Made by a program: the position numbers and the translations under genes. Positions 1-64,000 of a stretch of DNA of 64,000 nt are shown here, one piece after another. The notes beneath the pieces are model-generated. The model searched no databases. It had not been told where the DNA came from and saw nothing but the letters and a program-made list of their open reading frames with translations. Numbering within the stretch: position 1 is the first letter of the stretch; the number at the start of each line of letters is the position of its first letter. The DNA comes from Planctomycetaceae bacterium (lineage in GTDB: Bacteria > Planctomycetota > Planctomycetia > Planctomycetales > Planctomycetaceae). The stretch is taken from positions 186,001 through 250,000 of the forward strand of contig JANSXP010000002.1 of NCBI GenBank assembly GCA_024742875.1, given 5' to 3'.

Positions 1-369
1 CCTGGCTTCAATGCGACTGCGGGCGGTGGCCGAATCACTCTGCAGCACGCTCGGCTTCAGCAGCTTGAGCGCCACCATGCGGTCCAGTTTGGTATCCCGC
101 GCTTTGTAGACGGCACCTGTGGCCCCCACACCCACGACATCCAGAAACTCGTAGCCTGGCAAAAAGGTATCGGGCTCTGCCAGAGGACGCAGCATATCCA
201 CATCGGCAGAACTGATGAGGCTGGCTTCCACCGCATGATCACAGACATCGTGACGGGTACTGCCGGCCACAGTTTCAAACTGCTGTTCTGTGAGCAGCCC
301 ACGTTCGACAGCCAGCTGCAGCAGTCGGATCCCGGCATTGCGGTTTGTCGGATCCGCGCCTTCCGTCAT
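1..369 (-). CDS. Serine/threonine protein kinase, N-terminal part (cut by window edge)
   Basis: The frame begins at ATG 369 and stays open to base 1, giving the first 123 residues. An N-terminal region of about 75 residues precedes the start of a protein kinase fold. Visible there are a glycine-rich loop (VGVGATGAVYKARD) and the beta-3 lysine segment (MVALKLLKP), typical of bacterial Hanks-type kinases, which planctomycetes carry in large numbers. The catalytic loop lies outside the window. Its ATG overlaps the TGA stop of the upstream redoxin gene by 4 bases, so the two are probably translationally coupled. Substrates cannot be inferred. Confidence 0.88.
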   Translation of the reverse strand, partial: MTEGADPTNRNAGIRLLQLAVERGLLTEQQFETVAGSTRHDVCDHAVEASLISSADVDMLRPLAEPDTFLPGYEFLDVVGVGATGAVYKARDTKLDRMVALKLLKPSVLQSDSATARSRIEAR

Positions 370-1025
370 GGCTGCGTCTTTTCGCGCGCCTGCATCGCGG
401 TGAGTGTTCGCAGCAGCGCCTTGACGGACGGTCGGTCAGCCGACTTGTCGTTGCCCACATAGGCGAACTGGATGCGTCCCTGCTTGTCGATGATGTAGGT
501 TGACGGATGGGCGAGATTGGATTTGATGTTGAAGAACTCCACCGCCTCCAGCGAAGTGTCCAGGACAATCGGGAAAGGCACTTTGTCGACCTGTCCCTTG
601 TCGGTGGTGCGGGCGGCTTCCGTGAACTCATTCAGGTGATCGGCATTGCCCGGATAGACAACAAGGATCTCCGTATCGAGATTCTGAAACTCTTCGTAAT
701 TGGCAATCAGCCGAGCGGTCTGTGTTGTGCAGAAAGGACACAGCATGCCCGTCCAGCCTTCGGTAAAGACCAGCACCACATTCTGCTTTCCGGCGAACTC
801 CGACAGCAGAACTTTTTCGCCCAGTGTGTCGTAAAAGACCAGCCCCTCAAGACTGTCCGGGGGCTCCACATTGGTTTCCACATCATCTTTGAACTGAATG
901 CCCGAACCCTGTCCGGTGTTCAGGGACACGTCCGCATCAATGGTGGTCCCACCAGCGTCCTCAAACGCGCAACCAGCGGTCCCCGCGACCAGCAGCAGGC
1001 AGAACATACAGATCAGATGTTTCAT
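366..1025 (-). CDS. Redoxin / AhpC-TSA-type thioredoxin-fold lipoprotein
   Basis: 219 residues. The start at 1025 was chosen because it gives a clean lipoprotein signal peptide (MKHLICMFCLLLVAGTAGC); a longer frame upstream lacks one. The mature part is a peroxiredoxin/thioredoxin-like fold with the strand-loop EGWTGMLCPFC, where CPFC is a CxxC-type redox centre, and a later segment resembling the cis-Pro region (HPSTYIIDKQGRIQF). It probably acts as a membrane-anchored thiol oxidoreductase or peroxidase on the outer face of the cytoplasmic membrane. It overlaps a Ser/Thr kinase gene by 4 bases (ATGA), so both are likely one transcript. The exact substrate is unknown. Confidence 0.85.
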   Translation of the reverse strand: MKHLICMFCLLLVAGTAGCAFEDAGGTTIDADVSLNTGQGSGIQFKDDVETNVEPPDSLEGLVFYDTLGEKVLLSEFAGKQNVVLVFTEGWTGMLCPFCTTQTARLIANYEEFQNLDTEILVVYPGNADHLNEFTEAARTTDKGQVDKVPFPIVLDTSLEAVEFFNIKSNLAHPSTYIIDKQGRIQFAYVGNDKSADRPSVKALLRTLTAMQAREKTQP

Positions 1026-1289
1026 GACAGTCTCATGATCCCGCACGCAGAGCGTGTCCTGGTTGTACCGGGCCTGATCGCTCAGGGATGAACCCGGGTG
1101 TCGTCGGGCCACCAGACGTCTGGTCGCCGGCTGCAGTATTTCTTCAGTCGGTGTGGTGCATTGCTGGTCACTGGCGATCTGTCGCCAGCTCTCAGCCACC
1201 TGTCTCAGTCACCGGCCGCACCAGCGAACTCCACAGAATGCAGGGCCGCCTGACTGATGTGCATCATCTCACAGATCAGTTCCGGGCAA

Positions 1290-1307
1290 CACCGTGATAT
1301 CACAGTG
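1290..1307. promoter_or_regulatory. 18-bp near-perfect palindrome
   Basis: CACCGTGATATCACAGTG is symmetric except for one pair, with a perfect 10-bp core GTGATATCAC. It lies 265 bp upstream of the redoxin start and could bind a dimeric regulator. No factor can be assigned. Confidence 0.35.
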
Positions 1308-1394
1308 CCAAACAACACGGCCCCCATCTGCTGTATATAGTCTAACCGCGCAATAGAGGCATACCAACAGATGAGCGACACCACGAGCGAAATC

Positions 1395-1414
1395 TGTGTG
1401 ATCAGGGTCACACA
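1395..1414. promoter_or_regulatory. CRP/FNR-family-like operator palindrome
   Basis: TGTGTGA and TCACACA form perfect 7-bp arms around a 6-bp spacer. The inner part reads TGTGA-N6-TCACA, the classic consensus of the CRP/FNR family. It sits 370 bp from the redoxin ATG and 272 bp from the YHS-protein ATG, so either divergent unit could be its target. The match is seen directly; binding is inferred. Confidence 0.45.
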
Positions 1415-1685
1415 ACATCGGCGTAAACGCCAACGCCGTTACCTTCGATCGTGCTTCGCTGCGGCTGATTCTTACGGCTGCAGCTAAGACGACAAGAGCC
1501 GATTTTCCTTCGCCGTTTCGCCGAGACCAAACCGTTCGCCAGGTGGCAGCGCTCAGGGCCAGAACGGTCAGTAAGACGGGAACCGTCTGTCGCTTCTCTG
1601 GAGTGCCCGGTGCCCGCCGGGCTTTTGGCTCTCGACAGGGGCCATTCCCTCTGACAACTGCTGCCGCCATCGACGGAGATTCGAC

Positions 1686-2411
1686 ATGTTGACCTCGGCC
1701 ACGCCTGCCCCAACACCTGCCCCAACACCTGCCGACCACCTGTCCCGCAAGCGACATCTGCTGGCACCGCTGATCACGGCCGCCCTGATTGCCTGTTCGT
1801 CTGCCGCGGTGGCTCAGTCTCCTCGGCGCATTGGCCTGCAGGGCTATTGTCCTGTCACGCTGATTGACTCGGACTATCTGCAGAAGGGGCATCCGGGCCT
1901 GACGCAAAAGTACGATGGGGTGGAGTACCGCTTCACCAGTCGGGCCGCCCGGCGGGCGTTCAACGCCAACCCGCAGAGGTATCTGCCGGTTTTCGGCGGT
2001 GACTGTGTGGTCTGCTATGACGAAGCTCAGATTCGTGTGGCCGGCCGGCTGGAGTTTGCCTCCCTGCACAAGGGTCGCCTGTATCTGTTTCCCTCCAGAC
2101 AGTGGAAACAAAAGTTTGATGCGGCACCTGTGAAATATGAAGACGTGGATCTGGCGGTGGGCGGCCACTCGATTGTCTGGCTGGCCGAGCGGGGCCTGCG
2201 GGTTTCCGGCACGGCAGATCGAACCGAAATCCACAACGGGTTTCGCTATCAGTTTGCCTCTGAGCAGGGGCGTCGCAGCTTCTTAACGCGCAAACGTCTG
2301 TACGAAACCGTAGCGCGGCGGCACGGCCCCTTACTGGTGGCTCAACGGGCCCCAATCATGGCCGATCCGGCCAACACGGCTGTGCCACCGCCTCGACCTT
2401 CACTGAACTAA
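1686..2411 (+). CDS. Exported YHS-domain protein with three YHS-like units
   Basis: 241 residues. A basic, Pro/Thr-rich leader (three tandem PTPA-type repeats) is followed by a hydrophobic segment ending AAVAQS, a likely Sec signal peptide. The first unit (about residues 50-100, GLQGYCPVTLID through RYLPVFGGDCVVC) is a recognisable YHS domain, a small Cys-containing module often linked to metal binding. Two further degenerate copies follow (about 115-160 and 175-210), each with the RLYLF or FRYQF strand but without the cysteines. Function is unknown. Planctomycetes encode many exported YHS proteins. Confidence 0.75.
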   Translation: MLTSATPAPTPAPTPADHLSRKRHLLAPLITAALIACSSAAVAQSPRRIGLQGYCPVTLIDSDYLQKGHPGLTQKYDGVEYRFTSRAARRAFNANPQRYLPVFGGDCVVCYDEAQIRVAGRLEFASLHKGRLYLFPSRQWKQKFDAAPVKYEDVDLAVGGHSIVWLAERGLRVSGTADRTEIHNGFRYQFASEQGRRSFLTRKRLYETVARRHGPLLVAQRAPIMADPANTAVPPPRPSLN

Positions 2412-2591
2412 ACGGGACACCCTAAGTACTATCCAACAGCCCCGAACGCGGCTTGGCAGTCGAAAAACACTGGGTTTTCCCCGTGTTTTCTACCTGTCAA
2501 AAAGAATGGCAGATTGTGGGGTAAGAAACCAACGACACGGATCGTCACAACCGCAGCGAGGAAACGGCCTCCCTGAAATCGAAAGACGACC

Positions 2592-3203
2592 ATGGTGGAA
2601 AGTGAAGCTCAAACAGACGAATGGGTGCTCCGACTGCGAGACACGCAGTTGCAGGGAGCAGCCCTGCAAGAGCTGCGAAAGGTCCTGCTGCGAGGGCTCA
2701 GTCGAGCGTTCAACGGCAAAGGCGGAGGCGAGAGTTTCTGCGAAGATGTGGCTCAGGACACCCTGATCCGCATTCTGGAAAAACTGGACCAGTTCTCCGG
2801 CCGCAGCAAGTTCACCACCTGGGCCATGTCGATTGCCGTGCGTATTGGCACCAGTCAGTTTCGTCGCAAGATGTTTAAGGACGTGTCGATCAACAGCCTG
2901 GGCGACGAGGAAAACATGAAATTTGAATTCGCCGACGAAGATCAGGTTTCTCCCGAAGATCTGGAGGACCGACGATCTATCGTGGAAACACTGCGAAGCC
3001 TGATTGAGACCTCGCTCACGGACAAGCAGAAACAGGCCACCCAGGCCATTCTCGGCGGCATGCCGGTGGAAGAAATTGCCAGCCGGACCGACAGTAATCG
3101 GAACGCGGTTTACAAATTGATTCACGATGCCCGCATGAGACTGAAACAGGGACTGGAATCCTCCGGGTATTCCGCAGAAGATGTGTTGTCCGCGTTTGCC
3201 TAA
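2592..3203 (+). CDS. ECF-type RNA polymerase sigma factor
   Basis: 203 residues. The sigma-2 region lies at about residues 30-95 (CEDVAQDTLIRILEKLDQFSGRSKFTTWAMSIAVR), with the typical VAQDT and FxTW core promoter-recognition signatures. A linker rich in acidic residues follows, then a sigma-4 helix-turn-helix at about residues 140-190 (PVEEIASRTDSNRNAVYKLI). It recruits RNA polymerase to a specific promoter set. The next gene, 13 bases downstream, encodes a zinc-finger anti-sigma protein, so the pair is a classic sigma/anti-sigma unit that probably autoregulates. Confidence 0.93.
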   Translation: MVESEAQTDEWVLRLRDTQLQGAALQELRKVLLRGLSRAFNGKGGGESFCEDVAQDTLIRILEKLDQFSGRSKFTTWAMSIAVRIGTSQFRRKMFKDVSINSLGDEENMKFEFADEDQVSPEDLEDRRSIVETLRSLIETSLTDKQKQATQAILGGMPVEEIASRTDSNRNAVYKLIHDARMRLKQGLESSGYSAEDVLSAFA

Positions 3204-3216
3204 AGGAAGCCCGATC

Positions 3217-3453
3217 GTGCTTAACAAAGAACAGATTACCACTTTGCTGCAGTTTGTGGCCTCCGTCACGCCAGACAAAATCAGCTGCGACGCCTGCCTG
3301 GATTTGGTGCCCGAACTGGCCGAGTCTCAGCTGGGCAACCGGCCACTGACCGAAGTCCTCGAAGACGTGCAGAACCACATCGACAACTGTCCGTGTTGTG
3401 CCAAGGAATACGAAACGTTTCTTGAAGCTCTGCACGCGATTGCAGAAGAATAA
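3217..3453 (+). CDS. Small zinc-finger (ZAS-like) anti-sigma factor
   Basis: 78 residues from GTG 3217, chosen because AGGAAG (3204-3209) lies 7 bases before it. An upstream ATG at 3181 would overlap the sigma gene and has no ribosome site. The C-terminal half contains HIDNCPCC, that is H-x3-C-x2-C, the zinc-binding signature of ZAS-type anti-sigma domains, and an upstream CDAC pair. There is no membrane segment, so this would be a soluble, cytoplasmic anti-sigma factor that probably holds the upstream ECF sigma and releases it on thiol oxidation or another cue. Assignment rests on motif and position. Confidence 0.8.
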   Translation: MLNKEQITTLLQFVASVTPDKISCDACLDLVPELAESQLGNRPLTEVLEDVQNHIDNCPCCAKEYETFLEALHAIAEE

Positions 3454-3824
3454 CGAACGCCCGTGTCACGTCCCGGTGACAACGACTCGGACACAGTCCG
3501 TTAACACGGCCGACCTTCAGTCGGCTAACCTTCGGTCGACTAACCTTCGCTCGACTAACCTTCGCTCGACTAACTGAGCCGCCGAAACCCTCCGCCCGGA
3601 CGTCCAACGCCCACCGCACCGATGTCAACTTTCGCTGTTGACCACCCTGTGCAGCAGATTCTGCCCGTCCCGCCCACGACCGCAGGAAAACCTCGGTGTT
3701 GTTTCTCCCCGGCGAGTAAGACGCCCTTGGCGAGTCTCGTCCCTTCTGCGACAGACAGTTTATCGCCGGTAGCGTGCAGCAGACTGTCGAAGACGTGCCA
3801 CCACGGATTCCACAAGGGACCTCC
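3454..3824. other. 371-bp intergenic region with a short tandem repeat
   Basis: No gene is supported. The region holds the 15-bp repeat array at 3511-3574 and the ribosome site (AAGGGA near 3814) of the thioredoxin lipoprotein gene. Confidence 0.6.
3511..3574. repeat. 15-bp tandem repeat, about four copies
   Basis: The unit CTAACCTTCGCTCGA occurs as two near-identical central copies flanked by diverged ones (CTAACCTTCGGTCGA, CGACCTTCAGTCGG). It lies between the anti-sigma stop and the thioredoxin gene. Confidence 0.85.
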
Positions 3825-4448
3825 ATGATTTCGCTCAAACGCCCCCGACCTGACAAACGCATTTTCCTGCCGATCTTCACGCTGGCCCTCTCGCTCCCCA
3901 CCCTGGCCATACTCAGCGGCTGCTCTCAGGTTTCTCAGTGGATGAGCCAGTACGGTCGCGTGTCTGAAGGGGCCGTGGCGTCGCTGAGTGAACAGGATGA
4001 AAAAGATCTGGAACAGCTGTCCATTGGCGATGTCAAAGTGGCCTCCATGACGGGCGATCATCAGACAATGGTTCGGGACGCCGGCATGACGACTTCGCTG
4101 TCGTCAGCGCCCGCAGCGCCCGCAGCGCCCGTACTGTCAACGCTGCCAGCCGGCGGCAGTCTGCAGCAGGAACTGCAGCAGTCAAACGGCGTTGTGCTGG
4201 TCGATTTTTATGCAGACTGGTGTGGCCCCTGTCGTCGCCAGGGTCAGATTCTGCATGACGTGGAGCACACAGCCGAACAACTTGGTGCCCGCATCGTCAA
4301 AGTCAACGTAGATGATCACCCGGACCTGGCGGATGAGTTTCAGGTGCAGGGCATTCCGGCCCTGATTGCCATCAAGCACGGGCAGGTTGTTCAGCGAAAA
4401 AATGGGCTGGCTGAGGCGGATGAGCTGGCGGCGATGTTCCGCCTGTAA
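3825..4448 (+). CDS. Thioredoxin-domain lipoprotein
   Basis: 207 residues. ATG 3825 is preceded by AAGGGA at 6 bases and opens a basic signal peptide ending in a lipobox (ILSGC), so the protein should be lipid-anchored. A flexible Ala/Pro-rich linker (about 90-115) precedes a full thioredoxin domain: VLVDFYADWCGPCRRQ active site and VQGIPALIAI cis-proline loop. It probably maintains extracytoplasmic thiols or delivers electrons to envelope partners. A second thiol-active lipoprotein (redoxin) lies 3 kb upstream, but the two are not in one operon. Confidence 0.92.
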   Translation: MISLKRPRPDKRIFLPIFTLALSLPTLAILSGCSQVSQWMSQYGRVSEGAVASLSEQDEKDLEQLSIGDVKVASMTGDHQTMVRDAGMTTSLSSAPAAPAAPVLSTLPAGGSLQQELQQSNGVVLVDFYADWCGPCRRQGQILHDVEHTAEQLGARIVKVNVDDHPDLADEFQVQGIPALIAIKHGQVVQRKNGLAEADELAAMFRL

Positions 4449-4557
4449 TTTGCGCAACAGACACACCGTGTTTTGTCGGTAAGATCAAACAGGGAAACCA
4501 CGTCCTGCGGATTGGGTGGCCGATAGTCGCCCCTGTTTTTTTGCACCGACATCTGAC

Positions 4558-5046
4558 ATGCCACTGCTCAAGCTCATCACAGTGCCCGCGATCTGGGGCG
4601 CATCACTGTTGGGTGCACTGTCTTTGCACCATGTGACCGCACTGGACGGCCCGTCCGTCTGTGGGCCATGGGGCTGCGGAGCGCCCACCAGCGCACTGAT
4701 ATCGCTGCATACTTCATGGGCCGTCGCTTTGTGGCCGCTGCTGGGACTGGCAGCCCGCCACGGATCAGTGTCTCGCGTGAAGCGACTCAGTCAGGCCATC
4801 ATGGGACTGGGAATCGCTGGCCTGCTGTTCATCGTGCTGTGGCAGGTGTTTTCCTGGTGGCCACAGCAGTCGGAGTATATGCAGGGCTTCCTGCTGCAGC
4901 GGTGCGGCTTTGTGATTGTCACCACCACAGACTGGCCGTTCATGCAGCTGCTGTCCGGTGGCAGCGTTCTGCTGCTGTGGCAACGCTGGAAGAACTCATC
5001 CACACCGGTGCACAGCGATGACGCGCTCGAAGCAGTGAGCGCATAA
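4558..5046 (+). CDS. Four-helix membrane protein of unknown function
   Basis: 162 residues from ATG 4558; a start 42 bases earlier is possible and neither has a good ribosome site. Four hydrophobic segments are visible at about 5-25, 50-70, 80-102 and 125-143. A Cys-rich loop (CGPWGCGAP) lies between the first two, on the presumed outer side. The arrangement of a short polytopic protein with a paired-Cys loop next to a thioredoxin lipoprotein is suggestive of redox work in the membrane, but this is only context. No family was recognised. Confidence 0.65.
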   Translation: MPLLKLITVPAIWGASLLGALSLHHVTALDGPSVCGPWGCGAPTSALISLHTSWAVALWPLLGLAARHGSVSRVKRLSQAIMGLGIAGLLFIVLWQVFSWWPQQSEYMQGFLLQRCGFVIVTTTDWPFMQLLSGGSVLLLWQRWKNSSTPVHSDDALEAVSA

Positions 5047-5055
5047 CAGAAGCGC

Positions 5056-5089
5056 AAAAAAAAACGCTGCCGGCAGGCAACGCTTTGTT
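5056..5089. terminator. Probable bidirectional terminator between convergent genes
   Basis: A 7-bp imperfect stem (CGCTGCC / GGCAACG, loop GGCA) is preceded by nine A and followed by CTTTGTT. It serves the membrane-protein gene on the left and the BI-1 gene on the right. The stem has one mismatch. Confidence 0.5.
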
Positions 5090-5135
5090 CAATGAGCGGC
5101 GATGGCGAACAAGCGTGTTCGCCACCGACACACGC

Positions 5136-5903
5136 TTAGTCGCGGGACTGCAGCTTGGACAGCAGTCGCAGCACTTCGATGTACAGCCACACCAGTGTGA
5201 CCATCAGAGCAAAGGCGGCGTACCATTCCATGTATTTGGGAGCCCGCTGGGCAACCAGGCGATCCACCAGATCAAAGTCCAGCAGCAGATTGAAGGCCGC
5301 CAGTCCCACAACGAACACGCTAAAGGCAATGCCCAGTGGACCGGCGGAATGAATGAAGCCGATGCCGCTGCCGGTGAACATTCTCATCAGCATGGACACC
5401 ACATACAGCAAACAGATGGCGCCCGTGCAGGCCACGACAGCCATCCGCAGTTTCTGTGTGACTTTAATCAACCCCGTGCGATAACAGACCAGCATCACGG
5501 CCAGCACGGCAAACGTCAGGAAAGCGGCCTGAAAGACAATTGGCACCTTGGGAAACTGCATCTGCACGATGGCCGAAATTCCCCCAAGGAAAAATCCTTC
5601 GGCCAGTGCGTAGACGGGCGTCGTAATGCCGGCCAACTGCGGCTTGAACATGGTGACCAAAGAGGCAATCAGCCCTACGATCACACCGCCAATCATGTAC
5701 GGTGTGGGATTGAAATTGACATTCTGGCCACCATCAAACTGAATGTACGTCCAGCCGGCCGTCAGCAGCGCCAACAGAATGGCGATGGCCGTTTTGACCA
5801 CCATGCCTGTGGCCGTCATGGAAGTGGAATCGGCATAGTTGAAATTGCGAAAGACGTCTTCGCCCAAAACCGGGTTGGAAGAACGCATCGTGCCGGCGCT
5901 CAT
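5136..5903 (-). CDS. BAX inhibitor-1 / YccA family membrane protein
   Basis: 255 residues. ATG 5903 is preceded by AGGAGA at about 6 bases; longer starts lack a ribosome site. Seven hydrophobic segments are spread over residues 35-245. The family pattern is clear in the N-terminal NPVLGEDVFRNF stretch, VYALAEGFFLGGISA, and the C-terminal AFNLLLDFDLVD and YMEWYAAFALMVTLVWLYIE. BI-1/YccA (TMBIM) members are pH-sensitive cation leak channels or modulators of membrane proteases. The role here is unknown, though the family call is firm. It stands alone, convergent with its left neighbour. Confidence 0.93.
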   Translation of the reverse strand: MSAGTMRSSNPVLGEDVFRNFNYADSTSMTATGMVVKTAIAILLALLTAGWTYIQFDGGQNVNFNPTPYMIGGVIVGLIASLVTMFKPQLAGITTPVYALAEGFFLGGISAIVQMQFPKVPIVFQAAFLTFAVLAVMLVCYRTGLIKVTQKLRMAVVACTGAICLLYVVSMLMRMFTGSGIGFIHSAGPLGIAFSVFVVGLAAFNLLLDFDLVDRLVAQRAPKYMEWYAAFALMVTLVWLYIEVLRLLSKLQSRD

Positions 5904-6273
5904 GAGATTTCTCCTGTTGTGTGTGTATGCAAAGCAGCCTGGCTGCTCAGTGATTGGTGTGATCTGCCCGCAGGCAATTTGGTGCAGGAACAACGCAACG
6001 GCGGTCCACGCGGATCACAGTTCGTCCTGCTCCCGTATTTTTTCCGGTAAAAAGCAGGCTGGCCAGTCTGAATTGCCAATTTCCCGCCACTCGCTGCGGT
6101 TCGTCGGCTTATGATCGGCTGGTCCTGACCAAACCGACCGAAACCTCAAGCATCGCGCCAATTCCCCAGGACAGCGGCAATCTGGCCGCTTTCTGACCTC
6201 AGACGGCCATCTCACGGGCCGTTTTCTGATACGGTGCCGCGTTCCGCCAGTTTTCCCCTCACATAGCCCTGCC
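5904..6273. other. 370-bp divergent intergenic region
   Basis: It contains the promoters of the BI-1 gene and the helicase gene and no credible gene of its own. A leader hairpin before the helicase is listed separately. Confidence 0.55.
6203..6225 (+). promoter_or_regulatory. Leader hairpin with U-run before the helicase gene
   Basis: ACGGCC and GGCCGT form a 6-bp stem followed by TTTT, about 50 bases before the helicase start. It could be a leaky terminator or attenuator in the leader. No other support. Confidence 0.3.
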
Positions 6274-7638
6274 GTGGACACTTTCGACGCTCTCGACCTC
6301 ATCTCGCCGATCAAAAAAGCGATTCGCGAAGAAGGGTATACCACACCTTCCCCCGTGCAGGCCGCCACGATTCCCGCGGGACTGGCTGGCCGTGATGTGC
6401 TCGGATGCGCTCAAACGGGCACCGGCAAGACGGCCGCCTTCGCGCTGCCGATTCTGGACCTGCTGGGCCGTCAGGCGCCCAAGACCGTCAGCAAACGGCC
6501 GCTGGCACTCGTGCTGGCGCCGACCCGCGAACTGGCCATTCAGATTTCCGAAAGCTTTGCCGCCTACGGCCGGCACCTGCCACTGAAAGAAGTGGTCATT
6601 TATGGGGGCGTGGGGCAGGGCCGCCAGGCCAAAGCGATCGCCGACGGCGTGCACATTGTTATCGCCACACCCGGACGACTGATCGACCTGATGCAGCAGG
6701 AACTGATCTATCTGAATCGGCTGCAGTGCTTTGTGGTGGACGAAGCCGACCGCATGATGGACATGGGGTTTCTGCCCGACCTGAAACGCATCATGAAGGC
6801 GCTGCCGGTTCGCAAACAGTCGCTGTTCTTCTCGGCGACGATGCCCAAAAAGATCGTTCAGCTGGCCGAGCAGCTGCTGCATCGGCCTGTCAGTGTGGAC
6901 ATCACTCCGGAAAAAACCAACGTGGAACTGATCGACCAGCGGGTCATCTTTGCCGCGTTTCGACAGAAGAAACCGCTGCTGGCCAAACTGCTGACTGCCG
7001 GCGATGTGGGCCAGGCGATTGTGTTCACCCGCACCCGCCGCGGCGCCAACGCGGTGGCCGAATATCTCCGCAAAGCCAAAATCGACGCGCAGCCGATTCA
7101 CGGCAACCTGTCACAGAATGCCCGCCAGCGTGTCCTGGACGCCTTCCGCGCAGACAAAGTTCAGGTGCTGGTGGCCACGGACCTGGCATCCCGCGGAATT
7201 GACGTGGACAACATCTCTCATGTGTTCAATTTTGAACTGCCGGCCGAAGCCGAGGCGTATGTCCATCGCATTGGTCGCACGGGCCGCGCGGGGGCACGGG
7301 GCATCGCCATCAGTCTGTGCTCAGAAGACGAGCGACCGTATCTGGCTGACATCGAAAAACTGATCGGTTTTGAAATTCTGCCCGACGGCCGGGAACCGGA
7401 ACCGCTGCCAAAGGCCGCGCCGTCAGCGGGAAAGACGCCGGGCGGCAAAGAGTCTCAGAGCGAGAACCGACCGTCAAAAAACCGACGGCGGCGGCGCAAA
7501 GGGTCCCGTGGTCGCAAGCCAGGTGCTGACGACAAACAGACCGAATCGTCGTCTGATGATGCCAAACGCCGCCCGACCGCCGCCGAACGCAAGTCAGCCC
7601 GCAACCGTCGCCGTCGCAAACGCAAAGACGACGAATAG
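6274..7638 (+). CDS. rhlE: DEAD-box ATP-dependent RNA helicase (RhlE-like)
   Basis: 454 residues from GTG 6274. All helicase motifs are present in order: Q-motif (TTPSPVQAATIP), motif I (AQTGTGKT), PTRELA, DEAD in VDEADRMMDMGF, SAT, and in the second domain IVFTRTRRGA, ATDLASRGIDV and HRIGRTGRAG. A basic tail of about 75 residues (Lys/Arg-rich) probably binds RNA. This matches RhlE-type helicases involved in RNA turnover and ribosome assembly, often cold-induced. A strong terminator follows, so it is monocistronic. Confidence 0.95.
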   Translation: MDTFDALDLISPIKKAIREEGYTTPSPVQAATIPAGLAGRDVLGCAQTGTGKTAAFALPILDLLGRQAPKTVSKRPLALVLAPTRELAIQISESFAAYGRHLPLKEVVIYGGVGQGRQAKAIADGVHIVIATPGRLIDLMQQELIYLNRLQCFVVDEADRMMDMGFLPDLKRIMKALPVRKQSLFFSATMPKKIVQLAEQLLHRPVSVDITPEKTNVELIDQRVIFAAFRQKKPLLAKLLTAGDVGQAIVFTRTRRGANAVAEYLRKAKIDAQPIHGNLSQNARQRVLDAFRADKVQVLVATDLASRGIDVDNISHVFNFELPAEAEAYVHRIGRTGRAGARGIAISLCSEDERPYLADIEKLIGFEILPDGREPEPLPKAAPSAGKTPGGKESQSENRPSKNRRRRRKGSRGRKPGADDKQTESSSDDAKRRPTAAERKSARNRRRRKRKDDE

Positions 7639-7658
7639 TCCGGCTGCCACGAGCGCAT

Positions 7659-7690
7659 AAAAAAGCGGCCCCGGGTCAGGGGCCGCTTTG
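7659..7690. terminator. Strong bidirectional terminator between helicase and fumC
   Basis: A perfect stem AAAGCGGCCCC / GGGGCCGCTTT with loop GGGTCA lies between convergent genes, with A-run on one side and T-run on the other. Confidence 0.9.
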
Positions 7691-7755
7691 GTCATCGGCC
7701 GCTGTCCGAAGGCCGACAACACGGCCCTGACATCCGATGGTCTGCGATCCGCTGT

Positions 7756-9180
7756 CTACGCCTGAGGTTCCGTCATGCTCATTGGGTCCAGCGCCTCTTT
7801 GAGCGTCTCTTCAGGCAGAATGTTTTGCTCGGTGCATAGTTCGCGAATTGTCTTGCCTGTCTTGAACGCCTCTTTGGCCAGTGCGGACGCCTTTTCGTAG
7901 CCAATATGGGGGTTCAGGCTGGTGACCATCGACAGACTTTTCTCGACGGCCGCCTCGCAGGCCACCTCGTTGGCTTCAGTATCGATCAGCGCAAACTCCA
8001 CAAACGCATTGCTGGAGTTGGCCAGCAGCATGATGCTTTCCAGCGTTGTCTGTCCCATCATGGGCATCATGATGTTCAGCTGAAACTGACCACCTGTGGC
8101 ACCGCTCATGGCAATCCCGCCATCGTTACCCATCACGCGGGCACACACCTGCATCATGGATTCGCACATCACAGGATTGACTTTGCCCGGCATGATGGAG
8201 GAACCTGGCTGACGATCGGGCAGTTTGATTTCGTAAAAACCACAGCGCGGACCGGATCCCAGCCAGCGAATGTTATTGCTCACGTTGAACAGCGTGGAGG
8301 CGACCGCTCGCAGCTGTCCATGGCATTCCACCAGCCCGTCTCGCTGCGCGTTGGCTTCAAAATGGTTGACCGCTTCCACAAACGGAACACCAGTGACATC
8401 TGCCAGGACAGCTGCCACGCGTGCGCCAAATTCCGGATGCGTGTTGATGCCCGAACCGACGGCCGTACCGCCGACCGGCAGTTCCAGCACAGCCTCCAGA
8501 GCCCGCTGGGCCCGACCGACCGACATCTCCAGCTGCCTGGCGAAACCGCCAAACTCCTGGCCCAGTCGCAGGGGAGTGGCATCGGCCAGGTGGGTGCGAC
8601 CGATCTTGATAATTTTGTCCCACGCCTGCGCCTTCGCATTCAGCTCATCGGCAAATCGCTGCAATGCAGGAATCAGGTCGTTGTGGATGGCCATGGCCAC
8701 CGCCACGTGGATAGCCGTGGGAAACGTGTCGTTCGTGCTCTGTCCCATATTGACGTGGTCGTTGGGATGCACGGGCTTGTCGGGAGAGAACCGATCTCCG
8801 CCCAGCAGTTCGATGGCTTTGTTGCTGATGACCTCATTCACGTTCATGTTGCTGGACGTGCCGGATCCCGTCTGAAACACGTCAATGGGAAACTGGTCAT
8901 CCAGTTCTCCACCTGCGACTTCCTGGCAGGCCTGCAGCATGGCATCCACCTGCTCGTCGTTCAGCGGATTTTTTCCGGTGCCCGTGAGTTTGCCCAGGTC
9001 TCTGTTGGCCACTCCGCAGGCATACTTCACGCGGCCCATGGCGTGAATCAGATCCGGTGGCAGCTCCCAGCCGGAGATCGGAAAGTTCTCTACCGCACGT
9101 TGAGTCTGGGCGCCATAGTAGGCGTCCGCGGGGACCTGAACGTCCCCCATGGAATCACGCTCAACTCGAAATTCAGACAT
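7756..9180 (-). CDS. fumC: Fumarate hydratase, class II
   Basis: 474 residues, full length for the oxygen-stable iron-free class II fumarases. The signature GSSIMPGKVNP is present at about residues 328-338, along with GSGTSSNMNVNEV and the substrate-site HPNDHVNMGQSTND. It interconverts fumarate and malate in the cytoplasmic TCA cycle. A GAGAGAG ribosome site precedes ATG 9180. An inverted repeat lies about 70 bases upstream. It is transcribed alone. Confidence 0.97.
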   Translation of the reverse strand: MSEFRVERDSMGDVQVPADAYYGAQTQRAVENFPISGWELPPDLIHAMGRVKYACGVANRDLGKLTGTGKNPLNDEQVDAMLQACQEVAGGELDDQFPIDVFQTGSGTSSNMNVNEVISNKAIELLGGDRFSPDKPVHPNDHVNMGQSTNDTFPTAIHVAVAMAIHNDLIPALQRFADELNAKAQAWDKIIKIGRTHLADATPLRLGQEFGGFARQLEMSVGRAQRALEAVLELPVGGTAVGSGINTHPEFGARVAAVLADVTGVPFVEAVNHFEANAQRDGLVECHGQLRAVASTLFNVSNNIRWLGSGPRCGFYEIKLPDRQPGSSIMPGKVNPVMCESMMQVCARVMGNDGGIAMSGATGGQFQLNIMMPMMGQTTLESIMLLANSSNAFVEFALIDTEANEVACEAAVEKSLSMVTSLNPHIGYEKASALAKEAFKTGKTIRELCTEQNILPEETLKEALDPMSMTEPQA

Positions 9181-9247
9181 AGCTCTCTCACTGGCAGGAG
9201 GTCAAAAAAATCTACAGCACGCATCGTTCACCGTGGATCTTCCGGGG

Positions 9248-9272
9248 CGTTCACCCGGTATTGGGGTGAACG
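9248..9272 (-). promoter_or_regulatory. 9-bp inverted repeat upstream of fumC
   Basis: CGTTCACCC and GGGTGAACG are perfect arms separated by 7 bases, 68 bases before the fumC start. It could be an operator or a leader hairpin. Confidence 0.4.
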
Positions 9273-9431
9273 GTGGAATCCGGCGCACAGATGGGCGCGT
9301 GATGATGTCAGCAAAGCAAACAGCAGACTGCTGCCGGGCAACCCGGGAAGCAATTCCGACGGGTCGCCGCGCGTGCGATGATATCGCCCGTCAGAGGAAT
9401 GGCAATCCGGCGACCGGGCTTCCCACCGAAC

Positions 9432-9469
9432 AGAAAACGAGCCCACCGCCAAATGACGATGGGCTCGTT
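9432..9469 (-). terminator. Terminator of the DUF11 lipoprotein gene
   Basis: AACGAGCCCA / TGGGCTCGTT is a perfect 10-bp stem with a 14-base loop. On the minus strand it is followed by a short T run. It lies 144 bases past the stop of the gene ending at 9613. Confidence 0.7.
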
Positions 9470-9612
9470 ACTGATACGCCTGCCATTAAGGATGCGTCCC
9501 CTCGCGGCACAAGCTTCTTCAAGGTCCCTTCCACCTGGAATCAGCACACTGGAGGTGAGTCCAGCAACCGCTCTCAGTGGCAGACGTATCGGCGTCTTTC
9601 GTATTTTGTTAG

Positions 9613-11316
9613 TTACTGAACGAGTGCATCAAACGTGATCGTTCCGGTGGCCCCACCGGGTAGCGGCTGGTCCAGCTGAAACTCCACCATTTGACTTCCC
9701 TCTTTGTTGGGCACCACCGTCAGCGAACCACCACCACCGGAGGAGACGGTGATTTGTCCTGTGCCGGAGGTGTAAGCCAGCCGTGGGGTCAGGTTGTCAA
9801 TAATGCGAACGTCACTGACGGCCACGTCGCCAATGTTGGAAAACTCAATGGTGAAGGTGACCGTATCGCCCGGCTGGGCAATCAGCGGTGTGGCCTTCTT
9901 GGTCAGGAAGATTTCCCCTTTGCGACGATTTTGCTCCACGCCGATGGTCGCCTGCGGTCGGAAGGTCGCGTAGGTCTGGGTGGCCTGAGTGCTGCCCGTT
10001 GTCTGAATCTGGCTCGTGCGGCGGGTCGACGTGGCAGCATCCACAATCTGCAGACTCAGCTCACGAATGTCGGTCATTTCCAGAGTCCCCAGTCCCGTGT
10101 TCACGCGGGATTCCAGTCCCTGATCCACCTTTCGATTGACGGCTGCCGCTGATGCCTGCGCCGACTGAGAAGCTGGCACGGCCACGTCCACGCCGCTGGC
10201 AGAGGCTCGCATCCGCAATCCTTCGGCCGGGGTTCCGGCGACGGTCGCATCGATGCCTCGGGATTCGCTCAATCCGCCAGGGGCAGCAAAGTCCACGGCA
10301 CCAGCCGCCTGATCCACCTTGGTCCCCACGCCCAGCCCGGAGACCGTTCGGACGGAACCAAACCGGGGAGCGTAAACCGCCACACGGTTACTGGGCGTCA
10401 CGCGATTGCGGCCTTCGCTGTCACTGTATTCCACAACGGTGTCTTCGGTATCCAGACCGGCCATCACACCGCCGTTGTAGTGCACGGGAACATCACGATC
10501 GCCGCCGTCGTAAATAAATTCATCCGGATATGCGAACGCCTGCTCAGGTCCGGCAGCAGCAATCGTGACCTCACAGGGAGGACAGGCCTGCTGTGGCAAA
10601 CCAGGGACTGATGACGGAATCCGACCAGAAGTCGGCATTCGGGGTGTGGCCGGATGGAATGTCGGGGTGGCCCCCGTCGTTGCCGTCGCACTGGCCGGCT
10701 GCAAATAGGCCACGGCCAGTGCCTGGGGCACCTCAAAATCGGCCGTCTGCACGACGGCCTCGCCAGAACCTGCCGCAGCGTCAGCGAATGGATTGCCGGA
10801 AACATCGTCGATCACAGCGGCCGCCGGATCGCCAGGGGGACTGGCCACCTCGCTGGCAAACGGATTGACCTGGGCGGAATCCTGGGGCGCCAACTCAGCG
10901 GCGGCGGCAAACGGATTGGCAGGTTCTGCGACCTCTGCTCCAGCTCTCTGGCTTTCAAACGGACTGGCGGGTTCCGCGACGAATGGATTCAGCGGTGACG
11001 CCTCGGCAAACGGGTTGTCCCGGGCAGTTGTGTTGTCGCCAGTGGCAGCAGTCTGCTCGATGTCAGCGCCCAGGCCGCCAGTGTTCAGTGAACCGAGAAA
11101 CTGAGGATCAGCGGTGTTGGCCGCAACCGTGTCGGCGGTCGTGGCAGTGTCACCACTTTCCACAAACTGTGCTGACGCCGGCATGGGCTCTTCGCCTGCA
11201 GGCAATTCGTCGTAACGCGTCAGGTGCAAAGACGACAGCGTCGAACAGCCGGTCGAAGCCAGCAGACAGGCCGATGCAACGGCTCGCTGCAGTCGTTGGA
11301 AGCGTTTGTCAGACAT
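9613..11316 (-). CDS. DUF11-domain lipoprotein with NPFA repeats
   Basis: 567 residues. The signal peptide ends in a lipobox (LLASTGC). Residues about 90-190 carry several short NPFA/NPFV repeats in an Ala/Pro-rich disordered region. The C-terminal 100 residues form a DUF11-like Ig-type domain (KKATPLIAQPGDTVTFTIEF, IGDVAVSDVRIIDNL, PGGATGTITFDALV), a module found in large planctomycete surface proteins. It is probably an envelope or cell-surface structural protein. The two following minus-strand-upstream genes are also exported. A terminator follows the stop. Confidence 0.82.
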   Translation of the reverse strand: MSDKRFQRLQRAVASACLLASTGCSTLSSLHLTRYDELPAGEEPMPASAQFVESGDTATTADTVAANTADPQFLGSLNTGGLGADIEQTAATGDNTTARDNPFAEASPLNPFVAEPASPFESQRAGAEVAEPANPFAAAAELAPQDSAQVNPFASEVASPPGDPAAAVIDDVSGNPFADAAAGSGEAVVQTADFEVPQALAVAYLQPASATATTGATPTFHPATPRMPTSGRIPSSVPGLPQQACPPCEVTIAAAGPEQAFAYPDEFIYDGGDRDVPVHYNGGVMAGLDTEDTVVEYSDSEGRNRVTPSNRVAVYAPRFGSVRTVSGLGVGTKVDQAAGAVDFAAPGGLSESRGIDATVAGTPAEGLRMRASASGVDVAVPASQSAQASAAAVNRKVDQGLESRVNTGLGTLEMTDIRELSLQIVDAATSTRRTSQIQTTGSTQATQTYATFRPQATIGVEQNRRKGEIFLTKKATPLIAQPGDTVTFTIEFSNIGDVAVSDVRIIDNLTPRLAYTSGTGQITVSSGGGGSLTVVPNKEGSQMVEFQLDQPLPGGATGTITFDALVQ

Positions 11317-11376
11317 GGGATGTCACTTCATCAAAAGAGGGGCGGTGCACAGGGCAGGGCAGCAGCTCAGGCGGAT

Positions 11377-12171
11377 CTAACGAACGGGCTTGCGGCCGGA
11401 CGTCTGCAGCACCTGAGAGGGCAGACCGACTTCTGCGGCAGTGGGAGGGTTCTGCTGTTCAGGCACTGGGCGAACCTGCACAGCTCCTCCGGTGCCAAAG
11501 AATCCAGGCGGCGAGCCGGCCGACGGCTGGCGACCACCAATGCGAATAATGGCCATCGGACGTCCCAGTCGGTCAGCTTCCTGCAGGGCATTGTCCGTGG
11601 GCGCAACGCTCTGCGGAATCTCGGCGTCCAGCGGATCAAACGAAGCGGCGATCTGCGGTTGTTCGAGATAGATCACGCGGGTGACCAGCTGACCTCGCAG
11701 AGCAATCTTAATGTCATCGGCCGTGATAATGATGGGCACAGGAAACTCGTCTTCGCGACCGGCCGGTGGATGCAAACGATCGACCAGCTCCACGGTCGGA
11801 TATATTTCCAGACCGGGGAACAGGCGCATTTCCGAAACTTTGAGGCGGTACAAGTGGCCCGCACTGGCCGCCACAATCAACGGGGAGGTGCGTCCTGCCA
11901 CAGGCGTGTTCCCTCCGGAGAACACGTCAACCCGCCCGCCGCCTGTCACCTGCACCCGCATTGGCTGCAGCCACGCCTGATCGTAACCGCGAATCGCGTT
12001 CAGCCAGGCGCCCGTCTGACCGGGCGGCGTATTCTGATCCAGCGGCTGATAGTACGGCGGTCGGCCGGGCTGAGCGTGCGCGGTGGCGGTCAGCAGCAAT
12101 GCAGCGGCCACGACAGCGAGGGACCCTCGTCGCCTGCGGGAAGTCTGCGATGCGAAAGGGGGATGGTTCAT
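11377..12171 (-). CDS. Exported envelope protein, paralogue of the next upstream gene
   Basis: 264 residues. A twin-arginine-rich basic N terminus and hydrophobic stretch ending AHAQPG form a signal peptide. The central part (about 105-185) contains YRLKVSEMRLFPGLEIYPTVE, VPIIITADDI and LVTRVIYLEQPQ. The same order (LYPTLE, VPVEITAQDL, MVTKVVYLPD) recurs in the lipoprotein encoded just upstream, so the two share a domain. No characterised family was recognised. Likely part of an envelope assembly with its neighbours at 9613-13515. Confidence 0.7.
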   Translation of the reverse strand: MNHPPFASQTSRRRRGSLAVVAAALLLTATAHAQPGRPPYYQPLDQNTPPGQTGAWLNAIRGYDQAWLQPMRVQVTGGGRVDVFSGGNTPVAGRTSPLIVAASAGHLYRLKVSEMRLFPGLEIYPTVELVDRLHPPAGREDEFPVPIIITADDIKIALRGQLVTRVIYLEQPQIAASFDPLDAEIPQSVAPTDNALQEADRLGRPMAIIRIGGRQPSAGSPPGFFGTGGAVQVRPVPEQQNPPTAAEVGLPSQVLQTSGRKPVR

Positions 12172-12342
12172 GTTTCAATCTGCCGTCAGGTGGCGGTCTG
12201 CCAACAAAAAAGGGACGATCAGAGGTGTTGCCACCGCTGAATCGCCCCCCGGAAATTCGTCTGTGTGAAGTTCTCAGCCAGCCTCTGCTTCTGCCCCAAT
12301 CCGGCATACTGTCAGAGGTCTGGCTTATCGCCTGTCGTCGAC

Positions 12343-13515
12343 TTAGAAGCCGTAGAACTGGGCCGCTTTGGAAGCGGGGTGAGCCACTTCGCCGGCTGCG
12401 TGGACAGGATGCGATTCCTTGTACTGAATGTGTCGCACAGGCTCCGGCAGGTTGTAGCCCGGATCGTGCTGCACATCGATCAGCATGTGTTTGGCAGGCT
12501 CAGGAACGTAGTTGTTGGACAGGTTGCGGATCGTGTGCGACTGCAGACCGGCGGGAGCACCCAGAGGCAGGTGAGCCGGACCGGGCAGACCGATTGGCGT
12601 TCCTGTGATGGGCATTCCCCAGACGGGCATACCACCCATGCCGGCCACAGGCTGAACGGCCTGACCGGGAACACCACCACCGGCGGCAATCATGGCTGGA
12701 GGCACACCGCCACCGACGGCACCAGCGAGGTAGCCGATTGGTGTGGGAGGAGCCATCTGACCTTCGTTGCCGTCCAGTGTCTGATAAGACACCTGAGTGA
12801 CTTCGCCGTCTGCACCCACCATGCTGGCGGCAGGCTGCAGATCTTTGCTGCCGACTCGCAGGATCAGCATGATGGTTCCCATCTGCTCAGCCTGCTGCAC
12901 AGGGTCCACACCGGGATCCAGTGGGGTCGAGACGAGTGTTTCGAAACCGGAGATGGCTCGCGACTGAAACTCGGAATCCGGCAGGTACACAACCTTGGTG
13001 ACCATGTTGCTGCTTTTGATCTGGTCCAGATCCTGGGCGGTAATCTCAACAGGCACATCGTTGTGCTGCAGATAAGCCATTGTGTTCGGATGAGCGTTTC
13101 GCACTTCCAGAGTCGGGTACAGGCGACGCTCTGGAGCGTTGGGGAAGCCAACGCCGTCCAGTACCAGCTGGTAAATGGCTCCCTGCTGGAAGTCGTAGTA
13201 GCCGCCGGAACCCAACTGGTTGGTGGCATAACCACTGCCAACCTGCCAGCCGACAGTCATCGTGGCCGGACCCACAAACTTCACCTGTGTGCTCATGGCG
13301 GGCATGGGCGCCATGGCTGGCTGGGCACCTGGCTGAGCGAGCATCGCCAGCACACCAGGCCCCGGACCGTCCACCATGGGACCAGGTCGGGTCATCATCT
13401 CGGCGGGAGGTGCGATGTGCTCCCGATTTGCCAGAATACTTGAGCCACTGTCAAGTCCCGCACACCCGGTGCAGACGACGACAAGGGCTCCCAGGGCCAG
13501 AAAATAGTATCTCAT
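12343..13515 (-). CDS. Envelope lipoprotein sharing a domain with its neighbour
   Basis: 390 residues. GGAAGG lies 7-8 bases before ATG 13515, which decides the start over an ATG two codons earlier. The signal peptide ends in a lipobox (VVCTGC). A domain at about residues 80-230 (IYQLVLDGVGFPNAPERRLY, VPVEITAQDLDQ, VTKVVYLPDSEF) matches the protein encoded downstream. A Gly/Pro/Met-rich low-complexity region (about 250-320) follows. It has no recognised function and is probably an outer-envelope lipoprotein. It is divergent from the LolA-like gene. Confidence 0.75.
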   Translation of the reverse strand: MRYYFLALGALVVVCTGCAGLDSGSSILANREHIAPPAEMMTRPGPMVDGPGPGVLAMLAQPGAQPAMAPMPAMSTQVKFVGPATMTVGWQVGSGYATNQLGSGGYYDFQQGAIYQLVLDGVGFPNAPERRLYPTLEVRNAHPNTMAYLQHNDVPVEITAQDLDQIKSSNMVTKVVYLPDSEFQSRAISGFETLVSTPLDPGVDPVQQAEQMGTIMLILRVGSKDLQPAASMVGADGEVTQVSYQTLDGNEGQMAPPTPIGYLAGAVGGGVPPAMIAAGGGVPGQAVQPVAGMGGMPVWGMPITGTPIGLPGPAHLPLGAPAGLQSHTIRNLSNNYVPEPAKHMLIDVQHDPGYNLPEPVRHIQYKESHPVHAAGEVAHPASKAAQFYGF

Positions 13516-13786
13516 TGCCATTCCTTCCGAGTGTTGGATGAACTTTGCACCAACAGCGTCTTGCCGAATCACCGTATGTTTTGCTGGCGTTAGTGGTCGA
13601 AGTGGAATCTGAACGTCTTCCACGGACATTTGCGGTCGACCCTGTGTGGCCGTCCGCCTTACAATCCCGGCTGGTCTGTCATCGCCTCGGCGCAGAAATT
13701 CTGGCTGAGAACAAATCACCGGTCCTTCACCTCTTGTTTCGGGATGGAACTGCTCAAATCTTTGGCAAATCCGTCACATTCCAAAA

Positions 13787-14881
13787 ATGAAGCATAAACC
13801 GCAAAGTTTGACATCGCGGCCCCTGTTCGGTTCTCTGGCACTTCCTGCCGCTATTGCCGTGATCCTGTCCATTGCGCCGGTTTCGTTGACGGCTGACGAA
13901 GATCAGACGGCGGAGCCGTCGGCCAGCCAGCCCGCCAAACCGGCCCTCAAACGCTCGACGATGACGGCCGCGGACGTGTTCGGCAAAGTCAAAGACAAGC
14001 TGGACTCACTGGATGGGTTCTCCTGCGACATCCGTCAAACGGCACTGATGACGGGACACCGGCTGCACGCCAAAGGCCGCTACTATCACGCGTCCGGAAA
14101 CCGCCTCCGGCTGGAGTACCGCCTGTTCCCCATTCGTTCGTCTCGCGCGAGCGACCGTGAGTACCTGAGCATTGACAGCGAAGGAGAAGACACCACCGAA
14201 CTGAAGCCCACGGGCTCTTTGACTCAGGTCAGTGATGGCAGCGTGCTGTGGTCCTACTGGATCAACGCCGGGCAGAAACAGCTGACACGTCGCAACATCA
14301 GAGAGATCATGGAAGCGGCAGACGCTCAGCCCAATTACAGCTCCGCCGCCAGCCTGAGTGATCTTGGTGTGGGAGGCATGCAGACACTGATGGCTCAGCT
14401 GCAGGTGGGCATGGAATTTGGAGCCGTCATGGAACAGGAATCCCAGCGGGGCAAACTGCTGCTGCTCACGGGACGCTGGAATGAGAAAACGAAAACGGAA
14501 ATCTTCAAGCTGCCGCCGGATGCCACCGGACCAATGCCCGAGTACATCCCGGATTACGTGCGCGTTTACATCACTGCTGCCACAATGACTCCTGCCCGCA
14601 TTCAGTACGTCAAGCGGCACCCCAACCCGGAACTCAAGCAGGTCCGCCCCCTGACGACACTTGATTTTGTCAACTTCAAAGCGGAATCCTCCCTCCCGGC
14701 TTCGGTATTCGAATTTGAACGTCCGGACGACGAGGAAATCACCGAGGTGGACCTGACCAGCAGCGTGCTGGAAGCCATCAAAAAGGCGGCCAGCCCGGAC
14801 AGTGAGAGCGAAGATGGCGACGAGGCTGACGCCGGAGCGGGCGGAGGCAGCAAACCGCCGGAGGATTCTGCCGGTCAATAA
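13787..14881 (+). CDS. Exported LolA-like / outer-membrane lipoprotein-sorting-type protein
   Basis: 364 residues. A signal peptide of about 35 residues is followed by a LolA/LolB-like fold: DIRQTALMTGHRLHAKGRYY, GNRLRLEYRL, VSDGSVLWSYWI, then strand-rich segments PDYVRVYITA and PARIQYVKRH. Such proteins shuttle lipoproteins or bind lipids in the periplasm; planctomycetes carry several divergent paralogues. The C-terminal 40 residues are acidic and Gly-rich. The VWA gene follows 102 bases later on the same strand. Confidence 0.75.
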   Translation: MKHKPQSLTSRPLFGSLALPAAIAVILSIAPVSLTADEDQTAEPSASQPAKPALKRSTMTAADVFGKVKDKLDSLDGFSCDIRQTALMTGHRLHAKGRYYHASGNRLRLEYRLFPIRSSRASDREYLSIDSEGEDTTELKPTGSLTQVSDGSVLWSYWINAGQKQLTRRNIREIMEAADAQPNYSSAASLSDLGVGGMQTLMAQLQVGMEFGAVMEQESQRGKLLLLTGRWNEKTKTEIFKLPPDATGPMPEYIPDYVRVYITAATMTPARIQYVKRHPNPELKQVRPLTTLDFVNFKAESSLPASVFEFERPDDEEITEVDLTSSVLEAIKKAASPDSESEDGDEADAGAGGGSKPPEDSAGQ

Positions 14882-14983
14882 TCGACAGGGCGCGAATCAC
14901 GGCGACCGGCTGTGTTGGCTCGCAAAAAACGGCTGGGCCGTGCGACACATCGACGGTACGATGACAGCCAGAAGGAGATTCGC

Positions 14984-16042
14984 GTGTCATCAGTCCCGTC
15001 CAAAAAATCCGTGCTGCGAGCGATCCTGCCCAGCGGCCTGATTTCTGTCTGCGTGCATGCAACCATCCTGATCGTCGCGGGAATGTCGCTGCGTGGCTGT
15101 GATCAGGGGGTGGCGGTGCCACCTGGCGGGCAGCCCTTTCGGGAAGTTGGCCTGGCCGTCATCAACGACGGAGCCACAGAAGAAACCAATACACCTCTGG
15201 CCGATTCACAGTCTGACGCCGAAACCGTGCAGCCATCGGACGTCGAAACCGAGACCACGGAAACAGCTGAGCCCGTTGTACCAACCGATGTGCCCGCTGA
15301 TGTCCCCAGCGTCGCCGAACTGCTCGGCCAGCAGCCATTCGAATCTCAGGTGACCGCCCCGGCCGCCATGTCCGATCTGCCACAGACAATCGGCCCGGGA
15401 ACGCCGATCGGCATACCCAGTGCATCCAGCGGCGGACTGCCGCCGCGGGAATCGGCCATCGGAAAGTCCGGCTATGGTGCTTCCGGATCGCCGACACCTG
15501 GCCCCGGCGAAACGTCGTTTATGGATATCGTGGGCGACGGCCAGCGATTCGTTTATGTGATCGATGCCTCCTCCAGCATGAACAACGATCAGCGGATGGA
15601 CCTGGCAAAAAGTCAGTTGAAAGGCAGCCTGCGACTGCTGCAGCCCAATCAGCAGTTTCAGGTCCTGTTCTACAACGAGTCCAGCACCCGCATCAAATTG
15701 CGCCGGCGAGCCGCCCAGGACATGTATGTGGCCACGAAAGTCAACATTCAGCTGGCCGAGGACGAGATCGATCGGGTGGTCGCCCGCAGCGGCACCAAAC
15801 ACAAGACGCCACTGCTCAACGCGCTGCTGCTGGAACCCGACGTTGTGTACTTCCTCACCGATGGCGACAAACCCAGCCTGTCTCCCTCCGAACTGCGGAT
15901 GGTGAAAAAGACAAATCGCAGCCGCGCGCGGATCCATGTGGTGGAGTTCGCCACGGGGCTGCCGGAAACGCGTGATTCCTGGCTGGAGCAGCTGGCCCTG
16001 CAGTCCGGGGGCGTTTATCGCCGCATCAACCTGCGGCGCTAG
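14984..16042 (+). CDS. Membrane-anchored von Willebrand factor A domain protein
   Basis: 352 residues from GTG 14984, chosen because GAAGGAG (14971-14977) lies 6 bases upstream. One N-terminal membrane segment (about 14-34) anchors it. A Thr/Glu/Pro-rich linker runs to about residue 170. The VWA domain contains the metal-ion-dependent adhesion motif DASSS (in FVYVIDASSSMNND) and the downstream FLTDGD. VWA domains mediate protein-protein contacts. The partner is unknown, possibly the neighbouring exported proteins. Confidence 0.85.
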   Translation: MSSVPSKKSVLRAILPSGLISVCVHATILIVAGMSLRGCDQGVAVPPGGQPFREVGLAVINDGATEETNTPLADSQSDAETVQPSDVETETTETAEPVVPTDVPADVPSVAELLGQQPFESQVTAPAAMSDLPQTIGPGTPIGIPSASSGGLPPRESAIGKSGYGASGSPTPGPGETSFMDIVGDGQRFVYVIDASSSMNNDQRMDLAKSQLKGSLRLLQPNQQFQVLFYNESSTRIKLRRRAAQDMYVATKVNIQLAEDEIDRVVARSGTKHKTPLLNALLLEPDVVYFLTDGDKPSLSPSELRMVKKTNRSRARIHVVEFATGLPETRDSWLEQLALQSGGVYRRINLRR

Positions 16043-16269
16043 CCGCTCGGCGGTGGCTGGCGGCAATCCCGGAAATTGGCCGCTTTTCGGCCGATCCAAT
16101 CCAGGAATTGGCGTCTACCACAGAATGGCCTTTAAATTTTCGGCTCCTGACGCAATTCTGCAGGTTAGTGAGTGTGTCGACGGCCGTTCGCGGCAACCAA
16201 CTGAGTGGATTCGATGTGATTGGTGTTTGCGTCCGTGTGAGTCACCGCACATCAGGAAAGGGACCAGCG

Positions 16270-17148
16270 ATGCGATCAATCGTCCGACTGTCAGCCATCA
16301 CCCTGTTGCTTGGCGGCACAACCGCCATCGCACAGCCGTACGGCTACCTGACGCCTGCCGTGTCCTCCGGCTCATCCGGCGACCCGGCGAATGCTCCAGC
16401 CCAGTCGGTCGACCCGCGGCTGTTCGAACAAATGTTCGGCACGGGAGACGAACAACCGCCCAGGCAAATCGTTGAAGACATCGTCCCTGAAAATCTGCGC
16501 GGCCGAGTGGAACGTGGCGTCCTGCCCGATTTTATGGCCCGCAATTACAACCAGGGCAGCAGCGGTCGTGCCGGTCAGCCTCCTGCCCGGCGTTCCACTG
16601 GAAGCCTGTCACGTCGTGGAGGCCCACCGCGTCGCGGTAACGGAACCAGCCGCAGCCGGTCTTCCGCAGCGAGCAGTGAAGTCAATAACTTCACCTCCAA
16701 CGCGTTTCTGTTCGACTCCAACCAGGATGGCCAGCTGGCGGCCCATGAACTGTCGAACATGTTTCTGGTCCTGACGTCGGACCTGGACGCGGAAGACAAC
16801 GGCACATCCCGCAGCCCCGTGACGGGCAGTCAGGAAAGCGTCAATCAGAACCTGCTGCGGCGACAAAGCGTGCGGGAAGCCGAGTCCGTGTTTCTGAAAC
16901 TCACGCTGGATTTTGACCGCAACGCCGACGGACTGCTCAACCGCGCAGAAGTGGGCAGCATGGCATCATGCCTGCAGCAAAACAATCTGAGTCTGCTCGA
17001 CGCATCACAGCAGGCCACACAGCCCGCGCCCGTCTTTCAGAATTCCGCAGCGGGCACTGCGCCGATCAATAGCGCGCCGGTCCCCGCGCCAGCCGTGACA
17101 CCACCGTCAACGCCTCCCGCTTCAGGCCCCCCCCCTGCCCAGCCGTAG
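16270..17148 (+). CDS. Exported EF-hand protein
   Basis: 292 residues. ATG 16270 follows AAAGGGA and opens a signal peptide ending AIAQPY. Two EF-hand-type calcium loops are visible: DSNQDGQLAAHEL and DFDRNADGLLNRAEV, about 60 residues apart, with an Arg/Ser/Gly-rich stretch before and a Pro/Ala-rich tail after. It is likely a calcium-binding periplasmic or surface protein. Planctomycetes have many EF-hand exported proteins. No operon partner is obvious; the sulfatase gene starts 112 bases downstream. Confidence 0.85.
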   Translation: MRSIVRLSAITLLLGGTTAIAQPYGYLTPAVSSGSSGDPANAPAQSVDPRLFEQMFGTGDEQPPRQIVEDIVPENLRGRVERGVLPDFMARNYNQGSSGRAGQPPARRSTGSLSRRGGPPRRGNGTSRSRSSAASSEVNNFTSNAFLFDSNQDGQLAAHELSNMFLVLTSDLDAEDNGTSRSPVTGSQESVNQNLLRRQSVREAESVFLKLTLDFDRNADGLLNRAEVGSMASCLQQNNLSLLDASQQATQPAPVFQNSAAGTAPINSAPVPAPAVTPPSTPPASGPPPAQP

Positions 17149-17259
17149 TGACGGCTGAAACCTCGGCGATGGCGAAATCCTGTGCGCTGACTTCCATGCC
17201 AGCAGTCGTTGGTTCAGAATCGGACGATTCGCTCGTTCTGTCTGAGGTCGGGGACTGCC

Positions 17260-18858
17260 ATGCTGAAGTCTGTTCCACTGTCCGTGTTCGTGCTGATTGT
17301 CTGTTGCCTGACCACAAGCGGTCGCTGTGCGGATGCTGATCGCCCGAACATCCTGTTCATCATGTCGGATGATCATGCCTGCAATGCCATCAGCGCCTAT
17401 GGCAGTCGTCTGGCTGCCGTGGCGCCGACCCCGAACATCGATCGACTGGGCCGCGAGGGTGTGCGTCTGAATCGCTGCTTCGTGACCAACTCCATCTGCA
17501 CGCCGAGTCGGGCCGTGATTCTGTCGGGGCAGCATTCTCACCTCAATACGGTGAAGACGCTCGGAGACGCGTTTCCCGGCCCCGACTCCGGCACTCCGAA
17601 TGTCGCCGCCATTCTCCAGCGATCCGGCTACGAAACGGCGCTGATCGGCAAGTGGCATCTGCGTTCACAACCGTGGGGGTTTGATTACTGGAAGATCGGG
17701 CCAGGGCAGGGTCGCTACCACAATCCCGTCTTTCTGACCTCCACAGATGGTGTTCCGTATTCTTCGCGAACGAATCGACGGATGCCGACCACAAAAGGCT
17801 ACTACACTGACCTGATCACAGATTTCGCGATTGACTGGCTGGGCGACCGTGACGGCGACAAGCCCTTCTTTCTGATGCTGCATCACAAAGCGCCGCACGG
17901 CAAATGGGAGCCCGCCGAGCGACACGCGGACTATCTGGCGGACACCATCATTCCGGAACCGGCCAGCCTGTGGGAAGACTTCAGTCATCGCTCCGAGGCC
18001 ACGCGGCAGTACGGAACGTCGATCACCAATCGCCTGTCCGGCCGACGCACCATGGTGGGTGACGTGCAAAAGCCCGACTGGCCGGCGGGTTCGATTGACC
18101 TGAGCGGCATGACGTCTCAGGAGCAGGGCAAAGCCGCCTATCAGAAGTATCTCCACGACTACCTCGCCTGCGTGAAAGCGGTGGATGAGAACGTGGGACG
18201 TGTGCTGGACTATCTGGAAGCCAGGGGACTGGCGGACAACACGCTGGTGATCTACACGGCCGACCAGGGGATGTTCCTGGGTGAGCACGATTACTTCGAC
18301 AAACGCTGGATTTACGAAGAGTGCTTCCGGATGCCGTTTTTGGCGCGCCTGCCGGAGCGGATTCCGGCCGGCTGTGTGGATTCAAAACATCTGTGTTCGA
18401 ATCTCGACTTTGCCCAGACGCTGCTGGACTATGCAGGAGTGAGCGATGCAGCCATAACCGATCAAATGCAGGGTGTCAGCCTGCGGCCCGTTCTGGAAGC
18501 AGAGCCACCGGAAGAATGGCGAGATGCCGTTTACTACCGGTATTGGATGCATCTGGCCCACCACCATATCCCTGGCCATTACGGCATCCGCACCGATCGC
18601 TACAAGCTGGCGTTCTTTTACGGATTGCCACTGGATGCCACACTGGGTAAAGGCCACTTCCCTCCAACACCCCCCGGCTGGGAACTTTACGATCTGCAGC
18701 AGGACCCCCAGGAACTGCACAACGTTTACAACGATCCGGCTTATGCGGCCGTCACCAGTCAGCTGAAAACGCGGCTCGCAGAGTTAAAACAGCAGTATCA
18801 GGATTCGGACAAACAGTATCCGGAATTACGAAAACGGCTGGAAGAATCTGAATACTAA
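17260..18858 (+). CDS. Exported sulfatase (type I, formylglycine)
   Basis: 532 residues. The signal peptide ends SGRCADA. The N-terminal metal site ([13 protein letters not shown]) is followed by the sulfatase signature [11 protein letters not shown], where the cysteine is converted to formylglycine. Further family elements are [36 protein letters not shown] and the C-terminal GIRTDRYKL. It probably removes sulfate esters from algal or other polysaccharides. No glycoside hydrolase lies nearby. Planctomycetes are noted for large sulfatase sets. Confidence 0.95.
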
Positions 18859-18910
18859 CCGCGTTTTCCTCTCAGGTCCGCACGTTCAGTTTTTCACAGG
18901 AACCATCAAC

Positions 18911-20071
18911 ATGTCGCAACGTTTGTTTTGTGTGATGTTTGTCGCCCTTGTGGTGACACAGACGTCGTCTCCGTCTGTGGCGCAAAGGCGCGGCGGACGC
19001 GGAGGTGGCGAACAGTCACTGTCCGAGCCATTTCGGGGCGTAACGGCCGGCGGCAAAATTGAGCCGGATCTGTTCAGGATCGAGTCCACGGGAGTCAGCA
19101 CGCAACCCGTCGTGGATGCGGCCAACGCGCTGCTGAAAAAGCTGTCCGACGAACAGGCCCTGCGGACCATGTTCCCCGTGGACGACATTGAATGGCGCAG
19201 CTGGGACAACCGACACTTCTATCGTCGTCGTGGCGTCGGCTTTGATGAGATGACTCCCGATCAGCGGGAGCTGGCATTCGGCCTGTTGAAAGCCAGCCTG
19301 AGCGCTGAGGGACTAAAGAAATCTCAGGACATTATGAAGCTCAACGGCACTCTGGCGGAACTGGCTGACAACTACGAGGAATACGGCGAGTGGCTGTACT
19401 GGATCACCATCATGGGCGATCCATCTTCCACCAAACCCTGGGGCTGGCAGATTGACGGACACCACCTGATCATCAATTACTTCGTGCTGGGGGACCAGGT
19501 GGTCATGTCGCCCGTGTTCACCGGCAGCGAGCCGGTGCACGCCACCAGCGGAAAGTTCAAAGGGACAATTGTCATGCAGGGAGAGCAGGACACAGGCCTG
19601 GCCTTCATGCGATCCCTCGATGCTGCGCAGCAGAAACAGGCCGTGCTGTCAGAAGTCAAATCGGGCAACAATGCGCTGGCCCAGGCCTATCGCGACAATA
19701 TCAACCTGGACTACGCCGGACTCAAGTGTGACAGCCTGACGCCGGCACAGAAAAAGGGGCTGCTGGCCACGGTACGGGAGTTCGTTGGCGTGATGGACGA
19801 CGGCCATGCGGCTGTGAAAATGGCAGAAGTGGAACAGCATCTGGACCGCACCTGGTTTGCCTGGGTGGGCGATACTCAGGACGACAGCGTGTTTTACTAT
19901 CGCATCCACAGCCCCGTGCTGCTGATTGAATTTGACCACGAACGCCGTGTGGCTCCGTTCCGCTCCGGGGAACCTTCGAGAGATCACATTCACGCGGTTC
20001 TCAGGACCCCCAACGGCAACGATTACGGCAAAGACCTGCTGCGTCAGCATCTGGAACAGCACCACAAGTAG
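18911..20071 (+). CDS. Exported DUF3500-family protein
   Basis: 386 residues. An AGGAA ribosome site 8 bases before ATG 18911 and a signal peptide ending SVAQRR support the start. Diagnostic segments for DUF3500 include [20 protein letters not shown] and SPVFTGSEP, followed by late [12 protein letters not shown] and [16 protein letters not shown]. The His/Asp-rich conserved patches suggest a hydrolase or metal-binding site, but no activity has been firmly assigned to the family. It lies 52 bases after the sulfatase gene and may be co-transcribed. Confidence 0.88.
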
Positions 20072-20364
20072 GGGCCGACCTGGTGTTTCGTGTGCCGTTC
20101 GGGTGGTGAGAGTCCTTTGTGCAGCTCAGGTGGGGGCCGGAATCAGCTCGCGTTTTCCCCGAAACAGTCCGCCATCCACAGGAAACGCCCGGCAGGGTTG
20201 AACATAAGTTAACAAGACGCGATGCTTTGCCGCTGTGGAACGACGCTCACAGCGACCACGAAAGACCGGTGTTGCCAAATCCCTGCGGAGATTCGGCCGA
20301 AGATCGCGGTAAGTGCTGCGGTTGCTATACGCCGATTGACGGTTTTGAACTAAGGATCTTTGTC

Positions 20365-20862
20365 ATGTCAATGTATGTTGGTGAATCTCTGGTTGGTGAC
20401 GGTAACGAAGTCGCACACATCGATCTGATGATCGGCGATAAGAGCGGTCCTGTTGGTATCGCCTTCGCCAACGCTCTGTCCAGCCAGAAAATGGGCCACA
20501 GCAATCTGCTGGCGGTACTGGAGCCCAACGTGCTGGTAAAACCTGCGACCGTGATGATTACGAAAGTGACCATCAAGGGCGCCAAACAGGCCGTGCAGAT
20601 GTTCGGCCCCGCACAGAAAGCCGTCGCTGACGCTGTGGCGGACTGCGTAAAATCCGGAGTGATCCCGAAAGATCAGGCCGATAACCTGGTCATCGTCTGT
20701 GGCGTGTTCATTCACTGGCAGGCTGAAGACGACAAGAAGATCTACGACTACAACTACGCGGCCACCAAAGAGTCCATCGAACGCGCCATGAAGAATGAGC
20801 CTTCGGCAGACGATATGCTGGCCAAGCGTGACACCGCTGCCCACCCGTTTTACCAGGGTTAA
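20365..20862 (+). CDS. fae: Formaldehyde-activating enzyme
   Basis: 165 residues, the normal length of Fae. The start at 20365 has AAGGA at 8 bases; a longer frame upstream is not protein-like. The active-site region is conserved (GNEVAHIDLMIG with the catalytic His at residue 18), as are ANALSSQKMGHSNLLAVLEP, KPATVMITKVTI and FIHWQAEDDKKIYDYNY. Fae condenses formaldehyde with tetrahydromethanopterin, the entry step of the H4MPT-linked C1 pathway known from methylotrophs and planctomycetes. It stands alone here; other H4MPT genes must be elsewhere. A strong terminator follows. Confidence 0.96.
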   Translation: MSMYVGESLVGDGNEVAHIDLMIGDKSGPVGIAFANALSSQKMGHSNLLAVLEPNVLVKPATVMITKVTIKGAKQAVQMFGPAQKAVADAVADCVKSGVIPKDQADNLVIVCGVFIHWQAEDDKKIYDYNYAATKESIERAMKNEPSADDMLAKRDTAAHPFYQG

Positions 20863-20901
20863 TTACCCGGGGAATCGGCCGATTGATGGCAATCTGAACC
20901 A

Positions 20902-20933
20902 GACGCTTCGGTCATTGACCGGAGCGTTTTTTT
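20902..20933 (+). terminator. Terminator of fae
   Basis: A stem ACGCT-t-CGGTC / GACCG-g-AGCGT with loop ATT is followed by seven T, 40 bases after the fae stop. Confidence 0.88.
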
Positions 20934-21088
20934 ATGTGCCGACTTAGTGTGAAGACTTTGTGCGCCATAGGCCGCCCCTGATCGGGGTTCACCACGTGTG
21001 GTTTGCGTTAAAGCTTTTACCATCTTTGGCTTAAACACACTCGGAAGCGGCAAAAATTCGTGTTTTGGCGCTTGGCCTGGCCGTCTGC

Positions 21089-21116
21089 TTGAATTGAAAC
21101 CCCGGTACGCTAGGAT
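21089..21116 (+). promoter_or_regulatory. Candidate housekeeping promoter of the GAPDH gene
   Basis: TTGAAT and TAGGAT are separated by 16 bases, matching a -35/-10 pair. It would give a leader of about 145 bases before ATG 21269. The rest of the 406-bp gap (20863-21268) holds only the fae terminator and small palindromes (ACCACGTGTGGT-like near 20994). Confidence 0.4.
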
Positions 21117-21268
21117 CGCCGCCTCACGAGAAAACGATCTGCGTAAAACGTACGCGCAGCCGACCTGAGGCTTGTTTGCAGGCCCGCTCGCAGGCTGAAT
21201 TTCCGAAGTACGCCAGCGCTCAGTCAGCGTTTTCCAAGTCTGTTGTCGTATCGTGGGAGACCCCATTC

Positions 21269-22285
21269 ATGTCAGTAAAAGTAGGAATTAACGGCTTCGG
21301 CCGTATCGGACGCATCACCTTTCGAGCTCTGGCAGCTCGCCCCGACGAATTTGATGTCGTCGCCATCAATGACCTGGGTAACCCCACCGACCTGGCCAAC
21401 CTGCTCAAGTACGACAGTGTCCACGGACGCTTCAACGGAACTGTAGAATCTGACGGCACCAACCTGATCGTGAACGGCAAGACCATCAAAGTCTGTGCGG
21501 AACGTGATCCTGGTAACCTGCCATGGGGCGAACACGGCATTGACGTCGCTCTGGAATCCACCGGTTTCTTCACCGGCCGAGCAGCCGACGGCAAGCCCGG
21601 CTTCGACTCTCACCTGACTGCTGGTGCCAAGAAAGTCGTCATCTCTGCTCCCGCCAAAGAGCCCGATCTGACGGTCGTTCTGGGTGTCAATGACAGTCAG
21701 CTGACCGCCGACCACAAGTGCATCTCCAACGCGAGCTGTACCACCAACTGCCTGTCGCCCATGGTGAAAGTGCTGAACGACCAGTTTGGTCTGCAGCACG
21801 GCCTGATGACAACCTGTCACGCCTACACCAACGACCAGAAAGTGGCCGACCAGCTGCACGGCGATCCTCGACGTGCTCGTGCGGCCGCCATCAACATCAT
21901 TCCCACCTCGACCGGAGCCGCTAAGGCTGTGGGCCTGGTTCTGCCTGAAGTGGCTGGCAAGCTGACCGGCTACGCCCTGCGTGTTCCCGTGCCGACCGGC
22001 AGCATCACGGACCTGACAGCCGTGCTGGACAAAGAAGTGACTGCCGACGACATCAACAACGCCATGAAGGCGGCTGCCGAAGCCGAATTCAAAGGCATTA
22101 TGGAATACACCGAAGACCCCATCGTCTCCAGCGACATCGTGGGCAATGTCCACAGCTGCATCTTCGATGGATCCTTCACCAGCGTTGTCGGTGGCAACAT
22201 GGTGAAAGTCCTCGGCTGGTACGACAACGAATATGGTTACTCCAACCGTACTGTCGATCTGATCAAGAAAATCGCCAGCCTCTAA
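21269..22285 (+). CDS. gap: Glyceraldehyde-3-phosphate dehydrogenase, type I
   Basis: 338 residues. The N-terminal NAD-binding motif ([10 protein letters not shown]) fixes ATG 21269. The catalytic signature [12 protein letters not shown] (active Cys) is intact, followed by the [10 protein letters not shown] and [20 protein letters not shown] phosphate-site segments. It makes 1,3-bisphosphoglycerate in glycolysis, reversibly. Monocistronic, with its own candidate promoter and a very strong terminator. Confidence 0.97.
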
Positions 22286-22335
22286 GCTGTCTGCAGGCGG
22301 CAAAGCCCGTCTGGACACGGCTGGTTTGGAAGAAT

Positions 22336-22371
22336 GAAAGCCCGCGGGAGTGATCCCGCGGGCTTTCTTCG
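22336..22371. terminator. Strong terminator between gap and the HlyD gene
   Basis: A perfect 14-bp stem GAAAGCCCGCGGGA / TCCCGCGGGCTTTC with loop GTGA lies between convergent genes and probably works both ways. Confidence 0.9.
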
Positions 22372-22489
22372 TGATCTATTCTTTGTGTTCTGTCCGGCGG
22401 CGCTGTCCGCTCGGCTGCTGGTTCCAGCCTCAGACACCTCGCAGGCCGGTCGAAGTGACCGGCCCGCTGATGGCTGCTGCATGGACAAC

Positions 22490-23986
22490 TTACTTGGGCA
22501 GTTTGGGCTTCTTGGCCTTATCTTTGCCGCCATCGGAACTGCCCTGCATGATGCGACCTTCGTCGCTTTGCTGCACGACAGGCGGGAAGCCATTCATGTT
22601 TCGCCAGACTTCGTACCACAGCGGCACCTGTTCGAGCAGCACCCAGGCGTTGGCACGAACTCCCTGACGCAGATAGCGTTCGTCGGGCCAGTCCACACCG
22701 CTTTCCGGTCGCACCAGCACGCGAAACTTGCCCTTGCCGTTGTCAACGGCATCGATGGAGACCACGGTGCCACCAAAGGTGCCCACAGCCACAGACGGCC
22801 AGCCGGCAAACTGCACAGCCGGCCAGCCTTCAAACTGCAGTCGCACATGGCGACCGGCTTCGACGAGCGGAGCGTCGTTGCCGTCCAGCCAAACCTGCAC
22901 AGCACGATCGGCTGTATCCGGTACAATCACACACAGCGTGTCGCCAGGCTTGACCATCTGACCGCCCTGATTGGCCATAATTTTGGTGACGATGCCGTCA
23001 AACGGGGCCTCAACCGTTTGCTGGTTCTGACGAGCCACCTTGGTTTCCATTTCCAGCAGATCTTTTTCGGCTTTACTCAGGTCGGCGGCTGCCTTGGCGA
23101 CTTCGCTTTCTGACTTGGCCACGTCGCCTTTGGCTTTGTCCAGATAAGCCTGCGCGGCGACAATATCTCCCTCGGCCTTCTGCTCTTTGGCTTCACGATC
23201 CGCCTGCTTACCGGCCAGTTCGTTGCGGGCACCTTCCACGTTTTCATTGGCGCCATCGACTTTCGCCTGAGCTTCTTTGAGCTTTCGTTCGGCCAGCTGA
23301 AACTTCACCTCGGCAATAATGTTCTCTTTAAACAGCGTCTGCTGCCGCTTGAAGTCCTGTTCGATTTGCGTGAAGGCTGCCTGATGTTCACTGAGCTTGT
23401 TGCGACTGGACTCCACCTTGTTTTTGGCCGCCGCAATCGCAGCGTCAGCACCAGCCACGATCTGTTCCTTGGCCGACTCATAGGTCCGCAGCTGAGCCTG
23501 CAGTGAAATGACCACGTTTTTTGCGGCATCGAGTTTCATGCGAGTTGCAGAAAGCAGAGTCTCGGACGCGTCCACCTGCGCCTGCGACTGTGCCAGTTGC
23601 TGGTTAAGTCGCTCCAGCAGATTCTCATCGATATCCTGAATCTCGGCGATCAGGTCCCCCTCTTTGACGTGCGCGTTTTCCACAAGTCCATCGCCCCACT
23701 TCACGATGCGTCCCTTGACCGCCACTTCCAGTGTCTGCTGGCGTTTGAGCGGATCGTAGGCAATCACGTTGCCAGTCCCCGTAACGGACTGCTGCCAGGG
23801 AGCAATCGCGACAAAGACAAACCCGACGACCAGAAGGCCGAGCAGCGTCAGGCCAATACGTCGGGCAATCCGTGACGATCGGGCGAGCCGCAATGAGGGC
23901 AGCAGGGCCTCGCTGTAGGCCGATGGCCCCAGCATACGTCCCGAAGTGGATTCGGCGGTAGAGATGAGATCAGATCGTGAAATCAT
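22490..23986 (-). CDS. HlyD-family membrane fusion protein
   Basis: 498 residues. One N-terminal membrane helix (about 44-64) precedes the first half of a lipoyl/barrel-sandwich domain (VAVKGRIVKWGDGLVENAHV, EGDLIAEIQDID). A long alpha-helical coiled coil (about 125-320) rich in Lys/Glu/Gln follows, then the second lipoyl half (VEAPFDGIVTKIMANQGGQM) and a beta-barrel end. This is the periplasmic adaptor of an ABC export system. Its ATG overlaps the stop of the ABC gene by 4 bases, so it is the last gene of the wHTH-ABC-HlyD operon. No TolC-type outer channel is in the window. Confidence 0.92.
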   Translation of the reverse strand: MISRSDLISTAESTSGRMLGPSAYSEALLPSLRLARSSRIARRIGLTLLGLLVVGFVFVAIAPWQQSVTGTGNVIAYDPLKRQQTLEVAVKGRIVKWGDGLVENAHVKEGDLIAEIQDIDENLLERLNQQLAQSQAQVDASETLLSATRMKLDAAKNVVISLQAQLRTYESAKEQIVAGADAAIAAAKNKVESSRNKLSEHQAAFTQIEQDFKRQQTLFKENIIAEVKFQLAERKLKEAQAKVDGANENVEGARNELAGKQADREAKEQKAEGDIVAAQAYLDKAKGDVAKSESEVAKAAADLSKAEKDLLEMETKVARQNQQTVEAPFDGIVTKIMANQGGQMVKPGDTLCVIVPDTADRAVQVWLDGNDAPLVEAGRHVRLQFEGWPAVQFAGWPSVAVGTFGGTVVSIDAVDNGKGKFRVLVRPESGVDWPDERYLRQGVRANAWVLLEQVPLWYEVWRNMNGFPPVVQQSDEGRIMQGSSDGGKDKAKKPKLPK

Positions 23987-26139
23987 GCGGACACCTCGTG
24001 TTCACTGCGTGAAGAGGGCAACTGATGAACGGGATGAAGTTTGAGCACGCGGTCACAGCGATCAGCAATCGAACGACGACCGGTGGCCAGTACCAGCGTC
24101 CATGTCCGATCCGGGGCCGTGATGGCTTCCATAACGGTTTCGAGTTCTTCGTCGGAGACAGAATCCAGCAGACCGTCAATCAGCAGCAGGCGTGGACGAC
24201 CGGCCAGCACTCGTGCCAGACACAGCAGGTCTCGCTGCGTTCCTGACAGTGGCGCGCCGTCACCGTTGAGTCGAGTGTCAAACCCGTCTGGAAGTCGCAG
24301 CACCTGGTCGTACAGGCCGACCTGTTCCAAAGCGTGACGGACGTCCGCCGAAGTGACGCTGGCACGGTGCAGATGAATGTTCTCTTCCAGCGTGCCGTGG
24401 AAGATTTCGGATTTTCTCACCAAGGCCACATGGCTTCGCAGCACGTCAGATCGCAGGTCCTGCGGATCGAACCCGTCAATGGTCACATGACCGGCCGTGG
24501 GAAATCTCAGACCGTAGATCAAATCCAGCAGCGTACTCTTGCCGCTGCCACTGGTCCCCAGAATGGCGCCCGTTTCTCCGGGCTGCAGTCGGAAATTGAC
24601 GATGTCATGCAGCTGGCTGCGATCGACGGCTTTGCGATGTTTCACACTGTCCAGCTGCAGCCGCGCCGGACCGCTGGCCTCCATTTCCATGATGCCGTCG
24701 TGGTGTTCGGTCGGCAGATCGAACAGGGCACCCAGCTTGTCGACCGAAGCCAGCAGGTCATAGAAGCTCTCCATGTGCTTGCCCAGCTTGGCAAACGCGC
24801 CGACGATGACGGTCACGATCAGCTCGGCGGCCACCAGCTGACCCAGCGTCAGCTGCCCATCAATCACCAGCCAGCCTCCCAGCCCCAGCAGGGCCGTACT
24901 AGCCACCGCCTGCAAGCCAAGGGCAAAGACAATCTGACGCATCAGAATGCGGAAGTGGCTCTGCCGAGCTTCCAGATACTCGTGGACCAGACGATCGGTA
25001 CGCTCCAGTGCCAGGTCCGTTCCACCCGCCGTGCGGAAGGCGGTCGGACAGCGGGAGATGTCCTCCAGCCACGACGCCATGTAGTACTTGTTCTTGGATT
25101 CTTTGATGGCGCTGTTGACCGCACCTCGCCCGAGCACTGTGGTGATAAAGGCGATTGACGCCATCATGACCACGTCAAAGCCGAGCAGCCAGGGGTGATA
25201 GAAGGCCAGCACGGCCATTCCGATCACGGCGCTGAGGATCAGGCCCAGACCATCCAGCAGCAGCTGAGCGGCCACCTTCTGCACGGTGACGATATCGAAG
25301 AAGCGGTTGGTCAGTTCGGGCAGATACTTGCCGTCGGCCGCTTCGGTTTCCACGCGGGGCAGACGAAACGCGAGGTCACCCGCCACGCGAGCAAACAGCC
25401 GCCGCTGCACCAGTTCCGCCACATACGTCTGGAGTGCCCGCATGGCGGCTGAGAAGGTCAGAAACGTCAGCAGGATCAACGCCAGAATAAAGACTGGCTG
25501 CAGAAAGCTGCCAAACGCCACGGTGTTGACCAGGGCCTCCACCGCGATCGGTGTCGCCAGCATCAGCAGGCCCACCACAAAGGCAAAGACCATCACAATT
25601 GAAATGTCGGACCATTCAGGTTTCAGCAAACCCTGCAGACGAGCCAGCGGCTTCATGCCCTGTGTTTCATGCACACCAGACGCCAGATCCCCGCGAATCA
25701 CCACGCAGCGAATGCGACCTTCTTCCTCGTAGTCCCGCAGCATTTTTCGCAGCTGCTTGAGGTTGACGACCTTCTTCTCACCCACCACAGACGTTTGCAG
25801 AATTTCGACCCGCGACTTTTTGATGGCGCGGGCGCTGAACCACTGGGGTTCTTCTTCGTTGCGGTAGGTGACAATCTGGGCACCGTTGCGTACGAGCTCG
25901 ACAGCCTCCCGTCGGCGACAGTCGACCGTTTTCGTCTGCAGACCGATGCTTTGAGCCGACTCAGTCAGCCACTTCCACCACAACCGACGTTCTTCGCCCG
26001 GCCAGGCAGATTCGGCTTCGTGCCAGGCGCGGCGTCCCGCCGCCATTTCCACGTCGGGAATCTGCAGCGTCAGTTGCTCCAGAATCCACGAACCGGCATT
26101 GATACTGTCAGAAACTGAGTTCGACATGTTATTGACCAT
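23983..26139 (-). CDS. ABC exporter, fused permease and (degenerate) ATPase
   Basis: 718 residues. A soluble N-terminal part of about 175 residues precedes six membrane segments (about 183-470) and a C-terminal nucleotide-binding domain. Walker A is intact (GTSGSGKST). However, the Q-loop reads VRKSEIF instead of a glutamine form, the signature is LSGTQ, Walker B ends in LLLIDG where DE is expected (catalytic Glu replaced by Gly), and the switch histidine is replaced (LATGRRS). It is paired with an HlyD adaptor as in type 1 secretion-like exporters. A start 12 bases later (26127) would avoid overlap with the regulator gene. Confidence 0.9.
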
Positions 26140-26512
26140 CTTCAGAAGTAATCAGTGCCAAAAGGTCGCCAATATTGCGGTGAGACTCGAGGGGGTGCCG
26201 CAGCGGCTCGTCCACGATCACGTTGTAGTGGTTCCTCCGCCCCACTCGCTCACGCTGAATGAAGCCGTCCTGCTCCAGATCCTGGATGATTCGCTGCACG
26301 GCGCGTTCCGTAATTCCGACCCGAATGGCAACCTCACGCAATACCAGATCGGGATTGTCATGCAGCACGACCAGCACATGGGAATGGTTGGTCAAAAATG
26401 TCCATCGGGAACCCGTCTCTTCCGTCCCAGCACCTTTTTCCCCCACCGTACGTCCGGATTTGGGCGATGCGGCGTTTGGTGTGGATTTTCTCGGGGACGT
26501 TGTGCCGGCCAT
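26129..26512 (-). CDS. Winged-helix transcriptional regulator
   Basis: 127 residues from ATG 26512; a TTG start at 26599 would add a low-complexity leader and is less likely. Residues about 40-100 form a winged helix-turn-helix: [19 protein letters not shown] (recognition helix) and [19 protein letters not shown] (wing). MarR/ArsR-type proteins of this kind are local repressors. It is the first gene of the operon with the ABC exporter and HlyD adaptor, and palindromes lie upstream, so autoregulation is plausible. The ligand is unknown. Confidence 0.82.
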
Positions 26513-26567
26513 CTCGCTGTTGCTCCGTGGTTTTGGATAGTTCGCACGCCCAAAAGGGGCTTCACGA

Positions 26568-26713
26568 TCACGTGATTTTTGCCGAAAGACGCGATTCAAT
26601 CGCGAATTGCAATTCGTGAATCGTACGACCTCTGTTCATTTCTACTTCCGCTTTCGGGATTTCAAGGGGCGAAATTTAATTTACGAAAGAAAATATGCGA
26701 ATTATTATTTGCG
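26568..26713. promoter_or_regulatory. Cluster of palindromes upstream of the regulator/exporter operon
   Basis: A perfect 14-bp palindrome CGAATTGCAATTCG (26603-26616) is framed by 7-bp arms CGATTCA/TGAATCG (26592-26598, 26617-26623). Two weaker CGAA-AT-rich near-palindromes lie at 26670-26685 and 26697-26713, and ATCACGTGAT at 26568-26577. The repeated GCGAAT..AT theme in an AT-rich island suggests an operator/promoter region. Binding by the adjacent winged-helix protein is inferred. Confidence 0.5.
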
Positions 26714-27184
26714 AAGTTTCGTTCGTGCTTTGAATGTCGCGTTTAGCGGGGCAGCCCCTCCGTGACTTTCCCCTCACGTTCCGCAGGATCAGCATCGGGC
26801 TCTCTCCCTGAGCGAACAACGGAGGCGTCTGTGACATGCCCGAAGGTGATCTTTCCTGTGACGATGCCGCCACCCATTTTTGCACCTGAGGCCGCCGCCG
26901 TTTGTCGTCTTCCGGCGATCTTTCCCTCGACAAAATACCGCCACGATGATGGCGAATTTCCAATCGCAAGTTGGCTGCTGACAGATTCTGCGGTCAGAAC
27001 TTCGTAAGGAACACAGGCGCCTGAGCGTCTTCTGCTACGGAAGCTTCCGGAAAACTGACAACGAAATGCGAGCAGCTGGCTGCAGTGAGCCCTGCGGTAC
27101 AGAAATCTGACGACTTTGGCTGATCCGTCTGCCGGTTGTTTGCGTTTCCTCCGATCTGAAAGTTCGCTTGTTGAGGAGTAGAAA
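26624..27184. other. Intergenic region between regulator operon and HPF-like gene
   Basis: The AT-rich promoter-like segment of the minus operon (about 26660-26740) is followed by about 440 bp in which no gene is convincing. Short frames exist but are low-complexity. A GAGGAG ribosome site precedes the HPF-like gene. Confidence 0.55.
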
Positions 27185-27535
27185 ATGAATCTGGAAATCC
27201 ACGCCTCCCGTGTCCGTCTGACCGACAGCATTCGCCTGCAAGTGCAGCGACGTATTGAATTTGCGACCGGTCGGTTTCACGACCATATCGAACGGGTGTC
27301 GGTTCTGCTCGAAGATACAAACGGACCGCGTGGCGGAGACGATAAACTGTGCCGGATCCGCGTGCACCTCGTCGGCGATCGCCAACCACTGATTGCAGAA
27401 ACCACCCAGGCGGAGGTGAGCGTCTCCATTGATGTCGCGGCTGACAATATCAGCCGGCAGATTGCCAAACGGCTCGATCGCCGCACGGAATCCCGACGTC
27501 ACGCGCGACCGAACCTGGAAGTGGCGATGAACTAA
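27185..27535 (+). CDS. HPF/RaiA-type ribosome-associated protein
   Basis: 116 residues. GAGGAG lies 7 bases before ATG 27185. The protein matches the ribosome hibernation factor fold (sigma-54 modulation/S30EA family): MNLEIHASRVRLTDSIRL, IEFATGRFHDHIERVSVLL, CRIRVHLVGD, VSVSIDVAADNI and ISRQIAKRLDRR. Such proteins bind the 30S subunit and silence or pair ribosomes in stationary phase. It lacks the long C-terminal dimerisation domain, so it is of the short type. A terminator follows directly. Confidence 0.85.
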   Translation: MNLEIHASRVRLTDSIRLQVQRRIEFATGRFHDHIERVSVLLEDTNGPRGGDDKLCRIRVHLVGDRQPLIAETTQAEVSVSIDVAADNISRQIAKRLDRRTESRRHARPNLEVAMN

Positions 27536-27568
27536 TCTGTCGCAGGTTTGCATCGTCGACCAATGCTC

Positions 27569-27609
27569 AAAACGATCCGACCCTGCCCGGCAGAGTTGGA
27601 TCGTTTTTT
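27569..27609 (+). terminator. Terminator of the HPF-like gene
   Basis: AAAACGATCC / GGATCGTTTT with a 19-base GC-rich inner loop is followed by TT, about 35 bases past the stop. Confidence 0.85.
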
Positions 27610-27704
27610 GTGCGCCAGGATGTTAGTGCCGCGAACCCTGCATCGCTGCTCGGCGAATTCACCGACTGTCCGACAGCCGGCAGGACGACGGCCGCGACCG
27701 TCGT

Positions 27705-29021
27705 TCAGGGGCGAATGCAGTACAGTTTTTCCACACCTCGCAGCAGCAGTGCGTCGCCGGCAATCGAGGGGGTCGACCAGAATAGATCGTCGATCCTGTT
27801 CGTGGCCAGCACCTTGAATTCGGGTCCCGCCTGAATGACGTTGGTGTTGCCGTTTTCATCGAGAATAAAGACACGGTCCGCATCGGCCCACAGCGAAGCG
27901 GCCACTGTCCCCATACCCGAGACGCGGTTGCGATAAACGCGTTCGCCGCTGGTGACGTCGTAGCAGTTCAGAATGCCACCCTGACCGGGAATGTAAAGAT
28001 AGCCTTTGGCCGCCACGGGAGACGCCATACCGGGACCCGATCGTGTGCGGGACCACTCGACCAGATCCGACTCAAATTTGGAATCCAGTGCGATGTCGCC
28101 CCGTGTGCCTGCTTTCACGGCCACCAGCGGGCCAGCGCTCATGGGGCCACTGTTGCCGAAGAAAATGCGGCCGCCGTCCACACTGGGTGAGGCGCTGAAA
28201 GAAGACTGGATACCGGTCAGCTTCCACAGCACCTGACCGTTGCCAGGGTCGTAGGACGTGACAACGCCGGATCCGCAGGTGACGAGCTCCTTCTGCTCAC
28301 CGGCCTGCCAGATCAGTGGCGTGCTCCAGCTGGTGCGAGTCTCGCGATCATCCCGCCAGACCTGCTCACCGCTGGCAGCATCATAGGCAGCCACAAACGA
28401 GGCCTCGTCATTATCGTACTGGACGAAAACGCGACCATCTGTGCAGGCCAGCGAACTTCCAGTGCCAAATCCATTACCCGATTTAAAACTGCCAACATTC
28501 TTTCGCCACAGTTCTTTCCCGTCCAGATCCCAGGCCAGCAGGTCCCCTGTCGTGGCGAAGAATGTGAACACGGACTTGCCGTCGGTGGCGGGAGACTCTG
28601 TGGCGTAGGTGTTGGACGGGTGAACGACAGGTGGCGTCATTTCCGTTACCGTTTGACTCCACAACTCACTACCGTCCGCGAGGCTGAGGCAGCGAACCAC
28701 AAATTCGTGCTTCACCGGCCTGGCAGAGCGGTAGGTGCCCATGCTGCCAACGCCCGCCATCATGCCCTTGGGACGTGCGCCGTTTTCCGGCACAGCCGCC
28801 GTCATGAAGATGCGATCACCCACGACCACCGGCGACGACCAGCCGGTGCCCTTCATCGGGACCGCCCAGGCAACGTTTTTGTCGGCCGCCCACTCCATGG
28901 GGTGGCTGATTTCCGGAAGCTGACCGGCTACGCCACCGCGAAACTGCGTCCAGTCTCCAGCAGCGGCAATCGTGGACAGTAAACACCACGTCAGGATGGT
29001 GGCAGACGAGCGAATTCGCAT
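27705..29021 (-). CDS. Exported PQQ-like beta-propeller protein
   Basis: 438 residues. A signal peptide (cleavage near IAAAGD) is followed by WTQFRGG, a typical start of planctomycete PQQ-like propellers. Repeats with the W-x-x-P/V and DGKELWRKNVG, AASGEQVWRDD, GNGQVLWKLTG, TSGERVYRNRV pattern mark blades. No catalytic cofactor site can be proved, and most such proteins are scaffold-like rather than dehydrogenases. Upstream AGGG lies 9 bases before the ATG. It stands alone. Confidence 0.9.
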   Translation of the reverse strand: MRIRSSATILTWCLLSTIAAAGDWTQFRGGVAGQLPEISHPMEWAADKNVAWAVPMKGTGWSSPVVVGDRIFMTAAVPENGARPKGMMAGVGSMGTYRSARPVKHEFVVRCLSLADGSELWSQTVTEMTPPVVHPSNTYATESPATDGKSVFTFFATTGDLLAWDLDGKELWRKNVGSFKSGNGFGTGSSLACTDGRVFVQYDNDEASFVAAYDAASGEQVWRDDRETRTSWSTPLIWQAGEQKELVTCGSGVVTSYDPGNGQVLWKLTGIQSSFSASPSVDGGRIFFGNSGPMSAGPLVAVKAGTRGDIALDSKFESDLVEWSRTRSGPGMASPVAAKGYLYIPGQGGILNCYDVTSGERVYRNRVSGMGTVAASLWADADRVFILDENGNTNVIQAGPEFKVLATNRIDDLFWSTPSIAGDALLLRGVEKLYCIRP

Positions 29022-29427
29022 GAGCAGGACCCTATGGAGGTTTTCAAAAGTTCGACAGATCCTAGGCGCCCTGACTCATTCGGCTCCTGAAAACGTCCGA
29101 AGCGGAAAAACGCTAAAATTGGGGCATGAAAGCCGCCAAAGAGCCCAATCGCCAAACCTTGAGGTGTGCCAGCTGGACGCCCTGTTAGCAAAGTTCAGGC
29201 CGGCTGGCCGCAGCCGCATGCTTTCGATATGCCAAAGTCCCGTCCAAACCACGGAGCGGCCGCTTCGTGGTGTTCATCGTGAGTTCGGTTGTGGCCCAGT
29301 CGTCGCCGAAGCCTGAATGACCAGTCACATCGGTCATCACCTCAGCCTGTGGAGTTTGGCTCGACTGACAGCGCTCGACAGACAGCGCTCGACTGACAGC
29401 GCTCGACTGACAGCGCTCGGGCTTAGC
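29022..29427. other. 406-bp intergenic region with a tandem repeat
   Basis: No gene is supported. It holds the 14-bp array at 29359-29420 just downstream of the glgC stop and the upstream region of the PQQ-like gene. Confidence 0.55.
29359..29420. repeat. 14-bp tandem repeat, 4.4 copies
   Basis: The unit GCTCGACTGACAGC occurs four times (second copy with one change) and ends in a partial copy. It begins 8 bases past the glgC stop, reading away from that gene. Confidence 0.9.
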
Positions 29428-30714
29428 TTATCCGCCAAACGTCCAGTTCGCCGGCACAGACGCTCCTTTGCGGACGACGGCAATGCCGTCGTTCAGACAC
29501 ACCGTCTCGTTGTCGTCACTACCGGCCGTCGCTTCGGACGCTACGATGCGTGCCCCGGCACCGATGTGCACATTTTTATCGACGAGCGCTCCGTCAATCA
29601 CGGCGCCATCACCGATTCCCAGGCACATATCTGAGTCGCGTTCGATGGACTGATCGTTCTCATAAAAGTCCGCCCCCATGATCACACTATTGCGAATGGT
29701 CACGTTGCTGCCAATCACAGTGCGGACGCCAATCACGCAATTTTCGATCGTGGTGCCTGGACCAATCACACAACCATCGGCAATCAGACTGTGATTCACC
29801 GAGCAGTTATCAAAACGCGTGGATGGCAGGAAACGAGGACGCGTGTAGATCGGGTGCTTCTGTTCGGCAAACTTGAACACCGGATCCGTATCGGCGAGCG
29901 CCAGATTGGCATCAAAGAATGCTTTGATTGTCCCAATGTCTTCCCAGTACCCGTCAAACAGGTGCGTTTGCACGTGGTGCTTTTCGATGGCCATCGGAAA
30001 GATGTGCTTACCGAAGTCTGAGTGATCTGTGGACTCCAGCAGGTGCACCAGCAGATCGCGTTCAAACAGATAGATGCCCATGCTGGCCAGGTATTCCCTG
30101 CCTTTGGATTCAATGCCTCGCTCGTTGATCCAGGCCGCCGGCGTGCGGACGCGGGCCAGCTTCTCGTCGGTTTCCGGCTTCTCCTCGAAGTCGACAACCC
30201 GACCGCCCTCGTCCAGCTGCATGATGCCGAATCCGCGGGCTTCCTGTTCATTAACCGGAATGGTCGAGATGGTGACATCTGCATTGGAAGCGATATGCGT
30301 ATTGAGCATCTCGCGGTAATCCATGCGATACAGCTGGTCCCCACTAAGAATCAGCACGTACTTCAGGCCCGGCTCCTTCAGAAACCGAATCTGTTTGCGG
30401 ACGGCGTCGGCTGTGCCCTGATACCAGTCTGTGGCGTCGTCCGGCGTCTGCTGAGCGGCCAGAATTTCCACAAACCGACGGCTGTACAAATCGAAGTTGT
30501 ACGTCTGGCGGATGTGACGATGAAGACTGACCGAGTTGAACTGTGTCAGTACGTAAACGCGGTTCACATCACTGTGAATGCAGTTGGAAATCGGCACGTC
30601 GATCAGTCGATATTTGCCCCCGATGGGCACTGCAGGCTTTGATCGGTATTCGGTCAGCGGCAGCAGACGGGTCCCTTTTCCCCCGCCCAGAATCAAACTG
30701 ATTACGTGATCCAT
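29428..30714 (-). CDS. glgC: Glucose-1-phosphate adenylyltransferase
   Basis: 428 residues from ATG 30714; AGGA lies 9 bases upstream, while an ATG three codons earlier is too close to it. The N-terminal pyrophosphorylase motif (LILGGGKGTRLLPLT, KPAVPIGGKYRLID) and GTADAVRKQ, ILSGDQLYRMDY and WEDIGTIKAFFDANL identify the enzyme. A left-handed beta-helix with hexapeptide repeats ends it. It makes ADP-glucose for glycogen synthesis and is usually allosterically controlled. No other glycogen genes are adjacent. Confidence 0.96.
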   Translation of the reverse strand: MDHVISLILGGGKGTRLLPLTEYRSKPAVPIGGKYRLIDVPISNCIHSDVNRVYVLTQFNSVSLHRHIRQTYNFDLYSRRFVEILAAQQTPDDATDWYQGTADAVRKQIRFLKEPGLKYVLILSGDQLYRMDYREMLNTHIASNADVTISTIPVNEQEARGFGIMQLDEGGRVVDFEEKPETDEKLARVRTPAAWINERGIESKGREYLASMGIYLFERDLLVHLLESTDHSDFGKHIFPMAIEKHHVQTHLFDGYWEDIGTIKAFFDANLALADTDPVFKFAEQKHPIYTRPRFLPSTRFDNCSVNHSLIADGCVIGPGTTIENCVIGVRTVIGSNVTIRNSVIMGADFYENDQSIERDSDMCLGIGDGAVIDGALVDKNVHIGAGARIVASEATAGSDDNETVCLNDGIAVVRKGASVPANWTFGG

Positions 30715-30934
30715 GGAGTGCATTCCTGTGCGTCATTCGGTCAAACTCGGCTGACCTGTAACCTAACCAAAACGGTTCGGCGGGCCTACGCAATGGCGCC
30801 TGACTTTAGCAATATCCGGGCAATCCCTGCAGCCGTGTTTTCGGTTTCTGCCTGAGCGTGTCGATTCGTGCGACCCGTATTGCTATCCTCTTTTCCCCCG
30901 CTGAGCCCTTCTGCCGTATCGCCACAGGTGCCCC

Positions 30935-33421
30935 ATGAAGACCCTCACGTGTTTCTGCACAGCCGTGACCCTGATCGCCGCCGCCGCCATCCCCATCCGG
31001 GCCGAAGTCCGAATTCTGCCGGCCGAATTCCGCATGGACGGACGCGAGTCTGCTCACCGCATTCTGATTGAACGCTTTGACGGTCCCGTCGCCACCGGTC
31101 GGGTGACGGGCGATGTGAGTGTCCGGATCGCCGATGAGTCCATCGCCAGAATCACGGGCGATCGCATCGTGCCTGTGGCGGATGGCGAAACGCGACTTGA
31201 GGTGCTGGCAGGAAACGAAGTGCTGGCCACCGCAGCCGTGGCAGTCTCCGGCACAGAGGAGCGATTTGCCTGGACATTTCGCAACCATGTGCAGGCCGTG
31301 CTCGCCAAAAACGGCTGCAACAGCGGAGCGTGTCACGGAGCCCTGGCGGGCAAGGGCGGATTTCGGCTGTCGCTGCGCGGCTATGACACGCAGCAGGACT
31401 TTTTCAACATCACCACACAGCAGTTGGGTCGTCGTGTGGATCTGACAGAGCCGGAACAGAGTCTGCTGCTGACCAAACCCACCACGGCGGTGCCACACAA
31501 GGGCGGGCTGCGACTGGAACGCGGGACGGTCGATTATCGTGTACTGTCCGAATGGCTGGCCGGCGGAGCTTTGCCGCCGTCCGAGAAGGACGCCCAACTG
31601 GATCACCTGACCATCCTGCCCGAACAGGCGACGCTCAGCAAAGGGGATCAGCAGCCGCTCATCGTCCAGGCGTGGTACTCGGACGGCCGCGTGGAAGATG
31701 TCACCCACTGGGCCAAGTTTACGTCTGCCAATGAAGCGGTGGCGACTGTCAGTGAGAATGGCGTGGTCGATATGATCGGGCCCGGCGAAGGGGCTGTGAC
31801 CGCGTGGTTTGGCAGTCAGATTGTTATCGGGCGACTAACGTCTCCATTCGACCAGTCGATCTCTCCGGACACCTACCTGCTGGCCGGTCGACGCAATTTC
31901 ATCGACAGCCTCGTGCTGCGACAGCTGCGGCGCCTCAATCTGAAACCCGCCGATCGCTCTTCCGATGAGGTGTTCATCCGCCGCGCGTTTATTGACACGA
32001 TGGGAACCCTCCCCACCGCCGAGGAAGTCCGCCGCTTTCTGGCGGATCCGTCAGAAACCAAACGTGATCAACTGATTGAACAACTGCTGGAGCGTCCCGA
32101 ATTTGTCGACTACTGGTCGTATCACTGGTCCGATCTGCTCATGATCAACGGCACGCTGCTGCGGCCCGATGCCGTTCAGGCGTATTACGGCTGGATCCAC
32201 GATCATGTGGAAGCCAACACACCGTGGGATCAGTTCGTGCGTGAGATCATCACGGCGCGCGGCTCCAGCATCGATAACGGGGCCACCAATTTTTACGCCC
32301 TGCATCAGACACCCGGAGACATGGCGGAAAACGTCAGCCAGGCGTTTATGGGACTGTCCATCGGCTGCGCCAAGTGCCACAACCATCCTCTGGAGAAATG
32401 GACCAACGACCAGTACTACGGCTTCGCCAATTTGTTTTCCCGCGTCCGCGCCAAAGGCTGGGGGGGCGATCCCCGCAACGGAGACGGACGCCGCGTGCTG
32501 GTCACGGTGGCTTCCGGAGAACTCATCCAGCCATGCACCGGCAAACCGCAGCGGCCCACCCCCCTGGATGCCCGTCCTCTGGAACTGACCAGCGCACAGG
32601 ACCGTCGTGAGTATCTGGCCGACTGGCTGGTCAGCACCGAAAACTCTTATTTCGCCCGCTCCATTACCAATCGTGTGTGGCGCAACTTCATGGGCGTGGG
32701 TCTGGTGGAGCAGGTCGACGACATGCGGGCATCGAATCCCGCCAGCAACGAAGAACTGCTGCAGGCGCTGGCCGACTATCTGGTCGATCAGAGGTATGAT
32801 CTGAAGGCACTGATGCGACGAATTCTGCAGTCGGAAGTCTATCAGCGTGCCAGCGTCCCCACGTCGGAAAACGAGGGAGATCGCCGCCACTATTCCCGCT
32901 ACTACCCGCGACGAATGATGGCCGAAGTGCTGCTGGATGCGATCTCAGAAGTCACCAGCGTGCCGACGGAATTCAACAAAATCACGTTCCCTGGCGCTGA
33001 CATTCGAGACACAAAATTCTATGCCAAAGGCACGCGGGCCATTCAGCTGTATGACTCTGCCGTGCAGTCGTACTTCCTGCAGACGTTTGGTCGCAATCAG
33101 CGGCGCATCACGTGTGAGTGCGAACGCAGCGACGAACCCAGCATGGTGCAGGTGCTGCACATCAACAACGGTTCCACGATCAATGGCAAGCTGCAGACGA
33201 AAGGCAATCGACTCGATCAGTGGCTCACGCAGCATGCGGGCGATGACGCGGCACTACTCAACGATGTCTTCCTGACCGCACTCGCACGGTACCCGCGGGA
33301 CCACGAGCGGACCGCCATGCGGCAACTGCTGACCGAAGCCCCGGCTGACCGACGGCGCGAAACACTGGAAGACATTGTGTGGGCGATCGTCAGCAGCCGC
33401 GAGTTTCTGTTCAACCACTAA
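30935..33421 (+). CDS. DUF1549/DUF1553 planctomycete cytochrome-like protein with Big-2 domain
   Basis: 828 residues. A signal peptide (to about residue 23) precedes a segment with CNSGACH (Cys128, Cys133, His134), a bacterial Ig-like domain (about 220-305), then DUF1549 (about 325-525, including IGCAKCHNHPLEKW, a CxxCH heme-type motif) and DUF1553 (about 575-805). These proteins are planctomycete/Verrucomicrobia-specific and are thought to work in envelope electron transfer or polysaccharide use. The usual partner gene (DUF1501) does not follow; the next gene is on the other strand. Confidence 0.92.
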   Translation: MKTLTCFCTAVTLIAAAAIPIRAEVRILPAEFRMDGRESAHRILIERFDGPVATGRVTGDVSVRIADESIARITGDRIVPVADGETRLEVLAGNEVLATAAVAVSGTEERFAWTFRNHVQAVLAKNGCNSGACHGALAGKGGFRLSLRGYDTQQDFFNITTQQLGRRVDLTEPEQSLLLTKPTTAVPHKGGLRLERGTVDYRVLSEWLAGGALPPSEKDAQLDHLTILPEQATLSKGDQQPLIVQAWYSDGRVEDVTHWAKFTSANEAVATVSENGVVDMIGPGEGAVTAWFGSQIVIGRLTSPFDQSISPDTYLLAGRRNFIDSLVLRQLRRLNLKPADRSSDEVFIRRAFIDTMGTLPTAEEVRRFLADPSETKRDQLIEQLLERPEFVDYWSYHWSDLLMINGTLLRPDAVQAYYGWIHDHVEANTPWDQFVREIITARGSSIDNGATNFYALHQTPGDMAENVSQAFMGLSIGCAKCHNHPLEKWTNDQYYGFANLFSRVRAKGWGGDPRNGDGRRVLVTVASGELIQPCTGKPQRPTPLDARPLELTSAQDRREYLADWLVSTENSYFARSITNRVWRNFMGVGLVEQVDDMRASNPASNEELLQALADYLVDQRYDLKALMRRILQSEVYQRASVPTSENEGDRRHYSRYYPRRMMAEVLLDAISEVTSVPTEFNKITFPGADIRDTKFYAKGTRAIQLYDSAVQSYFLQTFGRNQRRITCECERSDEPSMVQVLHINNGSTINGKLQTKGNRLDQWLTQHAGDDAALLNDVFLTALARYPRDHERTAMRQLLTEAPADRRRETLEDIVWAIVSSREFLFNH

Positions 33422-33446
33422 CGAGGGTGCTGGTTGTGGGCTCTTT

Positions 33447-34466
33447 TCAGCCGGGCAGCTGACCGCGGTTGGCCGCTCGCCGTGCACAGCCAGCGGCGCC
33501 AATGAAGCCTGCGTTGCCTCCAAGCGTGGCGTAATCGATCGAGATTTTCTCCGCCAGAACGGGAAACGCGCGGGAACGAAACTCGTCCCGCACCCGCTCC
33601 AGAAACATTCGTCCGATGCGTGTTTCGTGACGGCCAAACGTCATGGCTCCCCCCAGCAGCACGATGGTGGGATCGATTACGTGCACGATGGATGTTGTGG
33701 CAACACCCAGACAACGAGCCATTTCCAGAATCAGCTCAATGGACAGTTCATCCCCTTTTTCCGCCTCTTCGGCCATCAGCAGTGGAGACAGAGGAGTCAC
33801 ATCATCCATGCGGTCGGTCACGGAGGACTGCCGACCGGCGTCCATGGCTTCGCGAAACCGCTGAATCAAAGCCGTGGCGCTGCAATACGCCTCCAGTGTT
33901 CCGTACTGGCCCGTCTTGCACAGCCGGCCATCGTCCATTTCGATAATGGTGTGGCCCAGTTCTGAGCCGTGCGAATGTTCACCCTGCACAATCGTGTCAT
34001 CTACGATAATGCCGCCGCCAAGCCCCGTGCCAAGGGTAAAGAAGACCAGACTGGCCGCATCACTCGCGCTGCCCGCCCAGTACTCTCCATAAGCGGCCGC
34101 GTTGGCATCATTTTCCAGGATGGTCGGTCGCCCAATCGCGGCCTGCACCTTTTGACGCACGGGATAATTCTGCCAGCCGGGCAGATTGGGAGGATCCAGC
34201 AGCATGCCGGCCGGGATGTCCATGGTACCCGGCGTGGCCAGACCAATGGCTTCCACACACTCTGGCGGCACGTCGGACTGCTGCAGGGCCAGTCGCGCGG
34301 CACGGGCCATTTGACTGACACCGTGATCAGGACCTTCAATGGCTTCGGTCGAGACGCTCGCTTTATGCAGCACAACACCGTCACCGGTGACAACGCCGGC
34401 CTTGATATTGGTGCCCCCAACATCAATGCCCAAAAACAGGCGATCTGCATCGGCTTTGGTCGTCAT
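33447..34466 (-). CDS. ROK-family sugar kinase (glucokinase-like)
   Basis: 339 residues. ATG 34466 is preceded by AGGAG at about 4-5 bases. The ATP-phosphate motif (FLGIDVGGTNIKAGVV), the ENDANAAAYGEYWAG active site and LGTGLGGGIIVD are intact. The family zinc-binding segment (usually CxCGxxGC) reads CKTGQYGT, with two cysteines replaced. Glucokinases of this clade phosphorylate glucose or related sugars. It lies beside glgC by two genes, but on opposite orientation to the one between. Confidence 0.9.
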   Translation of the reverse strand: MTTKADADRLFLGIDVGGTNIKAGVVTGDGVVLHKASVSTEAIEGPDHGVSQMARAARLALQQSDVPPECVEAIGLATPGTMDIPAGMLLDPPNLPGWQNYPVRQKVQAAIGRPTILENDANAAAYGEYWAGSASDAASLVFFTLGTGLGGGIIVDDTIVQGEHSHGSELGHTIIEMDDGRLCKTGQYGTLEAYCSATALIQRFREAMDAGRQSSVTDRMDDVTPLSPLLMAEEAEKGDELSIELILEMARCLGVATTSIVHVIDPTIVLLGGAMTFGRHETRIGRMFLERVRDEFRSRAFPVLAEKISIDYATLGGNAGFIGAAGCARRAANRGQLPG

Positions 34467-34746
34467 CCGTCTCCTACCTGTCTCCTGGTACAACAAATTG
34501 TCGCTGCCAACTGTCAGCATGATCGACAGCAGCCCGCAACCACTCAAACGCGATTCCGATTCAGATCCCGGGAAACGCTGTGGCACGCCAGCCGACGCGC
34601 CTTGTGCGGAGAGTTCTAAACCACGCGTTGCAATTCTAAAACATTAGTGGGGGCGATTACCCATTTTTCGAACTAGCTTTTCACATTGCGGGGGGCCGAA
34701 CCTGCGAACCGCCATGACATGACTCTCTCTGACGGCATGTTCGACA

Positions 34747-35808
34747 ATGAACCTTCAATTGAAACAACCCGAATCACTGACATCGCTGGAACTGCAGCGA
34801 TGGCGGGACATCGTGAGATCATCGGAACAATTCCAAAGTCCCTACTTCCAGCCGGACTTTACACTGGCTGTCGCCGCCTGTCGCGACGATGTTCGCGTGG
34901 CCGTCATTTCCGAAGGGGACCACATCACGGGGTTCTTCCCGTTTCAGCAAAGCGGCAGTGAAGCGCGACCGGTCGGCGGCCAGCTTTCGGATGCCCACGG
35001 CGTTATTCACACAGCCGACCTGGAACTGTCCTACCCACAACTGATGAAACAGTGCGGCCTGACGGCCTGGCATTACCACTATCAGATCGCGCCGCAGATT
35101 CCCCGTCGAACGGCTGGATGCGACATCGCACCGGCGGCCGTGATGAATCTGACCGGAGGCTTTGATCGCTACGCCAGCCGACTGGAATCAAAAAACGTCA
35201 TCCGGCAGGTGGATCGCAAGGCGCGCAAGCTGGCCAGAGAACACGGCGAAATCCAATTTGCGTGGAACTGTCTGTCGGGCGACGTCATGCAGCAGCTGCT
35301 GGACTGGAAGTCGGCCCAGTATGTGGACTCCGACATTGCCGACGTCTTTTCCTTCGGCTGGACTCGCGAACTGCTGCATACGATCTGGCGACGCACGGAC
35401 AGTCCGCTGCAGGGGCTGCTGTCCGTCCTGACCGTCGGCGATCGCCCGGTCGCCATCCACTTTGGTCTGCGTGCGGGCCGCGTGCTGCACCAGTGGTTCC
35501 CGGCCTACGATCCGGAACTGCGCGACTATTCGCCTGGTATGATTCATCTTCTGGAAATGGCGCGACACTGTGAATCTCAGGGGGTCGAACAGATCGACCT
35601 GGGCCGCATCTGCCACTACAAAGCGCGTGTCGCAACCCACACGGTGGACGTGGCTGCGGGCTGCCTCGACCTGCGTCCCGTGCGACGCCTGCTGCGGGTC
35701 AGTTATCAGCAAACGTTCGACTGGCTGCGGCGTTCGCCCCTGCGAACTGTCGCGCGGGCTCCCGGCCGCATGCTGCGGCGAATCACCGAGCAGCGACAGT
35801 TTCAGTAG
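34747..35808 (+). CDS. GNAT-fold acyltransferase (BioF2/CelD-like)
   Basis: 353 residues. The C-terminal half resembles the acetyltransferase domain found in FemAB/BioF2-like proteins: QLLDWKSAQY, FSFGWTRELL, LSVLTVGDRPVAIHFGL, RVLHQWFPAYDPELRDYSPG, and EQIDLGRICHYKAR. Such enzymes are often coded with polysaccharide biosynthesis genes and acylate glycans or amino groups. The flippase gene follows after 9 bases, so the two are an operon probably acting on a surface polysaccharide. No good ribosome site precedes the start. Confidence 0.82.
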   Translation: MNLQLKQPESLTSLELQRWRDIVRSSEQFQSPYFQPDFTLAVAACRDDVRVAVISEGDHITGFFPFQQSGSEARPVGGQLSDAHGVIHTADLELSYPQLMKQCGLTAWHYHYQIAPQIPRRTAGCDIAPAAVMNLTGGFDRYASRLESKNVIRQVDRKARKLAREHGEIQFAWNCLSGDVMQQLLDWKSAQYVDSDIADVFSFGWTRELLHTIWRRTDSPLQGLLSVLTVGDRPVAIHFGLRAGRVLHQWFPAYDPELRDYSPGMIHLLEMARHCESQGVEQIDLGRICHYKARVATHTVDVAAGCLDLRPVRRLLRVSYQQTFDWLRRSPLRTVARAPGRMLRRITEQRQFQ

Positions 35809-35817
35809 GGCGACGTC

Positions 35818-37194
35818 ATGAGTGTGGCGCTGAGCGAACGACCGGCACAGACCGGCACACAGACAGCAGGCATGCTGGCCGGATTGCGACGCCGACTGGA
35901 ATCGTCAGACGCAATGGCCAGCCTGTGCGCCGTTGCCGATCAGGCGCTGATCAGTGGCACCAGTTTTGTCACGGCCGTGGCCGTGGGACGCAGCTGCGGA
36001 GCGGAAACACTGGGACTGTACACGCTCATTGTTGCGGCAGTGGCGATGCTCATCGGCATTGCCGATCAGCTGATCACGGCGCCCTACATGATGTTTCACC
36101 ACCATCGCCACGGGCGGCAGCTTGCAGCCTATCAGGGCAGCGTGCTGCTGCATCAACTGATGATGATCTGCCTGACCGTTGCTGTCGCGGCCGGCTTAAC
36201 GGCATTCGTAAGATCGCCCCACACACGGCTCATCGGCCTCATCCTGACACTCACGCTGCCCGGCCTGCTGATGCGGGCCTACCTGCGGGAAATGGCGCTG
36301 GCCCACAACCGAATGCTTGACCTGCTGCTGCTCGACGGCGGGATCTGCGGCTGCCAGCTCCTGACGGTCACTCTGATGATGCTCACGGGGGCAACCAACC
36401 TCACCACATTGTATGGGCTGTCGGGTGCCGCCTGCCTGGTCAGTGTGGCTTTGTGGTGGCGGACTCAGTCTTCCCGTCTGCGATTTTCCCGTCGCGCCTG
36501 TCGGATTCACTGGCAGCGGAACTGGCGATTTGGTCGCTGGGCTCTGGCCACACACCTGGCCGGATGCTCAACGCCCTACGTGATGCCCTGGGTCCTGTTT
36601 GCGCTCTGTGGGAAGGCGGAAACCGGATTGCTGGGCTCGGCCAGTGTGATTGTCGGCATGGCCAATATCCTGCTGTCGGGACTGGCCGATTTTCTCACAC
36701 CGCGAGCCGCACGTGCGTACGCGACCGGGGGCGTTGCGAAGCTGCGCTCAATCCTGAGATCGATGCTGGGAATCAGCCTGCTGGCCATCGGCAGCGTGTG
36801 CGCTGTCGCCATGTTCTTTGGCCAGTCCATTGTCGACACCCTGTACGACGGACGATTCCCGGACGTCGGGATGCTCATCAGTTTGCTGACGTTTTCCGTG
36901 CTGGCCAATGCCGTGGGCAATGTGGCGGGCAACGGCCTGTGGGCCCTCAATTTGCCAAGGGCCAACTTCGTCGCCGACATGCTGACGCTGATCGTGGCGA
37001 TCGCCGCTGCACCGGTGATGATCCGTCCGTGGGGCGCCACAGGGGCCGCCATGGCAACTCTCACCGCCTGTACGTGCGGAGCGATCGTGCGGCAGGCGAT
37101 TTTTCTGCAAAGTGTGCGCGCACAGGGTTCAGCCGGCAGCAATGCCAACGGCCGGCAACGGCCGCCACGGGCCTCAGAAACGGCGGTCAGGTAA
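35818..37194 (+). CDS. Oligosaccharide flippase-type membrane protein
   Basis: 458 residues with about 12 hydrophobic segments, the usual layout of Wzx-type polysaccharide transporters (MOP superfamily). It starts 9 bases after the acyltransferase stop, so both are co-transcribed. The role is probably moving a lipid-linked glycan across the cytoplasmic membrane, inferred from topology and context. No glycosyltransferase genes are adjacent, so the pair is a small satellite unit. Confidence 0.8.
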   Translation: MSVALSERPAQTGTQTAGMLAGLRRRLESSDAMASLCAVADQALISGTSFVTAVAVGRSCGAETLGLYTLIVAAVAMLIGIADQLITAPYMMFHHHRHGRQLAAYQGSVLLHQLMMICLTVAVAAGLTAFVRSPHTRLIGLILTLTLPGLLMRAYLREMALAHNRMLDLLLLDGGICGCQLLTVTLMMLTGATNLTTLYGLSGAACLVSVALWWRTQSSRLRFSRRACRIHWQRNWRFGRWALATHLAGCSTPYVMPWVLFALCGKAETGLLGSASVIVGMANILLSGLADFLTPRAARAYATGGVAKLRSILRSMLGISLLAIGSVCAVAMFFGQSIVDTLYDGRFPDVGMLISLLTFSVLANAVGNVAGNGLWALNLPRANFVADMLTLIVAIAAAPVMIRPWGATGAAMATLTACTCGAIVRQAIFLQSVRAQGSAGSNANGRQRPPRASETAVR

Positions 37195-37196
37195 CG

Positions 37197-37502
37197 TCAG
37201 CCGTTCTCCAGAATCCTCAGCTGCGCCCCATCCACGTAGTCGGCCACTTTCGGGCGGTAGGCCAGCATGTGCGGGGCCACCAGATGCGCCTTCAGGTGTT
37301 CCAGCGATTCCCATTTCTCGATGATCGTCACGCGATGCTCATCGCAGTGCTGATTGTCGACATCCGTTGTCAGATCCACGGTTGGCCCGTATTCCAGGCA
37401 GCCATCTTCGGCCAGAACTTCGGGAACAATCTGATGGAACTCGGCCAGAAAATCAGCACGGCAGCCAGGCCGGCACTGAACGGTAGCGATCACATGAATC
37501 AT
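37197..37502 (-). CDS. Antibiotic biosynthesis monooxygenase (ABM)-fold protein
   Basis: 101 residues from ATG 37502. The single ABM domain (ferredoxin-like alpha/beta) is visible in MIHVIATVQCRPGCRADFLA, DGCLEYGPTVD, RVTIIEKWESLEHLKAHLVA and HMLAYRPKVAD. Small ABM proteins oxidise quinol-like or heme substrates or act as sensors. It ends 2 bases from the flippase stop (convergent). The substrate is unknown. Confidence 0.88.
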   Translation of the reverse strand: MIHVIATVQCRPGCRADFLAEFHQIVPEVLAEDGCLEYGPTVDLTTDVDNQHCDEHRVTIIEKWESLEHLKAHLVAPHMLAYRPKVADYVDGAQLRILENG

Positions 37503-37582
37503 GGGACGGACTTCAGCGGCGAAACGGGAAGGCGGAAGAAAAACGCAGACACACAAGCGGGCAGACAGCGACAGGCCGCCGA

Positions 37583-38728
37583 CTACGCGTCGTGATGGTC
37601 AACGCGGGGGTCGGGGCGGACGTGAGTTTCCGCCAGTTCCTGCAAAGACTCTGCCACAGACATCGACGTGACATCTTCAAAACTGGCGACCGCCGGCAGC
37701 TTGGTCAGCTGGTGTGTGCGTGTCTGAGCGTGTGCTCCGTCACTGGCGGCAAAGCTCCACAGAATCATTCCCACCGCACAGCAGATGATCAGCGCGAGCC
37801 AGCCAAGGTAGGGCGTCAGCTGAGCGGCCTTGCCGTCGTCCACGACTGGAGGTGGCACATCGTGCAGGCGGCCCACCAGAAACAGGGGCGCAAGTGAAAC
37901 GCCTTCGTACTGATTGGCGTAGCCTTCGCGTTTGAAAAAGTAACCCGTGAAACGAACCTGCGGCGCGTCTTTGAGTGAATAGATGACCGTCTGATCGTCC
38001 GCTTTGTCCACCTGCCCGGCAAACAGATCGTCCGCCTTCAAAGCGACCGCGTGGATCAGCTGATCACCGGAATCCGGCGTCGTCAGCCAGGCATCGTAGA
38101 GCATCGTCACGCCAAAGGAATTGGCACGCCCCTTGACGCGGGAAATTCGGCGGAGGCGCCCTTCTATCCGCCACGGAACCCCACGCGATCCATTGGGCGA
38201 GTCCATAAACAGAGCAAACGCTCCTTTGGCGGCGGGACGGTACTTTTTGTTTTCGGCGAATCGCGAAGCCATCAGCATGGTGGCAAAATACGCTTCCGAT
38301 TCCTCCGAGTGCACACCAATCACATCGTCCTTGACGCTGCGCAAAAGATCGGCCGGCACGACGGGGATAGCGTCACCAGGATTGCCGGGCGTGTCGGTTT
38401 CCATCTCTGCAAAACTGGGTTTGCGCGCCGTCACGGCCACGGATTCTTCCGCCAGGGAATCCGCCGTGGGCACGGAAACGAACTCGTCATACGAGATTCC
38501 CGAAGCCTCCAGATCCGAACGCAGCGTGGGCTTCTCTACGTCAGCGGTATTCGTCTCGGCTGTCGTCGTGTCGGCCTGTTCAGGAAACAGCTTTGACCAG
38601 AAGGCCGGACTTTTGGCCACGTTGAAACAGGCGATGATGACCCCCAGCCCGACAATCAGCAGTGTGAGTCGCCGCTGGTCGTTGGGTTTCAGCAGGCCAC
38701 GGGGCCGGGACTTGGTTCGAAATCTCAC
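37583..38728 (-). CDS. Bitopic membrane protein of unknown function
   Basis: 381 residues. A basic N terminus is followed by one membrane helix (about 22-40). A long soluble domain rich in Asp/Glu (about 60-300) precedes a second helix (LGWLALIICCAVGMILW, about 318-336) and a short cytoplasmic tail. The middle has VPWRIEGRLRRISRVKG and an OB-like segment (VRFTGYFFKREGYAN). No family was recognised. The topology suggests a periplasmic domain held by two helices. Confidence 0.7.
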   Translation of the reverse strand: MRFRTKSRPRGLLKPNDQRRLTLLIVGLGVIIACFNVAKSPAFWSKLFPEQADTTTAETNTADVEKPTLRSDLEASGISYDEFVSVPTADSLAEESVAVTARKPSFAEMETDTPGNPGDAIPVVPADLLRSVKDDVIGVHSEESEAYFATMLMASRFAENKKYRPAAKGAFALFMDSPNGSRGVPWRIEGRLRRISRVKGRANSFGVTMLYDAWLTTPDSGDQLIHAVALKADDLFAGQVDKADDQTVIYSLKDAPQVRFTGYFFKREGYANQYEGVSLAPLFLVGRLHDVPPPVVDDGKAAQLTPYLGWLALIICCAVGMILWSFAASDGAHAQTRTHQLTKLPAVASFEDVTSMSVAESLQELAETHVRPDPRVDHHDA

Positions 38729-39118
38729 GACGGTTCCGTTTCGTATCGGTCACGGCAAGACGGCAGTGATCCCGGGGACAACAGGCGGGAGCGGCCATAA
38801 CCCGTAGTTTATGCGTGAAATGTCGATTTGGGCAAGAGTTTCACTCCGGGAAGACGTCGCAATTGCGGTGAGCTGGCCCGTTTGACGGGAATCTGTCGGA
38901 ACTGGTCGCTATCACAGCAGTTAGGATTGACGCACACACAGACCCGGAAAACAATCCCGCGCAAGCTCGGCTGCACGCCTTCATCGCGCACCGCGTCGAT
39001 GAATCACACACAGTTGCGCACAACACGAGCAGAGAGAGACCATCGCCCCAGCTGAGCAGGTTGAACAGCCGCGAAGACTCCGGCGCGGGCGTCAGGCACC
39101 ACCGACCAAAGGAAAACC
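38729..39118. other. 390-bp divergent intergenic region
   Basis: It separates the bitopic membrane-protein gene and the Lys-rich small protein gene. No repeat, structured RNA or gene was recognised. Confidence 0.5.
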
Positions 39119-39346
39119 ATGAGCGGACCTATCATCCGAACCGGCACCACGCCCAAGTACTGGGCCAACTGGGACAAAGTCTTCGGCGGCGAATCCAAAG
39201 ACGATCAGCCGGCCGCCAAAAAAAAGAAGTCGGCCAAACCATCAAAAAAGAAGGCAGCGGCCAGCAGTTCGGCTGAACCCGCTCCCAAAAAGAAGGCGAA
39301 GAAGAAGTCGGCGAAAAAATCGTCCAGCCGGAAACTGAAGGGCTGA
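39119..39346 (+). CDS. Small Lys-rich protein
   Basis: 75 residues. The first 25 (MSGPIIRTGTTPKYWANWDK) look conserved and folded. The remaining 50 are almost entirely Lys, Ala, Ser and Pro in KKK/AKK clusters, like the tails of histone H1-like or nucleic-acid-binding proteins. The net charge is strongly positive. It probably binds DNA or RNA. No ribosome site is obvious, and the gene stands alone, before the polytopic membrane-protein gene. Confidence 0.72.
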   Translation: MSGPIIRTGTTPKYWANWDKVFGGESKDDQPAAKKKKSAKPSKKKAAASSSAEPAPKKKAKKKSAKKSSSRKLKG

Positions 39347-39422
39347 TCACCAGGCCCGAGCGAAACGTGGCGGTCCGCGTTCCTCTCACAACCAGCATTT
39401 CCCCAACACGGTGAGACCGCCG

Positions 39423-41147
39423 ATGACAGGGCCGCAGGTGCCAGAGTCGCAATTGCCCCAGCCGCCAGATGCGGGGCCGCCGAATAACCAGTCACGGATG
39501 TCGGTCGCCGCCACTGATCAACGACCCTCCTCCCTGTCCTTTGTTCTGGTCGCCCTGGCGTTTTGTCTGTATTCACTGCTGTCTGTTCCCACTCCCGGCG
39601 TCAATGAACCCCACTATCTGACCAAAGCGCGGGCCACCTGCGACGATGCGTACGGTGCGGAAGACTTCTTTCTGCAGTCGGGCAATGCACACGCCGTGTT
39701 TTTTGCGGCCGTCGGTCCTTTGACGACCCTGCTGCCGCTGGAATCGGTGGCCCTTGCGGGGCGGCTGCTCAGTCTGGGCCTGCTGGCGTTCGCATGGACT
39801 CGGCTGGCCGCGCAACTCAGACTGTCGCCATTTTCGACTCTGCTGTCGGCAGTGCTGTTTTGCCTGATCGCCATGACGGGCAACTTCTCCGGCGAATGGG
39901 TGATTGGTGGCTTCGAGAGCAAAGTCCCCGCCTACGGATCGGCGCTGCTGGCGTGTGCGACGTGGACCACAGCGAGTCCGGATCAGCGGCCAGGCGGATT
40001 TGCAGTGTGCGGCATCTGGACGGGTCTGGCCATCGCCATTCACCCGGTTGTGGGGATGTGGTTTGCGATTGGCATCTGCCTGTGCGAACTTCTCCTGCTG
40101 CCCACATGGTGTCATCGCTCTGGCGATCTGCCCCGCTGGCTTCTGTGCGGCACGGTGTACTGTCTGACGACCGTTGTATTGAGTCTGCCGGGGTTGATTC
40201 CCGCCCTGCGACTCACACTGCTGTCAGACGTCGCAGCCGATATTCAAAACCACGCCAATCGCATTCAGGTATTTGGCCGGTTGTCTCACCACCTGGATGC
40301 CGCCAGCTTTCCCCGTCGAGCATGGATTCATTCAGCCGTGCTGCTGACTGTCACGATGGGAGCATGGAAGGCCTTGCAGGTCAGACCAGCCGTCCACAGC
40401 ACGGCGACACAGCCACAGAAACATGATCCCCGCCGAGGCGTCCAGCAGCGGCTCGGGATGCTGCTGCTGGTCAGTGCAGCGCTGGCACTTTGCGGTGCGG
40501 CCATCGGCTGGCACACACAACCGTATCCGGATATTGACCACTGGGAATTCAAAGCCCGCTGGTTGCGTTACTATCCCTTTCGATTCGCCGACGCCCTGCT
40601 GCCCATCACGTGTGCGCTGATGGTCGCCTCGGTGATCGACCGCTGGCAGACGCCGGGCCGCTGGACACAGCGGCAGCAGCGACTGGGGATGCTCGCCGCT
40701 GTGCTGATCCTCTCTGCAGCCTCGTACAGCATCCGTCCGGCGGCTCCCTCAGGATACACGGCATGGAAATACTGGCACTGGAAACACGCGTGTCGCTGGA
40801 TCCGCGACAACACAGAGCAGAACAGTGTCTTCCTGACACCTCGCGAAAGCTTCGGTTTCAAATGGTTTGCCGAACGCGCCGAATACGTGTGTGTGAAAGA
40901 CTGCCCGCAGGACGCCCCGGGAATCGTGGAATGGAACCGTCGACTGTGGCGGCAGTATCGCTGGTCGCGTGACGCCTACCAGAACGACTCCCTTTTCGAT
41001 CACGACGATCTGCTTCGTCTGCGCCAACAACTGGGCATCACGCACATCATCACTCGACGGCTGGGGCCATTCGAAGACCGCCCTGTCTACCAGAACGAGG
41101 TCTGGCGGGTTTATGCCGTGGAGACGGACGACGTCTCAGCAGACTGA
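39423..41147 (+). CDS. Large polytopic membrane protein
   Basis: 574 residues from ATG 39423; a GTG four codons earlier is possible. About ten hydrophobic segments alternate with short loops. The N-terminal periplasmic loop PTPGVNEPHYLTKAR resembles planctomycete membrane proteins related to glycosyltransferase-C (ArnT/PMT-like) folds, with a soluble C-terminal region of about 120 residues. Catalysis cannot be confirmed. The gene overlaps the convergent one at 41111 by 37 bases. Confidence 0.75.
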   Translation: MTGPQVPESQLPQPPDAGPPNNQSRMSVAATDQRPSSLSFVLVALAFCLYSLLSVPTPGVNEPHYLTKARATCDDAYGAEDFFLQSGNAHAVFFAAVGPLTTLLPLESVALAGRLLSLGLLAFAWTRLAAQLRLSPFSTLLSAVLFCLIAMTGNFSGEWVIGGFESKVPAYGSALLACATWTTASPDQRPGGFAVCGIWTGLAIAIHPVVGMWFAIGICLCELLLLPTWCHRSGDLPRWLLCGTVYCLTTVVLSLPGLIPALRLTLLSDVAADIQNHANRIQVFGRLSHHLDAASFPRRAWIHSAVLLTVTMGAWKALQVRPAVHSTATQPQKHDPRRGVQQRLGMLLLVSAALALCGAAIGWHTQPYPDIDHWEFKARWLRYYPFRFADALLPITCALMVASVIDRWQTPGRWTQRQQRLGMLAAVLILSAASYSIRPAAPSGYTAWKYWHWKHACRWIRDNTEQNSVFLTPRESFGFKWFAERAEYVCVKDCPQDAPGIVEWNRRLWRQYRWSRDAYQNDSLFDHDDLLRLRQQLGITHIITRRLGPFEDRPVYQNEVWRVYAVETDDVSAD

Positions 41148-41593
41148 CCTGACTTGACCGGCCGCCCACGATCCGGTCGCGGGCGGCGACGAGACAGAAC
41201 GGTCAGCACCGCAAAACCAAAGGCACTGCCGGCAAACAGCAGCCAGTGGCGAATCCCAACGAACCAGATCGACGGCAGCTGTTCAAATCGCCAGCAGAGA
41301 ATGCCGGGGACCTGACGGAAAAACTCCTGATCCAGCGGCTGATCAGAAAAGACGACCGGCCGCGGCGCAAAACCGCGATGAAAGTAGGCATCCGGAGTCC
41401 GGCTGACCTGTGCGCTCCACCGAGTGGACCAGCCGGTGCGGTACAGTCCGATACCATCGTGCGTGATCCGCAGAATATAACCGCTACCGTCCAGCCGCAG
41501 TTCCCACCACTGATTGACGACCCAGGACGTCGCCGACAGAAACAGGCTCAGCCGCACCAGCAGCAAACAGGATGGCAGCAGCAATTCGCGCAT
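41111..41593 (-). CDS. Membrane protein of unknown function
   Basis: 160 residues from ATG 41593; an upstream start at 41653 would add 20 residues. Two hydrophobic segments are seen (about 3-27 and 112-133), with the region between rich in aromatic residues (WELRLDGSGYILRITHDGIG). It overlaps the 3' end of the convergent polytopic gene by 37 bases. Nothing else identifies it. Confidence 0.6.
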   Translation of the reverse strand: MRELLLPSCLLLVRLSLFLSATSWVVNQWWELRLDGSGYILRITHDGIGLYRTGWSTRWSAQVSRTPDAYFHRGFAPRPVVFSDQPLDQEFFRQVPGILCWRFEQLPSIWFVGIRHWLLFAGSAFGFAVLTVLSRRRPRPDRGRPVKSGQSAETSSVSTA

Positions 41594-41936
41594 GACGATC
41601 CATGTTACGCCGCGTCGAGCGGTTTTCCACGCCTTGTGCGTTTGCCGGTTCACACGTAGGGGCCCAGGGTGTTGGAAGCCGGCAGACCGGTCGTCTTTTT
41701 GACGCAGGAGGCATTCTGCGGGCTCCAGCCCCCGCTCGGCGGCGGTTAGTACGGGTTGATCCGGTTAGCCGGATCCCGCAAAGGCTAGGTTTCGCTTGGA
41801 GAAAGCAACCTGGGGGCAAGCAATTACGCTCGAATCGCGAGGGATCGGCGGCCGGTTTCTATTTTGGGCCGGTATTCGGGCGATACCGACAAGGGTGTAC
41901 GTTTTCCCGGGCGTGATTTTGATTGTGGGCAAAACT
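41594..41936 (+). other. 343-bp region with a structured leader before the FN3-like gene
   Basis: There is no gene here. It contains a series of hairpins described separately (41758-41841) and the upstream region of the next plus-strand gene. Confidence 0.6.
41758..41841 (+). promoter_or_regulatory. Candidate structured RNA leader
   Basis: Three hairpins follow one another: GATCCGG/CCGGATC (41758-41775, loop TTAG); a two-part stem AGGTT-GCTT / AAGC-AACCT (41787-41811); and CTCG/CGAG (41829-41841). CCGCAAAGG lies between the first two. They are about 95-180 bases before ATG 41937. Function unassigned. Confidence 0.4.
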
Positions 41937-44006
41937 ATGAAGTTCAATGACCGAAGAAATTCCCAGGCTCGTCGACGCTGGTCCGCAACCGTCGCGCCAG
42001 TCGAGGTGGAAACATTCGAATCCCGCGTTCTGCTGACGACCGTCCCCAACCTGCTGACACCGACCGGCACCATCACGACGCCCACGGCAGAATTCACGTG
42101 GGAAGCCGTCGACAACGCAGAAAGCTACGACCTGTGGGTCACCAGCCTGGTCTCTTATGAAACCCTCTTCGTGCAGCGTGATATCGTGGGCACCAGCTTC
42201 ACGGCTCCGGAAGGCACCCTGGCACTGGGTGAGATTCGCGTTTGGGTGCAGGCCAACCTGACAGGTGGTGGCGACTCACCATGGTCTCCCAGCGTGGATC
42301 TGGACGTGCAGTCGGCCCCCACCCTCACCGGTCCGGTCGGCGTCGGCCCAAACAACCTGACATCCGACAATATGCCCACCATCACGTGGGACTCTTCGCT
42401 GCTGGCCAGTCGCTTTCAGCTGTGGGTCACCGACCTGACCAAAAAGGCGGCCGCCGAAGCGGCCGCTGGTGATGAGCCGGTTGATGTCAGCCTGCATTCC
42501 ACGGTCTACACAATCTTCAACCACGAGCCCGTACTGGACGCCAACGGCGATCCGGTCCTGGACGGCGATGGCAATCCGGTCACTCAGGAAGTGCGATCTT
42601 TCCAGCTGCCGGCTGACCCCAACCCCAATTCCTCCAGCACGGATCTGCTGCAGCTGCCGCTGTCACGCTACCGGATCTGGCTGCGTGCCTTTGATGATCT
42701 GGGATCCGCGACCGCCTGGAGCGGTGCGCTGAGTTTCGACGTGGGACCAAAACCACAGAATCTGGCACCCACGGCACCCACCTTTCAGGAATCTCCCGTG
42801 CTGCTGTTCGACGCCGTCGATGGCGCCACGCACTACGAGGTGTATGTGGGCAAAGAAGGAATGGCGGGGCCCTTTTTTCGTCGCACGGTGGCGGCCACCA
42901 GTACCATCAGCGAGGCCGTTCGGATTGTGCAGTCTCAGGCCGGCACACCCATCGTGGACAACGGCAACGACGTGACCGAAGCCACAGAGATTCCGCTGCT
43001 GGATGCCAACGGCATCGAGATCCCCTACATCATTCCCACCGGCCGCTACACGTTCTGGGTCCGCGCCATCAGCGACCCCACGGACGGCCCCAAAGTCAAC
43101 GGCGCGTGGAGTGATCCGGCCAATTTCGAAACTTTGCGAGCCCCCGTCATCACTGGTCCTGTGCTGACTGACGGTGTCCTCACGGCCGCGCGTCCGCTGC
43201 TCGAATGGACAATCATTGACGGTGCTGCCACCTACGAGGTGCTGATCCACAAGTTTAACTCGCGTCCGCCGTTTTTGAACGTGATGTCCGTCAGCAACAG
43301 CTACAAGCTGACGGAAAACCTGCCCCGCGGCGATTACACTTTCTGGGTTCGCCCGATCAGCACACGAGGCGAACTGGGGCCCTGGAGTGCCGGCTACAGC
43401 TTTACAGCCACCGGTGGACGTCCGGTGATCACAGCGCCGGCCGCCGGATCCACCATTCTGTTCCCTGAGTTCGAATGGACGGCTGTCACCGACGACGATG
43501 TGGTTGAGTACGAAATCTGGGTCTCCCATGTGGGCGTGGACTTCACCTTCATCAACATCAACGTCACGGGCACATCCTACACGGGCACCGATCCGCTCAA
43601 CGACGGCAACTATCGTGTCTGGATCCGAGCCGTCTTTGCCGACGGAACATTTGGCCTGTGGAGTGATCCGGTCGACTTCGTGGGGGGCGTTGCGGCCACG
43701 GAACAGCAGGACGAATCCGACGCCCTGCTGGCCAGCATCGACATCAATCTGGATGTCCTGCCCAAAACCGAAAAGACGTCGGCCGTAACGAGGCCTGCGA
43801 AAAAGGGCGTGCAGGATCCGGCTTACGACATTGCCCCTCCCGCCGATGATTATGGGCTCGCCGCTGACGAGCAGAGCACTGTCGACACCGCCGAAGTGGG
43901 CGTGGAAGCTCCCAACGTGGACTTGCTGCCGGAGTCGGTGCTGTCACGTCTGGCGGAAGAGTGCGTCGACACGGCCTGGTGGGAAGCAAAAGCAGACATC
44001 AGCTAG
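41937..44006 (+). CDS. Surface protein with LEPR-XLL-type leader and FN3-like repeats
   Basis: 689 residues. The N terminus has a basic, Arg-rich stretch and VEVETFESRVLLT, a form of the LEPR-XLL motif that marks large planctomycete exported proteins. Repeats of about 90-110 residues follow (at least five), each with FTWEAV/ITWDSS/LEWTII/FEWTAV strands, YEVxV/YEIWV and YRIWLRA/YTFWVRA endings, and W-S-x-P boundaries; this is a fibronectin-III-like pattern. An acidic C-terminal tail follows. It is probably a cell-surface or matrix protein. A strong terminator follows. Confidence 0.88.
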   Translation: MKFNDRRNSQARRRWSATVAPVEVETFESRVLLTTVPNLLTPTGTITTPTAEFTWEAVDNAESYDLWVTSLVSYETLFVQRDIVGTSFTAPEGTLALGEIRVWVQANLTGGGDSPWSPSVDLDVQSAPTLTGPVGVGPNNLTSDNMPTITWDSSLLASRFQLWVTDLTKKAAAEAAAGDEPVDVSLHSTVYTIFNHEPVLDANGDPVLDGDGNPVTQEVRSFQLPADPNPNSSSTDLLQLPLSRYRIWLRAFDDLGSATAWSGALSFDVGPKPQNLAPTAPTFQESPVLLFDAVDGATHYEVYVGKEGMAGPFFRRTVAATSTISEAVRIVQSQAGTPIVDNGNDVTEATEIPLLDANGIEIPYIIPTGRYTFWVRAISDPTDGPKVNGAWSDPANFETLRAPVITGPVLTDGVLTAARPLLEWTIIDGAATYEVLIHKFNSRPPFLNVMSVSNSYKLTENLPRGDYTFWVRPISTRGELGPWSAGYSFTATGGRPVITAPAAGSTILFPEFEWTAVTDDDVVEYEIWVSHVGVDFTFININVTGTSYTGTDPLNDGNYRVWIRAVFADGTFGLWSDPVDFVGGVAATEQQDESDALLASIDINLDVLPKTEKTSAVTRPAKKGVQDPAYDIAPPADDYGLAADEQSTVDTAEVGVEAPNVDLLPESVLSRLAEECVDTAWWEAKADIS

Positions 44007-44036
44007 GCTCATCGATCGGGAACTCGTCATTCCGAG

Positions 44037-44068
44037 CAGGGCACGCATTACAATGCGTGCCCTGTTTT
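44037..44068. terminator. Bidirectional terminator between FN3-like gene and esterase gene
   Basis: A perfect 13-bp stem CAGGGCACGCATT / AATGCGTGCCCTG with loop AC, followed by TTTT. It serves both convergent genes. Confidence 0.9.
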
Positions 44069-45144
44069 CATTTGTCGGTCGCTGGATCAATGAGCTCGGC
44101 GCCCGCTCGCCTGAGCGACTCCACGTGGTAATCAAACCACACGCTCTCCATCCGCTGCATCATCTCCGTCCGTCTGTGAGCCAGACCTTCCAGTTCGATG
44201 TAAGTGTGGTCAATCTTCTCGGCCAGCAGGTGCTGGTGCCAGTCACGAATCGTCTTGATGTGACCGCCGTCCTTCGTGCCACAGGCAATCTGAATCCGGA
44301 GCGACTTGCGCAGCTTTGCGGAATTGGCTGTGGTGAGTGCATACACGTCATTGGCCTCCCAGCGACCACGATCTGCTCCCAGCAGCAAGCCCGGTCGCAG
44401 TTCGGCGGGCGTTTCATCATAGGTCTCCAGCAGGTGCGGGACGTTGCCAGCCTGACAGAACAGGCTGCAGAACATCTCCGGATACTTCACGGCCAGACGC
44501 GTCGCGCCACGGCCCCCCATGGAAAACCCCTCAATACATCGCCCCTGACGTTCGGCAATCGTGCGATACCTGCCGTCGATATGCGGCAGCAACTCCTGCA
44601 GGAAGATTGACTCGATCGGAAACCGGCCATCCGCGCTGTCTTTGTAGAAGGTGCCGTGCCCGCCATTGGGCAGCACCATTATCATGCCAGGCCAGCGGCC
44701 TTCCATGATGCCCGCATGCAGCAGGCGAATGGCCTCCAGCGAAGTGAATTCGTTTCCGCCATTGCCATGGAGGTTGTAAATCACCGGGTAGCGCTGCTGT
44801 GTGTTCTTCTCATAGCCGGGCGGCAGATACACGCAATAGCCAATATCCTGATCGACCAGAGTGCTGCGAAATGTCAGATGTTGCGTGCGCGGCGGCAGCG
44901 ACTGCCCCGGTTTCATCTGGTTCACCCAGACAATGGAGGGGCCCGCCTTCCTGCTGGCCTGACGAGAACGATCCTGACCGGGCTGTGTTCGAGCGGCTGG
45001 CGGCTGAACGGTGGGCTCGGAAGCCAGCCTCATCACGGCCGCCGACGCACGTGTTCCCGACCACCAGCCGGCGCTGCTGCCACTCACGAAGACCAGCACC
45101 ACAACACACGACAACAGACAGAAACAAAGACGTTTGGCAATCAT
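44068..45144 (-). CDS. Secreted alpha/beta-hydrolase esterase (esterase D/feruloyl-type)
   Basis: 358 residues. ATG 45144 is preceded by AGGG at about 6 bases; the signal peptide runs to about residue 26 (VSGSSAGW). The hydrolase fold shows GYCVYLPPGYE, YPVIYNLHGNGGNE (oxyanion), the nucleophile elbow GFSMGGRGA, an acid region near CGTKDGGH and a late His. It belongs to the PF00756 esterase family (feruloyl and acetyl esterases). It is secreted and so may act on plant or algal polymers. Short-repeat DNA lies upstream. Confidence 0.9.
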   Translation of the reverse strand: MIAKRLCFCLLSCVVVLVFVSGSSAGWWSGTRASAAVMRLASEPTVQPPAARTQPGQDRSRQASRKAGPSIVWVNQMKPGQSLPPRTQHLTFRSTLVDQDIGYCVYLPPGYEKNTQQRYPVIYNLHGNGGNEFTSLEAIRLLHAGIMEGRWPGMIMVLPNGGHGTFYKDSADGRFPIESIFLQELLPHIDGRYRTIAERQGRCIEGFSMGGRGATRLAVKYPEMFCSLFCQAGNVPHLLETYDETPAELRPGLLLGADRGRWEANDVYALTTANSAKLRKSLRIQIACGTKDGGHIKTIRDWHQHLLAEKIDHTYIELEGLAHRRTEMMQRMESVWFDYHVESLRRAGAELIDPATDK

Positions 45145-45199
45145 GGCGACCCTGACAGAAAAAGAGATTCGTCCATGATGTCGCAATCCCGTCGGACGT

Positions 45200-45287
45200 C
45201 AACTCCGTGCCAACTCCGTGCCAACTCCGTGCCAACTCCGTGCCAACTCCGTGCCAACTCCGTGCCAACTCCGTGCCAACTCCGTGC
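45200..45287. repeat. 11-bp tandem repeat, eight copies
   Basis: The unit CAACTCCGTGC is repeated exactly eight times with no mismatch. An 11-bp period is not a multiple of three, so it does not encode a repeat peptide in one frame. It sits upstream of the esterase gene. Confidence 0.95.
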
Positions 45288-45348
45288 ATTGTCGCGTTTG
45301 GTCGCGACTGATCGCGCGGTGGTGGAGCACAAACAAGAATGCGGCCTG

Positions 45349-45391
45349 AAAAAAAGAATGCGACCTGAAACCAGCAGGTCTCAGGTCGCAT
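45349..45391 (-). terminator. Terminator on the minus strand after smc
   Basis: ATGCGACCTGA / TCAGGTCGCAT forms an 11-bp stem with a 12-base loop and, on the minus strand, is followed by TTC and then T7. It lies about 230 bases past the smc stop. Confidence 0.7.
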
Positions 45392-45620
45392 CTCAGGTTG
45401 GTCGTGGGCCGATACGATTCAACCATGGTGCTCATCATCGAACGATAGCGGGACAGAACTGGGCGACCTGAGACAGTTCGACGACAAAAACGGGGAACCA
45501 CCCAAAACACGATCGAGAAATCCGCAATGTCCCCTCGGCGTCTTCCCACACCTGTGCCAGGAACACACAGTGCAGTTCCCCACGCAGGATCCCGACTGGT
45601 GGTTTCAAACGGGCCCGGCG

Positions 45621-48600
45621 TCAGGCGGCCCGGCTTTGATCGTCGCTGCGGGGAACGAAGTTTCCCTTGTCGTCGATTTCCTCAAACCGTACGACCAGGC
45701 GTTTGCTGATGCCCGACTCTTCCATCGTCACGCCATACAGCACGTCCGTAACGGCCATGGTCGGCTTGCGATGCGTGATCATGATGAACTGCGTGTCCTG
45801 CTGGAAGTCTTTCAGCACACCCACGAACCGACCGATGTTGGCATCGTCCAGCGCGGCATCCACCTCATCGAGAATACAAAACGGGCTCGGTCGACTCTTG
45901 AAGATGGACAGCAGCAAAGCCACGGCCGTCATCGTCTTTTCGCCGCCGGACAGCAGCGAGATGCTGCGCAGCTCCTTGCCTGGCGGACGTGCCACCACAT
46001 CGATCGCGCACTCCAGTACGTCTTCCGCGTCTTCAAGAATGACGTCCGCTTCTCCCCCGCCAAACAGGCGCCGAAACAGCTCGCGGAAGTGACCGCGAAC
46101 GCATTCAAACGACTCCACAAACATCCGCTGGCTCTCGACATTGATCTGTCGCACCATTTCCCGCAGCGTATCGCGGGCGGCTTCCAGGTCCAGCAGCTGG
46201 GAGTTCAGACGTTCGAACCGCGTTTCCAGTTCGTTCAGGTTGTCGAGGCTTTCCGTGCCGACGTTGCCCAGTTTCTTCAACTGACGACGAAGTCGCCCCA
46301 CGCGTTCATCCACGCTGTGGCGCAGTTCCTCATAGCGCTCGTCCGACATCAGGATCTGCTGCACCTGCGGATCGTCAACGCTGATTTCCACCACAATACC
46401 ACTGGAGTCCTCTTCGGCAGCGTCCGTGGCTGACTCGTCTGCCGACTGCTCCGCCAGCCATTCCACCACCGCGCTGCGACCGGCATCAACAGCATCTTCC
46501 ACGGAAATCTGAAACTCATCTCGAATGCGTTCGGCTGATGTCTCCAGCTGATGGTCGATCGATGTGATTTTCAGCTCCACCTCGTGGAACTGGGTTTCGT
46601 GCTGTCGACAGATTTCCCGAGCCTGCTGCTCTGCGGCTGTCGCTTCCAGCCGTCTTTGTCGCAGCAGATCCCGCGCTTCACTGCGGCGACGCACCTCTCC
46701 GCCCAGGCCGTCATCCAGAACGGACAGCTCGGCCATCTCGGCCGCGACATTCAGACGTCCCAGATTCAATTCCTGCTGTCGCTGCTGGCCAATCGTGTGA
46801 CGCCGATCGGCCTCCTGCTGCTGCAGCCGCCGCTGTTCGATGTCATCTTCGAGTCGCTGCAGGGCCTCACGAATGGCCAGCAGTCGCTCTTCGGTACGTG
46901 TCAGCTCAAGGCTGGCCTGTGTTTTCTGCTTTTCCAGCACATCAATCTGACGACGATCCGAAGCCAGAGACTGCTCTGACTCAGTGATCAGCTGCTGCAG
47001 CTTTGCTGTTTCCTGTTCAGCGGCATTCAGCTGCTCAGTCCCCTGGTCCAGCTGAGTCTGGAGATGATCCTGCTGCTGTTCGAATTGCGCCAGCTGCTCC
47101 GACAGACGGTCTTCCGTGTTTTCACCGGTTTGCACGGACTGCTGCAGTTCGCTCTGCTTTTGCTGTTGCTGTCTCAACTCGGCGGAACAGGTTTTGACCG
47201 CATCACGTCCGGCCTTCAAAACGCTGTCCACCTCTTCAATGGACTGGCCGAGTTTCTGCAGATTCAGTTCCCGCTCAGAAATCGCATGCTCGATTCTGTT
47301 CAGCTCATTCTTCAGCCGCCGCAGTTCGCTCTTGCGTGACACCACGGCCGATTCACTGCGGACATTGCCGGTGAACAGCGTGCCGTCCTTCTCCACCAGT
47401 TCTCCCTGCAGCGTGACGAACCGATAGTCGATGCCGTACGTTTTCTGCAGCCGCAAAGCGTCATCCAGGGACTGCACAACCCACGTGTCCGCCAGCAGCT
47501 GAGCGGCCAGTCCGGGCAGATGGCGGGGCGAACGCGCAAGACTGTCGGCACGCCCGATCACCCCTGACTGCCCGGCGAGACTGCTGATCGAGGAACCATC
47601 CAGGGAAAACACAGAACGGGCAGGTGGAATCTCTCCATTGTCGTCCAGCCACGTCACTTTCAGTTCCGGCACAAACTCATCGCTGACAGATTTTGTCAGG
47701 TCCGAGTCGAGCCAGTCCCTGTCGAACATGCCCAGGCCCAGATCGCCCGACCAGCCGTGCCGTTCGAAGCGTTTGCCGGTTCGCTGCTCGTCACTGTCCT
47801 CGGGCAGCCGCCCCTCCTGACGGATTCGCACATGCTGAGCATCTTCCAGCGACACAAATCCCACGCGGCCGGCAATCTGGCTGCGTCCGGAATTCAGATA
47901 TTCCACCAGCGGCTGCAGGCGATCGATCACCAGCAGCTGCGCCCGTCCGGACAGCGCGACTTCCAGCAGGGCCGCGTTTTCCATATCCACATCGAGCAGA
48001 TCGGCCACGCTGCCACGAATCAGATTCCAGGGCTGCAGTGCGCCTTCTTCGGCTCGACGCAGAATCTCCCGCACGCCAATGCCAAACCCCTCCTGCCGAT
48101 CCTCCAGATCTTCCAGTACGGTCTTGCGGGCGACCGCCGCGCTGCGCTGTTCCCGCAGTTCAGCCAGTGACTCGCGGGACTGTGTTTCCCGACTGAGCAG
48201 CCCCTGACGATCACCGTGGATCACGTCAGCCTCTTCTTCGGCCGCCTTCAACCGAACAGCCGCCTCCTGAACCTGTGCGTTGTGTTCCTCCAGCGCAAGA
48301 CGCAGCTGGTCCGTTTCCCGGCACACGTTCTGACGTGATTCCGACAGTTCGGTCTGACGCAGTTTCAGTGAATCGCTGTTGTGCCGCAGGCCAGCCAGTC
48401 GCGTGGCCAGATCTGACGACTCCTGACTGCTGATGATCAGATGCTGACGACGTTCGTGGATGACGGCCTGCGCGTGGTCCAGCGATTCGTGAAGGTCGTG
48501 CAGCTGTGCCGTAATCTGCGTCTGCTCCGCCTGCCGTTCATCAAACCGCGACTGTTCCAGATTCAGCACACTGTTCAGATGAGCTTCCTCTTTCTCGGCT

Positions 48601-49598
48601 TCCGCAACCCGACCATCCATCACGACCAGCTGTCGCTGCAGGCGAACGCCTTCTGACTGCAGTTCCGACTCCCGCGCCACATGATGCCGCAGCGTGGTGT
48701 CCAGACTGGCCATCCGGCTGCGCAGTTCGGCACGACTGCGTTCCACTTCCCGCAGTTCATCGTCGACCGCCGCCAGTGCGCGATCGGCCTCAGCCAGCTG
48801 TGATTCGGCCAGTTCCTGGCGTTCCCGCATTGCCGACAAAGTGGCGGACGCTTCTTCCTTCTGCTGCTGCAACTCCACCCGCAGCAGCGACTGACGTCGG
48901 AAATCGTCGGCCACCATTCCCACCCAGAAGCGTTCCAGCTGCGTGGACAGATCTCGATAACGGGTCGCTTTTTTGGCCTGGCCGCGAATGCTGCTGACCT
49001 GCGACTCCACTTCCTGAACGATGTCAGTCAGTCGCAGCAGATTCTGCTCCACCCGATCCAGACGGCGTTCCGCTTCGTTGCGTCGCTGCTTGAAACGACT
49101 GATTCCGGCCGCTTCTTCAAAAATCAGTCGACGGTTGGCGGCGTTGGACTGCAGAATCTGATCGACGCGCCCCTGCTCAATAATGCAGTAGGAAGCGGCA
49201 CCCGCCCCGGTGCCCATCAACAGTTCCCGCACGTCTTTGAGCCGGGCCGTGTTGCCGTTGATCAGATACTCAGAGTCACCCGATTTCCAGAGCCGCCGAC
49301 CGACCGAGACTATGTCATAGTCCAGCGGGAGAAAACGGGTCGTGTTATCAAACGTGAGAGTGGCTTCAGCAAACTGCGCCGAGCCCCGACTGGACGAGCC
49401 GTTGAAAATGACGTCCGTCATTTCCTTGCCGCGCAGACTCTTGGCACTCTGGTCACCCAGCAGCCACTTAATTGAGTCCACGACATTGCTCTTGCCGCTG
49501 CCGTTCGGCCCCACGACGCCGGTAATGCCTTCGTGGAATTCGAATACGGTTTTGTCGGCAAAACTCTTGAAACCAAAGAGTTCGAGCGACTTAAGCAT
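45621..49598 (-). CDS. smc: Chromosome segregation protein SMC
   Basis: 1325 residues, longer than the usual 1150-1200. The N-terminal head has Walker [10 protein letters not shown]. Two long coiled coils (about 170-520 and 690-1050, with heptad Gln/Glu/Leu runs) flank a hinge around 520-680. The C-terminal head has LLSGGEKTM and [15 protein letters not shown] (signature and Walker B). It forms a dimer that compacts and segregates the chromosome with ScpA/ScpB. It follows the FlgI-like gene by 73 bases on the same strand. No scpAB genes are nearby. Confidence 0.97.
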
Positions 49599-49633
49599 GG
49601 AACAACAACGACCTGACTAACTCTCACAGGAAC

Positions 49634-49656
49634 GTCGCAGCCACTTCGGCTGCGAC
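49634..49656 (-). other. 9-bp hairpin between FlgI-like gene and smc
   Basis: GTCGCAGCC / GGCTGCGAC is a perfect stem with a 5-base loop in the 73-bp gap. It has no T-run on the minus strand, so it is not a standard terminator; it may affect the downstream mRNA. Confidence 0.4.
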
Positions 49657-49671
49657 ACGCTTTGCTTCGTT

Positions 49672-51747
49672 CTACTCACTTTTGCCAAAGGGAACCCGAA
49701 AGAAGCGTTTCAGACGCGCCCCCACTGGCTCGGCAAATTCTGTTTCCTCGGGCACAAACTCTCCGGGTTCGTCGTCTGCATCAAACGATTCAGAAGGACC
49801 GAATCCAGCTGGGATTTCTTCGTCAATGTCGGGCATGTCGATCATCTCATCGTCGTCGAACGGCAATGCCGAATCGCCTGAGTCACCGAGCGATCTCAGA
49901 TCATCCTGCGGGTCACTCAGCAGGCGATCCAGTGCGGTATCGTCTGACAGTTCCCGTTCACGTTCGTCATCATCGACTGTGTCGAACAGTCCCGGCGTGA
50001 GGGATTCCGTTCCCAGTTTGGCGGATCGTGTTTCCTCGCCAAACCCACGCGAGAACACGCGGCCGGCCTGTGGCAGACGGTCAATTCCCAGCTCACCCTC
50101 GAGATTGTGCTGCTTCTCCGCTTCCAGCATCATCTGAACGATGTCCGGATAGTTGGCCCCCATGTCGGCCAGGGTCTCGATAATGTCAACCAGATTCACT
50201 GAACAGCGGCGCCGCACTGGCTCTTTGTTGAGAACGTATTTCGTCACAGTCACTTCGGAGCTGCCCGCTTTGCCCATCACGCGAATGCGATTACCCACAT
50301 TCAGCACGGCCGGCAGCCGCAGTTCCTGATGTTTGCCAAACACGACGACTTCCGGTGAGCGATAGCGAACCACATGCACGGCCGCCGGGCCGCTGGACTC
50401 GATCGCGTGCAGAATAAAGCGGTTGTCGAACGCTGTGGTTCCCAGGGAGTGATCGCCCGGATTGTTCTCCTTCAGCGCTCGCACGGCTCCATAGCGGACT
50501 TCCAGCTCGTCATCCGACAGCAGTTCCCGCAGTGCCATAACGCCGTCGGCCTCTGTCACCACTGACAAAGCGGCCAGAGCATACACGCGGAACGCGGGCT
50601 CCTGCTCGGCCGCCTGCTTCAGCACGTCGACGCCGGAGCTGTCCTTCAGATAAGCCAGTGCCTGGGCGGCATGAAAACGGACTTCCAGACTTTCCGACAG
50701 CAGCGCGGTTTTCAGCACGGCCACGGCATCGCGACCAATGGCTTCCAGCTGCAGCGCGGAAGCCGCCGCCTTTTCGGGAATCAGCAGTTCACGCGCCAGC
50801 TTCTCCATCCGCAGACGCCGCGACACATCCGACTCCCGCAGTGCCAGACTGCGAATCATCTGCTGATACCGCGGGAAGTTGTTGCGATACGTCGGATGGA
50901 CCTTTAGCTCCAGCATGATGTCCGTTTTGGACTCTGCCATGGGTATCCGCTGGCCATAGTTGTTGTAGTCATGCAGACGCTCAGAGATAACCCGCTCGAT
51001 CTGCCGGGACGCTTTGATACCGCGATGATCATTTCGCAGGATGATTTCCAGATCGCGCGACGTCTTGGACACCGCACCACCGGGAATGGATCCGCGACGC
51101 AGCATGGCGGGCGCATCGCGGGTGCTGCCACCGCTGCCCAGAGCGGTGAGGATGGCTCCGTTGCCGATCGCGTATTCGTGCCCTTTCAGGTTGCCTTTGC
51201 CGGCGATGGTCTGCTCTTCCGACAGACGGGTTTCCAGCAGCCAGCCGCCTTTCAGACTGGTGGCTTCACTATTGGGTGGCAGCATGACACGCACGTCAAA
51301 CCGCTGTCCCTCCCGCACCATGGCGGGCAGATAAGCGGTGACAAGGACCAGCGCCGTGTCTCGACGCGCCAGGATGGCGCCGGGATTGGGAATTTTTCGC
51401 CGCCGCATGTCATCCAGCAGCTGCTTGCGGTGTGAGGATGGCGGAGGGTCGCCGCCGGTGCCGTCCAGGCCCGTCACCAGACCCACGCCGCGCAGCGCAA
51501 TCATGTTATTTCCCGTGACACTCACGTAATCACGCAGCAATGGCGTTTCCAGCCGGGTGTCAAAATCATTGTCGTCCTCTTTGTCGATCAGCCGGGGCCG
51601 CTCCTTGCTCATCATCTCCTTCAGTTTGGATCCGAATTCACTGGGCGCCGACAGGTTCAGGAGACTGGACGCGCAACCGGAAGTCACGAGCGAAACCACG
51701 CCGACAAGCACGGGCGGCATCAGCCACTGACAGAGCGAACGTTTCAT
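49672..51747 (-). CDS. FlgI (P-ring)-like lipoprotein with HEAT repeats
   Basis: 691 residues. The signal peptide ends in a lipobox (LVTSGC). Residues about 75-330 match the FlgI fold (RDYVSVTGNNMIALRGVGLV, GLDGTGGD, LVLVTAYLPAMVREGQRFDV, SLKGGWLLETRLSE). HEAT-like helical repeats follow (about 335-445, LEVRFHAAQALAYLKD, LEVRYGAVRALKEN), then an acidic low-complexity tail. A typical FlgI is about 370 residues with no HEAT repeats and lies in a flagellar operon. None of that is here, so it is likely a planctomycete outer-envelope assembly protein. Confidence 0.85.
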   Translation of the reverse strand: MKRSLCQWLMPPVLVGVVSLVTSGCASSLLNLSAPSEFGSKLKEMMSKERPRLIDKEDDNDFDTRLETPLLRDYVSVTGNNMIALRGVGLVTGLDGTGGDPPPSSHRKQLLDDMRRRKIPNPGAILARRDTALVLVTAYLPAMVREGQRFDVRVMLPPNSEATSLKGGWLLETRLSEEQTIAGKGNLKGHEYAIGNGAILTALGSGGSTRDAPAMLRRGSIPGGAVSKTSRDLEIILRNDHRGIKASRQIERVISERLHDYNNYGQRIPMAESKTDIMLELKVHPTYRNNFPRYQQMIRSLALRESDVSRRLRMEKLARELLIPEKAAASALQLEAIGRDAVAVLKTALLSESLEVRFHAAQALAYLKDSSGVDVLKQAAEQEPAFRVYALAALSVVTEADGVMALRELLSDDELEVRYGAVRALKENNPGDHSLGTTAFDNRFILHAIESSGPAAVHVVRYRSPEVVVFGKHQELRLPAVLNVGNRIRVMGKAGSSEVTVTKYVLNKEPVRRRCSVNLVDIIETLADMGANYPDIVQMMLEAEKQHNLEGELGIDRLPQAGRVFSRGFGEETRSAKLGTESLTPGLFDTVDDDERERELSDDTALDRLLSDPQDDLRSLGDSGDSALPFDDDEMIDMPDIDEEIPAGFGPSESFDADDEPGEFVPEETEFAEPVGARLKRFFRVPFGKSE

Positions 51748-52244
51748 GAGAAGACCACCGAACTGAACGGCAGGACCGAATCAATGACAGACACGGCCGG
51801 CCACCGAAGGCTGGAGAGAGACAGGATGACAGGACAGGAACTGCGGCCTGAGTGAATTCCGACCACAGTGGTTGCCAGCGTGGCGGCCACGTCTGGCAGT
51901 TCGTCACAACCGGGCTCCGGACGGAGCGCACCTGTGACCGTAAAGAGGTGAGGTCTCAGACAATAAGCGGGGGCATGCGTTCCAACAATACGGTTCCCGC
52001 GTTCCACGACCGGTTCAGGGCGACCAGTCAGCTACCGATGACAACGTTCGGCACAAAGTGCGCCAGCCAGTGTTTTTCGGCACACAAACGAACGGCGAGG
52101 TCCGCATTCATGCAGCACAGACATCGACACAGAGAACGAAGCGGCAGATCCTGCCGGTGGTCCACTGAGTGGCCATGACTCATCTGGGGCCCGCGGCCGC
52201 AAGGTGCGGGGCCGCCAAGTGCGGGGCCGCCAAGGGCGGGGCCG
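51748..52244. other. 497-bp intergenic region with a GC-rich repeat at its end
   Basis: No gene is supported. The array at 52201-52261 overlaps the 3' end of the next minus-strand gene. Confidence 0.55.
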
Positions 52245-52261
52245 CTAAGTGCGGGGCCGGC
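52201..52261. repeat. 15-bp GC-rich tandem repeat, four copies
   Basis: The unit AAGTGCGGGGCCGCC occurs four times with one- or two-base changes (first copy 16 bases). Its last copy encodes the final residues and stop of the TolB-like gene ending at 52245. Confidence 0.88.
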
Positions 52262-53228
52262 TGACGTAAAGAAAGCGGCCCCCATCGCGACGTACACACG
52301 GCAGACTGTTCGATCGCTCGGGATACTGCTGCGGCACAGGCTCAGTCTGCCCGGTGTTCACATCCAGGCGAAACAGCCGACTGCGGCCGGGGACATCATC
52401 GTCAATCGCCACGAGCAACCGCGATTCATCCTGCCACGAGTAACCCGGTTGCAGACCATCGCCTTTCCAGACCACCCGCGACTTTTGGTTCGAGACCGTG
52501 ACCACCAGCAGCGCCTGTCCCCGTTCCTCAGACACACGACAAGCCAGCCGGGCATCGTCGGGCGACCAGCGCGGCACCGCCGCAATGCGGGCCTCCGCCG
52601 CAATCCGGTCTTTGGGCAGCAGAGCGGACAGCTCATCTTCAACCAGATTCCAGACGACCAGGTTGGCACGTCCGTCGAGAGACCTCACATAAGCGATCTT
52701 CTGACCACCGCCTGACCAGCTCGCCCCCCAGCCACGGTTGTCGATCAGCCGTGTGTCCTGCCCATCAGCATTGAGCAGCCAGACGCCATACTCGGGCGAA
52801 TTGCGACTGACACACAGCCGTCGTCCGCGAGGCGACCAGGACGACTTGTGACCGGGCCCCAGATCACGACGCTGTGATCCATCCCGCTCACACACAAACA
52901 CGTGCGATGAAGACGTCGCGTGCCGCCCCGCCACCTGGCCGTCAAAAGCGATCAGATCACCAGGACCATACTGCACATCGCCGACGCCCAGCAGATCGTT
53001 CACTACAAACAGCCGGCGCGACTGATCGGCGGCGATGTCATATTCACAAATCCAGATGTCGGCAGAATTCGAAGCCGTGCTGGCCGTGCTGTCGGTCAAC
53101 TGCCCGGAGGCAGGTGAAGCCAGCAGGAGAGTCGTCATCACCACCTGCACGGCCGCCAGAATGCGGCAGCCGGCAGCAGGAAGCGAGTTGAACAGCGGGC
53201 CGCTATTTGCGGGGAGGCTTGCTGACAT
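52245..53228 (-). CDS. Exported TolB/PD40-type beta-propeller protein
   Basis: 327 residues from ATG 53228, which overlaps the 3' end of the upstream gene by 26 bases. The signal peptide ends about SPASGQ. Four or five propeller blades are seen, each with W-S-P-D/R-G-x-R-L-type turns (KSSWSPRGRRLCVSR, GASWSGGGQKIAYV, VPRWSPDDARLACR). It ends RRDGGRFLYVSRPRT, like its neighbour's end, so it is a paralogue. It may read or organise an envelope partner. Function unknown. Confidence 0.78.
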   Translation of the reverse strand: MSASLPANSGPLFNSLPAAGCRILAAVQVVMTTLLLASPASGQLTDSTASTASNSADIWICEYDIAADQSRRLFVVNDLLGVGDVQYGPGDLIAFDGQVAGRHATSSSHVFVCERDGSQRRDLGPGHKSSWSPRGRRLCVSRNSPEYGVWLLNADGQDTRLIDNRGWGASWSGGGQKIAYVRSLDGRANLVVWNLVEDELSALLPKDRIAAEARIAAVPRWSPDDARLACRVSEERGQALLVVTVSNQKSRVVWKGDGLQPGYSWQDESRLLVAIDDDVPGRSRLFRLDVNTGQTEPVPQQYPERSNSLPCVRRDGGRFLYVSRPRT

Positions 53229-55161
53229 AATACAAAGTTTGTCCATCGGCAGAGCGGGTGACCCCCGTGTTACGGCGCTGCGAAAACTGACCGGCAACCG
53301 GTCGCCACAGCCACTGGCCAGAGGATTCTGACTGGTAAATCTGCTCCGGGGACGAGGCAAATTTCTTCATCACACCAAAGACCAGACGATTCGTGATGGC
53401 CAGATCATCGGCAAAATACGGTGCCTCTCCCAACGGGTGACGCTGCTCCTGCAGCACCCCCACCTGCTGGAGAGATACACGCCCATCGCCGCCGTCGAGG
53501 CCGACCAGCAATGCAAGGCCGTCCGGCATCCACTCAAAACCCGGGCGAATCGGCTGCCGCTGTGGCGACAGTCCGCGAGCGTCAAAGTATTCATCTTCCA
53601 CCAGGTCATAAACCGCCAGTCCCCACTGTCGCGAACCCGAAATTTCCGATCGGGCCCAGGCGATCATCCGACCATCCGGCGACCACCGTGCCGACCAGCC
53701 CAGAGGATCCAGCAGGCGGGCTTCGTCACCACTGGAACGGATGATCCATACGCCACGGGACGGCGAGACGGCGCTGTACGTCAGACGCCCGCCACCTGGC
53801 GACCAGCTGGGAAGAGTGCCATTTACCAGATGTCGCATTTGCCCCTGCTGCAGATCCAGCAGATAGATGCGTCCCGCCGAAGTGATTGGTTCCCCGGGAA
53901 AGCAGGCGTCGAACGCCAGAAATCGCCCGTCCGGCGAAACCGCGGGCGAAGCAACATGAACAAAATCGGGCAACGCAAACAGCGCCTGCGAGGACTGTGT
54001 GGCCAGGTCCAGGCGACACAGGCAAATCTGTTCGGCCGCCGGCCGTCCATCCGGCAGGCGCTCCAGTGTGGCCCTGGGCACCAGCGGCACGGCAGGCCGG
54101 GGACGATCGTCGCTCTCCCGCAGATCGTAGCGGCGAGTGAGAACCTCCACGGTATCCGCAGGCAGCAGTCGGGCGGCTTCCTTCACCAGTCCCCGGCTGA
54201 ACAGTTCTCGCGACACCACGTCGGCACGCCGCATCCGCGCCTGCCGTCCGGCTTTGGACGTCGCTTCCTCTCCGAGATAGACGCCCAGTGACTGGACGGC
54301 CTCATCCGTGCGATCGGTGGCCAACTGGCAGCGGGCCGCAAGCAGCATCATGGCGCCCGCCACGCGATCATCGTGCGGCGTTCGCTCCAGGCTGTTCGTA
54401 ATTCCGGCCAGGACACTCGCCGCCACGGCCAGATCGCTCCTTTCGCGGTAGTACTCCGAGGCGACTGAAGCCAGTAGCTCACACTGTCCGGGGGAAAGCG
54501 TCATCCGGTCCAGTGACAGCAGCGACTGCAAACGCCGAACGAGGTCGGTGTGCTGCTCGCCCACTGCGGACAGCCGCAGCGCGACCAGCAAAGCGGCAGC
54601 GTAGGTCTCCGCCGACTGATCCGCCCTACGAGACAGAATATCGGCCGCCAGCGCGGGCAGCGCGTCGGCTCGTGCGGCGGAGTCCACCAGCAGAGTCAGC
54701 AGACTGTCGACGGGTTGAAATCGATCCGGCCGCAGCGGGCTCACCTGGGCGCGACCGGCATACGGAAACGAGCGAAACATCTGCTCACGCGGAAACACCA
54801 CATCCCGCACGGCCTGCCATGCGGATGCTGATCCCGCGTGCTGCGCCCACAGTGGTTCCAGCCGGCGAACCACAACCGGCACACGACGAGTGAGCGCCTC
54901 GGCCGGACCAGGCGGCACGGGGCGCGATGTATCCACCCGCGCTCCCCAGTGTCGAATAGGCTCGGACGAGGGAAACTCCACGCGGGTAGGAGGGCCAAAT
55001 CGCAAACTCCCCACGACCGCGCGAATCGAAACATCAGCCTGACCATGGGCGGCCGACTGTTCTGCAATGTCCAGCGCGCGGGAGACGGCTTCCACAGACA
55101 GCTGAGCGCTGCCAGCAGCCGGAACAGTGATCAGAGTCAGAAAGATCAACCGTCGCAACAT
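53203..55161 (-). CDS. Exported protein with helical N-domain and TolB-like propeller
   Basis: 652 residues. ATG 55161 is preceded by AGG at about 9 bases; the signal peptide ends AGSAQL. A helical, TPR-like part (about 35-330, many Ala/Leu/Arg helices) precedes the C-terminal propeller (about 380-652) with blades SPAVSPDGRFLAF, LPSWSPGGGRLTYS, SARWSPDGRMIAW and RNTGVTRSADGQTLYY. The 3' end overlaps the paralogous propeller gene by 26 bases, indicating an operon. The pair probably arose by duplication. Confidence 0.82.
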   Translation of the reverse strand: MLRRLIFLTLITVPAAGSAQLSVEAVSRALDIAEQSAAHGQADVSIRAVVGSLRFGPPTRVEFPSSEPIRHWGARVDTSRPVPPGPAEALTRRVPVVVRRLEPLWAQHAGSASAWQAVRDVVFPREQMFRSFPYAGRAQVSPLRPDRFQPVDSLLTLLVDSAARADALPALAADILSRRADQSAETYAAALLVALRLSAVGEQHTDLVRRLQSLLSLDRMTLSPGQCELLASVASEYYRERSDLAVAASVLAGITNSLERTPHDDRVAGAMMLLAARCQLATDRTDEAVQSLGVYLGEEATSKAGRQARMRRADVVSRELFSRGLVKEAARLLPADTVEVLTRRYDLRESDDRPRPAVPLVPRATLERLPDGRPAAEQICLCRLDLATQSSQALFALPDFVHVASPAVSPDGRFLAFDACFPGEPITSAGRIYLLDLQQGQMRHLVNGTLPSWSPGGGRLTYSAVSPSRGVWIIRSSGDEARLLDPLGWSARWSPDGRMIAWARSEISGSRQWGLAVYDLVEDEYFDARGLSPQRQPIRPGFEWMPDGLALLVGLDGGDGRVSLQQVGVLQEQRHPLGEAPYFADDLAITNRLVFGVMKKFASSPEQIYQSESSGQWLWRPVAGQFSQRRNTGVTRSADGQTLYYVSKPPRK

Positions 55162-55185
55162 GACGAAACCTGCCATACGTCCGGC

Positions 55186-56115
55186 CTACGAAATCAGTTC
55201 CCGCAACTGGTGCAGATAATCGGGAATCTCATCGAACGGATTCTTCTCTTCAAACTCCAGCGTCACATAACCTCGGTATTTCGCCTGTTTGAGGATCTCG
55301 ACAATACGCGGCAGGTCGGCCGGCTGCTTACCCTGATTGCTGGGATTGATGGCCACCTTGATCTGAGCGTTGACCGCATACGGCGCAATGACAGCCAGAT
55401 CACGGTAGGGGTCGTCCGTGCGAAAGTTGCCGCTGTCGAAATTGACGCCAAACCAGGGGCTGTCATCCACGCCATCGATGATTTTCATCATCTGATCGGT
55501 TGTTGCCGTGATGCCCCCGTGGTTTTCCAGGGCCAGAAATACGCCCCGCCGGGCGGCATGCGGCAGACATTCGTTAATTCCCGCAATGCAGCGTTCTCGG
55601 GCTGCCTGTTCACTGTCGCCTTTGGGTGTCCTGCCGGCGAAAATACGAATGACGGGAGCGCCCATCACGGCCGCATAGTCAATCCAGCGGCGACAATCCT
55701 CCAGCTGCTGCTGCCGAGCCGGTCCGTCAGCCAGACAAAAGTCGTTGCCGATCGCAGTTCCGGAAATATCCAGTCCCAGTCGATGGGTTCGCTGCTTAAG
55801 GCTGACGAGATAATCGTCGGTGATCTGCTGCGGGAAATAGTAGCCCGTCAGTTCAACCCCACCGATCTGCTGTTCGGCACAGTAATCGACAAACTTCTCC
55901 AGCGACATTTCCGCGGCCGCAATCTGCCCAGGCGTGCCGCGACGGGCAAACAGGCGGTTGAAACTATAGGCTGCCAGGCTCAGCTTCATGCAGGCGGGCC
56001 GGGACCGCTGCGGAGGATCTGCGGCTGCAGCGGCCGGCGTGACAGCTGACAGGCCCGCAGCCGCAAGGCCCGTGGCGCCCAGCGAAGTGATCAGTTGACG
56101 ACGGGAAATGATCAT
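55186..56115 (-). CDS. Tat-exported sugar phosphate isomerase/epimerase-like TIM barrel
   Basis: 309 residues. ATG 56115 opens a twin-arginine signal (SRRQLITSLGATGLAAAG), ending near AAAAAD. The rest is an AP-endonuclease-2-type TIM barrel: LAAYSFNRLF, IGGVELTGYYFPQ, GLDISGTAIGNDF, GAPVIRIFAG, FLALENHGGITAT (metal-binding Glu-Asn-His), GVNFDSGNF and GYVTLEFEE. Exported members of this family are frequent in planctomycetes and act on sugars or as inositol-type isomerases. The substrate is unknown. Confidence 0.88.
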   Translation of the reverse strand: MIISRRQLITSLGATGLAAAGLSAVTPAAAAADPPQRSRPACMKLSLAAYSFNRLFARRGTPGQIAAAEMSLEKFVDYCAEQQIGGVELTGYYFPQQITDDYLVSLKQRTHRLGLDISGTAIGNDFCLADGPARQQQLEDCRRWIDYAAVMGAPVIRIFAGRTPKGDSEQAARERCIAGINECLPHAARRGVFLALENHGGITATTDQMMKIIDGVDDSPWFGVNFDSGNFRTDDPYRDLAVIAPYAVNAQIKVAINPSNQGKQPADLPRIVEILKQAKYRGYVTLEFEEKNPFDEIPDYLHQLRELIS

Positions 56116-56501
56116 GAGCACATCTTTGCGAAGGTAAGCAGAATAGAGGAACTTTAGTTGAGCCGGCCTGAACGTATTTTTCCACGCTCGGAAGACAGTT
56201 GTTTACAGAATCTGACAATCGCCCGGCCGACCTGCAGGGCACGCGGAAAGAACGCCGATTTCAACAGGGAGCACGTCGGGATGGCAGAGTTGACATCACG
56301 GCCGCGCGGAATCAGTGAACACAACCTCAGGCCGGCTGGACGATCGCCGGGCGAGATTCCCGTCAAAATTGCGGTCGATTCCCTGCGAAAAATCAGACAG
56401 AATAACGCAGCGCCCAGTCGGCGGACCGGGGGCGCAGCAGAAAAACTCAGCACAGCCGGCCGGGAAAGCCGGTTGTTCAGCACCAGCGAACGAGTGGACG
56501 C
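56116..56501. other. 386-bp divergent intergenic region
   Basis: It separates the isomerase gene and the flavoprotein gene. Several short frames exist; none is convincing. No repeat or structure stands out. Confidence 0.5.
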
Positions 56502-57836
56502 ATGAAGCAGCACGACGTTGTTATTTTGGGCGGAGGCCCGGCGGGAAGCACGGCCGCCACAATCCTGGCCACCGCGGGGCTGGACGTTGTTGTGGTCGAA
56601 AAGGAACACTTCCCGCGATTTCACATCGGCGAATCGCTGCTGCCCGCCACGGTCAACATCTTTGAGCGGCTGGGAGTCCACAGCGCAATCCGTGACTGCT
56701 CCGTGCGAAAGCCGGGTGGCAAGTGGCTGTACGGAGAGAAAGAAGTCCCCGGCGATTTCACGCAGTTCGACCAGAAGGCCAGTTTCAAAGACAATCCCTA
56801 CTCCTACCTGGTGGAACGATGCACGTTCGACAAGATCCTCATTGACCGGTCGGAGGACGCGGGCGCTGACGTACGATTCGGCACCGAAGTTACCGAGCTG
56901 ATTTATGACGGCACACGGGTCACCGGCGTCAAATGCAAAAGTGACCACGGCCAGGAGTATGAACTGCGGGGTCGGCAGATTATCGACGCCACCGGTCTGC
57001 GGGCTCTGATTCCTTCCAAACTGCGGCTACGGAAACTGACAGAACCCCACCGGATGGGTATCTACGCGCAGTACGCCGCCCGCCCGACCCGCGATGACAT
57101 CCACGCGGGCTGGTTTCTGGGACAGATGTTTTACGACGGCTGGACCTGGCTGCTGAAGCTGCCCGAAGACCGCTTCTCCGTCGGGGCCGTTATGACGGTG
57201 GAACGCTTCCGCAAAAGTGGTCTGTCGCCCGCTCAGATGCTGGAAAAACTTGTGGAGGAAAATCCACTGCTGTCGCAGGGCATGACAGAGGATCGCCGGC
57301 GGATCTCCGATGTGATGGTGACGGGCAACATGGGCAATTCGTCCGAGCAACTGGCGGGCGACGGCTGGGTGGCTATTGGCGATGCCGCCTACTTCATTGA
57401 TCCGTGTTATTCTTCCGGCGTGCATCTGGCCATGAAGTCCGCCGAGATGGTGGCCGACCTGGTGGCCGCCGCGCCCAGCAGCGAACTGATCTGCCCCACG
57501 CTGTTCGAGGACTACACGCAGAAGATGCGACATCATGAAAGCACGGTCCACAATATGGTGGATGCGTTCTACATCGCCAGTCGCAATACGTCCGTACAGA
57601 AGATGGTGACCACGTTTCAGGGCGGCTGGTTCACACGGCGATTTGTGACGTTTGTGGGCGGCGACTTTGACAGGAACTCGAGCTACATCGGACGTGTGCG
57701 ACGCTACTGTCAGTTTGTCGGCAAACTGTTCGGCAACGACAGCAGGCGGACGCCGGCGAACAGCCCGGAGTACCTGCACAACGCGGCCGCTTCCGCACCA
57801 GCCACTGCCGCAGCCGAAGCGGCTGAGGCCGCTTAG
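56502..57836 (+). CDS. FAD-dependent oxidoreductase, halogenase-like
   Basis: 444 residues. The FAD-binding motif (DVVILGGGPAGST) is followed by EKEHFPRFHIGESLLP, the pattern shared by flavin-dependent tryptophan and phenolic halogenases and related monooxygenases. A conserved Lys occurs in RKPGGKWLYGE. WTWLLKLPED occupies the place of the halogenase WxWxIP motif, and GDAAYFIDPCYSSGVHLA closes the flavin site. It may be a halogenase or an oxidoreductase of the same fold. No NRPS/PKS or flavin reductase gene is adjacent. The C terminus is Ala-rich. Confidence 0.85.
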   Translation: MKQHDVVILGGGPAGSTAATILATAGLDVVVVEKEHFPRFHIGESLLPATVNIFERLGVHSAIRDCSVRKPGGKWLYGEKEVPGDFTQFDQKASFKDNPYSYLVERCTFDKILIDRSEDAGADVRFGTEVTELIYDGTRVTGVKCKSDHGQEYELRGRQIIDATGLRALIPSKLRLRKLTEPHRMGIYAQYAARPTRDDIHAGWFLGQMFYDGWTWLLKLPEDRFSVGAVMTVERFRKSGLSPAQMLEKLVEENPLLSQGMTEDRRRISDVMVTGNMGNSSEQLAGDGWVAIGDAAYFIDPCYSSGVHLAMKSAEMVADLVAAAPSSELICPTLFEDYTQKMRHHESTVHNMVDAFYIASRNTSVQKMVTTFQGGWFTRRFVTFVGGDFDRNSSYIGRVRRYCQFVGKLFGNDSRRTPANSPEYLHNAAASAPATAAAEAAEAA

Positions 57837-57941
57837 CAGGGCGTTCGCAGCGGACGCAGGTGAATGGACCTTAGCAAACGGGCGTTCACAAACGGGCAGG
57901 TGTGCCGCGCAGGGAGTCTTCGTCGAAACACTGGAACGTCG

Positions 57942-58172
57942 CTAATAATTGAACAGCGTCTCAACAGGAAAGCTGCGGCCGCTGGCCGCCTCCAGTGCCC
58001 GGATGACCTTCCCCCGCGTGTTGGCTGTCAGCCGTCTGCCTTTGGTTGCGCGCGAAACCATCTTGTGCGTGAGCTGCTCTGTGGAAGCCAGTACCAGATC
58101 ATGGGGGGACAGGTTCAGCTCCGCCATCACGGCAGCAATCGGCTGAACTCCCAGGTTTCGTTCGATGTCCAT
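57942..58172 (-). CDS. Small helix-turn-helix-like protein
   Basis: 76 residues from ATG 58172; the longer frame to 58286 overlaps a region of different character. Segments LSPHDLVLASTEQLTHKMVSR and TANTRGKVIRALEAASGRS look like a small lambda-repressor-type helix-turn-helix (an XRE-like fold). It is divergent from the DUF1015 gene and may regulate it or itself. The family assignment is tentative. Confidence 0.62.
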   Translation of the reverse strand: MDIERNLGVQPIAAVMAELNLSPHDLVLASTEQLTHKMVSRATKGRRLTANTRGKVIRALEAASGRSFPVETLFNY

Positions 58173-58258
58173 GATTTCAGCATACGAGACCGACGCCGGC
58201 CGGCTCCATCCCGCGAGTGAAAATTGAACGAATTCCGGACAAGTCCGCGGCGTTTGTC

Positions 58259-58286
58259 TTGGAGCGCAGCAGCGATATCGCTCCAA
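58259..58286. promoter_or_regulatory. 8-bp inverted repeat between the HTH and DUF1015 genes
   Basis: TTGGAGCG and CGCTCCAA are perfect arms with a 12-base spacer, 38 bases before the DUF1015 start and 87 bases before the HTH start. A possible operator or leader hairpin. Confidence 0.35.
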
Positions 58287-58323
58287 TCCCCGGGCCCGCT
58301 CCTACTCCCTCAAAGGTTCGCTC

Positions 58324-59553
58324 ATGCCTCGTGTCAAGCCGTTCAAAGCCATTCGCCCGTCTCAGGAGAAAGCCGAACAGGTGGCCTGTGTGCCGTATGA
58401 TGTGGTCAACCGCGAGGAAGCCGCCGCTCTGGCAGAAGGCAACGACGCCAGTTTTCTGCACGTGATTCGTCCGGACATCGACCTGCCCGCCGAGACCAGC
58501 GCTTACGCGGATGAAGTCTACGAGACGGCCCGAAAAAACCTCGATCGTCTGATGCAGGACGGCACGCTGGTTCAGGACGAAACCGAGCGACTGTTCGCCT
58601 ACCGGCAGATTATGAACGGCGTCGCCCAGACGGGCATCGTTTGCTGCTGCCACGTGGACGATTACGGTGACAACCTGATTCTGAAGCACGAAAAAACGCG
58701 GCCTGTGAAAGAGGACGATCGCACCCGACACGTGCTCACTCTGAATGCTCATGCAGGCCCCGTATTTTTGACCTACCGGGATGTCGCCGCCATCAACACA
58801 CTGGTGGAATCGGTCATTACGACAGACCCTCTCTACGACTTCACCGCTCCCGATGGCGTGCAGCACACCGTCTGGGAAATTGCCGATGCGGCCAGCTGTG
58901 TCGAACACCTGAGCAGCGTACCCGTGTTCTATGTGGCTGACGGTCATCATCGCTCAGCCAGTGCGTGGCGCGCCGGCACAGAGCGTCGCGAAGCCAACCC
59001 GCAGCACACTGGTGACGAAGAATACAACTGGTTTCTGACCGTTCTGTTTCCCGCCGATCAACTGAATATCCTCGCCTACAATCGCATCATTAAAGACCTG
59101 AATGGACAGCAGGCCGATGAGGTGGTGCAGCAGCTGAGCAAAGTCGGCACGCTGGAACCGACCAACAATCCGGTCCCCGAGCAGGCGGGCACCTTCTGCA
59201 TCTATCTGGATAAGACCTGGTTCAAACTCATCATTGATGACGACAGCATCGCTCACGACGATGCCATCGCTTCGCTGGACGTCGCCATTCTGGAAGACCG
59301 CGTCCTGGAACCAATCTTTGGCATTGGCGACGTGCGGACAGATGCCCGAATCGATTTCGTCGGTGGCATTCGCGGCACAGACGAACTGGAAAAGCGTGTC
59401 GACAGTGGAGAGTGGGCGTGTGCCGTTTCCATGTATCCCACGTCCATCGCGCAGCTGATGGCCGTGTCTGATGCCGGCGAAATCATGCCGCCCAAGAGCA
59501 CGTGGTTTGAACCCAAGCTCCGCAGCGGTCTGCTGGTGCATTCGCTTGACTGA
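58324..59553 (+). CDS. DUF1015-family protein
   Basis: 409 residues, full length for the family. It begins PFKAIRPSQEKAEQVACVPYDVV, and the core has FLHVIRPDIDL, YADEVYETARKNLDRLMQDG, RLFAYRQI, KHEKTRP and FYVADGHHRSASAWRAG, all characteristic of DUF1015 (SerC-linked, sometimes called phosphatase-like). The biochemical role is not settled. Divergent from the small HTH gene; the next plus gene follows after 79 bases. Confidence 0.92.
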   Translation: MPRVKPFKAIRPSQEKAEQVACVPYDVVNREEAAALAEGNDASFLHVIRPDIDLPAETSAYADEVYETARKNLDRLMQDGTLVQDETERLFAYRQIMNGVAQTGIVCCCHVDDYGDNLILKHEKTRPVKEDDRTRHVLTLNAHAGPVFLTYRDVAAINTLVESVITTDPLYDFTAPDGVQHTVWEIADAASCVEHLSSVPVFYVADGHHRSASAWRAGTERREANPQHTGDEEYNWFLTVLFPADQLNILAYNRIIKDLNGQQADEVVQQLSKVGTLEPTNNPVPEQAGTFCIYLDKTWFKLIIDDDSIAHDDAIASLDVAILEDRVLEPIFGIGDVRTDARIDFVGGIRGTDELEKRVDSGEWACAVSMYPTSIAQLMAVSDAGEIMPPKSTWFEPKLRSGLLVHSLD

Positions 59554-59632
59554 TCGCCAACCGCACGCGAAGGTTGTGCTGTGCCCGAAGACTGTATGGG
59601 CAGCTGTGCGCGGCTTTGGCGAGGAAGTGATC

Positions 59633-60553
59633 ATGAGTGGTCTGTGGCAGACGGGTATGGCAGGAAGGCGGGTCGCGACTGTCATTCTGGCCCTGGTGGC
59701 GGCAGCAGCCTGCGTTCAACGTGTGGCTGCCAATGACGACGGACTCGCGGTCTGGCCCAACAGGGCACCAGGAGAAACGTCTGACTCCACTGGTGTGACG
59801 GCGCCGAATCGCCCGAACGAAATTCCTCCCGTGACGCGCGTCACAAAGATTCGTCGGCCCACGATAGACGTGTTTCCCGCTCGTCGTCCCAATGGAACGG
59901 CCATTCTCGTGCTGCCAGGCGGCGGCTTCAGCAAGGTGGTTCCCGACAAGGAAGGCTCGGAAGCGGCCCCGTGGCTCAACGAGTTGGGGATTTCCGTCTT
60001 TGTCCTGCGCTACCGTACAAACGAAGTCACCCCCAGGACCGAAGCCGCATGGAAACGACCGCTGCAGGATGCCCAGCGAGCGCTGCGGCTCATTCGCGCC
60101 CGTGCGGAAGAATGGAAAATCCAGCCTGACCGGGTGGGTGTGCTGGGGTTTTCCGCTGGCGGGCAGGTGGCCTCCATCCTGCACACGGCCAAAGGGCGGG
60201 CGGCCTATGACGCGGTCGACCAAATCGACCAGCAGAACGCCGCGCCCGATTTTTCCCTGCTGATCTACCCATGGAACGTACTGCAGAAAGGGACGCAGAC
60301 ACTGCTGCCGGAAATTGCGGTGGACGGTGACTCACCGCCCGCGTTTGTCGTGCATACACACGACGATCGCTCGTCGTCGGTCGGTGCCGTCCTGATCTAC
60401 GCGGCGCTGCGTCAACACAACGTTCCCGCCGAGCTGCATGTGTATGCCAACGGCGGCCATGGCTACGGAATGCGCCCGGTGGCCGGTTCAGAAATCGGCA
60501 CGTGGCCCGATCGGGCCACCGCGTGGCTGAAGCTGCGGAAGCTGGCCGACTGA
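59633..60553 (+). CDS. Exported alpha/beta-hydrolase (BD-FAE / xylan esterase type)
   Basis: 306 residues. GAGGAAG lies 5 bases before ATG 59633. A signal peptide (to about residue 33) is followed by the oxyanion segment [14 protein letters not shown], the nucleophile elbow [12 protein letters not shown], the acid region [14 protein letters not shown] and the catalytic His in GGHGYGMRP. This is the BD-FAE-like esterase family acting on xylan or other acylated glycans. The next gene starts 38 bases later on the same strand and may be co-transcribed. Confidence 0.9.
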
Positions 60554-60591
60554 CAAATCCCCTGGAAGTTCATTTTCGCAGGAGCACTGCC

Positions 60592-61509
60592 ATGACGATA
60601 GAAATTCTCCCTGGCCGCACACGCATCGGCTGGATCGGCACCGGCGTGATGGGCGCCAGTATGTGTGGGCACCTGATGGAAGCCGGCTACGCCACCACCG
60701 TTTATTCGCGGACCATGTCCAAAGCCGAACAGCTGATTCAGAACGGGGCGATCTGGGCGGATTCTCCGAAGGCAGTTGCTGAGAGTTCAGACGTCATCTT
60801 CTCCATCGTCGGTTTCCCCTCGGATGTGCGTTCCGTCATTCTTGGTGAGGAAGGCGTGCTGGCCGGTGCGTCTGCGGGCAGCGTGATCGTGGATATGACC
60901 ACCAGCCAGCCGTCGCTTGCCGAAGAGATTTTTGAGCGAGCGGCCGGCTGCGGTGTCAGCAGCATCGATGCGCCGGTTTCCGGCGGTGATGTGGGAGCCC
61001 GCAATGCGGCGCTGTCCATCATGATCGGCGGCGATCAGGAAACCGTTGAGGCCCTGCAGCCACTGTGGTCAGCCATGGGGAAGACGATCGTCTACCAGGG
61101 CAAAGCAGGCTGCGGTCAGCATACCAAAATGGTCAACCAAACGCTGATTGCCACGGGAATGATCGGTGTCTGTGAAGCCCTGCTGTATGGCTACAAAGCA
61201 GGGCTGGATCTGGAGACCGTCATGCAGTCGGTTTCCAGTGGCGCCGCGGGCAGCTGGTCGCTGTCCAACCTGGGCCCCCGCATCATCGACAATAATTTTG
61301 ACCCCGGCTTTTTTGTGGAACACTTCATCAAGGACATGGGCATCGTACTGGAGGAAGCTCGCCGCATGGGCCTGAGCCTGCCGGGACTGGCACTTGGTCA
61401 TCAGTTGTATCTGGCCGTGCAGGCTCAGGGGCAGGGCCGGGGCGGCACGCACGCGCTGCAGCTGGCATTGTCGTCGCTATCCGGGATTGACTGGCAGAAC
61501 CGCGGCTGA
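60592..61509 (+). CDS. Beta-hydroxyacid dehydrogenase (3-hydroxyisobutyrate/tartronate-semialdehyde type)
   Basis: 305 residues. AGGAG lies 7-8 bases before ATG 60592. The NAD(P) motif is [16 protein letters not shown]. Typical substrate and catalytic segments follow: [20 protein letters not shown] (dehydrogenase signature), [14 protein letters not shown] with the catalytic Lys, and [16 protein letters not shown]. Members oxidise 3-hydroxyisobutyrate or reduce tartronate semialdehyde; the exact substrate cannot be told from sequence alone. Confidence 0.92.
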
Positions 61510-61645
61510 TTCCCGCGAATCCCCTGGCCAGCGGGCAATCGGACGATTTTCGCAAAACAGGGCATTTGGCCGGTAGATGACCAGATTCTCACGCGTTTTA
61601 TGACTCGCACCTGCTTCATTGACCGCAAAGAGAAAAGGCCCCGCT

Positions 61646-62689
61646 GTGAAGAACGCGTTTTTGACCACCATGCTGGCTCTCGTCGTGACTGGATGCTCAG
61701 CATTCGGTCAGGGGGGCCCGCGGCCTCAAAATCTGGGAGCCTCTGATCTGCCACTGGGCGAACCGGGCATCCACTGGTACACCCGCTGGGACACGGCCCA
61801 GGCCGAAGCCAAACGCAGCGGACGGCCCATCATGTTTGTGGCGGCCGCCACCCAGTGTCACGGTGTCTCGGGCGTCTTCTGACCTGGCTACACCGCTACG
61901 CAGAACGGTCTGTTCGCGTCCGCCGATTTTATCAAAGCCACACGAGACTTCGTTTGTGTCCGCATTGACTCCTACGAAAGTGAAGAACACCAGCAGTACG
62001 TCCGCACCTTCCTGGGCGGTCGCTTCGAAAACAGCGCCTTCTGCCTGCTGACTCCCGACGGCCAAAAATGGCTGACGAACGGAGGTCGAGGCCCGGAAAT
62101 GGTGCTGGGGCGTTTCGGGGCTGCCAGCCGCATGCGGGAATTTGCGGCCATTTACCCGGCGAAAGAATCAACCGCCCAGGCGCTCGTGCCTGATTTCTTC
62201 TCCCTGCGTCAGGCGCTGAATGTGGCCTCCGCCGATCAGCGTGTGCTGGTCGTGATTCATGGTTCTGACGACCAGACCAAACCGCTGCGGGAATCGCTGC
62301 AGGCCGTCTGCAACGATCCGTCCCTCATCGGGCGATTCCACTATGACTTCGAGAAAAGCCTGAAGGAGCAAAAGACCATCAGGGGACTGAAGGCCGCCGC
62401 CGGCATCGCCATTGTGCGATCGGATGAATTCGGGCTCAACGGTGACGTGATGGCACATCTTCCGCTGGACGCAGAACCTGCCACTATTAAACGCGCATTG
62501 CTGACTGCCAACAAAGAGTATGCCCGCACGACCGAACAAAAGGTCTACAGCAGCCACGTCGCCAAAGGCACGCAGCTGGGCGTGTATTTTGAAGGCAATG
62601 TCGAATACGGAGAAGACCGCGACGGCGATGGAGAAATTGATCACCGGGGCGGAAGCCGAGGGCAACGAAGCGGACAGCGCGGGCGCTAG
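61646..62689 (+). CDS. Thioredoxin-like lipoprotein with an in-frame UGA (candidate selenoprotein)
   Basis: 347 codons from GTG 61646 (AGAAAAGG 7 bases upstream). The signal peptide ends in a lipobox (LVVTGC). Residues 25-75 look like the start of a thioredoxin-type domain (IHWYTRWDTAQAEAKRSG, RPIMFVAAATQC). Codon 79 is TGA at 61880-61882 (context GVSGVF-UGA-PGYTATQ). The same frame then stays open for 268 codons with normal protein features (FVCVRIDSYESEEHQQYV, FCLLTPDGQKWL). A cysteine lies 8 residues before the UGA. Selenocysteine insertion, or a recent TGC/TGG to TGA change, are both possible. A weak stem (CAGA/TCTG) starts 18 bases after the UGA. A terminator follows. Confidence 0.75.
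61880..61882 (+). other. In-frame TGA codon, possible Sec site
   Basis: TGA followed by C, a context that favours readthrough, interrupts an otherwise open 347-codon frame. A small hairpin CAGA-ACGG-TCTG lies at 61901-61912, within the range where bacterial SECIS elements are found, but it is short and lacks clear conserved features. Confidence 0.5.
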
Positions 62690-62767
62690 CACTCTGTCAT
62701 CGCATGAAGGAGCAGAGGGAACCCGCCGGACGAGGCACTCTGGCAACGACCGTGCAGAAACTTACGG

Positions 62768-62808
62768 AAGGGTCGCGGCACCATCAAACGCTGCGGCCCT
62801 TCTGTTTT
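62768..62808 (+). terminator. Terminator after the UGA-containing gene
   Basis: A 12-bp stem (AAGGGTCGCGGC / GCTGCGGCCCTT, with G-U pairs) and a 10-base loop are followed by CTGTTTTT, between convergent genes. Confidence 0.82.
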
Positions 62809-62858
62809 TCGGCTGGCCTCACGACGCATCCGACGAGACGTCGCACGCACGACGCCGG

Positions 62859-64000
62859 TCAAACCACATCCACCACGATCTGGTCGATGCCATTCCACTC
62901 GTAACCGCGCGGGTTCCACGCCACACTTCCGTTCAGCGGCTGCGTGCGGCCAAATTCGTCCACCGCCCGACTCCAGATATGCTGTTGCCCGGCCGCGAAA
63001 GTGGCATCCAGCTGAAACTGCGTCCAGCCATACCGACTGTCACTGTGCGTCAGTTTTGCCGCACTCCACGATTGCCCCTGATCAAGCGACACATACACGC
63101 TCGTCAGTTTTGCCGTGCCATCGTTGAACGCCACCCCTTTGATCGTCGTGCGACCGGCTTTGACGGGAGTGCCTTCGGTCGGCGTCAGCAGCACGCTCTT
63201 GGTTTTCATATTCCAGTTGAAGCTGCTGTTTTCCAGAGTGAATTCGTACTCTGTGCCGGGAGCGATGGGCTGTCGGGGCACCCGATAACGAGGTACGTGG
63301 TTGTAGTTGGTGGACTCCTCCGCCAGAAAACTGAGCTGAGTCAGCCACTTCACATTCATCGTGGCATACACGCCCGGAGTAATCAGCCGCACCGGCCCAC
63401 CGTGGATCGCGGGAATCGGGCCGCCATTCATATCGACCGCCAGGATCGAGCGATGGATGACTTCCGAGAAGGGCAGGCTGTGCAGGAAATCCTCTTTTTC
63501 CGGGAGGGGATCATCGGCACCGGACGCGTGCACCCAGCGGACCGCAGCGGCCGGCTCGATCCCATTTTTTTCCAGCAGTGTGCTCAGTCGCACACCGCGG
63601 AAACGCACATTGCCCATGCCGCCCTTGCCCCACTGCGTGCCGCTCGTCTGGGCCGCTTTGGAGAACAGCGAACGACCGTTGCCACTGCACTGCAGCACCA
63701 TTTCGTATTCCGTCATTTCCATTTCCCGTAACTGCTGCAGGGAAATGGAAATGCTTCGATTCAACAGTCCGCTCAACTGGACCTTCCAGTCAGCTGTCTG
63801 CACAGGCTGCATGGTGGCCGCTTTTTGTGGCTGAGAATTGTTGCGGACGAACAACAGGGCGTCAGGCGTGAGCATCTGCTCAGACAACAGCGGCAGAGGC
63901 GTTTCCAGCACAGCCGGATATGGCTTGAGCACAATCATCCGGCCATCTTTTCCGGTGACCAGCTCCGCCGCCGTCTGCTCCTGTTTGCGTGATGCGAATG
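62859..64000 (-). CDS. Sulfite oxidase-like molybdopterin enzyme (5' end cut by window)
   Basis: 380 codons are visible and the frame remains open to base 64000, so the true start is outside; an internal ATG at 63938 is not the start because coding sequence of the same family (TGKDGRMIVLKPYP) precedes it. The molybdopterin domain shows ETPLPLL, DALLFVRNN, the Mo-binding Cys in VLQCSGNGRSLF, VRFRGVRLSTLL, IHGGPVRLITPG and VKWLTQLSF. A C-terminal Ig-like dimerisation domain (KLTSVYVSLDQGQSW, WTQFQLDATF) follows. Such enzymes oxidise sulfite or reduce methionine sulfoxide and related S/N-oxides. Confidence 0.92.
   Translation of the reverse strand, partial: FASRKQEQTAAELVTGKDGRMIVLKPYPAVLETPLPLLSEQMLTPDALLFVRNNSQPQKAATMQPVQTADWKVQLSGLLNRSISISLQQLREMEMTEYEMVLQCSGNGRSLFSKAAQTSGTQWGKGGMGNVRFRGVRLSTLLEKNGIEPAAAVRWVHASGADDPLPEKEDFLHSLPFSEVIHRSILAVDMNGGPIPAIHGGPVRLITPGVYATMNVKWLTQLSFLAEESTNYNHVPRYRVPRQPIAPGTEYEFTLENSSFNWNMKTKSVLLTPTEGTPVKAGRTTIKGVAFNDGTAKLTSVYVSLDQGQSWSAAKLTHSDSRYGWTQFQLDATFAAGQQHIWSRAVDEFGRTQPLNGSVAWNPRGYEWNGIDQIVVDVV

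Follow-up and report, generated by a model that had tools for sequence, protein, structure and literature searches.

A reading frame of 347 codons in a 64,000-nt stretch of the genome of a Planctomycetaceae bacterium (the window; contig JANSXP010000002.1 of assembly GCA_024742875.1) is interrupted by a single TGA, which raises the question whether this codon terminates translation, is read as an ordinary amino acid or encodes Sec in a thioredoxin-like selenoprotein, as the preliminary description had proposed. Translation of the frame (61646..62689, + strand; GTG start assumed, TAG stop, full-length homologues available) showed the TGA at 61880..61882 (+), codon 79, as the sole interruption, with a C as the next base and a Cys 8 residues before (Cys71, 61856..61858, +), as had been described. 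Comparative sequence analysis identified TGA 79 almost certainly as a Sec codon, and the protein is very probably a genuine selenoprotein that represents a new variant, at family level, of the thioredoxin-like selenoproteins.

The putative signal peptide (61646..61696, +) ends with a lipobox-like VTGC, recognized by eye, so that the window protein may be a lipoprotein as suggested earlier; this does not extend to the family, since the corresponding Cys is absent from many relatives. Near the C-terminus a DRDGDGEID motif (62615..62641, +) was found by eye, which resembles a calcium loop. The stretch after the TGA, previously noted as protein-like, is under purifying selection: dN was 0.30–0.37 against a dS of 1.1–3.9 in comparisons of the window gene with the same-genus loci L018, L019, L037, L040 and L041, dS being undefined in one of the five pairs. 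The gene is preceded by a 3-hydroxyisobutyrate-dehydrogenase-type gene and followed, on the opposite strand, by a molybdopterin oxidoreductase gene. All four neighbour genes checked have TGA as the terminal stop, hence TGA is an ordinary stop in the host genome. Neither a conserved operon nor a conserved neighbour hinting at the substrate was found around 55 family loci, some of them sharing a genome: the gene itself, together with its antisense shadows, recurred most, followed by a group present in 10 loci of the Verrucomicrobiota side and then by smaller groups. The recurrent neighbours included what we take to be a DUF1501-like gene (7 loci) and a DUF1553-like gene (6 loci). A plasmid search at E 1e-3 gave no match.

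A scan of a genome collection with peptide patterns omitting the Sec codon, which reach close relatives only, produced 19 loci from Planctomycetota and Verrucomicrobiota (one titled only 'Bacterium'), the two closest being from Fuerstiella sp. records with 64–65% identity. The kin search gave a match in 12 of 58 genomes, one being a weak match that lacks the motif, and 31 of 33 loci read at this stage had TGA at the aligned codon, the other two (L047 and L049) being weak matches. The profile search of the phylum matched 57 of 392 genomes, and 65 loci were then read: 55 family members covering the column, all with TGA, 4 fragments missing it, and 6 other thioredoxin-like proteins below 39 bits (five with TGC and one with TGA). 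In the class search, a match was present in 44 of 397 genomes, and the 47 loci included 43 with TGA, two full-length genes with TGT (L199 and L200) and one fragment missing the column; the two TGT genes overturned the reading that the family has no Cys homologue. Rejected as family members were L215 (35 bits, another thioredoxin) and, for scores below 39 bits or absence of the motif, the matches of genomes G048, G089, G100 and G250, the lesser matches of G283 and G337, and the loci L125–L133, L047 and L049, while the Sec column lies outside L104, L106, L107, L114 and L201, which entered no codon count. After removal of duplicates, the 131 rows were reduced to 118 distinct genes, including the window gene, with TGA at the Sec column in 116, TGT in 2 and Trp in none. 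The comparison with homologues that had been recommended therefore gave TGA or Cys, never Trp, and the recurrence of the same TGA in 116 distinct genes excludes a sequencing error.

An extra TGA was found in L061, L066 and L090 (G421) some 250–260 codons further on, near the gene end, and no extra TGA was seen on reading L068, which had been scored with two in the profile search. Two TGA copies were present in each of eight genomes (G050, G137, G174, G329, G364, G503, G511 and G724), some of the pairs coming from distant tree branches. Locus L201 (G741:C82), a near relative of the Cys gene L200 and like it from genus g371, comprised the C-terminal half only, with the N-terminal half absent from the stretch read, and is perhaps a decaying copy. 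In L103 (G108:C33) the halves lie in different frames with the TGA in the first one, pointing to a frameshift or an assembly error. An EF-hand-like insert of two D-x-[DN]-x-D/N-G-like loops, lying after the signal peptide and before the thioredoxin domain, was noticed by eye in L021, L023, L027 and L034 from Verrucomicrobiota and in L200. Apart from the family, two other Thioredoxin_7-type frames, L109 (G089:C55) and L112 (G100:C38), had an in-frame TGA (GGTUPAC and DSVUGVRC, respectively) and no hit in NCBIfam (E up to 0.01); they are candidate selenoproteins of other kinds.

The weak hairpin reported to begin 18 bases downstream of the T of the TGA was recovered at 61898..61919 (+) with an energy of -7.9 kcal/mol. 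It consists of a core stem (61903–61906 with 61912–61915, +), a GGUCU loop (61907–61911, +) and an outer stem (61898–61901 with 61916–61919, +). Calling it weak was fair: the energy of the lone sequence was unremarkable, being equally low in 31 of 200 shuffles of a 28-nt and in 95 of 200 shuffles of a 61-nt segment. A SECIS call from the folding energy of the window alone was not significant and was given up in favor of covariation and position tests. The significance of the hairpin comes from covariation across the relatives, not from its own energy. While its letters vary (GAAC-GGUCU-GUUC in the window, CAGG-AGUUU-CCUG, GUAC-CGUGA-GUAC and others among the relatives), 96.2% of the cells were paired in a set of 85 rows (78 distinct; kinship ignored), compared to a mean of 62.7% after shuffling and 34–52% in slid versions, and both sides had changed in 100 cells compared to a shuffled mean of 31.9. 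Two cruder measures were no different from shuffles (double-change pairs, 298/500; pair types, 117/500). Among all 4-bp placements within 51 nt, the core stem was the best one, with all four pairs possible in 91% of the 78 rows, and the next four best placements lie on the same hairpin axis. In 107 distinct 51-mers, all four pairs were retained in 98 and GU at loop positions 2–3 in 96. The SECIS check thus revealed a SECIS-like hairpin conserved via compensatory changes.

According to the 2026 catalogue (PMC13188914), a bacterial SECIS has a loop of 3–9 nt, a stem of at least 4 bp, a G within the first two loop positions, a spacing of 16–37 nt and an energy of -7.5 kcal/mol or lower. The window hairpin falls within this range, with its 5-nt GGUCU loop, 24 nt from UGA to loop and -7.9 kcal/mol. 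The core of the rule (stem and loop G) applied at the fixed place to 106 of the 116 TGA genes, leaving 10 that failed it, compared to 38 of 10,017 controls, which were in-frame placements within the same genes. An energy of -7.5 kcal/mol or lower was reached by 92 of the 116 TGA genes, with 24 folding above it, compared to 160 of 825 control windows; the best fold of L026 was a different hairpin. The loop GU and the closing pair are gone from both Cys genes, in which three of the four core pairs are still possible and which fold at -3.2 and -2.9 kcal/mol compared to a median of -10.75. A search of Rfam with 61860–61960 produced no match at E up to 1.

The preliminary description had seen no Sec machinery inside the window and recommended searching the genome. 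The host assembly (G000; 8.18 Mb, 168 contigs, 98.1% complete) encodes selA (485.5 bits, cut-off 267.9), selB (334.8 bits, cut-off 242.25), selD (256.3 bits, cut-off 125) and a tRNA-Sec (77.8 bits, cut-off 47) with the anticodon tca (UCA) according to ARAGORN. These above-cut-off genes are located on contigs C157, C46 and C22, while the window, in which ARAGORN found no tRNA gene over its 64 kb, belongs to C1. In the phylum set, selB was present in 51 of 53 family carriers and in 185 of 339 other genomes (Fisher p 1.5e-10, kinship among genomes being ignored in the test). The carriers exclude G048, G089, G100 and G250, which have other thioredoxins, and include G303, G378 and G389, whose pieces stop short of the Sec column; the two without a detected selB were the incomplete genomes G329 (83%) and G384 (90%). 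The kin set gave 10 of 11 carriers against 20 of 47 others (p 0.004), the exception being G021 (78% complete), and among the genomes of L018–L036 selB was found in 16 of 19, with those of L023, L026 and L034 as the misses. In two genomes of the window's genus (G001 and G004), selB was present with no match to the family gene, so the gene has been gained or lost within the genus and is not tied to the Sec machinery alone.

With the machinery, the hairpin and the Sec column all favorable, the readings without Sec can be weighed. The TGA could be a true stop, whether in a pseudogene, between two separate genes or owing to a sequencing error, and with a single internal stop and an in-frame ATG at 62099 a separate ORF of 196 residues is indeed permitted. 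This is extremely improbable, given that the TGA recurs in 116 distinct genes, that the sequence is conserved as coding both before and after it, that a single predicted thioredoxin domain spans it and that two relatives read through with Cys. Nearly as improbable is a decoding of UGA as Trp or as some other residue, by a changed code or by leaky readthrough. Other systems are known to read UGA as Trp; against it stand the four neighbour genes that stop at TGA, the sole alternative codon at the column being TGT (2 of 118), the SECIS and the association with selB.

The placement of the Sec in the protein was examined by structure prediction. The AlphaFold2 model (52 members; pLDDT 90.7, pTM 0.87) has a helix at 80–87 directly after Sec79 and suggests two thioredoxin domains, with Sec just ahead of helix 1, the usual place of the nucleophile. 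The predicted catalytic domain comprises residues ~44–169 (61775..62152, +), and the second one, residues ~187–295 (62204..62530, +), is without a conserved redox Cys. The thioredoxin fold with the nucleophile where helix 1 begins was predicted by AlphaFold2, and the Foldseek matches agree with it. The best PDB matches in Foldseek were PDI, QSOX1, ERdj5 and ERp44, and the P. furiosus PDO was one of 29 that reached E 0.001 or better (1.3e-5 to 8.8e-4; identity 8–14%), which had low TM-scores because the domains are placed differently. The PDIs, QSOX1, ERp44 and the P. furiosus PDO, all solved structures, share with the window protein the predicted tandem thioredoxin domains and differ from it in domain placement and by their low identity; to our knowledge, Sec is not part of them. 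Pfam Thioredoxin_7 (PF13899) matched the window protein below its gathering cut-off (21.3 bits against 27; E 2.9e-4) and reached E 0.1 or better in 48 of the 52 members (best E 1.9e-7).

An ungapped comparison of WUPGKQEMD in the relatives with WCQKCHEMD in the CxxC type of Thioredoxin_7 aligned Sec with the first Cys of CxxC, the second Cys being replaced by Lys or Tyr: the segment reads W-U-P-G-K in relatives, F-U-P-G-Y in the window protein and W-C-Q-K-C in L108. Codon 79 thus lies where the redox centre had been expected. The preliminary description had called a family-specific Sec position outside the CxxU pattern notable; the position itself is the usual redox centre, the peculiar features being the missing second Cys and an inserted loop with Cys71 ahead of helix 1. 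The planctomycete CxxC Thioredoxin_7 and DUF255 proteins (for example L108 and L110; aligned segments WCQKC and FVC) belong to the same fold family and differ by their CxxC, the absence of the Cys71 loop, another length and less than 39 bits to the family profile. Cys71 is present in 50 of 52 aligned members, being absent from L100 and L101. Cys104 (61955..61957, +), common to the family and its CxxC relatives, is present in all 52 members of alignment A4 and replaced by Ala in L213 and L214. As each of these is missing somewhere, the Sec column, with Cys in two genes only, is the only one among the conserved Cys columns that is kept throughout.

Taken as a whole, an exported two-domain thioredoxin-like selenoprotein with Sec79 as the nucleophile is, in our judgment, the probable explanation. 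The Sec codon, the SECIS, the machinery and the fold are supported by computation, while export, redox chemistry and the resolving step are, at best, slightly favored assumptions. The ribosome would insert Sec at UGA 79, delivered by SelB and tRNA-Sec, which would recognize the hairpin starting 18 nt past the U of UGA (loop GGUCU here, xGUxx in most relatives). Sec79 would stand in for the nucleophilic first Cys at the thioredoxin active site, where helix 1 begins. Outside the cytoplasm it may attack an oxidized substrate such as a disulfide or a peroxide, and in most members the bond would be resolved by Cys71, the candidate resolving Cys, or by a thiol from elsewhere. The second domain probably serves for binding, by analogy with the non-catalytic domains of PDI.

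There are two other ways to regard a genuine selenoprotein at this locus. Sec may act alone, as in a peroxidase or in binding of metals or metalloids, with no dithiol-disulfide chemistry, which would agree with the loss of the second Cys of CxxC and with a partner Cys not being kept throughout (Cys71 and Cys104 each failing in two loci). We hold this as a tentative second choice in view of the retention of Cys71 by 50 of 52 members and of the fold neighbours, which are disulfide isomerases and oxidases. It is unlikely, on the other hand, that the protein is a divergent member of a catalogued family, be it NF041199 as the most likely one, NF041382/NF041383, or a catalogue row lacking a motif or a model. 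The Trx7/PDZ (seleno)protein family NF041199 shares a Thioredoxin_7-type domain with Sec, provides the best NCBIfam likeness (residues 43–111) and gives hits in 37 of the 52 members (E up to 1, the best being 2.8e-4); the VPGUxxT families NF041383 and NF041382 match 10 and 7 of the 52 at the same threshold, are thioredoxin-like and, by motif, have Sec without a Cys three residues on, as in this family; and rows of the review table without a motif are not separable by motif. However, NF041199 is listed with a CxxU motif and a PDZ domain, while Pfam detected no PDZ in the window protein at E up to 1, and NF041199, the sole match of the window protein in NCBIfam (June 2026), scored 14.0 bits against a cut-off of 300. 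NF041382 and NF041383 had no window match at E up to 1; the motif of the family is G-x-[FW]-U-P-G-[YK], and in relatives the U comes two residues after a PG, with PGUxxT not seen. Over the 52 members, no NCBIfam family reached better than E 2.8e-4 and none came near its cut-off.

A selenoprotein of an apparently uncatalogued family, as judged from NCBIfam, Pfam, the table of PMC13188914 and literature searches, is the reading we prefer. The catalogue comprises 119 selenoprotein families and subfamilies, and no row of its table has the motif of this family, the rows without a motif not being comparable. Seven new families have been found through Sec/Cys pairs (PMC2398784), with no description matching this family in the accessible text of that paper. 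According to PMC12013277, there now seems to be no known selenoprotein without Cys homologues, a generalization with which the family agrees, barely. Selenoproteins of two out of three planctomycetes from a red alga, according to the portion of PMC4807772 that was available, have been reported, and a member of this family may be among them.

With the Sec column masked, a tree of 116 rows (quick method, midpoint root, without bootstrap) joined the two Cys rows in one clade (SH-aLRT 100), nested within sets of 8 rows (100) and 26 rows (96) that otherwise consist of Sec forms. This is a single change at the Sec column, and its direction is from Sec to Cys unless the root falls on that branch. Such a switch is rare in prokaryotes and documented mainly for FdhA and SelD, according to PMC13188914. 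The F-U-P-G-Y members, including the window protein, together with L091 (F-U-E-G-Y) occupied one side of a branch spanning both phyla. By a narrow preference, we regard the family as centred on planctomycetes and verrucomicrobia and extracytoplasmic, with Sec ancestral and nearly obligatory, a lone active-site selenol in [FW]-U-P-G-[YK], a fused non-catalytic thioredoxin domain and one lineage that went from Sec to Cys with decay of the SECIS.

The prokaryotic selenoproteome gains herewith a sizeable, apparently uncatalogued family, sampled by 118 distinct genes, and genes which ordinary annotation would split in two find an explanation. If Sec is indeed nearly obligatory in it, searches based on Sec/Cys pairs would tend to miss the family, because Cys versions hardly exist. 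With 116 Sec against 2 Cys forms, the family offers an unusually clear setting in which to ask why Sec is retained: the pair of Cys genes is nested among Sec relatives, so nature provides both enzyme types on a single scaffold for comparison, and the decay of the SECIS following the switch can be traced. For the planctomycetes, the family points to a selenium-dependent redox chemistry that would operate outside the cytoplasm.
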